This document shows positions 1 to 30,578 of a stretch of 30,578 bases of DNA, one piece after another. A model generated the notes under the pieces. It had not been told where the DNA came from. It was given only the letters and a program-made list of their open reading frames with translations, and did not search any database. The stretch lies in IMG/VR virus record IMGVR_UViG_3300042341_000061, positions 1 through 30,578 of that record; one strand, 5' to 3'. The stretch comes from a virus. Numbering within the stretch: the stretch's first letter is position 1; each line of letters starts with the position of its first letter. The position numbers and the translations under genes were made by a program.

Positions 1-190
1 TTCTTACCTGTACCGCTTCCAAATCTAAACGGAGACTGTGGTGCTTTACTTGCACTCTTCTTCCCTTTAACTCCTAAGTCCTGATACGCTCCGTACTCTT
101 CCATACTAAAGTACATACCTATGGAATTAGGAAATACTTTTACTTCTCCTTCGATAGAGTTGTATAGCTTCTTACTAACGTTCTTATCCT
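1..190. repeat. Left copy of 190-bp terminal overlap (circular contig)
   Basis: Bases 1-190 align without gaps to 30389-30578. Positions 64-190 (127 bp) are identical. Positions 3, 15, 36, 42 and 63 differ (C/T, G/A, C/T, T/C, C/T against the right copy). All five are third codon positions of the gp10-like gene and leave Lys, Ser, Gln, Ala and Gly unchanged. The overlap shows that the molecule closes on itself at a unit length of 30,388 bp. The silent differences fit two co-existing variants of one phage better than a maintained terminal repeat. Confidence 0.93.
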
Positions 191-272
191 TGTTGGTAAG
201 GTTACGTTTAGCTTGTGCTACTACGTGGTCTCTAAAGCGTTCTAAAGCCTTTTGTACTTCGTCTTTCTGCAT
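1..272 (-). CDS. HK97 gp10-like head-tail/neck protein, N-terminal part (runs off the left end)
   Basis: This is the 5' part of a gene broken by the contig boundary. An ATG at 272-270 follows the upstream gene's TAA (276-274) by one base. The frame stays open through position 1 and continues at 30388-30127 once the terminal overlap is joined, giving a 177-aa protein. It begins MQKDEVQKALERF, has a helical Lys/Arg-rich N-terminus, and then a motif around 'YGAYQDLGVKG'. A Tyr-Gly-x-Tyr-x-x-x-Gly pattern at this place is typical of HK97 gp10-type proteins (tail completion or head-tail joining). Its position after another probable tail-completion gene fits. The family assignment rests on motif and neighbourhood and is moderately sure; the reading frame itself is secure. 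A shorter start at 116 exists, but it would leave a large gap in a tightly packed operon. Confidence 0.8.
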   Translation of the reverse strand, partial: MQKDEVQKALERFRDHVVAQAKRNLTNKDKNVSKKLYNSIEGEVKVFPNSIGMYFSMEEYGAYQDLGVKGKKSASKAPQSPFRFGSGTGK

Positions 273-273
273 C

Positions 274-729
274 TTAACAGATACTCATTTCGTTTTTAAC
301 CAACACATCGAATGTCATTGTCCATCCTGCTAAAAGATTCTCAAAGCGTTCTGTGAATGGTTCGCAATTAGGAACACCATCTATCTGAAATAAATCCGTG
401 TATAACGTGCCTCGCCTCATTACTTCATATACTCGTTGAAGAACTGCTAACTGAGTATTCAATACATCTTGTTCGTTATCGTTGCCTGTAAATACATCTG
501 TAGTTTCGTCTTTTGATATATCTACAATATCCATTGCAATGATGCTAACGTTAAACCTAATCACGTTTTCCTCAAACGATGCGGAGTTAACCATAATGTG
601 AGATAAAGGAAATATAGTCTGTTTAGCTAAGTCAACATTAAAGATGCTCCCCTCTGTAACTGAATTAACAAATGGAGAACTATTTAACTCCGTCTTTAAC
701 TTATCTATAATCGTGTAGAATCCTACCAT
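274..729 (-). CDS. Putative tail-completion / head-tail joining protein (151 aa)
   Basis: The start ATG (729-727) overlaps the stop of the frameshifted chaperone reading frame (TAG 725-723), and the next gene begins one base after this stop. The protein is soluble and mixed alpha/beta, with no signal peptide or membrane segment. An N-terminal helix (about residues 5-14) precedes strands with several Phe and Ile residues. A central acidic loop rich in Asp and Asn lies near residues 72-88. Small proteins of this length and pattern ('x-x-x-LKTxLxSxPFVNxVTxG') sit next to gp10-like genes in many Bacteroidota siphoviruses, where they probably act at the neck or tail terminator. I assign the role from position and general look, not from a catalytic motif. 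It could equally be another neck subunit. Confidence 0.6.
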   Translation of the reverse strand: MVGFYTIIDKLKTELNSSPFVNSVTEGSIFNVDLAKQTIFPLSHIMVNSASFEENVIRFNVSIIAMDIVDISKDETTDVFTGNDNEQDVLNTQLAVLQRVYEVMRRGTLYTDLFQIDGVPNCEPFTERFENLLAGWTMTFDVLVKNEMSIC

Positions 730-995
730 TTTTGTTGTTGCTTTTTAATTTGTCTAATTTCTATTTCCGTCTTTTGCTTCTCAAATGTTAGTAGCGTTAA
801 ACATTTAACCAATGGTTCTCTGGTAACTGCGTCAAATCTTGTAACGTCTCCTTTAGCGAGTGCATATATGCTTTGATACCAACCCCATTGTTTTCCAAAT
901 TGAGATTGTTCTGAATAGTCGTTAAGTCCATCCCCTTCATCTCCTTCTCCAAATAGTCCATCAAAGCCGTCAACAATTCGCTTCCTAAAGTCCAA
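723..995 (-). CDS. -1 frame extension of the tail-assembly chaperone (reached by frameshift at 994-1002)
   Basis: This open frame begins directly at the T9 run and has no ATG near its 5' end; its first codon is TTG at 995-993. It overlaps the upstream gene for 198 nt and runs 90 codons to a TAG at 723. The translation looks like real protein: an acidic stretch near 'FGEGDEGDGLND', then a compact helical segment with Trp, Tyr and Phe ('KQWGWYQSIYALAKGD') and a Lys/Gln-rich end. A -1 slip would fuse it to the first 163 residues of the upstream frame and give a protein of about 253 aa, against 228 aa without the slip. This is the organisation of lambda G/GT-type chaperones. The alternative is a one-base homopolymer error, but protein-like sequence in both frames argues against it. 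Independent initiation is unlikely. Confidence 0.7.
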   Translation of the reverse strand: MDFRKRIVDGFDGLFGEGDEGDGLNDYSEQSQFGKQWGWYQSIYALAKGDVTRFDAVTREPLVKCLTLLTFEKQKTEIEIRQIKKQQQKW

Positions 996-1483
996 AAAAA
1001 AACCGAAGCACCAAACACTACATTTAAAGGTGCATACTTCATTACATCTGAATAGTTAGCAGTTCCGTTGTACTCTTCTATTTCGTATTTTTCTCCTTTA
1101 CGCTTTGTAATCGGTCTATACATTGCGGCCATAGCTTTATGCATCGTGTCCCATTCTGTAAGGTTGCGTTCTATATCGATATACTCACCCCAAGATATAT
1201 TCTCTAAGTCAGGCACAAATCCAAACTCTAAATCTCCTATCTTAAATCTGTGTTCAAACTTTTGCTTCCCAGAAAACAATTTATTGAAGTGGCTTACCAT
1301 ATCAGAAATATCAGATGCTTTGATTTTTATAACATCCTTTAGTTCTATGCCGCAAAATAACTCAATCATTTTCTCAGCTACAAATTCCTCATCGTTTGAG
1401 TTCTCAGCTACCTTTCTGAATTCTTGGTAGTGCTTTAATGGAATCTCACTTAGTGATGTTGGTATAAGCAATTCTAACTTCAT
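797..1483 (-). CDS. Putative tail-assembly chaperone, unshifted product (228 aa)
   Basis: The start is taken at ATG 1483-1481 (MKLELLIPTSLSEI). This follows the upstream small gene (stop 1497) after 13 bases, whereas the longer open frame from 1528 would overlap it. The N-terminal two thirds contain 'HKAMAAMYRPI' and several acidic helices. I recognise this pattern from Bacteroidota phage and prophage proteins in the tail region. At codons 161-164 the mRNA reads GTT TTT TTT TGG within nine consecutive Ts, and a second open frame lies in -1. Tail chaperones coat or load the tape measure during tail assembly and commonly use such a slip to make two lengths in a fixed ratio. The placement is unusual: between terminase and tail-completion genes, several genes away from the tape measure. 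The chaperone role is therefore an inference, mainly from the frameshift architecture. Confidence 0.68.
   Translation of the reverse strand: MKLELLIPTSLSEIPLKHYQEFRKVAENSNDEEFVAEKMIELFCGIELKDVIKIKASDISDMVSHFNKLFSGKQKFEHRFKIGDLEFGFVPDLENISWGEYIDIERNLTEWDTMHKAMAAMYRPITKRKGEKYEIEEYNGTANYSDVMKYAPLNVVFGASVFFWTLGSELLTALMDYLEKEMKGMDLTTIQNNLNLENNGVGIKAYMHSLKETLQDLTQLPENHWLNV
994..1002 (-). promoter_or_regulatory. T9 slippery site for -1 frameshift
   Basis: On the minus strand nine Ts are flanked by GG on both sides. In the zero frame they read T TTT TTT (G), which matches the X-XXY-YYZ heptamer for -1 tandem slippage. Slipping back one base after codon 163 enters the 723-995 frame at TTG GAC. Slippage of RNA polymerase on the run would also join the frames. 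I could not identify a convincing downstream stem-loop or pseudoknot, nor a clear upstream Shine-Dalgarno stimulator. Confidence 0.65.
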
Positions 1484-1496
1484 ATTTTTATAACTT

Positions 1497-1673
1497 TTAT
1501 TTATCCTTATTGTTATACATAACTGCAATGCTATAGGCTTCGTTTAAGAGCATTACATCTCTTCTCATTCTCATTGGATTGTCAAATACTATTTTTACCC
1601 TTACACGCTTTCTATCGTATATGTAGTCTTGAACTACGGCTATCATTTCCTCAACGGATGGCGTATGTCCCAT
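1497..1673 (-). CDS. Small protein of unknown function after terminase (58 aa)
   Basis: The ATG is at 1673-1671 and the TAA at 1499-1497. The start overlaps the 3' end of the terminase gene by 23 nt, and the next gene begins 13 nt downstream. The product starts MGHTPSVEEMIAVVQDY and is basic in the middle, with a run of Arg, Lys and Val at residues 21-30. It ends MYNNKDK. It has no membrane segment or cysteine pair. Without this gene about 170 nt between terminase and the chaperone would be empty in a genome that packs genes end to end. The reading frame is well supported by spacing; I do not recognise the family. Confidence 0.66.
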   Translation of the reverse strand: MGHTPSVEEMIAVVQDYIYDRKRVRVKIVFDNPMRMRRDVMLLNEAYSIAVMYNNKDK

Positions 1674-2829
1674 AGCTATTGTTTAATCCTAAAGTTTCCA
1701 TTTCGTGATACCTGAGCGCATCTATAATGTGGTCGTTGCCACCTGCAGGTTTATTTAATCTTACTCCTGTTCTATCCGTGTCCCAGCAGTAGCTTCTAAG
1801 TTCTTTGATTAGATTAGTGCTATCAGACGTTACTAAATACTCTTGGCGTTGCATTACATCTATTCCATAATTAATCGAGTCCTTGCCCTTCGTAACACCC
1901 TTAATAGTTATTCCTTGTCTGCGTATTTCTTCTATACTTTTAGGTTCAGCACTATCAGCATATACTACTACGTTTTTTTGTAGTTCTTTAGCTATGTCAG
2001 AATTAAGCATACCGGTGCGATATACCTTTTCCCTTACTATTCTTTGTCCGTTGTATTGATATATTTCCACTATCGCAGTAGGGTCAACTGAATAACCAAA
2101 GTCTAACCCTATGCCAATTAATCGTGCTTCAATCGGAATCGTGTCGATTATCTTCCAATTATTAAACACTACTCCTTCTAAGCTACCTACTAAACCAAGT
2201 CCGTAAACGTTCCACCAATTTCTCCAATACTCAGATGTCTTCGCTTTCTCTTTGTTCTTTTCTATTTGGTCTATTATGGATTGGTCTAAGGCTTCGTTAT
2301 CCTTGTAGGTTAGAATTATGAAGTCGCTATCTGGTTCGTCTTTTAGTTCCGTATGTACCCAAAACTCATTCGCAGGATTAAAGTCTAAAAATACTTCTCT
2401 CTTCGTTCTAATCGATAACTCATTGTAAGCCTCAAAAGTGACATTGTTACACTCGTTAATATATAGTATATCCCTACGAGCACCCCGTAACTTAGAACTA
2501 TCATCAGCCGAAAAGAATTCCATAACGCTGCCATTCGCAAATTCATATCTTAAAAGTGATTTATTAAAGTTTGCATCTATGTATCGATTAGTCCACCTCA
2601 TTATCTTTAAGAAGTCTTTTAATGCACCTCTTCTTAAATGTGGTATTGTTTCAGCTACTATGCTTATCTCAGTAGTATTCTTTAATGCTTTGTCTATTAA
2701 TACTGCTAAAATAGAATACGTTTTCGAAGCAGAAGTCCCGCCTTGAATTATTTTAGTTCGTCTTTTTAATGCTAAAACCTTATTCGTTGCTGTTGTCCTC
2801 TGAAACATCTGGGAATAAAGGTATTTCAA
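1651..2829 (-). CDS. terL: Terminase large subunit (ATPase-nuclease)
   Basis: This is the DNA-packaging motor. It translocates phage DNA into proheads through the portal and cuts the concatemer. The ATPase domain shows Walker A 'GGTSASKT' (residues 30-37) and Walker B 'ILYINE' with the catalytic acid (121-126). The nuclease domain is RNase H-like, with 'GLDFGYSVDPTA' (Asp243), 'YADSAEP' (Asp292) and 'HIIDALRY' (Asp370). At 392 aa it is a normal small terminase of the PBSX/XtmB-like type. It overlaps the small-subunit gene by 50 nt. A second ATG at codon 8 (2808) would shorten this to 29 nt, and I cannot choose between the two. The motif set leaves little doubt about function. Confidence 0.96.
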   Translation of the reverse strand: MKYLYSQMFQRTTATNKVLALKRRTKIIQGGTSASKTYSILAVLIDKALKNTTEISIVAETIPHLRRGALKDFLKIMRWTNRYIDANFNKSLLRYEFANGSVMEFFSADDSSKLRGARRDILYINECNNVTFEAYNELSIRTKREVFLDFNPANEFWVHTELKDEPDSDFIILTYKDNEALDQSIIDQIEKNKEKAKTSEYWRNWWNVYGLGLVGSLEGVVFNNWKIIDTIPIEARLIGIGLDFGYSVDPTAIVEIYQYNGQRIVREKVYRTGMLNSDIAKELQKNVVVYADSAEPKSIEEIRRQGITIKGVTKGKDSINYGIDVMQRQEYLVTSDSTNLIKELRSYCWDTDRTGVRLNKPAGGNDHIIDALRYHEMETLGLNNSYGTYAIR

Positions 2830-3145
2830 TATTATGCTGCTCTATCTGCTGAACAGGCGCACCATATCCTGAATCCATCAAAGCCTTATACGCTGCTACA
2901 TCTCCTTCTCTTGCTTTCTTAATCAATGCTAACGTCATTAAATCTTCCTGAGACATTGTTTCATTCTCGCCAGTCAAAGGGTTCTTAAGGTTCTGATTTA
3001 CCTCTAACCATTGACGAGCTATTGTGCTTCGGTTCTTACTTCCTTTCGGTCTTCCTGCAGGGTTTCCGCTTTCGCCTTTATCAAATGGTTTTAATGTTCC
3101 TCCGTTTCTTCCTTCCATAACTCTGTTTTTACATTGTTTCTCCAT
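2780..3145 (-). CDS. terS: Terminase small subunit-like DNA-binding protein
   Basis: The gene lies directly before, and overlaps, the large terminase, the usual place for the subunit that recognises the packaging site. The 121-aa protein carries 'KGESGNPAGRPKGSKNRST' near residues 23-41. This basic Gly/Pro-rich stretch is shared with DUF5681-type phage proteins that occur next to terminases. A helical middle ('SQEDLMTLALIKKAREGDVA') and an acidic C-terminus follow. A second in-frame ATG at 3118 may be the true start, because the first nine residues overlap the methyltransferase end and look less conserved in character. The role is inferred from position plus the basic motif. Confidence 0.78.
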   Translation of the reverse strand: MEKQCKNRVMEGRNGGTLKPFDKGESGNPAGRPKGSKNRSTIARQWLEVNQNLKNPLTGENETMSQEDLMTLALIKKAREGDVAAYKALMDSGYGAPVQQIEQHNIEIPLFPDVSEDNSNE

Positions 3146-4325
3146 TTCTTTTAATAACTAAACTCGGGTCAAGTTTTTTCATTCGGTCAATGATAACTTG
3201 GCAATACTTCGGGTCTAATTCCATACCGTAACATTTGCGTTTAAGTTGGTGTGATGCGACCATAGTCGTGCCGGAACCTGTGAATGGTTCAAATATTAAA
3301 TTAGATTTTTTTACTAATTCAATTGCTTTAAATGGCAACTCAATAGGAAAGCAGGCTTTATGATTATCTTGCTGACTACCTGTATTTGATATTTCCCAAT
3401 GATTACTTACTACTTTTTCTAATTCTAAAGTTTCTCCGTTAGTGCTAAATAAATATATGGGTTCCCAATCACGCATTAATGAACCTTTAAATGGGATTGT
3501 TGAAGACTTTTTCCAACATATTTGCTCTATTAAAAAATCTAAATGATTTGATATTTGTTTAATATATTCAAATCTACTGTTTGCATTATAACTTACATTC
3601 CAAAAAATAAATCCATTTGTATTTAAAAAACAATTATTTAACACTTCAACAACAAAATCAATATATTTATTACTATCTAAATTATCTGAATATCCTTCAT
3701 CATACAATTTAACACTTTTCTTTTTATTAAATATATCTCCTTGTCCTGCTTTTGTATTTGCGTTATAAGGTGGACTTGTAAATACCATATCAGCCTTTTG
3801 CCCATTCATTAACTTTGCAACTGAATCCGAATCTGTACTATCGCCACAAAGTAATCTATGCTCTCCAATCTCAAACAAATCACCAAATACAATATCGGTT
3901 TCAATTTCGTTTGGTATTTCGTAGTTGTCTTCTTCTGCTTCTAATTCCTCAACGCTTAAATCCAAAGGTAAATCTAATCCCCAATCTTCTAATTTATCCG
4001 TGTCCCATTCATTAGCTAACATATCCCAATCCCATTCTCCAAAACCTACGTTATCTTTTACAATGAATTCGTCTTTCTGTTGCTCGGTTAGATTATCAGC
4101 CTTGACAATAAACACTTCTTTTAATCCTGCTTCTTTACACGCTTTTAAACGCATATTACCACCGAGAACAATATTGTTTTCATCTACTACGATAGGTCTT
4201 AACTCAAGCATCTGCGGAAACTCCTGTATTGATTTGACTAACTTTTTAAACTTATCGTCTTTAATTAGACGTGGATTCTTTGGGTTCGTCTTTACCTCGC
4301 TTATTTTTACTTTATCTACTTTCAT
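3129..4325 (-). CDS. ParB-like N-terminus fused to a DNA methyltransferase
   Basis: Residues 1-120 form a ParB/Srx-type domain with 'NPRLIKDDKF' and 'GGNMRLKACKEAGL' (55-68). Residues 144-398 form an S-adenosylmethionine-dependent amino-methyltransferase. The catalytic motif IV is 'TSPPYN' (183-188) and the cofactor motif I is 'FEPFTGSGTT' (345-354). Motif IV before motif I marks the beta class. SPPY is compatible with N4-cytosine or N6-adenine methylation, so the base cannot be decided here. The ParB fusion is common in phage and prophage methyltransferases. It lies just before the small terminase. It probably modifies phage DNA against host restriction, and a role marking packaging sites is possible. 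No cognate restriction enzyme is visible. The middle of the gene (about 3520-3720) is unusually AT-rich compared with its ends. Confidence 0.93.
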   Translation of the reverse strand: MKVDKVKISEVKTNPKNPRLIKDDKFKKLVKSIQEFPQMLELRPIVVDENNIVLGGNMRLKACKEAGLKEVFIVKADNLTEQQKDEFIVKDNVGFGEWDWDMLANEWDTDKLEDWGLDLPLDLSVEELEAEEDNYEIPNEIETDIVFGDLFEIGEHRLLCGDSTDSDSVAKLMNGQKADMVFTSPPYNANTKAGQGDIFNKKKSVKLYDEGYSDNLDSNKYIDFVVEVLNNCFLNTNGFIFWNVSYNANSRFEYIKQISNHLDFLIEQICWKKSSTIPFKGSLMRDWEPIYLFSTNGETLELEKVVSNHWEISNTGSQQDNHKACFPIELPFKAIELVKKSNLIFEPFTGSGTTMVASHQLKRKCYGMELDPKYCQVIIDRMKKLDPSLVIKRNGETM

Positions 4326-4326
4326 A

Positions 4327-4581
4327 TTAGTTCAGTGAGTAATTATAACTTCTATACTCTTCATAGTTTACCTCTTCCATATGTATAGTCTTAATCGTGT
4401 TATCATAAAACAACACATACTCAGCTTCAGCAATTGCCATAGTGAGTTTTAAGCTATTCCATACTTGTCTATGGAGTTCTGGGTTTATAACTACTAAGTA
4501 ATAGTTAGTTTCCACTTTTGTTTTCTTCGGCTGCTTTAACATTGTTCGTGTTTTCGTTAAAACTTGAAACGCATACGGCAA
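4327..4581 (-). CDS. Hypothetical protein (up to 84 aa)
   Basis: The frame ends one base before the methyltransferase start. A start at 4581 gives 84 aa and overlaps the previous gene by 77 nt. An ATG at 4542 gives 71 aa (MLKQPKKTKVETNYYLVVIN) and a 38-nt overlap, and is my preferred start. The protein is a small mixed alpha/beta domain with a Lys-rich N-terminus and a Tyr/Glu-rich end (VNYEEYRSYNYSLN). No catalytic motif, cysteine cluster or membrane segment is seen. I do not recognise it. Its place in a continuous operon and its tight junction with the methyltransferase support it as a gene. Confidence 0.6.
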   Translation of the reverse strand: MPYAFQVLTKTRTMLKQPKKTKVETNYYLVVINPELHRQVWNSLKLTMAIAEAEYVLFYDNTIKTIHMEEVNYEEYRSYNYSLN

Positions 4582-4687
4582 ATCTTTGGTCTATATCTGT
4601 GTATTCACTAACCATTGTATTATCTGCCATACATCGTTTAATAAATTCTTTCTCCGTTTCTGAAGATGTAGGATTAGGAATTGGCAT
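4505..4687 (-). CDS. Small phage protein with FxxRCM-type motif (60 aa)
   Basis: The ATG (4687-4685) overlaps the stop of the preceding gene (4674) by 14 nt. The sequence begins MPIPNPTSSETEKEFIKRCM, followed by 'YTDIDQRFAVC'. This pattern (FxxRCM-x-Asn/Asp-x-x-Met ... Gln-Arg-x-Ala-x-Cys) is widespread in short phage proteins and as an N-terminal piece of capsid-maturation or methyltransferase-associated proteins. Two cysteines (residues 19 and 39) are spaced as in those. The C-terminus is low-complexity and polar. Its function is unknown, and the link to capsid maturation is only by recurrence of the motif. Confidence 0.68.
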   Translation of the reverse strand: MPIPNPTSSETEKEFIKRCMADNTMVSEYTDIDQRFAVCVSSFNENTNNVKAAEENKSGN

Positions 4688-5144
4688 CGTGTTCGTCTTT
4701 ATATTGGTTGTATACTTTCTTCAACTGATTAAGAATATCTCTCCAACAACTTGAGCAGCTTGTAGGCTCTCTGTTTATATTTAAAACTCTATTGTAAACT
4801 TTGAGTAGTTCGTGTTGGTCGCTCGGTGCTATTTCAGCAGTATTCTTACCAAAGAAAGTATCTAATACATTATATTCGTCTTCATTTAGGCAGCTAATCT
4901 TTCTGTAAGGAAATAGTTCGTTTAGCTTCTTCTTACGCTCGTCGCATCCACAGTCCTCTCCAGCTATAAACTTTACTAACTTCTTGATTCCTGTTTTCTT
5001 AAATACCTTTTCTAAAGTATCTCCTAAACCTTCAGCGACATCTTCTTTAATCTCGTTTACTAATTCTTGTGCTTCGTCTTTTACTATCTCTACCACATCG
5101 GTAAAAACTTCAGACTTTCTTCTACCTCTTCTTTTCTTTTCCAT
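4674..5144 (-). CDS. Conserved hypothetical protein with paired cysteines (156 aa)
   Basis: The protein has a very basic N-terminus (MEKKRRGRRKSE), a helix rich in Glu, Asp and Val (residues 12-45), then 'GDTLEKVFKKTGIKKLVKFIAGEDCGCDERKKKLNELFPYRK' split by a CGC pair. Later there is 'TSCSSCWRDIL'. The four cysteines suggest metal binding or redox-sensitive pairing. I know this pattern ('GEDCGCDxRKxKLNxLFPY') from many Bacteroidota phages, where it is always annotated as unknown. It starts inside the 3' end of a 58-aa gene (22-nt overlap). It could be a regulator or an assembly factor; nothing in the sequence decides. Confidence 0.78.
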   Translation of the reverse strand: MEKKRRGRRKSEVFTDVVEIVKDEAQELVNEIKEDVAEGLGDTLEKVFKKTGIKKLVKFIAGEDCGCDERKKKLNELFPYRKISCLNEDEYNVLDTFFGKNTAEIAPSDQHELLKVYNRVLNINREPTSCSSCWRDILNQLKKVYNQYKDEHDANS

Positions 5145-5298
5145 TTCCTAATTCTTTAATCATTAATTCTAAATGTACTATTCTTTCTAAAAAGTGTTTT
5201 GCATCTAATAAGTTAACATTTTCTCCCTGCATACTATGGGCAAATGATACATAGGCTAACTCCTTTTGGTTTTCTAAATACGCTCGTATCGTCTTCAT
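5122..5298 (-). CDS. Small helical protein (58 aa)
   Basis: The ATG (5298-5296) overlaps the TGA of the preceding small gene in an ATGA junction, and the gene ends with TAG at 5124-5122 inside the start of the next gene. The product begins MKTIRAYLENQKELAYVSFA, continues as two amphipathic helices ('LLDAKHFLERIVHLELMIKEL'), and ends in GNGKEKKR. No known motif is seen. Translational coupling on both sides is the main reason to accept it as a gene. Confidence 0.62.
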   Translation of the reverse strand: MKTIRAYLENQKELAYVSFAHSMQGENVNLLDAKHFLERIVHLELMIKELGNGKEKKR

Positions 5299-5456
5299 TT
5301 GTTATCTATTAAGTTCATATATCTTTCTTTTAGTTGGTCAAATTCTTCCTGTAGCTTTTCGTGTTTCTGTACCAACTGATAATATTTATCAATTAACTCA
5401 GCGTAATTATTTCTAATCTCACTCAAACTATGGTATGTGTTTTCAGATTCGCTCAT
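5295..5456 (-). CDS. Small coiled-coil protein after sigma factor gene (53 aa)
   Basis: The ATG (5456-5454) lies within the last codons of the sigma-like gene (stop at 5443, 14-nt overlap). The gene ends with TGA at 5297-5295, which shares bases with the next ATG. The sequence (MSESENTYHSLSEIRNNYAE, then 'YYQLVQKHEKLQEEFDQLKERY') shows heptad-like hydrophobic spacing, so a coiled coil is likely. It could be a partner or anti-factor of the neighbouring sigma protein, but this is speculation from position only. Confidence 0.6.
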   Translation of the reverse strand: MSESENTYHSLSEIRNNYAELIDKYYQLVQKHEKLQEEFDQLKERYMNLIDNK

Positions 5457-6015
5457 AATCTCCATTCAAATAATCCTGATAGTCTTCTCCTACATTCTCA
5501 ATCAAACGTTGCTTACAGTGCTTTATAGTGTGAAATATAGACGTTACAGATATTTTAGTTAACGCAGATAACTCACGCATAGAATGATTGTTTTCTTTAT
5601 ATAACTTAAACAACATCGTATCGTACCAATGCCAAGAATCTATCTCCATATATATCTTTAACTCAATATCGTTTTTAGCTTTCTCCATTCCGGTAACCTC
5701 AATATCCTTTATATCTAAGGCATCGTTTACAGTTACCTTTTCAATCTTAGATTTTTGTTTACAATAGTCTACATAAATATTACGTAATACAAACCATATA
5801 AAACCTTGATTTACTTGTCCGTCTTTTATTATCTTCTCTGGGTTCGTGTATTTGTAGATTCTTAAATACATCTCCTGCACTATGTCTTCTGAGTATCGGT
5901 CTTCTCCAAATGATTTAACCACCGATATAAAGTGCTTATGGTGTTTTGCTACCGATGCTAACCACTCTGAACTATTCTCAGTTGTCTTCGTTTCTATACA
6001 ATCGGCTAATAACAT
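5443..6015 (-). CDS. Phage-encoded sigma-70 family (ECF-like) RNA polymerase sigma factor
   Basis: The 190-aa protein has the two-domain layout of an ECF-type sigma factor. A region 2-like part (about residues 20-88) includes 'YSEDIVQEMYLRIYKY' (core polymerase and -10 binding) and 'FIWFVLRNIYVDYC'. A region 4-like helix-turn-helix (about 128-172) contains 'HSMRELSALTKISVTSIFHTIKHCKQRL', which would contact the -35 element. The linker is acidic. It lies downstream of the early replication genes and upstream of terminase and all structural genes, so it is well placed to redirect host polymerase to late promoters. This agrees with the absence of the host-type TATATTTG box between late genes. 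Target promoters are not known. Confidence 0.82.
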   Translation of the reverse strand: MLLADCIETKTTENSSEWLASVAKHHKHFISVVKSFGEDRYSEDIVQEMYLRIYKYTNPEKIIKDGQVNQGFIWFVLRNIYVDYCKQKSKIEKVTVNDALDIKDIEVTGMEKAKNDIELKIYMEIDSWHWYDTMLFKLYKENNHSMRELSALTKISVTSIFHTIKHCKQRLIENVGEDYQDYLNGDYERI

Positions 6016-6051
6016 ACACCCAAATTAAATCTATAACCTTATAAACATATT

Positions 6052-6177
6052 TCATTCTTCAGGATTTAGCCTTATAAAAGCCATACCATCGTACATATAA
6101 TTTAAAAACCAATCACAAGTACGTCTTTTCATCCTGTATGCCCTGTGCATTTCGTCTTTTACTATCTTCCTACCCAT
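6052..6177 (-). CDS. Small basic protein (41 aa)
   Basis: The ATG is at 6177-6175, overlapping the end of the preceding membrane-protein gene by 16 nt, and the TGA is at 6054-6052. It starts MGRKIVKDEMHRAYRMKRRT and ends MAFIRLNPEE. The N-terminal half is strongly basic and could bind nucleic acid. It fills most of the gap before the sigma gene, which starts 36 nt downstream. The gene is accepted mainly for its coupling and sensible composition; no family is recognised. Confidence 0.5.
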   Translation of the reverse strand: MGRKIVKDEMHRAYRMKRRTCDWFLNYMYDGMAFIRLNPEE

Positions 6178-6338
6178 ATATCATACATAAAGATGCTCAA
6201 AGCTATCAAATTTAAAGCACCAATTACTAAAAATATTACTGCTAAATTAAAATATTCCATCTTAAATGCTAACATACTTAGTCCTAACATAAAAAATGCT
6301 TGAATCAAAAGGTATATAAATATTATTTCTCGTTCCAT
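6162..6338 (-). CDS. Small membrane protein with two predicted transmembrane helices (58 aa)
   Basis: The ATG is at 6338-6336 (16-nt overlap with the previous gene) and the TAG at 6164-6162. The product (MEREIIFIYLLIQAFFMLGL...) has two long hydrophobic stretches, about residues 5-24 and 31-52, split by 'KMEYFN', and a short basic tail. It should sit in the inner membrane as a hairpin. It lies next to another single-span membrane protein, so the two may work together, for example in superinfection exclusion or as accessory lysis proteins. Early or middle position makes a host-envelope or exclusion role more likely than lysis, but this is inference. Confidence 0.6.
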   Translation of the reverse strand: MEREIIFIYLLIQAFFMLGLSMLAFKMEYFNLAVIFLVIGALNLIALSIFMYDIWVGR

Positions 6339-6550
6339 AATCTCTCGTAATAATTTTGTTTCTGCAAAGATAGGTTTTCTTTTGATAAATCAGACGGCTT
6401 TAAATAAGACGTTTTAATCGTGCTTCTTTCTATTGGATATACTTTGCTATTACTTTCAGTAGAAAGTGCCTTAGAAACGAGTAAAACAAGTATTACGCTA
6501 AATATAATAAACATTGTAGCGTGATAGATTTTTAGTTCTGTGCTTTTCAT
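6323..6550 (-). CDS. Single-span membrane protein (75 aa)
   Basis: The start ATG shares bases with the TGA/TAG region of the previous gene (stop at 6547), an overlap of 4 nt. Residues 11-28 ('ATMFIIFSVILVLLVSKA') form one transmembrane helix after a short N-terminus. The remaining 45 residues are polar with many Ser, Lys and Tyr and would lie in the periplasm if it is a signal anchor. No lipobox or enzyme motif is present. Its function is unknown; it forms a pair with the two-span protein encoded next. Confidence 0.62.
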   Translation of the reverse strand: MKSTELKIYHATMFIIFSVILVLLVSKALSTESNSKVYPIERSTIKTSYLKPSDLSKENLSLQKQNYYERLWNEK

Positions 6551-6765
6551 AGTTCTATCCCTCCATCTTTAGCCATCTCCCACAATTTATCACGCGCATC
6601 CTGTAACGCATTATATGCATCATCGGTTATATTGTCTTCATATTTTAATCGTCCTCTTAAATATTGGTCGAACTCGTGAAGAACTACGCTCATATCTACC
6701 GCCTTGTTTACAAGATTGTATTCGTGTGCGTCTTCAGGTAGGTTAAATTCTAATATTGCTTTCAT
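6547..6765 (-). CDS. Conserved small phage protein (72 aa)
   Basis: It begins MKAILEFNLPEDAHEYNLVN. This opening ('K-A-x-L-x-F-x-L-P-E-D') recurs in many phage early-region proteins of unknown role. The rest is helical and acidic and ends WEMAKDGGIEL. It starts two bases after the previous gene's stop. I would expect an early accessory protein acting on the host; no biochemical function can be read from it. Confidence 0.7.
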   Translation of the reverse strand: MKAILEFNLPEDAHEYNLVNKAVDMSVVLHEFDQYLRGRLKYEDNITDDAYNALQDARDKLWEMAKDGGIEL

Positions 6766-6766
6766 A

Positions 6767-7075
6767 TCAGTCTCTATTATTCCAATTGTTTAACACATCT
6801 ATAATTTCTTCCCAATCAATTTGGTCTCTCATCTGCGCTTCGATTGCGTTACATTCTTCCTCTGAGAAAACATAAGGAAAATAAATTCCTGTTATGCCGT
6901 TCCATTTCGCTCCTTGAATGCTTTCAAAGATAAATTCTGGGGTATCTTCGTATATATTGTATTTATACCTGTATTCGGCTTTAGCTGAGAAAATCTCTAT
7001 CACTCCTTGTGCATAGACGATTTCTAATTCAAACTCTTTCTGAGTTCCTGTAAAGTTTTGGATTTCTACTTTCAT
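6767..7075 (-). CDS. Hypothetical acidic protein (102 aa)
   Basis: The ATG at 7075-7073 (MKVEIQNFTGTQKEF) is chosen over the longer frame from 7099, because a TATATTTG promoter box (7104-7097) covers that region and would place transcription start at about 7090. The leader 'ACAGAAAAATT' before this ATG is A-rich, as usual for Bacteroidota. The product has a beta-rich first half and an acidic helical end with 'EEECNAIEAQMRDQIDWEEI'. It belongs to no family I recognise. Confidence 0.66.
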   Translation of the reverse strand: MKVEIQNFTGTQKEFELEIVYAQGVIEIFSAKAEYRYKYNIYEDTPEFIFESIQGAKWNGITGIYFPYVFSEEECNAIEAQMRDQIDWEEIIDVLNNWNNRD

Positions 7076-7096
7076 AATTTTTCTGTTTTGTTGGTT

Positions 7097-7126
7097 CAAA
7101 TATAATTAACTTTTTAATAAATCAAT
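7097..7126 (-). promoter_or_regulatory. Bacteroidota-type promoter for the 7075-to-sigma gene group
   Basis: The minus-strand box TATATTTG (7104-7097) matches the -7 consensus TAnnTTTG. A TTG (7125-7123) lies 18 nt upstream, where the -33 TTTG element is expected. The promoter sits in the last codons of the preceding gene and 22 nt before the next ATG. It may give the group leading to the sigma factor its own start. Confidence 0.6.
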
Positions 7127-7456
7127 AGTTGGAAGTAAAATTCCTTTACTCGTATTTAAATCTCCACCAAGAATATCTCTGTTTGTACCTATATATTTTC
7201 TACACATTTCTTTTAATCGTTCCGTTTTTATAAAGATGCAATGCTCATCACTTAACCAATAGCACCAATATTCAGCTTCTGTACTTGCTAATCCACTCTT
7301 CTTATTTCTTGATTCGTATTCTACAAATATATTTCCTGTTTCTAAGCATTTAAAGTCTCGCTTTACTTCAATCTTTTTACCGAACAAATCATTTAATTGC
7401 TTTTCGTATATCTGCCCTATCTCTAAATCATATCTAAAATCGCTATTAAAATTCAT
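7106..7456 (-). CDS. Putative PD-(D/E)XK-type nuclease (116 aa)
   Basis: The small protein begins MNFNSDFRYDLEIGQIYEKQ and then shows 'KIEVKRDF' (about residues 28-35) and 'TGNIFVEYES' (40-49) followed by Ser/Ala-rich 'SGLASTEAEYW'. A G-x-x-x-E helix, a strand with E-V-K-x-D, then a strand with an acidic pair, is the layout of small PD-(D/E)XK nucleases such as Hjc-like resolvases. It directly follows a NinG-like gene, so a role in processing recombination or branched DNA fits. The assignment rests on pattern reading. A structure search would settle it. Confidence 0.6.
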   Translation of the reverse strand: MNFNSDFRYDLEIGQIYEKQLNDLFGKKIEVKRDFKCLETGNIFVEYESRNKKSGLASTEAEYWCYWLSDEHCIFIKTERLKEMCRKYIGTNRDILGGDLNTSKGILLPTIDLLKS

Positions 7457-7970
7457 CTTTAATCTTTTGCTTATAGGTTTCTATAATCTCTTTTAATTCT
7501 TCTCTTGTAAACTTTCGTGTTTTCATCGCATCGTTGCTTAAACGCTCGAACTCTTCATATCCTAACTTAACTAAAAGATTTTCACGGTAAGGTAAAAGAT
7601 TGCCAGATAAAAACGAATTACAGTATTCACATTGTAAATGTACATTACGCTCATCAAACCTTACATTGAAGTGTCCACCTGCTGAATAGAAATGCCCTGC
7701 GTTTCCTTTCTTAGGTGTTTTACCGCAGCTCACGCATAAATTTCCTTCATCTCTTAACCTGATATATTTGTTAAATACTTGCTGCGCTACTTTCATTAAA
7801 TCTTGCACAGTAGTTAGTTCGTCTTTTAGTATCTTCTTACGTTCATTCCACGCTTTAGACTTTTTAACCTCCGCATTAACCACCGCACATTTAAGAGAGC
7901 AAACGCTCTGTGATGTAGTGTATATAGGCGTAAACTCAGATTTACATACACGGCATTTTTTAGCTTTCAT
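7446..7970 (-). CDS. ninG: NinG/Rap-like recombination protein
   Basis: This 174-aa protein matches the lambda NinG (Rap) family, which promotes recombination and cleaves branched DNA. Zinc-ligand candidates are in order: Cys6 and Cys9 ('CRVC'), Cys24 and Cys28, then Cys79 and Cys82 ('CVSC'), His93 and His100 ('AGHFYSAGGHF'), His111, Cys114 and Cys117 ('HLQCEYCN'). This is followed by 'LLPYRENL', typical of the family. The C-terminus is a basic helix. It overlaps the preceding and following genes by a few bases and acts with ERF, the YqaJ nuclease and the putative PD-(D/E)XK protein in one recombination module. Confidence 0.92.
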   Translation of the reverse strand: MKAKKCRVCKSEFTPIYTTSQSVCSLKCAVVNAEVKKSKAWNERKKILKDELTTVQDLMKVAQQVFNKYIRLRDEGNLCVSCGKTPKKGNAGHFYSAGGHFNVRFDERNVHLQCEYCNSFLSGNLLPYRENLLVKLGYEEFERLSNDAMKTRKFTREELKEIIETYKQKIKDEF

Positions 7971-8239
7971 AACAACTCTTTAAATTCATTATTTTCTCGC
8001 TTCAATTTTAAATACTCCGTATGATACTGAGCAAGTCTTTTAATTAACTGCTTGTTCTCATCTTCCATAGCACTTAGAGTATCTCGTGTTTCACTCATCC
8101 ATATTTCGTATTTCTCTAAGGTTTCTATTAAATCTTTTCTGTGTTCGTGTTTCTCTCGTAAATCGTGTAGAGAAAGTCGGATGCTTCCTATAATCGCATT
8201 TAAGGAAGTCTTAGCGTGTATTACATCAAATAAATTCAT
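7967..8239 (-). CDS. Coiled-coil protein of unknown function (90 aa)
   Basis: The start at ATG 8239-8237 (MNLFDVIHAKTSLNAIIGSI) lies one base after the ATPase stop (TAA 8243-8241). The longer frame from 8263 has no support. Nearly the whole chain is helical, with heptad repeats from residue 25 to the end ('LEKYEIWMSETRDTLSAMED'). The end overlaps the NinG start. It may be a structural partner of the replication ATPase, for example a loader-like coiled coil, but that is only from its place between ATPase and NinG. Confidence 0.66.
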   Translation of the reverse strand: MNLFDVIHAKTSLNAIIGSIRLSLHDLREKHEHRKDLIETLEKYEIWMSETRDTLSAMEDENKQLIKRLAQYHTEYLKLKRENNEFKELL

Positions 8240-8240
8240 A

Positions 8241-9152
8241 TTAAAAAGGGAGTTTATCGTCAAAGTTATTATTATGTTCTAAAGGTTTTAATCCTTGCGC
8301 TTCTCTTATTATTGGGTTAACGGCATCAATGGTAAATCCTAATCCGTGATTATAGTAAAACATTAACGGAGAATTGCTCATCGTTTGTGTACCGCCTGTA
8401 TCTTTGTCCTTTATTTTATCAATATCAATAAGTGTAAAATATTGCATTGATTCTAATTTAGTAAGTCTATGTACATTAATCCAATCGTCACACATATTAG
8501 CAAATATTTTTCCACCTTCAGCCATTGATTTATTAGGAATCATTGGTTGACCTTCCCATTCGTGACCTTTTGGATATTCACTTATTTTTCTTCCAGATGC
8601 AGTCACAGGATGCATTGATAGATATGCAGTCTTTTTATTAATCTTGCACCATCTTTTTAAGCTGCGTATAAATTTAATGTTGCTTTCATAATTCATATCG
8701 TGGTCTAACTGATTAAATGGGTCTATAAAATATCCATCTGCAGGTATTGATTCAAATTCTTTTAATAAGTCTTCTGGTTTATATTGTTGACGGTTGTCAA
8801 TAAAGAAAAAATAATCTTCTAAATAATCATTATACAAATCAATTTCTTCGTGCGACAAATTTTTAAATGGTATGCCAGAATACATTTGTATTAAATCTCT
8901 TAATACTTGTCCTTTTGAATTCTCATCCATCCATATTCCCCATTTTAATTTATGATTTGTAGTCAAAGCTAACATATACCAAGTCATAAAATAAGTTTTC
9001 CCGACATTGTCTCCTCCAAGAATTCCATTATACTGACCTACTTTAAATCTTAAATGCTCATCTAACTTACATCCAATGCCTAAACCTTGTGCAATTTTTC
9101 CCTCTTTATAATCGTGCAAGTATTTTCTTGCGCTTCCGTTACTTAATACCAT
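8241..9152 (-). CDS. RecA/DnaB-like replicative ATPase (helicase candidate)
   Basis: The start is taken at ATG 9152 (MVLSNGSARK), which overlaps the previous gene by 14 nt; a start at 9176 is also open. Walker A 'GGDNVGKT' is at residues 46-53 and the Walker B strand 'GYFIDPFNQ' at about 140-148. A later strand 'AYLSMHPVTA' and 'DIDKIKDKDTGG' match the RecA-fold core of DnaB and Twinkle-type helicases. At 303 aa it lacks a primase or an N-terminal DnaB domain. It follows a replication-initiator-like gene. The C-terminus ends 'FDDKLPF', like the peptide tail by which SSB recruits partners. I am confident of the ATPase fold and less so of helicase activity; a RecA-like recombinase is the alternative. 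Confidence 0.84.
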   Translation of the reverse strand: MVLSNGSARKYLHDYKEGKIAQGLGIGCKLDEHLRFKVGQYNGILGGDNVGKTYFMTWYMLALTTNHKLKWGIWMDENSKGQVLRDLIQMYSGIPFKNLSHEEIDLYNDYLEDYFFFIDNRQQYKPEDLLKEFESIPADGYFIDPFNQLDHDMNYESNIKFIRSLKRWCKINKKTAYLSMHPVTASGRKISEYPKGHEWEGQPMIPNKSMAEGGKIFANMCDDWINVHRLTKLESMQYFTLIDIDKIKDKDTGGTQTMSNSPLMFYYNHGLGFTIDAVNPIIREAQGLKPLEHNNNFDDKLPF

Positions 9153-9780
9153 ATTGCTCTTGTAATTTCTTAGCACGTTGTACTAATGGGTCAATACTTA
9201 AAGGTTGTTTAGTAAGTTCTGTCGAACTTTTTTCCCAAGTACGAATACAGGCTTTCCAATCTTTCATTTTATTCTTACCTACCATCCAACCTTTTGAATC
9301 GTAAAAGTCTATAAATTTATTTACATCTACGTTATTCTTTCTTTCATTGCAATATTCAGCAACTTGTAAAAATGTAGGTGCTATAAACATATTCTTTTCT
9401 CTTATCTTCTCTTCTCTTATAGCATTGCTTTTGCTATGCACTTGCAATGCATTTGCATCACTCCATCTCTTTTGTGCAGCTTTACTGCGTTTTTGACTAA
9501 CATTATTAAACTCTGATAGTTGTTTATCAAGGAATTTTATATAAATATTATCTTCATTTTTATCAACCATTCCTGTATCAATTAACTCCTGCAATATATT
9601 TGCATCACGTCTGCAATACTTTTGCAATGCAAATGCATAGCTAATGCATCCAAGTTTTAACCAATAGCCAGAACATAAATTAATAAAACATACAATTGCT
9701 TCATCTGAACAAATTTGTATTTCTCCTTCTAACCATTCAGAAGGTTCGTGTTTATAGTACGGTAATTCTTTAGCCATCAC
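9139..9780 (-). CDS. Replication initiator / helicase-loader-like protein
   Basis: This 213-aa protein has a winged-helix-like N-terminal domain with 'PSEWLEGEIQICSDEAIVCFINLCSGYW' in two parts (residues 13-40), a Ser/Lys/Arg-rich linker ('KSKAAQKRWSDAN', 'NAIREEKIREKN'), and a C-terminal 'FIDFYDSKGWMVGKNKMKDWKACIRTWEKS' motif (about residues 147-176, given in pieces). That C-terminal motif is common in DnaD/DUF4373-like replication proteins of Bacteroidota phages. It sits directly before the replicative ATPase. The gene contains five TGCAAT motifs and two 19-bp near-repeats, so the origin may lie inside it, as in lambda O. The peptide DANxLQ occurs twice (residues 59-64 and 108-113) because of these repeats. 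Confidence 0.78.
   Translation of the reverse strand: MMAKELPYYKHEPSEWLEGEIQICSDEAIVCFINLCSGYWLKLGCISYAFALQKYCRRDANILQELIDTGMVDKNEDNIYIKFLDKQLSEFNNVSQKRSKAAQKRWSDANALQVHSKSNAIREEKIREKNMFIAPTFLQVAEYCNERKNNVDVNKFIDFYDSKGWMVGKNKMKDWKACIRTWEKSSTELTKQPLSIDPLVQRAKKLQEQYGIK
9348..9638. repeat. TGCAAT repeat cluster, origin candidate
   Basis: TGCAAT occurs at 9348, 9443, 9590, 9612 and 9623 (plus strand). Two copies extend into a 19-bp near-repeat, 9443-9461 and 9590-9608, matching at 17 of 19 bases. ATGCAT and TTTGCAT units lie between them, and 9623-9638 is partly palindromic. The cluster lies within the initiator-like gene. Iterons inside the initiator gene mark the origin in lambdoid phages, so I infer a replication origin. 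Confidence 0.5.
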
Positions 9781-9962
9781 TTCTCAGATTTGATTTGTTT
9801 TTGTATGTGATGTAATGCTCCTATTAACTCGTATAATCCACGCTCATCAATAAAAACAATCTTAACTGCATTCTCATCTGCAATCCCGATTTTGATAGTA
9901 TCGTAACTATCAATTTCAATTTGTAAACTTCTTTCGTTTACACAATCCAAAACGTACTTCAT
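9777..9962 (-). CDS. Hypothetical early protein (61 aa)
   Basis: The ATG 9962-9960 (MKYVLDCVNERSLQIEIDSY) is chosen because the longer frame from 10019 runs through a terminator-like hairpin and encodes an odd aromatic stretch (WLFYFIYF). The protein is a small alpha/beta domain with strands 'TIKIGIA' and 'AVKIVFID' and a basic end (HHIQKQIKSEK). The TGA at its end overlaps the initiator start. No function is recognised. The RNA element upstream may control its expression. Confidence 0.6.
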   Translation of the reverse strand: MKYVLDCVNERSLQIEIDSYDTIKIGIADENAVKIVFIDERGLYELIGALHHIQKQIKSEK

Positions 9963-9970
9963 AAAATAAA

Positions 9971-10067
9971 TAAAATAAAAAAGCCACTTTAAATCCCAAG
10001 CATCCGACCTCTTGTTCATTAAAATGGCTTAAAAACTCTTTAGCGTTTATAATGTCGGATGAACGCT
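9971..10067 (-). ncRNA. Structured leader or small RNA with two hairpins and complementary loops
   Basis: Read on the minus strand, hairpin 1 is AGCGTT/AACGCT (10067-10062 with 10047-10042), and its loop holds CATCCGAC (10061-10054). Hairpin 2 is AAGCCATTTTAA with TTTAAAGTGGCTT (10030-10018 with 9993-9981), and its loop holds GTCGGATG (10008-10001), the exact complement of the first loop. The eight-base loop-loop match would form a kissing complex or pseudoknot. Hairpin 2 is followed by a T-rich tract (9980-9971), as in an intrinsic terminator. A TATATTTG promoter box lies just upstream (10079-10072). It could be a free small RNA of about 95 nt or an attenuator for the 61-aa gene. No known RNA family is recognised. 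Confidence 0.55.
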
Positions 10068-10071
10068 TGTA

Positions 10072-10079
10072 CAAATATA
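10072..10079 (-). promoter_or_regulatory. TATATTTG -7 box before the RNA element
   Basis: The minus-strand sequence TATATTTG matches the Bacteroidota -7 consensus. It lies in the 22 nt between the SSB-like gene's stop codon and the first hairpin arm. I do not see a convincing TTTG-like -33 element 18-20 nt further upstream, so it is weaker than the 14243 and 7097 promoters. Confidence 0.45.
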
Positions 10080-10101
10080 ACTAAACTATTTGTATTTTGT
10101 T

Positions 10102-10338
10102 TTAGAAAGGTAGCCCAGAACTTTCGTTTCTAATCTTGTCCGAAGTATTCTCCATCTTTTTAAATGGCTCTTGTATCTTACCCGAAAAGAACTTACCTGC
10201 TTTCCCATCTTTAATCCATAGACTAATTTCTAATTCTCTTCCATCTACGTTAATAGTCCCGCGGTAGTCAGGATGCTTCTCGTTTTCTTTCTTGTTATTC
10301 TTAAAAATAATTGCCGTGTTGTTGTTATTATACTCCAT
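10102..10338 (-). CDS. Small protein with SSB-like C-terminal tail (78 aa)
   Basis: The protein starts MEYNNNNTAIIFKNNKKENE, then has 'HPDYRGTINVDGRELEISLWIKDGKAGKFFSGKI' in beta-strand style (about residues 22-55), a Lys-rich linker, and ends 'NESSGLPF'. The middle resembles the short OB-like/DUF736 domain found in phage early regions. The 'LPF' end resembles the DDIPF tail of single-strand DNA-binding proteins. It lies in the replication module between HNH and initiator genes. A single-strand binding or replication accessory role is likely but not proven; it is shorter than classical SSB. Confidence 0.65.
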   Translation of the reverse strand: MEYNNNNTAIIFKNNKKENEKHPDYRGTINVDGRELEISLWIKDGKAGKFFSGKIQEPFKKMENTSDKIRNESSGLPF

Positions 10339-10349
10339 TTTACTTTTAT

Positions 10350-10805
10350 TTAAATTATATGATATTTTTCTTTTGCATTTACATATGCGTTTCGTGCTTC
10401 TTGTTCTGTACTAAATGAACCTAAATGAATTAGTTTATAATTTAATCTTATACAAGCCATCCATTTTTTTGATTTTTTATGATATGAATATCCTTTTGCT
10501 TTTTTTTGATTCCATTGATTTTTTTGATTATTTACATTTCTTAAATTACTAATTCTGTTATCATTACGAACTCCATTAATATGGTCTAATTGCTCAAATT
10601 CACAGTTGTTATTTATGCAGAACCAAGCAAAATGATGTGCTGCTAATTGATATTTTTTTTCTTCACAAGTCAAACACATTTTAATATAACCATTGCTATT
10701 TATTGATTTACTTATTCTATTATATCTATTATATATATATCCTGTTTCAGAATCATAAGTATAACCTCTTTCAATAGCTAATTTGCATTTCTCTTCTCTT
10801 GTCAT
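10350..10805 (-). CDS. HNH homing endonuclease with AP2 domain
   Basis: The 151-aa protein combines an HNH nuclease core, 'LAAHHFAWFC' (about residues 54-63), 'EQLDHINGVRNDNRISNLRNV' split around Asp-His (71-91), with a C-terminal AP2-type DNA-binding domain, 'KGYSYHKKSKKWMACI', 'IHLGSFSTEQEARNAY' (105-145). Free-standing enzymes of this type cut intronless or empty alleles and spread between phages. The gene is more AT-rich than its neighbours, with long T runs near 10500-10530, a sign of separate origin. A structured element and a TATATTTG box lie directly upstream. No intron is evident in neighbouring genes. Confidence 0.92.
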   Translation of the reverse strand: MTREEKCKLAIERGYTYDSETGYIYNRYNRISKSINSNGYIKMCLTCEEKKYQLAAHHFAWFCINNNCEFEQLDHINGVRNDNRISNLRNVNNQKNQWNQKKAKGYSYHKKSKKWMACIRLNYKLIHLGSFSTEQEARNAYVNAKEKYHII

Positions 10806-10831
10806 TTTCTTGCAGTTAAATTAATGCAGTT

Positions 10832-10902
10832 AAAAAGAAACGTGGAAGGTGTAACTGCTTCACTTTTCAAACGGCTAATTACTTCCGTTCTATCCACGTT
10901 TA
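10832..10902 (-). ncRNA. Compact structured RNA element closed by a 9-bp stem
   Basis: On the minus strand, AAACGTGGA (10901-10893) pairs perfectly with TCCACGTTT (10846-10838) and is followed by C and five Ts (10837-10832). Inside are AACGG/CCGTT (10889-10885 with 10874-10870) and GAAG/CTTC (10861-10858 with 10848-10845), which suggests a three-way junction of about 70 nt. The TATATTTG box ends one base before the first pairing base region. This looks like an independently transcribed RNA with its own terminator, or a leader of the HNH gene. It does not match tRNA, hammerhead or any riboswitch I know. The inner stems are short, so only the closing stem is strong evidence. Confidence 0.5.
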
Positions 10903-10910
10903 CAAATATA
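10903..10910 (-). promoter_or_regulatory. TATATTTG -7 box upstream of HNH gene and RNA element
   Basis: A minus-strand TATATTTG lies directly after the stop codon of the 137-aa gene (TAA 10918-10916). The preceding sequence is very AT-rich and has no clear TTTG at -33. The position immediately before the 9-bp closed RNA element suggests that transcription starts within its first bases. Confidence 0.45.
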
Positions 10911-10915
10911 CAAAA

Positions 10916-11329
10916 TTATTTTAAATTATTAAATTCTTGTTTTAGTCTTTCAATATAAAGCGTTGCATCCATCAATTCCTCTTGAAGATGTTTTAGCCAT
11001 TCTAACGTACTTAAATCTGTTCTGTTAAGTGTTACTCCGTATTTATCTATTCCACGCTCTGAGCGTTCTCTAAATGCGCTTAAAACGGATTCTACTATTG
11101 TGTCTTTTATTTTTTTTTCTTTAAATGTTTCATTGTAGTATTCAAATCCCTGTAAATGTTTATATTCTGAGTTTGTAGCCAAACACATTCCTTCAACCTT
11201 TGCTTCATCATAAGCATCAGTTATTTGCTCTTTCTCCATCTCTTTGGCTTCATTATAAGCAAATAAAGGATAGTCTAATTGAAAATAATTTAATTTTTCA
11301 ACAAAATAATCTAATGCTGTTTTTTTCAT
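10916..11329 (-). CDS. Hypothetical protein with MazG-like C-terminal part (137 aa)
   Basis: The N-terminal half carries 'NEAKEMEKEQITDAYDEAK' and 'YYNETFKEKK', a motif pair it shares with the 61-aa protein at 13347-13532. The C-terminal half ('ERGIDKYGVTLNRTDLSTLEWL', 'HLQEELMDATLYIERLKQE') resembles MazG-like and phage nucleotide-pyrophosphohydrolase helices, with EE and D positions for metal. If active it would hydrolyse nucleoside triphosphates, but the domain is short and the activity is uncertain. The start ATG overlaps the stop of the exonuclease gene (ATGA). Confidence 0.68.
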   Translation of the reverse strand: MKKTALDYFVEKLNYFQLDYPLFAYNEAKEMEKEQITDAYDEAKVEGMCLATNSEYKHLQGFEYYNETFKEKKIKDTIVESVLSAFRERSERGIDKYGVTLNRTDLSTLEWLKHLQEELMDATLYIERLKQEFNNLK

Positions 11330-11997
11330 AATATACTTTTTAATTGTTCGTAGTAGTTTCTACAAAGTTCTACCTTCTCTTTAATCTGTTCTATACATTG
11401 TTCGTCTCTTTCTACGATGAATCTTTTAATTCGTAGGTTGTTAGGAATATGGTCAAACGTGTGTTGAGATTGCACCGCTTCACGCAAATCTAAATCCTCA
11501 TCTATTAATCCTGCTTTCCAATGCGCTCTACGAACCTCATCTTCTACGATTTGATGCGGGGTGTTCATTAAGCAGTAAACTAATTCAGCTTTATCTAATC
11601 CGGTAAGAAACATATAACCTTGTAGCTGCCAAAAATAATCTTTATTCTTTAACTCAGTATCGAATAATGGAAACGTAGAACCATCCCAAGAGCATTTTAT
11701 ATCAGCAAGTAAGTCTTTTGTAATTACATCGGGTTCTCCTGTTAGCCATTCGTTATTATATCGTTCCGTGTTTTTAACCACAAACTCCCATCCTAAGACT
11801 TGACCTGCAAACTCTATTGCCTCATCTTCCATCTGTAAACCTTTATCTGTGTATCTACTCCAAAACTCTTTAGCTATTCCTAATTCCTTTTCTTTAAAGT
11901 AATCTTGAATATAAGTCTTTGCCGTTTCAGATAGAACCTCTCCCTTTGTTCTGGGAGAAGTCATTATCTTACCTATTGCGCTACATCTAATTTTCAT
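11326..11997 (-). CDS. YqaJ-like 5'-3' exonuclease (lambda-exo type recombination nuclease)
   Basis: The 223-aa protein has the YqaJ/PD-(D/E)XK signature: an N-terminal 'RCSAIGKIMTSPR' substrate loop, helix 'DKGLQMEDEAIEFAG' (51-65), then 'WLTGEPDVI' (Asp90) and 'LADIKCSWDG' (Asp99 and Lys101), followed by 'YFWQLQGYMFLTG', which carries the conserved Gln-x-x-x-Tyr. It would degrade one strand of duplex ends to give 3' single strands for the annealing protein encoded two genes upstream. The length and motif order are as expected for the family. Both ends overlap neighbours by 4 nt. Confidence 0.93.
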   Translation of the reverse strand: MKIRCSAIGKIMTSPRTKGEVLSETAKTYIQDYFKEKELGIAKEFWSRYTDKGLQMEDEAIEFAGQVLGWEFVVKNTERYNNEWLTGEPDVITKDLLADIKCSWDGSTFPLFDTELKNKDYFWQLQGYMFLTGLDKAELVYCLMNTPHQIVEDEVRRAHWKAGLIDEDLDLREAVQSQHTFDHIPNNLRIKRFIVERDEQCIEQIKEKVELCRNYYEQLKSIL

Positions 11998-12176
11998 ACT
12001 AACTTTCTTAATGCTTGTTCAACTAATTCTTTTCTATTCTCTTCAGCAAATTCTTTAGTTATATGTCCGTTTCTAATCATATCTCTAATTGCTTTATTAA
12101 TCAATTTAACTTTAATAGTTTCTTCGCTATTTCTTTTAGGTTGCTTATCTCGTGTAATTCTTATATTCTTACTCAT
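11994..12176 (-). CDS. Small basic helical protein (60 aa)
   Basis: It begins MSKNIRITRDKQPKRNSEET and continues as two helices ('VKLINKAIRDMIRNGHITKE', 'ELVEQALRKL'). It is highly charged and basic, so nucleic acid binding is possible. It is translationally coupled to the annealing protein before it and the exonuclease after it (4-nt overlaps), suggesting a role in the recombination module, for example as an adaptor. No family is recognised. Confidence 0.65.
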   Translation of the reverse strand: MSKNIRITRDKQPKRNSEETIKVKLINKAIRDMIRNGHITKEFAEENRKELVEQALRKLV

Positions 12177-12712
12177 AACAATAACATTGCTTTTGTTTGT
12201 AACTCAGTTAATTCATATCCTTTCAAAGCATTTTTAAATTGCTCAGTAGTTAATTCTCCGTTTGATACTTTAGCAAGTCCAGATTCAAAACGTTCCTGAG
12301 GAAATAACTTACTTACTGCTTCTCGTGCCGTGTTTCCATCGTCATCCACCGCCTGTAAACTTAAAAGTGTTTGTAAACTTCCTCTTCGGTAGTAAGTAAT
12401 CGAAGCAATTAATTTCTGTGGGTCGGTAATCATTGGAAGAACTAAACTGCTTTCTATCTTATCTCCGTTTTCTATGTCTATTATCTGAGTGCATACCTTG
12501 CCGTCTAAGATGGGTTGTAAGAGTATTAAACCGTGTTTTAATAGGATTGGTTCGGTAGCTTCTAAAATAGCGTTTAAATCAGCGTATTTTTTATTAAAGA
12601 AAGGATTGTTAGAACCTTTAGTAACTTTGCCTATCTCTTGCTTCGCTTTCCATAGCTTAGTGTAGATAGTTTCGCTTTTCGGTAGAACGTCTACCACTTC
12701 TTCTTTTTTCAT
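12173..12712 (-). CDS. erf: ERF-family single-strand annealing protein
   Basis: The 179-aa product shows the ERF superfamily signature in the first 120 residues: 'LWKAKQEIGKVTKGSNNPFF', 'NKKYADLNAILEATEPILLKHG' in two pieces, and 'ASITYYRRGSLQTLLSL' with 'DDDGNTA'. ERF proteins anneal complementary single strands and drive phage recombination and genome circularisation, with a 5'-3' exonuclease, here the YqaJ-like gene two positions downstream. The C-terminal 50 residues are variable. A TATATTTG box lies 24 nt upstream of the start. Confidence 0.93.
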   Translation of the reverse strand: MKKEEVVDVLPKSETIYTKLWKAKQEIGKVTKGSNNPFFNKKYADLNAILEATEPILLKHGLILLQPILDGKVCTQIIDIENGDKIESSLVLPMITDPQKLIASITYYRRGSLQTLLSLQAVDDDGNTAREAVSKLFPQERFESGLAKVSNGELTTEQFKNALKGYELTELQTKAMLLL

Positions 12713-12735
12713 AGTTATCTGTTTTTAATTGTTTA

Positions 12736-12743
12736 CAAATATA
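12736..12743 (-). promoter_or_regulatory. TATATTTG -7 box before the erf gene
   Basis: The box lies in the short gap between the DnaA-like gene and erf, 24 nt before the erf ATG. The leader is unstructured and A-rich (ACAATTAAAAACAG). A clear -33 TTTG is not seen. It may be a secondary early promoter for the recombination genes. Confidence 0.48.
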
Positions 12744-12755
12744 GTGTTTATTAAC

Positions 12756-13184
12756 TTATAGCATACCTTCAGCAGCTAATTTTTTTTTAATTAATCGTTC
12801 TAAATAAATTAAAGAGTTCTTTTCGTTCTCGCTTGAATCGTTTGAGTAAGGTACGCTCAAGTCTATGCAGTTCATTATCTTATCAATCTTTTCTTTTAGC
12901 ACATAATCATAACCTTTATTGGCTTGTCTAACTACTTTTAAAGCGTGAATAACTGTGCTATGGTCTTTATCAAAGAACTTACCTGCTTTGCTCAGGTGCA
13001 TATTTTCTATTGCTAACCAAACCATTCCTAACTGTCGCCATTGCATTACTTCTCGTTTGCGTGATACTTGTCTAAGATACTCTAGAGAGAAAGGACAAGC
13101 TATTAGAAAATCCTCAAACACGAATCTTGTATTCTTAGGGAATGATTTCTTTGTGTCTGTAATTGATTGTATGTTATAATTCAT
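12756..13184 (-). CDS. DnaA domain IV-like DNA-binding protein
   Basis: The start is at ATG 13184 (MNYNIQSITD), which overlaps the stop of the previous gene (ATGA); the longer frame from 13220 is not needed. The 142-aa protein contains 'SRKREVMQWRQLGMVWLAIE' and 'LSKAGKFFDKDHSTVIHALK' (about residues 41-83). These correspond to the helix-turn-helix and the DHSTV signature that bind DnaA boxes in bacterial DnaA. The AAA+ ATPase domain is absent. It is likely to bind DNA at an origin or to compete with host DnaA, so it may initiate phage replication or shut off host initiation. The domain call is strong; the exact role is inference. Confidence 0.88.
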   Translation of the reverse strand: MNYNIQSITDTKKSFPKNTRFVFEDFLIACPFSLEYLRQVSRKREVMQWRQLGMVWLAIENMHLSKAGKFFDKDHSTVIHALKVVRQANKGYDYVLKEKIDKIMNCIDLSVPYSNDSSENEKNSLIYLERLIKKKLAAEGML

Positions 13185-13345
13185 TTTTTTGGTTTTATAT
13201 ATTTGATAAAGTAATCGCATTCACCTTGTTCGTTAGGCTTTATATCTGCGTATGTTTGCCAATATTTACACGGCTCTGCCATATACCGGTAACACTCTTT
13301 TTTTAGTTTGCAAGTTTCATTTTTGCACATTGCTATATCTGGCAT
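13181..13345 (-). CDS. Small cysteine-rich (zinc-binding) protein (54 aa)
   Basis: The ATG 13345 (MPDIAMCKNETCKLKKECYR) follows the previous TAA by one base; the longer frame from 13393 lies over that gene. Five cysteines are present (C-x4-C-x5-C, then C-x-x-W, and a late C before DYF), a pattern often seen in small phage zinc proteins. It is coupled by ATGA to the DnaA-like gene. A regulatory DNA- or protein-binding role is plausible but not shown. Confidence 0.68.
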   Translation of the reverse strand: MPDIAMCKNETCKLKKECYRYMAEPCKYWQTYADIKPNEQGECDYFIKYIKPKK

Positions 13346-13346
13346 A

Positions 13347-13532
13347 TTATTCTGATTTAAATGTTTCGTTGTAGTATTGTTCAAATGATTCACAAGTTAC
13401 TGCCGTATTCCATAATTCAATCATTTGCTCTTTTTCCATTTCTTTGGCTTGTTCTAAACATTTGTTTATTGAACGAATATCTAATGGTGTTAAAAGAATG
13501 TGTTCATACAACCATTCTACTGCTGTTTTCAT
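13347..13532 (-). CDS. Small phage protein with AKEMEKEQ motif (61 aa)
   Basis: The ATG at 13532 (MKTAVEWLYEHILLTPLDIR) forms an ATGA junction with the small gene upstream; the longer frame from 13565 overlaps that gene and is rejected. The motif 'AKEMEKEQMIELWNTA' followed by 'YYNETFKSE' recurs in many phage proteins beginning MKTAVEWL, all of unknown role. The 137-aa protein at 10916-11329 shares both pieces. It is likely cytoplasmic and helical. Confidence 0.72.
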   Translation of the reverse strand: MKTAVEWLYEHILLTPLDIRSINKCLEQAKEMEKEQMIELWNTAVTCESFEQYYNETFKSE

Positions 13533-13672
13533 ATCTCGTTTATATCTGTTATTAAACCTTTCCATAATTGGAATTTATCTTTAGCATCTGACTGAGTGTA
13601 TGCGCTTACAATTAAGTAACGCTCCTCCCATCTCTTTAGTTTTACCTTGTATGTTATCTTAAATCTTTTCAT
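13529..13672 (-). CDS. Small basic protein (47 aa)
   Basis: The ATG at 13672-13670 overlaps the preceding gene by 14 nt, and the TGA at 13531-13529 overlaps the next ATG. The product is MKRFKITYKVKLKRWEERYL followed by 'IVSAYTQSDAKDKFQLWKG'. It is basic at the N-terminus and looks like a small beta-beta-alpha unit of the kind found in phage early regions. Coupling at both ends supports it; the function is unknown. Confidence 0.62.
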   Translation of the reverse strand: MKRFKITYKVKLKRWEERYLIVSAYTQSDAKDKFQLWKGLITDINEI

Positions 13673-13847
13673 AGCTTTTTATTTCTGAGATTCTGTTAAC
13701 TAATTGAGCGTTATAATTGTCCCAATATCTTTTTAAGTCTCCGTGTCTTACTCCGTTGTTAGGGATGAACTCGTTTTCTAATGTAGTAGGCTTTACGTGT
13801 TGGTTAAATGCCTCTGTTACTTTCTTAAATACGTTTCGTGTTTTCAT
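13659..13847 (-). CDS. Hypothetical protein (62 aa)
   Basis: It begins MKTRNVFKKVTEAFNQHVKP and ends ISEIKSYEKI. It is basic, with a middle stretch 'NNGVRHGDLKRYWDNYN'. The start overlaps the preceding TGA (ATGA at 13847-13844). There is no membrane segment and no known motif. It is part of the chain of very short genes transcribed first from the 14243 promoter, where phages often keep host-takeover functions. Confidence 0.6.
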   Translation of the reverse strand: MKTRNVFKKVTEAFNQHVKPTTLENEFIPNNGVRHGDLKRYWDNYNAQLVNRISEIKSYEKI

Positions 13848-13981
13848 AATGACAATATTAGTTTGTGATACTCTTTAATTAAATTATCTAATCTGTTTAG
13901 TGTTTCTTCTGAATAAACATCCGTGTTTGCTTGTCGCTCAATCTCCAATTGCTCAACGTACTTTGTTAAATCTTCTTTCAT
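13844..13981 (-). CDS. Small coiled-coil protein (45 aa)
   Basis: The ATG (13981-13979) shares bases with the previous TGA (13980-13978), and the TGA (13846-13844) shares bases with the next ATG. The product (MKEDLTKYVEQLEIERQANT, then 'EETLNRLDNLIKEYHKLI') is acidic and helical throughout, like a short coiled coil. It is missing from a simple length-based gene list, but the junctions on both sides are exact. Its function is unknown. Confidence 0.6.
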   Translation of the reverse strand: MKEDLTKYVEQLEIERQANTDVYSEETLNRLDNLIKEYHKLILSL

Positions 13982-14220
13982 ATCTCATCAAGGCTTTTAA
14001 GTTTATCAATCACTATCTGGTAGCTTCTCCATAATCTACCTAATCCACGTTGGCAGGTATCAATAACATTCTCTGAATGCTCGCGAAAGTTGTTAGGGAT
14101 GGCTATTTCTGCATTGTACCGTAGCATATTATCTATTCGGTTCTGCATTCCTTCGCATAAGTAAAGCAATTCGTTTGCTTTTGCGTGAAGTTCTAAGGCT
14201 TCTTTAATCTGTTTTTTCAT
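13978..14220 (-). CDS. First early gene: helical protein of unknown function (80 aa)
   Basis: The start is placed at ATG 14220 (MKKQIKEALELHAKANELLY), since the frame from 14256 would include the promoter box at 14250-14243. The leader between box and ATG is 22 nt, unstructured and A-rich. The protein is mainly helical ('ANELLYLCEGMQNRIDNMLR') with one cysteine and an Arg/Trp-containing C-terminal helix. As the first gene after the strongest early promoter it is a candidate host-directed early protein. No family is recognised. Confidence 0.66.
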   Translation of the reverse strand: MKKQIKEALELHAKANELLYLCEGMQNRIDNMLRYNAEIAIPNNFREHSENVIDTCQRGLGRLWRSYQIVIDKLKSLDEI

Positions 14221-14242
14221 CTGTTTTGTATTATTGTTTCGA

Positions 14243-14272
14243 CAAATATAATACAATTGTTTATAACTGCAA
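14243..14272 (-). promoter_or_regulatory. Main early promoter (Bacteroidota type)
   Basis: On the minus strand TATATTTG (14250-14243) matches the -7 element TAnnTTTG, with TTGC (14272-14269) 18 nt upstream at the -33 position. It lies in the gap after the phosphoesterase terminator and just before the first early gene. This is the best promoter I can see, and it separates the late and early modules. Confidence 0.72.
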
Positions 14273-14302
14273 TACTTTTAAACAAATTATTTTAATTATT
14301 TT

Positions 14303-14338
14303 AAAAAAACAAAGGGAGAACATCTCTGAACTCCCTTT
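14303..14338 (-). terminator. Intrinsic terminator after the phosphoesterase gene
   Basis: On the minus strand AAAGGGAG (14338-14331) pairs with CTCCCTTT (14318-14311) across a 12-nt loop, followed by G and seven Ts (14309-14303). It stands 57 nt after the phosphoesterase stop and before the main early promoter. It should stop late transcription from entering the early region. Confidence 0.88.
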
Positions 14339-14395
14339 CTTACCTAAAACAAAACAGATTGTACTTTACGAAAAAAGTTCTGCTAATGTACGCAT

Positions 14396-15385
14396 TTATC
14401 TCACTTTACCGTTTATTATTCTCAAGTTCTTTACTTCAAAGTCTCCATTGTCAAACGTAGTAACAAATGCAAATCCGTGATTCCATTTATTGTAAGGCAT
14501 ATATTCCGGAGATAATCCACATAAACTACCCATAGACCAAGTTGTAACTACATTTCCTTGTAAGTCTTTCTCGCTATGCTCAGACGTTGCGTGATGGTGT
14601 CCTATGATTGCGTTAGCTTTTGCCCTTACATATAATCCTCGTGCTACGTTTACAGGACTAAATACACTTTGCCCAAATTCGTGCCCGTGCATAATGTTTA
14701 GATTACCTGCTTTAATGATTTGCTTGTCTTTAATTTCAGTAACTCCTAACTCTCCAAATCTAAGGATGCTTTTTAACTCAAAGTCTGCGATACCTAACAA
14801 CTCTGGTGCTACCGTTTTCAAATAGTTTTCCCACCTTGCCTCGTGATTTCCTATCTTGAAGTATATAGGACAATCGAACTCATCTCTAAGTTGTCTTAAA
14901 AAGTCTTTTGTCATATCTATTTCTCCTGCTAAATCACGAAGTCTTCTATCTTTAATAAAACGAGATGCTTGATACATATCCATAGTATCTCCATTTAATA
15001 TAATAGCGTTAGGCTTATGGTCGTATGCCCATTCTAAAGCAATACTCAAAGCATCTACATCGTGGTAAGGTAAATGAATATCTGATAATATCAAGATTCT
15101 ATTATTCCCTTTAGGCATTATAAAAGGTTCTTGTTCTTTATAGTCTGATTCTGGAAGTTTCTTCCATCCGTTAGATTTTCTTTTTTCCTCTTCCGTTCTT
15201 TTGTATTCTTTAATTCCTTTTGATTGTTTATGTTCTCCTCTTATAATTCTAACACAACTCCTTACTGCTTCTACATTTTTAAAGTCTAAAGAATGGTCGT
15301 TGTAAATTAATTTAGCTAAGGTTTGAGTTGCCATAGCAGGATGCTTTTCTAAATAGTCTATAACTATTGATTGATTTACGTTCAT
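14396..15385 (-). CDS. Metallophosphoesterase with N-terminal helix-turn-helix-like region
   Basis: The 329-aa protein holds the calcineurin-like phosphoesterase motifs in order: 'LSDIHLPYHD' (Asp102, His104), 'LNGDTMD' (Asp133), 'IGNHEARW' (Asn180, His181), 'MHGHEFG' (His233, His235) and 'IGHHHAT' (His263-265). These bind two metal ions and hydrolyse phosphodiesters or phosphomonoesters. The first 70 residues are helical and winged-helix-like ('VIDYLEKHPAMATQTLAKLI'), perhaps for DNA or protein binding. The gene starts just after the endolysin terminator, with only a 10-nt leader, so it is expressed by read-through. The substrate is unknown; nucleic acid ends or nucleotides are likely. Confidence 0.9.
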   Translation of the reverse strand: MNVNQSIVIDYLEKHPAMATQTLAKLIYNDHSLDFKNVEAVRSCVRIIRGEHKQSKGIKEYKRTEEEKRKSNGWKKLPESDYKEQEPFIMPKGNNRILILSDIHLPYHDVDALSIALEWAYDHKPNAIILNGDTMDMYQASRFIKDRRLRDLAGEIDMTKDFLRQLRDEFDCPIYFKIGNHEARWENYLKTVAPELLGIADFELKSILRFGELGVTEIKDKQIIKAGNLNIMHGHEFGQSVFSPVNVARGLYVRAKANAIIGHHHATSEHSEKDLQGNVVTTWSMGSLCGLSPEYMPYNKWNHGFAFVTTFDNGDFEVKNLRIINGKVR

Positions 15386-15395
15386 AATAAGTTTG

Positions 15396-15421
15396 AATAA
15401 AAAAACCGATGTTACTCGGTT
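15396..15421 (-). terminator. Intrinsic terminator after the endolysin gene
   Basis: On the minus strand AACCGA (15421-15416) pairs with TCGGTT (15409-15404) with a 6-nt loop, running into seven Ts (15405-15399) and TTC. It begins at the endolysin stop codon. The stem is short, so partial read-through into the phosphoesterase gene is likely. Confidence 0.75.
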
Positions 15422-15871
15422 CTATTTGCGTTTGTAAGGTATATAGGTAGATTTACCGCCTTTCTTTATCATTCGTAATACTTGCTTACGATTGTGTCCT
15501 TCTCGGTATGAGATGTGAAACCAAGCTGCCTCAGTATCATTCCCTGCTTCGTAAATTAATTGGTCGAAAACAACGTTATCTATAATCCACTCGAATAAAT
15601 CTCTATCGTGTAAATCTAAATCTATTGCTTCGCCTAAACTATGTTGAGATGTTAAAGCCCCCCCAATGCGTTTATTTACGGCAGGAGAACGATAACCACT
15701 ATTCACTCTAATCGGTTTCCCTAAATGCTCTCTAATAGGCTCAAAACAATTAATAGCCAATGCCATAGCTTTAGCAAGTTGCCCAGAGTTCATCGAGTTG
15801 TTTATTCCGTAGTTTGTAGCAGCATCTGAACGCTCAAATTCTGCTCTGCTTAAATGCTTACTTAACTGCAT
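15422..15871 (-). CDS. M15-family peptidase endolysin
   Basis: This is the lysis enzyme. The 149-aa protein matches phage D-Ala-D-Ala/L-alanoyl-D-glutamate peptidases of the M15_A (peptidase M15_3) type. The zinc motif SxHxxGxAxD is present as 'SQHSLGEAID' (His77, Asp84), and the third ligand is His119 in 'WFHISY'. The family's 'RVNSGYRSPAVNKRIGG' lies at 55-71. There is no signal peptide or cell-wall binding domain, so a holin is needed. Two small membrane proteins encoded directly upstream supply candidates. It cleaves peptide bonds in peptidoglycan stems; the specific bond cannot be read from sequence. Confidence 0.95.
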   Translation of the reverse strand: MQLSKHLSRAEFERSDAATNYGINNSMNSGQLAKAMALAINCFEPIREHLGKPIRVNSGYRSPAVNKRIGGALTSQHSLGEAIDLDLHDRDLFEWIIDNVVFDQLIYEAGNDTEAAWFHISYREGHNRKQVLRMIKKGGKSTYIPYKRK

Positions 15872-15887
15872 ATTACTATTAGGTAAG

Positions 15888-16088
15888 TTACTCTTTAGTA
15901 AGTTGTGACAATGTAGCAGTTACTCCACCGATTGCTAATAAATAACTACTCGCCGTAATTAATGCTGCCGGTAAAGCTACAGGTGCTGCGATTATAGCTG
16001 CTCCTACTGCTCCTGCAATGATACCTACTCTTTGTACTTTCTTCCAAAACTTAGGAGTTTTAGATAGCCATCTTTCTTTTAGTTCCAT
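15888..16088 (-). CDS. Small membrane protein, holin candidate (66 aa)
   Basis: After a basic N-terminus (MELKERWLSKTPKFWKKVQR) there is a long Ala/Gly/Ile-rich hydrophobic region, residues 22-58 ('GIIAGAVGAAIIAAPVALPA' then 'LITASSYLLAIGGVTATL'), enough for two membrane passes. The gene stands just before the endolysin and overlaps the previous gene by 29 nt. Size, topology and position fit a holin or a pinholin-like protein. The other candidate is the single-span protein upstream; they may form a holin pair. Confidence 0.74.
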   Translation of the reverse strand: MELKERWLSKTPKFWKKVQRVGIIAGAVGAAIIAAPVALPAALITASSYLLAIGGVTATLSQLTKE

Positions 16089-16335
16089 ATTTCTTTTTAT
16101 CAGGTAAAATACCTACCATTAATTCGCTAAATTGTACGTGTTTATCTAATTGTCTTTTGCTTGTTTGTATTCTATCTTCCATACAATCGTATAGCTTTAA
16201 CTCTACTCTTTCAAGTTTAGATTCTAAAACCTCAAATCTTTTAGTAAAAAAGCTATACATCAAGAATATTACTAATACTAAAACACCTATTACTCCGTGT
16301 TTCTTTATAGCTTCTATTGTAGGTATTAGTGCCAT
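16060..16335 (-). CDS. Single-span membrane protein with coiled coil, holin/spanin candidate (91 aa)
   Basis: An N-terminal transmembrane helix ('GVIGVLVLVIFLMYSFF', residues 14-30) is followed by an amphipathic heptad region ('RFEVLESKLERVELKLYDCM') and a basic end. This layout resembles BhlA/UviB-type holins and also inner-membrane spanin-like proteins. It is part of the lysis cluster before the endolysin. No lipoprotein partner with a lipobox is visible, so a holin or holin regulator is more likely than a two-component spanin. Confidence 0.7.
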   Translation of the reverse strand: MALIPTIEAIKKHGVIGVLVLVIFLMYSFFTKRFEVLESKLERVELKLYDCMEDRIQTSKRQLDKHVQFSELMVGILPDKKKYGTKRKMAI

Positions 16336-16343
16336 TTGTAAAA

Positions 16344-16601
16344 TTAATTTATTGGTGGGAATGGTGGTGTAGGTTTAGGATTGTAAGGAATTAAATCCAA
16401 GTCCTTAACCCATAGAAATTTTACGTTTGTGCAGAAGTTCATCTCCTCAGTTGAGATTATCCAATTGTCATCCGCATCTTGAATAGGATTGAAGTAGCTA
16501 TCCTCAGTGTACTGCTGACCTACTAATTCATCTTTCTGTACCTCTGTAAGCAGTCCTACATAGTTAGGATATTCTGCTTGTGTTATGTCTGTTAGTTTCA
16601 T
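16344..16601 (-). CDS. Hypothetical protein, probably tail-fibre associated (85 aa)
   Basis: The start shares a base with the TAA of the preceding gene (TAATG at 16603-16599). The sequence (MKLTDITQAEYPNYVGLLTE ... 'NPKPTPPFPPIN') is acidic with a proline-rich end. In shape it resembles short proteins that follow tail fibres in Bacteroidota phages ('F-x-P-I-Q-D-A-D-D-N-W-I-I-S-x-E-E'). A chaperone or minor structural role is possible. No motif decides its function. Confidence 0.62.
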   Translation of the reverse strand: MKLTDITQAEYPNYVGLLTEVQKDELVGQQYTEDSYFNPIQDADDNWIISTEEMNFCTNVKFLWVKDLDLIPYNPKPTPPFPPIN

Positions 16602-17365
16602 TATACTTGTCTTGATAATGTAGTTTGAAACGCTTGTACTGCTGTGTAGAAGTTAGCTGCTTCGGTGTCTGTAAGTCCATCTCCTATTGATGAAAATGCT
16701 ACTTCAGCGTTAGAAGGGAATGCTGGGCCTGCGTTGTATGCACCTAAAAATATATTTTTATTTGAAAAACTTGTAGATGTTTTAGAGTCATTTAATAATA
16801 TAGTTGAATTTCTAATTAGTTTTTGATTTGTTCCATTTGGTCTATTGACCATATAGAATGCTGCATTAGCTGCTTGCGCAGTTTGACTAAAAGCAGCTGC
16901 TAATGAACCATATAATTGTCCACCTGATAATTGCAAAATACAATCTAAACTATCATTAGCCATTAATACACCACCATTAGGTGTAGTTCTTGCATAGTGT
17001 GAAATGTGCGCACTTGATATAGATAAAACTGTACTTGTATTTAATTTAGTATCTGCATAAGCATTTGTACCATTCGGTAAAGCACCCGTACTAGAATGTG
17101 TCCATCCACCATTAAAAACCAATCTATAAGCAGCATCTAAATCACGGGCATCCATAAAATTAAATTTATGTTTTGCCGCAGTACCACCCACCATTGGATA
17201 TAAAGCCTTCATCTTAGAAGTTAGTCCATAGGTTGCCATATCACTCTCAAGTGTAGTCAATGCGCTTATAATAGTTGCATCAGTTTCTCCAGTAGCAGTT
17301 ATCCACGCAGTTGTTAATGGAGTAGCTGGTGCACTTGGCTGCACTAAATATGGATTGATTATCAT
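16601..17365 (-). CDS. Putative receptor-binding/structural protein (254 aa)
   Basis: The 254-aa protein has low charge and is rich in Ala, Thr, Ser, Asn and Gly, as in beta-rich fibre or decoration domains. The segment 'DLDAAYRLVFNGGWTHSSTG' with 'ALPNGTNAYADTKLN' (about residues 75-110) recurs in Bacteroidota phage structural proteins. The remainder resembles a lectin-like beta sandwich ('NIFLGAYNAG', 'SSIGDGLTDTEAANFYTAVQ'). It overlaps the previous gene by 4 nt and lies between the fibre-like 168-aa protein and the lysis genes. I infer host recognition or surface decoration from composition and place; there is no catalytic motif. Confidence 0.66.
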   Translation of the reverse strand: MIINPYLVQPSAPATPLTTAWITATGETDATIISALTTLESDMATYGLTSKMKALYPMVGGTAAKHKFNFMDARDLDAAYRLVFNGGWTHSSTGALPNGTNAYADTKLNTSTVLSISSAHISHYARTTPNGGVLMANDSLDCILQLSGGQLYGSLAAAFSQTAQAANAAFYMVNRPNGTNQKLIRNSTILLNDSKTSTSFSNKNIFLGAYNAGPAFPSNAEVAFSSIGDGLTDTEAANFYTAVQAFQTTLSRQV

Positions 17366-17868
17366 GCTCTTGTTCCTATGATAGTAACTTTCAAACCTTT
17401 CGCAGTTCCATCACCAATTTGGTCGATGTCAATAGTTATCTCAGCATCATCTGCTAGTGCAGTGTCAGAAATAACCGCTGGTGTTGCCGCAGTTGTAGAT
17501 GTCTTTTCAGTGTTGTCAATTGTCAGCTTTGTTGATAGGATACTTGTCCCACCTTCATTGATGTCAACCGTGAATATACTACCTGATGCTTGAGCAGTTG
17601 AAAGTGATGCACGAACCGCAGTAACTGTCATTGCATAAGGCATTCTAAAAGTAACCTTAGCAGTACCAGTAGTTAGTGCAGTTGTCTCATCTGATGCAGC
17701 CACTTGCACCTCAGTAGGTAAACCACTCTGAGCAAATGTCTTAACGTTTGCACCTGTAACTCTCTTAGTAACGTACGATGCACCGCTAACCTCAGATATA
17801 ACCATTAAATCCGTAGCCGCAAGTGCTGCGCCTTTAGCCGTTAGTTCACTTATTTTCTTTTCTGCCAT
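17362..17868 (-). CDS. Putative tail-fibre or head-decoration protein (168 aa)
   Basis: The N-terminus, 'KKISELTAKGAALAATDLMV' followed by 'ISEVSGASYVTKRVTGANV', is the short anchor motif common at the start of phage fibre and appendage proteins. Residues 70-168 form a beta-rich domain ('MPYAMTVTAVRASLSTAQAS', 'GGTSILSTKLTIDNTEKTST', 'DIDQIGDGTAKGLKVTIIG'). This domain is found in many marine and freshwater phage structural proteins and probably forms trimeric sandwich folds. Thr and Ala content is high and cysteine is absent. It likely sits on the virion surface with the 254-aa product. Confidence 0.72.
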   Translation of the reverse strand: MAEKKISELTAKGAALAATDLMVISEVSGASYVTKRVTGANVKTFAQSGLPTEVQVAASDETTALTTGTAKVTFRMPYAMTVTAVRASLSTAQASGSIFTVDINEGGTSILSTKLTIDNTEKTSTTAATPAVISDTALADDAEITIDIDQIGDGTAKGLKVTIIGTRA

Positions 17869-17878
17869 TTTATATTTT

Positions 17879-18103
17879 TTATCGTTCTAATAATGTTTCG
17901 CCTGAATAAGAAACGTCATAGACTGCTCCAAATCCACCGCTATTAAATAATATCTCGTCTATAAGAAAGTCCTCTGCTTCTGTAACAAAAAAATCAGAAT
18001 TCTCAGCAAGTAAATTAGTAGTCTCTAAACCACCGCTGCTTCCATCTGCTCCCCAACTAATCGTGTTAAGAACGCCTTGCCCCCATCCTATTGTGTTCGC
18101 CAT
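17879..18103 (-). CDS. Small structural-type protein (74 aa)
   Basis: It starts MANTIGWGQGVLNTISWGAD. This repeated 'x-I-x-W-G' opening is familiar from short proteins in Bacteroidota phage structural regions. The rest is acidic ('SDFFVTEAEDFLIDEILFNS'). It lies 10 nt before the fibre-like gene. It may be a fibre adaptor or minor virion protein. Direct evidence is limited to position and the recurrent start motif. Confidence 0.65.
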   Translation of the reverse strand: MANTIGWGQGVLNTISWGADGSSGGLETTNLLAENSDFFVTEAEDFLIDEILFNSGGFGAVYDVSYSGETLLER

Positions 18104-18173
18104 CTTTCTCTACTTTCTTTAAGTATAACTTTAACTTTTGTATATTGTTTTCTTTTACCTTGTACTTCTTCAT
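18066..18173 (-). CDS. Possible tiny gene coupled to the connector gene (35 aa)
   Basis: The ATG (18173-18171) overlaps the connector's TGA (18172-18170) in an ATGA junction, and the frame ends with TAA at 18068-18066. The product is MKKYKVKENNIQKLKLYLKK plus VEKDGEHNRMGARRS. It is strongly basic. The last third overlaps the next gene's start by 38 nt. Coupling favours translation, and the length disfavours certainty. Confidence 0.42.
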   Translation of the reverse strand: MKKYKVKENNIQKLKLYLKKVEKDGEHNRMGARRS

Positions 18174-18904
18174 AAATACCACCCATTTAAGTTATTCTCT
18201 CCTCGTGGGTACATATCACCGTTTGAATTAGAATTATACTCTGGGAAAGATGCCGTGTTAAAATTAATGTAATCTACAAACCTTTGTGTATAGTGTTGTG
18301 CTATTTGTCGTTGCTTTTCTACTAAGAAATCTACTTCGTTTTTTTCTACGTTTTCAGCGTTCTCCGAAGAGTGCTTGTAAACTCCCTTGTTAGCAATTGT
18401 GTAAGCTGCGAAAGGCAGATATTCAACGAGACTCCAATGGATGAGCATTGGCTTTATATAGTCATTTAAAAGATTGTTATACGCACTTGGTATTGTATAG
18501 ATTGAACTGATTGTTACTGCTCCATTTGTACCACCTGCTACCGATGCAGTATTTCCAACTTTATAACCCGTTCCTGCCGTGTTTATTGTAGCGTTTGTAA
18601 TTAACCCTGCCGCCGCAGTAATATTTAATTTTAAACCCGTTCCCGTTGCGCTTGTTGTACTTCTGTCTGTTCCCGTTGTATAACCTGTTCCTTGATTTGT
18701 TACAGTTATTGCCGTTGGAATTCCTGACGTAGCTAAAGTAATTTCATCTTTGATTCTATTCAACAAGTCTGTACCTAACATAGTTTGTATGTGTACATCC
18801 TGCGCTATTTTGATAAACTGAATAAATTTATCTGTATCTACATTAACATTTACCGCAGTAAATTTAACTAAGTCTGTTCTCGATATTAAAAGTGCTTCCG
18901 CCAT
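18170..18904 (-). CDS. Head-tail connector protein with inserted GxGY-repeat domain (244 aa)
   Basis: The outer parts (residues 1-60 and 137-244) make a helical connector of the type found after portal genes in Bacteroidota phages. Recognisable pieces are 'LISRTDLVKFTAVN', 'FIQFIKIAQDVHIQTMLGTD', 'YIKPMLIHWSLVEYLPFAAY', 'ENAENVEKNEVDFLVEKQR' and a C-terminal GWYL. Between them (residues 61-136) lies a foreign-looking Gly/Thr/Asn-rich stretch with two units containing 'NQGTGYTTG' and 'TAGTGYKVG'. These resemble the GxGY repeats of phage surface and fibre proteins. The insertion falls in a loop where related proteins have a short turn. It would project from the neck as an extra surface domain. 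The gene shares a base with the portal stop (TAATG). Confidence 0.78.
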   Translation of the reverse strand: MAEALLISRTDLVKFTAVNVNVDTDKFIQFIKIAQDVHIQTMLGTDLLNRIKDEITLATSGIPTAITVTNQGTGYTTGTDRSTTSATGTGLKLNITAAAGLITNATINTAGTGYKVGNTASVAGGTNGAVTISSIYTIPSAYNNLLNDYIKPMLIHWSLVEYLPFAAYTIANKGVYKHSSENAENVEKNEVDFLVEKQRQIAQHYTQRFVDYINFNTASFPEYNSNSNGDMYPRGENNLNGWYL

Positions 18905-20673
18905 TATTTTCCGTAATTAGGGTGGTGTCCGTTGTTAGGCATATCTATAGGTGCTACTTTGCTTTGTGCATTTCCTATAGGTCGTGGGGTGTATGATTTA
19001 GGAATAGAGTTTACCTCTTCAGATGAACTCAAAGATTTATCCTCTACATATCCTTTACCATCTTTTTTAGTCTTTAGTTTATATAAAACCTCATTCCAAT
19101 AGTGAGAACAATTAACTCCACCTTTGAATTTGAATAAGTCGTAAGGTTGCCCTTTATGTCCTAGCTGCTCATTTACTCCTGCTCTACTTGCTTTGTCGAT
19201 GTCTTCTAAACGATATACTACACCGTTTGCAGTTCGTGCCATCATTTTAACACAGAATTCTCGTGAGTTAGCTTTATTATATCGTGCTGCGTATTCATAT
19301 CGAACCTTATAAACTGATTTGTCTAAGTTAGATTCTCTACTTGGCTCTGATTTAATTACAGATGCTAAACGTGCTAATACGCTTTTCTTTGGATTTAAAG
19401 CATTATTTACCCATTCCTCTGTACTTATATTATCTGCCTTTACTTCACGCTCTGTAACGCGCTCCCATTCGTCTCCTAATACTTCTCCTGCTAAGTCGTT
19501 TAATAGAACTTCTAACTCTTCATCCGTAGCTTCTGAACTTAATTGAGTTCCTGTTTCTTGTGCTACTTGCTCTTCAGTTTGAGCATTCTCTAAATCTGTA
19601 AATTCAAGTGGTTTAAGAGTTCTAAAGAATAGGTTAAGACTGATTCCGTTAACTGCTAAGATTCTATCAATAGCACTAAGTAATACTTCTTGTTTTGGTC
19701 GTATAACTAAATTATCGAATAGCACAAAGCTATTTTGTAACTCATCCGCATTTGAACTAAATCCATTTGTTGAAGCAATACCGAAAAGTAGAGGGCTTGT
19801 AACGTTATGTGATAACATAATCTTACGCATACATTCCTCACTTAACTGATTGTATAAATCGGGTGCATTGTCTACTGGTATAGAATCTATTGTAGTTTTA
19901 CTTTCAGCGTTGTTATTAAATGCTACGATTACTCTCTGTCCATTTGCGCCTGTAAGTTTAGACATAACCTTAGAAGAGATAATATCTTGCTCTTCTGGGG
20001 TTGGTTGTCCATTATTGAAGTTTACTACCGTGCGTGAACTAAAAGAAGATTGCACCTCAGAAATTAAATAACTTGATATCTCTTCTTCTAATACTGCGTA
20101 TGGGATGCCACCTTGATAATCTACATAGCTAAAGTACTTCATCCCTACCGAGTAAGGTTGAATGAACATTATTTCTACTTGCTCATTACCAAATCCAAAT
20201 GCAGGAATTCTCTTAGGTGCGTAGTTTCTTAAATCTTCCCAATTATCAGAATAGTAGTAGGCTTCGATTTGTCCGTCTTTATTGCACTTCTCAGGTGCTA
20301 AAAGATGCACAGGAATATGATATGCCTTTAATACTTTGCTTCTATCTTTAGAGTAATGTACTTGAAACGCTGCTTGTCCTAACATCTCAAAATCTAATAC
20401 TACTTTCCGCATATCGTCTGCGTTAATCATAGACATCATTTGAGCGTACTCGTTAGGCTTTCTTGAAGCATCTACTGCGCTTAAACCTTTACCATATACC
20501 AAACGGCTAATATTGTTTATAATAGCGTTATTAGTAGTAGAGTTTTTATATCTATCAATTAAGAACTGATAGTAAGAGTTATTTTCTCCATACGTTACCC
20601 ATTCATTCTTCTTTGATTCCTCAATGATAGGTGCTTCGTATTTTGCTAAATTTAAGATGTGTAGATTACTCAT
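18904..20673 (-). CDS. Portal protein with C-terminal Cys/His-containing extension (589 aa)
   Basis: The portal is the dodecameric ring at the special vertex through which terminase packages DNA. Residues 1-370 show an HK97/PBSX-type portal: 'NNAIINNISRLVYGKGLSA' near the start, 'VVLDFEMLGQAAFQVHYSKD', 'IPVHLLAPEKCN', and 'HNVTSPLLFGIASTNGFSSN' with the following 'ELQNSFVLFDNLVI' helix. The linker 370-455 is acidic. Residues about 456-545 form an extra domain with 'RYEYAARYNKANSREFCVKM', 'VYRLEDIDKAS' and 'FKGGVNCSHYWNEVLY', whose conserved Cys and His residues suggest a metal site. Similar tails occur on Bacteroidota portals and on head-morphogenesis-like proteins, so a fusion with minor head function is possible. 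No separate gp7-like head morphogenesis gene is seen. Confidence 0.92.
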   Translation of the reverse strand: MSNLHILNLAKYEAPIIEESKKNEWVTYGENNSYYQFLIDRYKNSTTNNAIINNISRLVYGKGLSAVDASRKPNEYAQMMSMINADDMRKVVLDFEMLGQAAFQVHYSKDRSKVLKAYHIPVHLLAPEKCNKDGQIEAYYYSDNWEDLRNYAPKRIPAFGFGNEQVEIMFIQPYSVGMKYFSYVDYQGGIPYAVLEEEISSYLISEVQSSFSSRTVVNFNNGQPTPEEQDIISSKVMSKLTGANGQRVIVAFNNNAESKTTIDSIPVDNAPDLYNQLSEECMRKIMLSHNVTSPLLFGIASTNGFSSNADELQNSFVLFDNLVIRPKQEVLLSAIDRILAVNGISLNLFFRTLKPLEFTDLENAQTEEQVAQETGTQLSSEATDEELEVLLNDLAGEVLGDEWERVTEREVKADNISTEEWVNNALNPKKSVLARLASVIKSEPSRESNLDKSVYKVRYEYAARYNKANSREFCVKMMARTANGVVYRLEDIDKASRAGVNEQLGHKGQPYDLFKFKGGVNCSHYWNEVLYKLKTKKDGKGYVEDKSLSSSEEVNSIPKSYTPRPIGNAQSKVAPIDMPNNGHHPNYGK

Positions 20674-20998
20674 AAATTATAAAGTCGTTTGTTGTGGTCG
20701 AACTTACATACTGACCATTGTTTACGCTAAATGATACCAAAGGTTGATTAGTACAGAATACCTTGTCTTTAAATACTATATCACTCCCGTTTTTTAATAC
20801 CAACATATAGAAATGATTTTCAACTAAATCAAATATAGCTTCTATAGTGTGGTAATATTCACCTACCGTAGAATCGATTATAGTTACAACCTGCGTATCA
20901 TTTGTTTGCTCGTCAGTTAACTCCAAAGTATCATAGCTTTCCTCTCGTGGAATGAAGCTAATAATTTGGCTTGTAGCTGATACATTTAATACTATCAT
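20666..20998 (-). CDS. Small beta-rich structural protein upstream of portal (110 aa)
   Basis: The product (MIVLNVSATSQIISFIPREE) alternates short strands and turns throughout ('DTQVVTIIDSTVGEYYHTIE', 'NHFYMLVLKNGSDIVFKDKV', 'GQYVSSTTTNDFIIYE'), with a 'VFCTN' cysteine. Such 105-120-aa beta proteins lie next to portal genes in many Bacteroidota phages and may be neck or decoration subunits. The stop overlaps the portal start by 8 nt. It begins 33 nt after the terminator that follows the tail-tube gene, so it is the first gene of the portal transcript segment. Confidence 0.68.
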   Translation of the reverse strand: MIVLNVSATSQIISFIPREESYDTLELTDEQTNDTQVVTIIDSTVGEYYHTIEAIFDLVENHFYMLVLKNGSDIVFKDKVFCTNQPLVSFSVNNGQYVSSTTTNDFIIYE

Positions 20999-21030
20999 AC
21001 TATATTAACTTAAACACTTCGATATTGTTT

Positions 21031-21060
21031 TAAAAAAGAAAAGGGTAACCGAAGCTACCC
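21031..21060 (-). terminator. UUCG-loop terminator after the tail-tube gene
   Basis: On the minus strand GGGTAGC-TTCG-GTTACCC (21060-21043) forms a 7-bp stem, including one G-T pair, capped by the very stable UUCG tetraloop. It is followed by CTTTTCTTTTTTA (21042-21031). It lies 25 nt after the tail-tube stop. It should reduce transcription into the portal genes. Confidence 0.9.
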
Positions 21061-21085
21061 TAATCCAACTATTATGAAAGAAAAA

Positions 21086-21637
21086 CTATACTGTTACAAT
21101 GTTCGCGTTAGAAAGAACCGTTTTAAGCCCTACCTCAGTTGAACAATTTAAGAAGTTTGCAGGGATGTTCTCCATTCCTGTGAACGTCAAAGTGTACCCA
21201 GAAAAATCTCCAAGCGCCGTTCCGTTAGAGATAGTACCTGCAGTTACATCCATTCCTCTCTCTACACCTGCAAGAAAGAACTGATTGTTTCTGTTTCTTA
21301 CGATAATGTGAGGTCTTCCGTAAGCAAGTAACTTAACCATTTTATGGGTAGCTACATCTTGCTTTTTCAAGTTAGCAACTAAAACCTGCTCCACAAAAGT
21401 AGTTCCGTTGTCTCTTGAAGAGTTTATCGTTTGCTCAAAAGAGTTAGTTCCTTTAAGTTCGAATTTATACACGTTTGTTACGTTGTTAATGTCATCAATA
21501 ACATCCGTGTTGGTAACGTTATACGTTAAATCATTTGGGTAAGAATAGTCTCCGTAATTGATAATGTAGATAGCATCTAAACCACCTACCGCATCTTTAC
21601 AAGGCTCTATTCTTCCGTTTGCAATATCACAGCTCAT
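21086..21637 (-). CDS. Probable major tail tube protein (183 aa)
   Basis: The protein begins MSCDIANGRIEPCKDAVGGL, a start I associate with a conserved structural protein of Bacteroidota phages that is predicted to form the tail tube. The body is beta-rich ('YNVTNTDVIDDINNVTNVYK', 'ELKGTNSFEQTINSSRDNGT', 'GDFSGYTLTFTGMENIPANF'), without membrane segments. Cys3 and Cys13 are conserved in the start motif. Terminators stand on both sides (after the capsid gene and after this gene), which fits a separately regulated, abundant virion protein. Tail tube is inferred; a sheath or decoration protein is less likely. Confidence 0.75.
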   Translation of the reverse strand: MSCDIANGRIEPCKDAVGGLDAIYIINYGDYSYPNDLTYNVTNTDVIDDINNVTNVYKFELKGTNSFEQTINSSRDNGTTFVEQVLVANLKKQDVATHKMVKLLAYGRPHIIVRNRNNQFFLAGVERGMDVTAGTISNGTALGDFSGYTLTFTGMENIPANFLNCSTEVGLKTVLSNANIVTV

Positions 21638-21639
21638 TT

Positions 21640-21668
21640 GTTAAAATTTTAACACTTTGTTAAAGTGT
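21640..21668. promoter_or_regulatory. Two adjacent perfect inverted repeats before the tail-tube gene
   Basis: GTTAAAATTTTAAC (21640-21653) is a perfect 14-bp palindrome and ACACTTT-GTT-AAAGTGT (21652-21668) is a 7-bp inverted repeat overlapping it. They lie between the capsid terminator and the ATG of the probable tail-tube gene, with the first palindrome only 3 nt upstream of that ATG. They could be a regulator-binding site or part of a late promoter. No TATATTTG box is present here. Confidence 0.45.
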
Positions 21669-21682
21669 GGTTAATATTTTAT

Positions 21683-21712
21683 AAAAAAAGGGTGGTAGAT
21701 ATTCCACCACCC
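21683..21712 (-). terminator. Intrinsic terminator after the major capsid gene
   Basis: On the minus strand GGGTGGT (21712-21706) pairs with ACCACCC (21696-21690) across a 9-nt loop and runs straight into seven Ts (21689-21683). It lies 21 nt after the capsid stop. The stem is GC-rich in an AT-rich genome, so it is a strong terminator. Confidence 0.9.
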
Positions 21713-21733
21713 TCGTTATTTTATTAATTAAGA

Positions 21734-22687
21734 TTAGTTAGCTGAGTTAGTTACACCGTAAGTAACACAATCTCCAGCAAAACCATATTTAGCATCTGCA
21801 GTAAAACGCATAATTACTCGTACATTTTGAGAACCATCAAGGTCTGCCATATCGATAACTTTAACTTCATTCAAGTCAGAAAGAAGACCCGTAGCGAAGT
21901 GTAGGTTAGAAGACTGAGTCAAAAGACCTCTGTTGTCATCAAGACCATAAGCCAAGAAGATTGGAATACCATCGAATGAAAGTGAACCGTTAGTATACCA
22001 CTGAGTACCTTGTGCGTTAACACCATTAGCACCCAAACCTGATGCACCAAATCCACCCAAAGCACGGATATAAGCACGTACGATGTTAGAAGAAAGATAC
22101 AATTTCAAATCTGGTTGTCCGTACAAACGTGATGGACAAGCGTCTACGATTTTACCAAGTTCAGCGATAACGTCACCTGCATCTACTGTAGTACCTGCTA
22201 CCTCTTGTGCAGCTGGCAATGAAGCATCAACTGCAAGTTGGCGCATAATACCTGAGAACTCACCTGCAGAAGCGTTGTTACCTTCCCAAATAACACCTTC
22301 CATATGAGAAGCAACTTTCTCAGCTACGTGAGCGATAAGGAAATCAGCGAAAGATTTAGGAAGAACATCGAATGCTCCGTAACCCATCTCAGCCGCCTGC
22401 CAAGTTTGGTGGAAATCTTTTTTACAAAGTTGTAGGTTAACTTGGAACTCTTCAGGATTCAATACTCTTTCAGTAAGAGTTAAAGTTGAAGTAGCGTCAA
22501 AATCACAAGTAGCGTTCTTAACGATTCCGTCAGTAGCAACACGTTGGATAACTTGTTTGTACTTAACATTTGGGTGGATAGTTAAACCACCTTGCTCTAA
22601 AGTTGGTGCAGACAAAAGTGCTGCAGCAATGTACTTACCTGCAAATTCGCCGGCATAGCTTGTAGTAATTGATGTTGTAGTAGCCAT
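21734..22687 (-). CDS. Major capsid protein (317 aa)
   Basis: This is the main shell protein. It follows protease-like and scaffold-like genes. It has the expected size, and an N-terminal arm (MATTTSITTSYAGEFAGKYI), then 'SAPTLEQGGLTIHPNVKYKQ' and 'NATCDFDATSTLTLTERVLN'. A long helix with 'DFLIAHVAEKVASHMEGVIW' fits the HK97 spine helix, and 'SRLYGQPDLKLYLSSNIVRA' plus 'GIPIFLAYGLDDNRGLLTQ' resemble the A-domain strands. Codons are more GC-rich than in neighbours, and an A-rich leader (AATTTAAAAAAAAG) lies directly before ATG, both typical for a highly expressed gene. A strong terminator follows. The HK97 fold is inferred from layout. Confidence 0.9.
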   Translation of the reverse strand: MATTTSITTSYAGEFAGKYIAAALLSAPTLEQGGLTIHPNVKYKQVIQRVATDGIVKNATCDFDATSTLTLTERVLNPEEFQVNLQLCKKDFHQTWQAAEMGYGAFDVLPKSFADFLIAHVAEKVASHMEGVIWEGNNASAGEFSGIMRQLAVDASLPAAQEVAGTTVDAGDVIAELGKIVDACPSRLYGQPDLKLYLSSNIVRAYIRALGGFGASGLGANGVNAQGTQWYTNGSLSFDGIPIFLAYGLDDNRGLLTQSSNLHFATGLLSDLNEVKVIDMADLDGSQNVRVIMRFTADAKYGFAGDCVTYGVTNSAN

Positions 22688-22713
22688 CTTTTTTTTAAAT
22701 TATTAGTTAATAT

Positions 22714-23334
22714 TTATTTATTTAATTTTTCAAGGATAGAATCCATTGTAGTTCTTGCTCTTTTAGAAGCAAATTTGAATCCTTCAACTTTATTTACATT
22801 CTCAGGGTTAAAAGTGATAGGAGATACTTCCTCTAATTCAACCTTATTCTCTTTAGTAGTTTCTTCAGTAGCAACTTCTGCAGTAGGCTCAACTTTTGAA
22901 AACATTTCTAACTTAGCTTTCAACTCTTCGTTTTCAATTTTAAGTGCTTCCATTTCTGAGAAGAACGTTTCTTTAACGATAGATTCAACTGTCTTTTTAA
23001 TGTCTTTAGGTGCTGCGGCTTCTGCCTCAACTTCTACCTCTACTTCTGCTTCTGGCTCTTCCATCGGCATTTCCTCTTCAACAACTGCATCTTTAATTTC
23101 AGCAATAATACCTTCTTCGATTACTACCAACATTTTAGAATCTTCCAATTCATACTCTCCTACAGGCAAAGCAATTTTTTGGTCTTCAGCAACTATAAAA
23201 ACTTCTGCTCCTGCTTCAAACACTTCAGCTTCTAGAATAGTCATTCCATCGGAAAGTTTCATAGTAGCCAATTTAACTTCCATCCCAAGAAGTTCTTTAA
23301 TTTGATTGATTACGTTCTTTTTCATATTTAACAT
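22714..23334 (-). CDS. Scaffold-like capsid assembly protein (206 aa)
   Basis: The acidic 206-aa protein lies between the protease and capsid genes, where scaffolding proteins are found. Residues 15-85 form a small beta domain ('KLSDGMTILEAEVFEAGAEV', 'LPVGEYELEDSKMLVVIEEG'), a repeat-like motif seen in Bacteroidota phage scaffolds. Residues 86-112 are a Glu/Val/Ala/Pro run. A coiled coil follows ('FFSEMEALKIENEELKAKLE'), and a basic helical C-terminus ('FASKRARTTMDSILEKLNK') could bind the capsid subunit. A start at 23325 (MKKNVINQIK) is equally possible. A scaffold would be removed during maturation, perhaps by the XkdF-like protease. Confidence 0.8.
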   Translation of the reverse strand: MLNMKKNVINQIKELLGMEVKLATMKLSDGMTILEAEVFEAGAEVFIVAEDQKIALPVGEYELEDSKMLVVIEEGIIAEIKDAVVEEEMPMEEPEAEVEVEVEAEAAAPKDIKKTVESIVKETFFSEMEALKIENEELKAKLEMFSKVEPTAEVATEETTKENKVELEEVSPITFNPENVNKVEGFKFASKRARTTMDSILEKLNK

Positions 23335-23376
23335 TTATAACTTAATAACTTTCGTGTTTTTGTTCTGTTGTATTTT

Positions 23377-23562
23377 TTAATTAATCTGTCTTTCCGTGTT
23401 CGTGTTTACAACGTTACTTACAACTTGATTTACCGTACTACCAACTCCTTGATTTTGCAACTCTCCTGTGCAGCATTTAGCCTTGTACGTTCCGTCTTCG
23501 CATAGGCATCCTCTTTTACCGCCTTTAGGACTTGTCTTACTTAGTGTTTTTTGTTTTGCCAT
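23377..23562 (-). CDS. Small cysteine-containing structural-region protein (61 aa)
   Basis: It starts MAKQKTLSKTSPKGGKRGCL and has four cysteines in 'GCLCEDGTYKAKCCTGELQN'. The C-terminus is Asn/Val/Thr-rich. The C-x-C ... C-C pattern followed by Gly-Glu/Leu and 'NQGVGS' is a recurrent feature of short proteins beside capsid genes in Bacteroidota phages and suggests a metal knuckle. It starts one base after the protease gene stop. Its role in head assembly is likely from position but unproven. Confidence 0.7.
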   Translation of the reverse strand: MAKQKTLSKTSPKGGKRGCLCEDGTYKAKCCTGELQNQGVGSTVNQVVSNVVNTNTERQIN

Positions 23563-23563
23563 C

Positions 23564-24625
23564 TTATTTGTTTTTGATTTGTTCTAATTTACGTTGCGCC
23601 CATTCTATGCCTTCGTCGCCTCCCCAACTTTGCCACATCAATCTACCGCATCCATCTCCTAACTCTTTCTGTGAGTTTTGTCTGTGCCTTTCAAATGCTG
23701 CCATTCGTGCAATAGTTTCTTCGCTTATAGCTTCGCCATTTGCTAACTGATTTGCTCGTGCTTTACCTACAGGTGTTCCGCAATCTCCCCATCCATTTTC
23801 TTCTGCATATCTTAAAGCTATCTTAGCGTTTTCTTTAGCTGCTTTTGGATAGTCTGTGTAGCTTTCAAGTTGTAAGGGTAGTTCGTCTTTATGATATAAA
23901 TACTCGCTATCTTCTGTATGTACCGCTCCAGTCATTAATCTACCTGAAGCGTCTTTATGCGTTGCACCTATATATACCTTTCCGTCTTTTGTGTAATGCT
24001 CTACTCCCTCTTCTAATTCCTCTTGTTCAGCTTTTAATATAAGTGCTTTTAACTTCTCAATTAATTCCTCTTCTGTTTCTGGCTCAGTAACTGCAGGTTT
24101 AAGGCTCATTTCGTATTTGTCTGCAAAGTAACCTTCTATAGAAAATCCTTTTACCTTACCTTCTTTTACGTCTTTCCATACCTCGTCATTGTTTACCTTC
24201 ATAGAAATCATCCAAGTTCCTACCGGTAGACTGAATCCGTATTTGGCAGATTTATCTTTTTTCTCATCTTCGATAATCCACGATTCTACCACACTCATTC
24301 CACTTAATTTTTTATCGTGTTCGTATGTAGCGTTATTTTGGTTTGCTCTCATTAAGAATAACTCAGATGCTTTTCTAACCGTGTCCTTGCTGAAATAGAT
24401 ATGATACTCTTCGTTCTTGTCGTTACGTCTGTAGATTTGTTTATTAGGAACTAAAGCAGCACCCATTAAGATACGCTTCTCAGTATCTATTTCTTTCAAC
24501 TCTACTTCGTGTTTATGTAACGCAATAAAGTTTTCCTCTATCGCAGGAGAACTAACAACTGAAACGGCATCTATTCCGCTCATCTCATCGTTCTCGTCTA
24601 TCACTAATTCTATTATCTTATTCAT
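23564..24625 (-). CDS. XkdF-like putative prohead serine protease with C-terminal extension (353 aa)
   Basis: Residues 1-170 match the XkdF/peptidase S78-like family of prohead proteases: 'DAVSVVSSPAIEENFIAL', 'KRILMGAALVPNKQIYRRND', 'IYFSKDTVRKASELFLMRAN', 'NATYEHDKKLSGMSVVESWI', and 'GTWMISMKVNNDEVWKDVKE' then 'KVKGFSIEGYFAD', with the His in 'YEHD' and the Ser in 'GFSIEG' as catalytic candidates. A Glu-rich linker follows (175-205). The C-terminal part (about 265-353) carries 'PKAAKENAKIALRYAEENGW', 'GTPVGKARANQLANGEAISE' and 'CGRLMWQSWGGDEGIEWAQR', a domain known as a tail on phage proteases and portals. The gene lies before scaffold and capsid genes, so capsid maturation is the natural role. 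Confidence 0.88.
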   Translation of the reverse strand: MNKIIELVIDENDEMSGIDAVSVVSSPAIEENFIALHKHEVELKEIDTEKRILMGAALVPNKQIYRRNDKNEEYHIYFSKDTVRKASELFLMRANQNNATYEHDKKLSGMSVVESWIIEDEKKDKSAKYGFSLPVGTWMISMKVNNDEVWKDVKEGKVKGFSIEGYFADKYEMSLKPAVTEPETEEELIEKLKALILKAEQEELEEGVEHYTKDGKVYIGATHKDASGRLMTGAVHTEDSEYLYHKDELPLQLESYTDYPKAAKENAKIALRYAEENGWGDCGTPVGKARANQLANGEAISEETIARMAAFERHRQNSQKELGDGCGRLMWQSWGGDEGIEWAQRKLEQIKNK

Positions 24626-24643
24626 ATCCTAATAACTTTATAA

Positions 24644-26569
24644 TTATCCAAACGTTGCGTTATTTACTCTATTCCTATCTAAAGACTGAGCCGTCGTTAC
24701 ATCTCCACTTACTACATAGGCTTGAATTAATCCTTCTCCTAATCCTGCTAGTGGATTTGTAGCTTGTGCATTTCCTACTATGTTAAAGTTAGGAGTGATA
24801 ACAGTACCACCGCCACCATCACCACCACCACTTGGCGCAGGAGCAGAAGCACTAATAGAACCTCCTGCTTCAAACTTTTGTGAAGCGATGTTTTTAACGT
24901 TTACTAATCCTGCTGCTATTGCTGCCGCTGCCGCTGCCGCACCTAATACAGGACCGACTACAGGAATACTTGATAATGAAGCATAAGCACCTTGAGCAGC
25001 TTTATAAGTGTCTATTGTAGCGTTAGCTATATTCGCTGCTTTTTGTATCTCAAATGCTTTCTTTTGTTGCTTTTCACTTTTACCTGCAAATAACTGAGCA
25101 AGATTCGCAATAGTGCTTAGAGTGTTTTGAACCGCTTGTATTTTAGCATCGTTTAATTCCTTAACTCTTTGCTTCTCTTTGTCTTTTGCTTCTTTATCTG
25201 CGGCAGCTTCTGCATCTCGTGCCTCTTTTCTTATTCGTGCTTCTTCTTGTGTAGCTTCCCAAAGTAAATCTAATTTATCTTTAGTTTGTTGTCTTTCCCC
25301 AAGTGTTGCCGTTACATTCCTTTCGTTATCTGCATCACGTTGGTCTTTATAAAATTTCTCTAAATCTTCGGCTTGTTTCTTTGCTTTATCGTCTGCTTCT
25401 TTCTGGTCTGCTAATCTTTTGTCGTTTGCGTCTTTTTGTGCTTGTCTACGAGCATCCGCTGCTTGTTTATCAATAGCCTGTATTTGTAGCTGAAATCCTG
25501 CTTGTTGGTTCTTTAATTCTGCTAAAGCCTTTTTAGATTCTGCTATAGCCTTCATTCCTTCTTGCTCCACTTCTTTAGGGTCAAAGATTAATGAAGCAGT
25601 CCAATCCATTACTTGGTCTTGCAAATTCCAATCCTTACCTAAAAACTTACCTATTCCATCTACTGTTTTTAAAATTAGATTTATAGGTGCTAAAATAAAT
25701 TGAAGTATTCCTTTAAGTATCTCTTTGTTTCGCTTTTCAGCTTGTATCTGTGCTTTTAAAGTTTGCTCCTGATTCTTAATAGATATTTCATAAGCCTTTA
25801 TAGCTTCATCTGTTTGCTTTATTTTAAGCTGAAGTATTTGCTTTTCGGTAAGTCCTTGTAGCTTTAATATATTGTCTTGAGAATCTAAACTCTCTAACTT
25901 TTCTTTCTGTAGGTCTACGTCTTTTTGTGATTTAGCATTTAACGCTTCCTGCTCTGCGCTAACTCCACTAATAGCCTCTTTGATGTCATCCCAATAAGCA
26001 ACTAAAGCACCTACCGCCACAACTAACAAACCGATACCTGTAGCTGCAATACCTGTACGGATTCCTTTTAAAGCATCAGATGCAGCAGTTCCTAATGCTT
26101 TAAAACTTGGTATAGCTTCTTTAATTCCTTGCACACCTTGACTAATAGCCATAGCACTTTGAACTTTTAAAAGTGCTGCTTGTACTTCTTCCGATTCAGT
26201 GCCAAAAGCACCCATAGCACCTTGAGCAAGTTCAAATCCTGCTGTTATACCTCCTAATGCACCACCTAACTTTTGCGACATTGTGCCAGATGCACCATCT
26301 ACAGAAGCATCAGTTTCTGCTATTACTTTTTTAAATTTTGCTATTTCAGCTTGTAAATCTTTATACTCTTGAGTATTCTGTTTTCCTGCTAAAGCTAATT
26401 CATATAGACGGTCTTCAAGTTCACCCATCCTACCGCTTAGAGGTTGTATTTCTCCATATACATCTTCAAAAGATGCAGCTAAATCAGTGTTGCTTTTTGT
26501 TAAATCATTTATAGCTTTTTCAGCTTGTTCAGATTTTACTTGTATTTCTATTACTCTTTTCTCAGCCAT
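24644..26569 (-). CDS. Tape measure protein (641 aa)
   Basis: It sets tail length and is ejected with DNA. The start overlaps the previous small gene's TAA by one base (TAATG). The N-terminal 90 residues are helical with 'QVKSEQAEKAINDLTKSNTD'. A hydrophobic region 'GIAATGIGLLVVAVGALVAYW' lies at 173-193, shortened here to its core. Long coiled-coil segments rich in Lys, Gln, Ala and Asp span about 200-500 ('KEAKDKEKQRVKELNDAKIQ'), and a Gly-rich tail 'GGGDGGGG' near the end. At 641 aa the tail would be fairly short for a siphovirus. A myovirus is not excluded by this gene alone, but no sheath gene is seen. Confidence 0.92.
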   Translation of the reverse strand: MAEKRVIEIQVKSEQAEKAINDLTKSNTDLAASFEDVYGEIQPLSGRMGELEDRLYELALAGKQNTQEYKDLQAEIAKFKKVIAETDASVDGASGTMSQKLGGALGGITAGFELAQGAMGAFGTESEEVQAALLKVQSAMAISQGVQGIKEAIPSFKALGTAASDALKGIRTGIAATGIGLLVVAVGALVAYWDDIKEAISGVSAEQEALNAKSQKDVDLQKEKLESLDSQDNILKLQGLTEKQILQLKIKQTDEAIKAYEISIKNQEQTLKAQIQAEKRNKEILKGILQFILAPINLILKTVDGIGKFLGKDWNLQDQVMDWTASLIFDPKEVEQEGMKAIAESKKALAELKNQQAGFQLQIQAIDKQAADARRQAQKDANDKRLADQKEADDKAKKQAEDLEKFYKDQRDADNERNVTATLGERQQTKDKLDLLWEATQEEARIRKEARDAEAAADKEAKDKEKQRVKELNDAKIQAVQNTLSTIANLAQLFAGKSEKQQKKAFEIQKAANIANATIDTYKAAQGAYASLSSIPVVGPVLGAAAAAAAIAAGLVNVKNIASQKFEAGGSISASAPAPSGGGDGGGGTVITPNFNIVGNAQATNPLAGLGEGLIQAYVVSGDVTTAQSLDRNRVNNATFG

Positions 26570-26724
26570 TACCTACGTCTTTTACTCTTTAACTCTCTTT
26601 TGCCTTGTTTGTATGCTTCACGTACACTTGTAGGTATTTTATACTTACCTTTTGCTATGTCAATGAACTCCGTCTTTCCGTAGAAATCGTCTATCTTAAG
26701 CAGTTCTAAAATATTCTTAATCAT
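26569..26724 (-). CDS. Small basic protein between tail protein and tape measure (51 aa)
   Basis: The ATG (26724-26722) overlaps the previous TGA (ATGA) and the TAA (26571-26569) overlaps the tape-measure ATG. The product is MIKNILELLKIDDFYGKTEF followed by 'IDIAKGKYKIPTSVREAYKQ' and a Lys/Arg-rich end. The position directly before the tape measure is where tail-assembly factors are often encoded. It has no known family motif. Perfect coupling at both ends supports it strongly as a gene. Confidence 0.7.
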   Translation of the reverse strand: MIKNILELLKIDDFYGKTEFIDIAKGKYKIPTSVREAYKQGKRELKSKRRR

Positions 26725-29057
26725 ACTTCTTGTGTTAGTGTTAGGATGTCTACCTCTGTGCTTCCGTCCTCGTTTGTATAAGTTAATTCTATATCGTAAA
26801 CGTTAGTGTTTCCTTCTTCGCCTCTTAGGTATTGGTTAAACTCCGTTATTAAATCGTTTGAGTTTTCTGCGATAATAGTATAACTTGGAGTTACTACAGG
26901 ATAAGTAAATACAACATCCGTGTCTGTAGTAATAGTAGCAGCACTTGCCGTTACACCTGTAGTTCCCATATCTAAAGCAACCTCAGTTACTCCAGTAGGT
27001 AGCAATACACCCACCATTACAGTTAATACTCCCTTTCCTGTCTTAGGGGCGTTTAATGCCTTTATAGAACGAAAATCATTTAACAAAACTAAATCCACAT
27101 CTCCTGTGGTTGTTTCCGTTTTTATCTCGTTTATGATATACCTTTTGTCCCTAATTAATATCCTATCATTCATCTTTAGACTTGTAAGAATAGGAGTAGG
27201 AAATAATCCTTTGACGTAAACTAATCTCTGCTTTTTAGAGTATAAATTAGCTAAGTAGTTATAGTAATATACTTTAAAGATATTTCTTTCAATAGGCTCT
27301 AAAAAGAATGTACTATTATCTTGACCAAAGTTTAAGGTATATTTTGAAGAGTTATAAATTAAATCCTGCCCAAAAGGCATATAGCTTGTTATATGATTTG
27401 TAGAGGTTCCATTGTTAAAGTAGAATGATACCGTCTTTTGCTCATTCATATACAATAAAATAGGCTGCGGAATAATAGGTGCTAAAGTTTTGTCTAAAGA
27501 GTAGCCTACTTGTAAATCCGTTCCTGTAAACTTTTGGTGGCAAAGATTCTCAAAAGGTAATTGTATTACATATTCACCGCCATCGTAATCATATACTTGC
27601 TCTAAATCGCCATATTCACGATTATTATTAGCTGCAAATTGTGTGTTTAAAATAGTAGCACTTTTTAAATGCTTAAATCCTATCTTCTTATACAACTTTA
27701 CACGCTCGTAATCTATGCTATTTATATCAATATGCTTTGTTACGTCTATTATTCTTCCTTTGCTATACCAATCCTCTAAAGGTTCAATCTGAAATATAGT
27801 AGGAGATAAACCATAACACGTTAAGTTGAATTGTTTTAATACACCTGCTACAAAATCGCTTATCTTCATATCTGGGAAATTGCCAGAAATATCTAAGTCT
27901 TTTGTGAATGTGTTATCAGTAACCGTTACATAAGCATAGTCCCAAAAGTTACCACTTGCATTTGTTAAAGAACCATTAATTAACAAATTTAACTCACACC
28001 AATGACCGACAATTACATCGCCTTCCGCTCTGCCTACAAAAGAAAACTCAGTATCTAAAGAACCATCCCAATCTACAATACCTGTATATTGAGCATCGTC
28101 ACCACTAACCGTAGCTATAAGGTTTCCATTTTCATATACATCTATAAAAACATCGCTTGTTAAAGCATCAGCGCCACCTACTTTAAAAGCAGATACATAA
28201 AACTGAATCTGCTTAAGTATTCCGGGTACCGTACCACCTATTGAGTTTGCAGGGTCGTAATTAAACTTTAAAACATTCCTATCTAATATAGCTGCCGTAC
28301 CTACTCCTGTTGCTTGGCTTACCGCAGTAAAATCCAATGCTTTCCTATCTGAGTAAAAAGCAAACGTATCTTTATTCTTTAGCCATAAGTAACAATTCGT
28401 AAACCTCTTGTCATTTAAGAATAATCCTTGAAAATCTATATCATATTTCGTTTCTATAGCTTCAAATACTTTGCTTATTCTTACCGCAGGAAACAACTCG
28501 TAGTAATGCATATGGTGGCTATTCTGGCTTATGTCTTGTTGACCACCACCGCCATACTGCCAAACCCTACTACTTGAGATTAATGGATAGCGTATGTCAT
28601 AGCTTGAAGAACTTGTTATTCGTGTTTGAACTTCTGCACCGTTGTATTCGTGTGTGTAGGGAGACATATCTAAAGTGTTTAGCTTGTCTTCCCCGAAGTA
28701 ATCTTGTAACGTTCTTAAATCACCGTAAAACGTAATGCTATAGCTTTGTGCTAAACCCTTTTTTACATTCGCCTTTTCGAGTTGTATCTTACCCGTTCTA
28801 AATGGAATTAAATCTATCTCTATCCTTGCATCCCTTCTTACCTGATAGTCGTAGCTATTATCTATAGCATTCTCGTAAAAGTGTTTAAATATAGCGTTGT
28901 TATGCTCACTTGCAGGTACGGTAAAACTCTGTGATAAATCAGTAAATGTTTTAGAAATATCCTGTACGTTTTGAATGCTCGATGTTATAGAAATCTTTTC
29001 GTCATCGAATAACTCTAAACGCTCACCTTCAATATATATCTGTACTTTTCTTTCCAT
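26721..29057 (-). CDS. Large tail/baseplate protein (778 aa)
   Basis: The start ATG overlaps the previous gene's stop by one base (29057). The first 150 residues ('KVQIYIEGERLELFDDEKIS', 'QDISKTFTDLSQSFTVPASE', 'FRTGKIQLEKANVKKGLAQS', 'ITFYGDLRTLQDYFGEDKL') form the N-terminal part of a Bacteroidota tail protein family found with the tape measure and probably located at the tail tip. Residues 200-420 look beta-rich and variable, and the C-terminal 120 residues (after 'NDFRSIKALNAPKTGKG') have a Thr/Val-rich domain that may touch the host. I read it as a distal tail or tail-associated baseplate component; no lysozyme or peptidase motif is visible. Confidence 0.8.
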   Translation of the reverse strand: MERKVQIYIEGERLELFDDEKISITSSIQNVQDISKTFTDLSQSFTVPASEHNNAIFKHFYENAIDNSYDYQVRRDARIEIDLIPFRTGKIQLEKANVKKGLAQSYSITFYGDLRTLQDYFGEDKLNTLDMSPYTHEYNGAEVQTRITSSSSYDIRYPLISSSRVWQYGGGGQQDISQNSHHMHYYELFPAVRISKVFEAIETKYDIDFQGLFLNDKRFTNCYLWLKNKDTFAFYSDRKALDFTAVSQATGVGTAAILDRNVLKFNYDPANSIGGTVPGILKQIQFYVSAFKVGGADALTSDVFIDVYENGNLIATVSGDDAQYTGIVDWDGSLDTEFSFVGRAEGDVIVGHWCELNLLINGSLTNASGNFWDYAYVTVTDNTFTKDLDISGNFPDMKISDFVAGVLKQFNLTCYGLSPTIFQIEPLEDWYSKGRIIDVTKHIDINSIDYERVKLYKKIGFKHLKSATILNTQFAANNNREYGDLEQVYDYDGGEYVIQLPFENLCHQKFTGTDLQVGYSLDKTLAPIIPQPILLYMNEQKTVSFYFNNGTSTNHITSYMPFGQDLIYNSSKYTLNFGQDNSTFFLEPIERNIFKVYYYNYLANLYSKKQRLVYVKGLFPTPILTSLKMNDRILIRDKRYIINEIKTETTTGDVDLVLLNDFRSIKALNAPKTGKGVLTVMVGVLLPTGVTEVALDMGTTGVTASAATITTDTDVVFTYPVVTPSYTIIAENSNDLITEFNQYLRGEEGNTNVYDIELTYTNEDGSTEVDILTLTQEV

Positions 29058-30127
29058 TATACTACGTTGTTAATGATGTCACTTGCATACTGAAATTCTA
29101 AAGTATAGTTTATCATTTTCGTGTTTATCTGTTTAAATAACTCCGTGCTTTTGGTGTTTAGTTTAACAGGTCTATTGTCTAACAATATTCTTTCACTTGT
29201 CATTAACTCACGTAGATTCTCGCTGAAGTCCTCAGATACCCAATCCGTATTCACCGTAATAGTTTCTGAATAGTTAGTGTTGAACGTTTTTCTTTGTCCT
29301 TCCAATACGCTATAATTAACAAGGTTGGACTGAAGCAAATTGTACTCGGTGTTTTCTACGTTAATATTACTCTTAGATGCTTTAAAGAAGAACTCTCTTT
29401 GCCACGCTCCGTATCTATTGATAAAGTCGCAGCACACAGGCTCATATTTACATTCTATCTTTGGCTTAAAGGTAGCTTCCCACAATACGTTATTACTTGC
29501 ATCTAAAATCTGCATAGTATTTCCGTTATCATAATATAATGGATACACCCTAAAGGTTGTTATAACTCCTGCCGTTGGTAAAGTTTGTGTAATCGTTGTA
29601 CCTGTATTTAATTCAATGTGCCTTACTTTATTTCCACCCGAATTATACCAAGTAAAACTACCTGCTCTTTTTAAAGTATCTGTAGCTAAATCTGCGTTTG
29701 AATCGTACAAATAGTAATACGTTTTTTGGTCTAATAAGTAAACACCTAAATCTGGGTTGTAACCCTCCGTGTATAATCCGTACCCATCAAATGCTTTATG
29801 CGTTACCGTATCAATTAAAATAAAACTTGTAGTTAGCTTCTTATATCTCTTTACCTGTACATTGCACCACTCCGTATTTATGGTTGTACCGTAATTGTTA
29901 TAGTTGTTTTCAAACGATGCGTGCGTTATATATTCTTTTATGTACGGACTAATATTGTAAGTTGTTTTTGTAACCGTTGGCGCAGGTATAAGCTTACTTA
30001 AAGTATACGTTGCTGAAGCTGGTGCTGAACCTGTGCCATTCCATATTCTTAATTCTATTTTCGTTTCTATTTGCCCTGCTTCATTTATCTCTACTATAAA
30101 CGGAGAACGTGCTGATATATTAGCCAT
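29057..30127 (-). CDS. Tail protein, beta-rich (356 aa)
   Basis: The gene is coupled to the gp10-like gene before it and to the 778-aa gene after it (one-base overlaps). The sequence starts MANISARSPFIVEINEAGQI, then 'ELRIWNGTGSAPASATYTLS' and 'TYNISPYIKEYITHASFENN', features I associate with Bacteroidota phage tail-tip proteins encoded with the large tail protein. Four Cys residues cluster around 'CKYEPVCCDFINRYGAWQRE', a probable metal or disulfide site. It is beta-rich throughout with no membrane segment. A distal tail (Dit-like) or collar role is inferred from its neighbours. Confidence 0.75.
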   Translation of the reverse strand: MANISARSPFIVEINEAGQIETKIELRIWNGTGSAPASATYTLSKLIPAPTVTKTTYNISPYIKEYITHASFENNYNNYGTTINTEWCNVQVKRYKKLTTSFILIDTVTHKAFDGYGLYTEGYNPDLGVYLLDQKTYYYLYDSNADLATDTLKRAGSFTWYNSGGNKVRHIELNTGTTITQTLPTAGVITTFRVYPLYYDNGNTMQILDASNNVLWEATFKPKIECKYEPVCCDFINRYGAWQREFFFKASKSNINVENTEYNLLQSNLVNYSVLEGQRKTFNTNYSETITVNTDWVSEDFSENLRELMTSERILLDNRPVKLNTKSTELFKQINTKMINYTLEFQYASDIINNVV

Positions 30128-30578
30128 TATTTAGGTTGTTTTATTATGTCGTTAAATAGTTTACTTGCTTCAAGTCCGTATTTATCTATTAACTCGTTTG
30201 GTAGGTTTTTGTATGCCGCCTCAAATGGCTTAGTAAAAAATAAACTCGGTTTAATTCCTTTAGAGTATATACTTCTGGTCATTAACCACGCAGTAGATTT
30301 GTAACTCATAAACTTACCGCTCTTTCTATCTTTGAATTGGATTCGTCTTTGTGTAACCCACTTCTCCATAGCTGCCGTTAAGCCACCTTTTTTACCTGTA
30401 CCACTTCCAAATCTAAACGGAGATTGTGGCGCTTTACTTGCACTCTTCTTTCCTTTAACTCCTAAGTCCTGATACGCTCCGTACTCTTCCATACTAAAGT
30501 ACATACCTATGGAATTAGGAAATACTTTTACTTCTCCTTCGATAGAGTTGTATAGCTTCTTACTAACGTTCTTATCCT
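30127..30578 (-). CDS. HK97 gp10-like protein, C-terminal part (start lies across the join at 272)
   Basis: This is the 3' part of the gp10-like gene. The frame is open to the window's right edge, and through the circular join it begins at the ATG at 272. Here the frame covers the conserved 'YGAYQDLGVKG' region, then 'TAAMEKWVTQRRIQFKDRKS' and 'SIYSKGIKPSLFFTKPFEAA' and an Asp/Ile-rich end. An in-frame ATG at 30504 would give only 125 aa and omit the N-terminal helix, so it is not the likely start. Positions 30389-30451 encode exactly the same residues as the left copy despite five base differences. The stop shares a base with the next gene's ATG. Confidence 0.82.
   Translation of the reverse strand, partial: DKNVSKKLYNSIEGEVKVFPNSIGMYFSMEEYGAYQDLGVKGKKSASKAPQSPFRFGSGTGKKGGLTAAMEKWVTQRRIQFKDRKSGKFMSYKSTAWLMTRSIYSKGIKPSLFFTKPFEAAYKNLPNELIDKYGLEASKLFNDIIKQPK
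30389..30578. repeat. Right copy of the 190-bp terminal overlap
   Basis: This is the partner of bases 1-190. Differences are at 30391, 30403, 30424, 30430 and 30451; 30452-30578 (127 bp) are identical to 64-190. All five changed bases are silent in the gp10-like frame. Confidence 0.93.

Follow-up and report, generated by a model that had tools for sequence, protein, structure and literature searches.

In the copy-control RNAs of plasmids (ColE1 RNA I/II, CopA/CopT and the pT181/pIP501 attenuators), which control replication, loop-loop contact decides specificity and the loops diverge by compensatory change. The C4 antisense RNA of P1-like phages (RF01695) is transcribed ahead of, and from the same strand as, the genes that it controls; in the pRNA of phi29, two loops covary between phages and pair between molecules; and known attenuators may act through RNA or protein in trans. 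In P4, the CI RNA pairs with the leader and thereby stops transcription ahead of the replication genes (PMC4825925).

Charting of structured RNAs in phages of the Bacteroidota is still sparse. Within a stretch of 30,578 nucleotides from an IMG/VR virus record (the whole of which we call the window), we find an RNA with two hairpins whose loops can pair with each other, a member of a structured RNA family that is real and conserved and, apparently, undescribed. As in P4 CI RNA/seqA-seqC immunity, a short RNA comes from the untranslated start of a replication operon, whose predicted leader contains self-complementary segments; these lie on the same strand, as in CI, and termination, predicted here, falls before the replication genes (PMC4825925). 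The P4 CI RNA arises by processing and has two pairing sites in the leader, whereas here the promoter, both pairing loops and the terminator form one compact unit of 92 nt. The carriers of the RNA include mumin-type phages, which are described as virulent, i.e., lytic only (PMC7077304), and lysogenic immunity is therefore not its obvious purpose in these phages.

A search of the window against Rfam 15 gave no match at the gathering threshold and, at a permissive threshold, a best weak match with an E-value of 0.77; among 18 relatives, only an unrelated DUF805b element was recovered, elsewhere in L215. We also found no published description of a kissing-loop leader RNA, subscription journals lying mostly outside the coverage of the literature search. 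These results agree with the preliminary description, which had considered the RNA new. In contrast to the C4 RNA, to which neither the window nor the 18 relatives gave an Rfam match, the present RNA has a different structure; and unlike the phi29 pRNA of packaging motors, it lies with replication genes and has a terminator-like end, the terminase large subunit and portal genes being 7 kb or more away. In the plasmid copy-control systems the antisense transcript comes from the opposite strand, whereas here both loops lie on the same RNA. The opposite strand of the site in the window also folds, and inspection of the relatives by eye showed no conserved TAnnTTTG entering from that side.

Genes for a terminase, a portal, a NinG-like nuclease and replication are present in the window, almost all of them on the minus strand, and the RNA is situated on that strand between a gene for a single-strand-DNA-binding-like protein and the 61-aa gene that opens the replication operon (Table 1). 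Four bases separate the TATATTTG box from hairpin 1, whose stem consists of AGCGUU (10067-10062) and AACGCU (10047-10042). The outer stem of hairpin 2 is formed by AAGCCAUUUUAA (10030-10019) and UUAAAGUGGCUU (9992-9981), and encloses an internal loop (UGAA/GGAU), an inner stem (CAAG/CUUG) and a loop made up of AG followed by GUCGGAUG. The hairpins, the upstream box and the U tract after hairpin 2 are arranged as had been described from the sequence. An 80-aa open reading frame with its start at 10019 overlaps the RNA; this is probably not where the 61-aa gene really begins.

Table 1. Coordinates of the RNA, its parts and the adjacent genes in the window.
Feature	Position	Strand	Basis or remark
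Upstream gene, single-strand DNA-binding-like, 78 aa	10102..10338	-	PHROG single strand DNA binding protein
-7 box TATATTTG of Bacteroidota primary sigma factor	10072..10079	-	consensus TAnnTTTG
Predicted transcript, about 92 nt, hairpin 1 to U tract	9977..10067	-	-7 box spacing; covariance models R1/R2
Hairpin 1, 6 bp, loop CAUCCGAC + AUUAUA	10042..10067	-	
Loop segment K8a CAUCCGAC, partner K8b	10054..10061	-	loop of hairpin 1
Linker between hairpins, 11 nt	10031..10041	-	
Hairpin 2, terminator-like	9981..10030	-	outer stem 12 bp, inner stem 4 bp
Loop segment K8b GUCGGAUG, partner K8a	10001..10008	-	loop of hairpin 2
U tract of predicted intrinsic terminator	9977..9982	-	3' of hairpin 2
First downstream gene, 61 aa (MKYVLDC...)	9777..9962	-	relatives all start MKYVLDC/MKYILDC
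Primosomal/replication-initiation-like gene of operon	9139..9780	-	PHROG matches; relatives annotated DUF4373 / replication initiation protein

The minimum-free-energy fold contains both hairpins with both loops open. Because its energy is only mildly unusual (z of -1.4 for a 131-nt stretch and -2.0 for the 96-nt RNA), the fold is unconvincing by itself, and the comparison with relatives is decisive. When a descriptor based on structure alone was combined with the TAnnTTTG box, exactly one site in the window was recovered, the RNA reported here, against 0.0 per shuffled window (40 shuffles). The RNA at 10067-9977 is beyond chance by this combination of structure and box, and then by its relatives.

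Searches with the 78-aa gene as query led to 50 viral loci and those with the 61-aa gene to eight, most of which have the same layout with other sequences. In the first alignment (n = 20), 20 pairs had changes on both sides, and a covariance model made from it, which contained the nested stems only and left out the loop-loop pairing, found new members in loci fetched via the replication protein and the helicase, with E-values down to 7e-15. The 25 new members outside the training of the model provide a clean test of the loop-loop pairing. Their 11 distinct loop pairs are all complementary, with 100% of positions paired as opposed to 65% in re-paired loops, and 0 of 20,000 permutations in a re-pairing test reached the observed complementarity. 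Covariation of the loops in related phages had been named as a check on the kissing-loop pair CAUCCGAC/GUCGGAUG, and it lends this pair strong support. Across 46 distinct relatives there are 19 different 8-nt loop pairs, 18 of them complementary in register and one, the allele of the L011 group, pairing after a shift of one base; the distinct loop pairs gathered in total number 29.

The 46-member alignment shows covariation in every helix, including that between the loops, at values reached in 0 of 500 shuffles. Changes on both sides occur at six of six pairs in hairpin 1 (with 94.4% of cells paired), at nine of the ten modelled pairs in the outer stem of hairpin 2, at all four pairs of its inner stem, and at six of the eight pairs of the loop-loop helix, the last two of which (AC/GU) are constant. 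Homologues of the predicted transcript align over all 95 model positions. In its common form, hairpin 1 has a stem of 5-6 bp and a loop comprising the 8-nt code and an AYUAUA-like tail; hairpin 2 has an outer stem of 9-12 bp, an internal loop, an inner stem of 3-4 bp and a loop in which two bases, mostly AA or AG, precede the 8-nt code. The internal loop is UGAA/GGAU in 24 of the 46 relatives, and in some members it is AAGUA/GAAA, which we take to resemble the loop-E (bulged-G) motif, or has the reverse orientation. The linker measures 12-16 nt by alignment columns in all 46 relatives (13-15 in 42), and a U-rich tract lies 3' of hairpin 2 in every relative read.

The primary sigma factor of the Bacteroidota has TAnnTTTG as its -7 element, the G being at -5 (PMC7366714, PMC6847099). 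In 37 of the 46 distinct relatives this element lies upstream of hairpin 1 and ends 3-6 nt short of it, against a background of 0.00077 per strand-base, and most of the nine relatives without an exact copy at hairpin 1 have near-matches. This spacing places the predicted +1 of the 37 members on or beside the first base of hairpin 1, and that of the window at 10067, next to the start near 10066 that the preliminary description had anticipated. A scan for E. coli-type promoters yielded no support, as expected for Bacteroidota. The window also contains a sigma-factor-like gene (190 aa, 5443-6015, minus strand; PHROG E-value 1.2e-5), which might drive later phage promoters.

At the other end of the RNA, a downstream open reading frame was found in 35 of 36 loci, and in these 35 an ATG follows the U tract at a distance of 13-40 nt, an interval too short for the downstream gene to have its own promoter there. 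The stop codon of the upstream gene, at loci where the end of that gene was found, precedes the RNA by 17-35 nt, and in lillamy- and hattifnatt-type phages a terminator-like hairpin (GCCU...AGGC followed by U8) occurs just upstream of the RNA promoter. With no room for a second promoter, and with such a hairpin upstream, the downstream genes should need read-through of the RNA terminator and hence depend on the RNA promoter. In most relatives the RNA is directly upstream of genes for a replication initiator, a primase or a helicase, and this conserved context corroborates the earlier assignment to a replication region. The position before a 61-aa gene is true of this phage and its close kin, and other phages have other genes there: one RNA allele can precede up to four different genes, and one gene can follow different alleles.

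Alleles of the RNA have been exchanged as blocks, as is evident from pairs of loci with near-identical flanks and dissimilar RNAs: L016/L034 (flanks 94% and 98% identical, RNA 65%), L017/L018 (92% and 96%, RNA 63%) and L036/L040 (93% and 96%, RNA 65%). The loop duplexes are much stronger within than between alleles (mean of -10.7 kcal/mol for cognate vs. -2.4 for non-cognate loops), a separation that is imperfect in that 18 of 866 non-cognate pairs reach -8 kcal/mol or lower. As a wider target of the loop in trans, we considered one further copy of CAUCCGAC on the minus strand of the window (near 8176, inside a gene) and rejected it as compatible with chance.

Because transcription is predicted to start at hairpin 1 and to meet a terminator before the operon, an attenuating leader is the simplest reading of the locus. 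We give an even chance to the proposal that the RNA acts as a new structured leader and attenuates the replication operon, yielding a terminated product of about 92 nt with an allele-specific self-pairing code. The host primary sigma factor would initiate transcription at the first base of hairpin 1, and hairpin 2 would act as an intrinsic terminator, such that most transcripts would end as a stable RNA of about 92 nt and operon mRNA would arise solely from read-through. The loop of hairpin 1 and the apical loop of the terminator could pair over 8 bp to form a rod-like kissing complex that tunes termination. The narrow range of linker length (12-16 nt) seems to favour pairing within one molecule; because the loops are mutually complementary, pairing between molecules is chemically equally possible. 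The short RNA, once accumulated, could probably pair as well with nascent leaders made by phages of the same type, which may produce a feedback on copy number or superinfection that is limited to matching alleles. In line with such recognition, the far greater strength of cognate duplexes and the exchange of alleles as blocks suggest that leaders of the same type may be recognised by the terminated product, with an effect comparable to that of P4 CI RNA.

The layout is that of an attenuator leader, with a promoter, a structured leader, a G+C-containing hairpin with a U tract, and then a start codon. The preliminary description had also proposed one long alternative stem, extended by CAAG/CUUG, that would compete with both hairpins; direct reading of the relatives argues against it, in that the CAAG/CUUG extension is not kept in them, and a search for an antiterminator fold in these relatives gave no other alternative. 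Both hairpins can coexist with the 8-bp loop-loop helix. That no antiterminator is conserved lowers our confidence that the RNA belongs to the attenuators as a class, and does not lower the claim that it works like one. A further point against an attenuating leader is that the first downstream gene varies, which means that the RNA is not adjusted to any single gene.

This same variability would be expected of an autonomous cassette, and it favours a stand-alone phage small RNA, capped by a hairpin at both ends and acting on a host RNA or protein, which we hold to be unlikely, if still credible. The location of the terminator would then reflect genome compaction, and downstream genes would be read from upstream transcripts. 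The discrete predicted start and stop of the RNA agree with this alternative, and the conserved loop tail (ACAYUAUA), linker and UGAA/GGAU internal loop are possible protein contacts. However, the loops diverge completely by compensatory change, as they would without a conserved external target, and the terminator-like hairpin upstream in mumin-type phages speaks against the expression of downstream genes from upstream transcripts. Between the regulated leader and the separate small RNA that the preliminary description had offered, the geometry points rather to a leader that ends in a terminator.

The placement of the RNA between recombination/SSB genes and replication genes, together with the shuffling of alleles against their flanks, could alternatively mean that hairpin 2 is a passive insulator, marking the end of one transcription unit at the border of a module, the kissing loops merely stabilising it and the alleles moving because module borders recombine. 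We regard this as improbable: a plain terminator needs neither hairpin 1 nor a promoter at +1, nor a loop code that is kept complementary across all the distinct loop pairs gathered. The proximity to genes for replication initiators, primases or helicases in most relatives would also suit a replication-origin RNA, i.e., a transcript that, like plasmid RNA II, acts as a primer or positioning element for phage DNA synthesis. This last explanation appears highly improbable, given that a second copy in mumin6-1 precedes an endonuclease gene, that one Pedobacter copy is not beside a recognisable replication gene, and that no origin repeats were identified.

If the attenuating leader does act in trans, it might serve in phage self-recognition: the terminated leader RNA would pair only with leaders of the same allele and shut off their replication operon, and virulent phages would sort into RNA-coded exclusion groups, swapping the code by recombination. 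We consider this extension doubtful. Exchange of whole alleles between phages that are about 95% identical suggests selection on RNA self-recognition, though it could also be neutral mosaicism. Such recognition would extend to phages described as virulent, a setting in which RNA immunity is unexpected. The RNA is small and widespread in aquatic Flavobacteriia phages, and the family would supply naturally near-orthogonal kissing loops; because it is present in cultured phage-host pairs, its action is directly testable.

Among these cultured phages, the Flavobacterium phages morran9-1, lillamy9-1, hattifnatt9-1, snusmum6-1 and mumin6-1 have the two loop types exchanged between hairpin 1 and hairpin 2, as does L067: the loop of hairpin 1 is AA or AG plus GUNNNNNN, and that of hairpin 2 is NNNNNNAC plus five bases. 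The codes of the morran/lillamy/mumin group (GUGAGAAG/CUUCUCAC, GUGAGACG/CGUCUCAC and GUGGAACG/CGUUCCAC) form a covariation series, and Cellulophaga phage phi19:1 has a 7-bp version of the loop-loop helix (GUACGAC/GUCGUAC). The descriptor that combines structure and promoter identified one site each in morran9-1 and phi19:1 and two sites in mumin6-1, compared with 0 to 0.025 in each shuffled genome; the counted matches are only those with G+C in the loop code and a promoter, since without the promoter requirement the descriptor gave many AT-rich chance matches in phage genomes and a few chance matches across the fetched loci. The two copies in mumin6-1 precede two gene groups and have unrelated loop codes. 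The second of them (L232; 11670-11765, site 11684; GUCGUCG/CGACGAC) lies before a NUMOD4-type endonuclease gene.

Related elements, judged by eye from single sequences, were present in two Pedobacter genomes, directly before a replication gene in one (L207) and with UGAA/GGAU kept in the other (L206/L222). In Nekkels_1 (L231/L235), the gap before gp88 holds what is seemingly an elaborated relative with two apparent loop contacts, also read by eye (AUUGGAA/UUCCAAU, and GUCUAAC/GUUAGAC with the linker). A search for prophage copies in 199 Flavobacterium genomes, with stricter filters that can miss weak matches, returned two model matches, each of which proved on reading to be a simple terminator. 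Metagenomes make up most of the source collections, and the host range past Flavobacteriia and Sphingobacteriia is uncertain.

In morran9-1 (L233), the RNA at 14157-14300 is publicly annotated as hypothetical protein gp042, which is probably a spurious open reading frame. Morran9-1, lillamy9-1 and phi19:1 share a small conserved hairpin, AGGUAAUCUUAAAACCU / CGGUAAUCUUAAAACCG, which stands after the RNA and ahead of the start codon (L215 6335-6365; L230 around 2750-2785); it has no Rfam match at E-values up to 1, and its closing pairs covary.

The window itself contains a second candidate structured RNA (10910-10810, minus strand), which lies before an HNH gene, has a TATATTTG box and gave no match in Rfam. 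Its closing stem, AAACGUGGA/UCCACGUUU, encloses two inner hairpins, and a loop, GCAGUUA, is complementary to two downstream copies of UAACUGC immediately ahead of the ATG. The corresponding stem in L043/L055 is AACGAGGA/UCCUCGUU, with a loop, GCGUUUA, whose pairing partner is UAAACGC; because stem and loop have changed in a matched manner, this candidate covaries as well.
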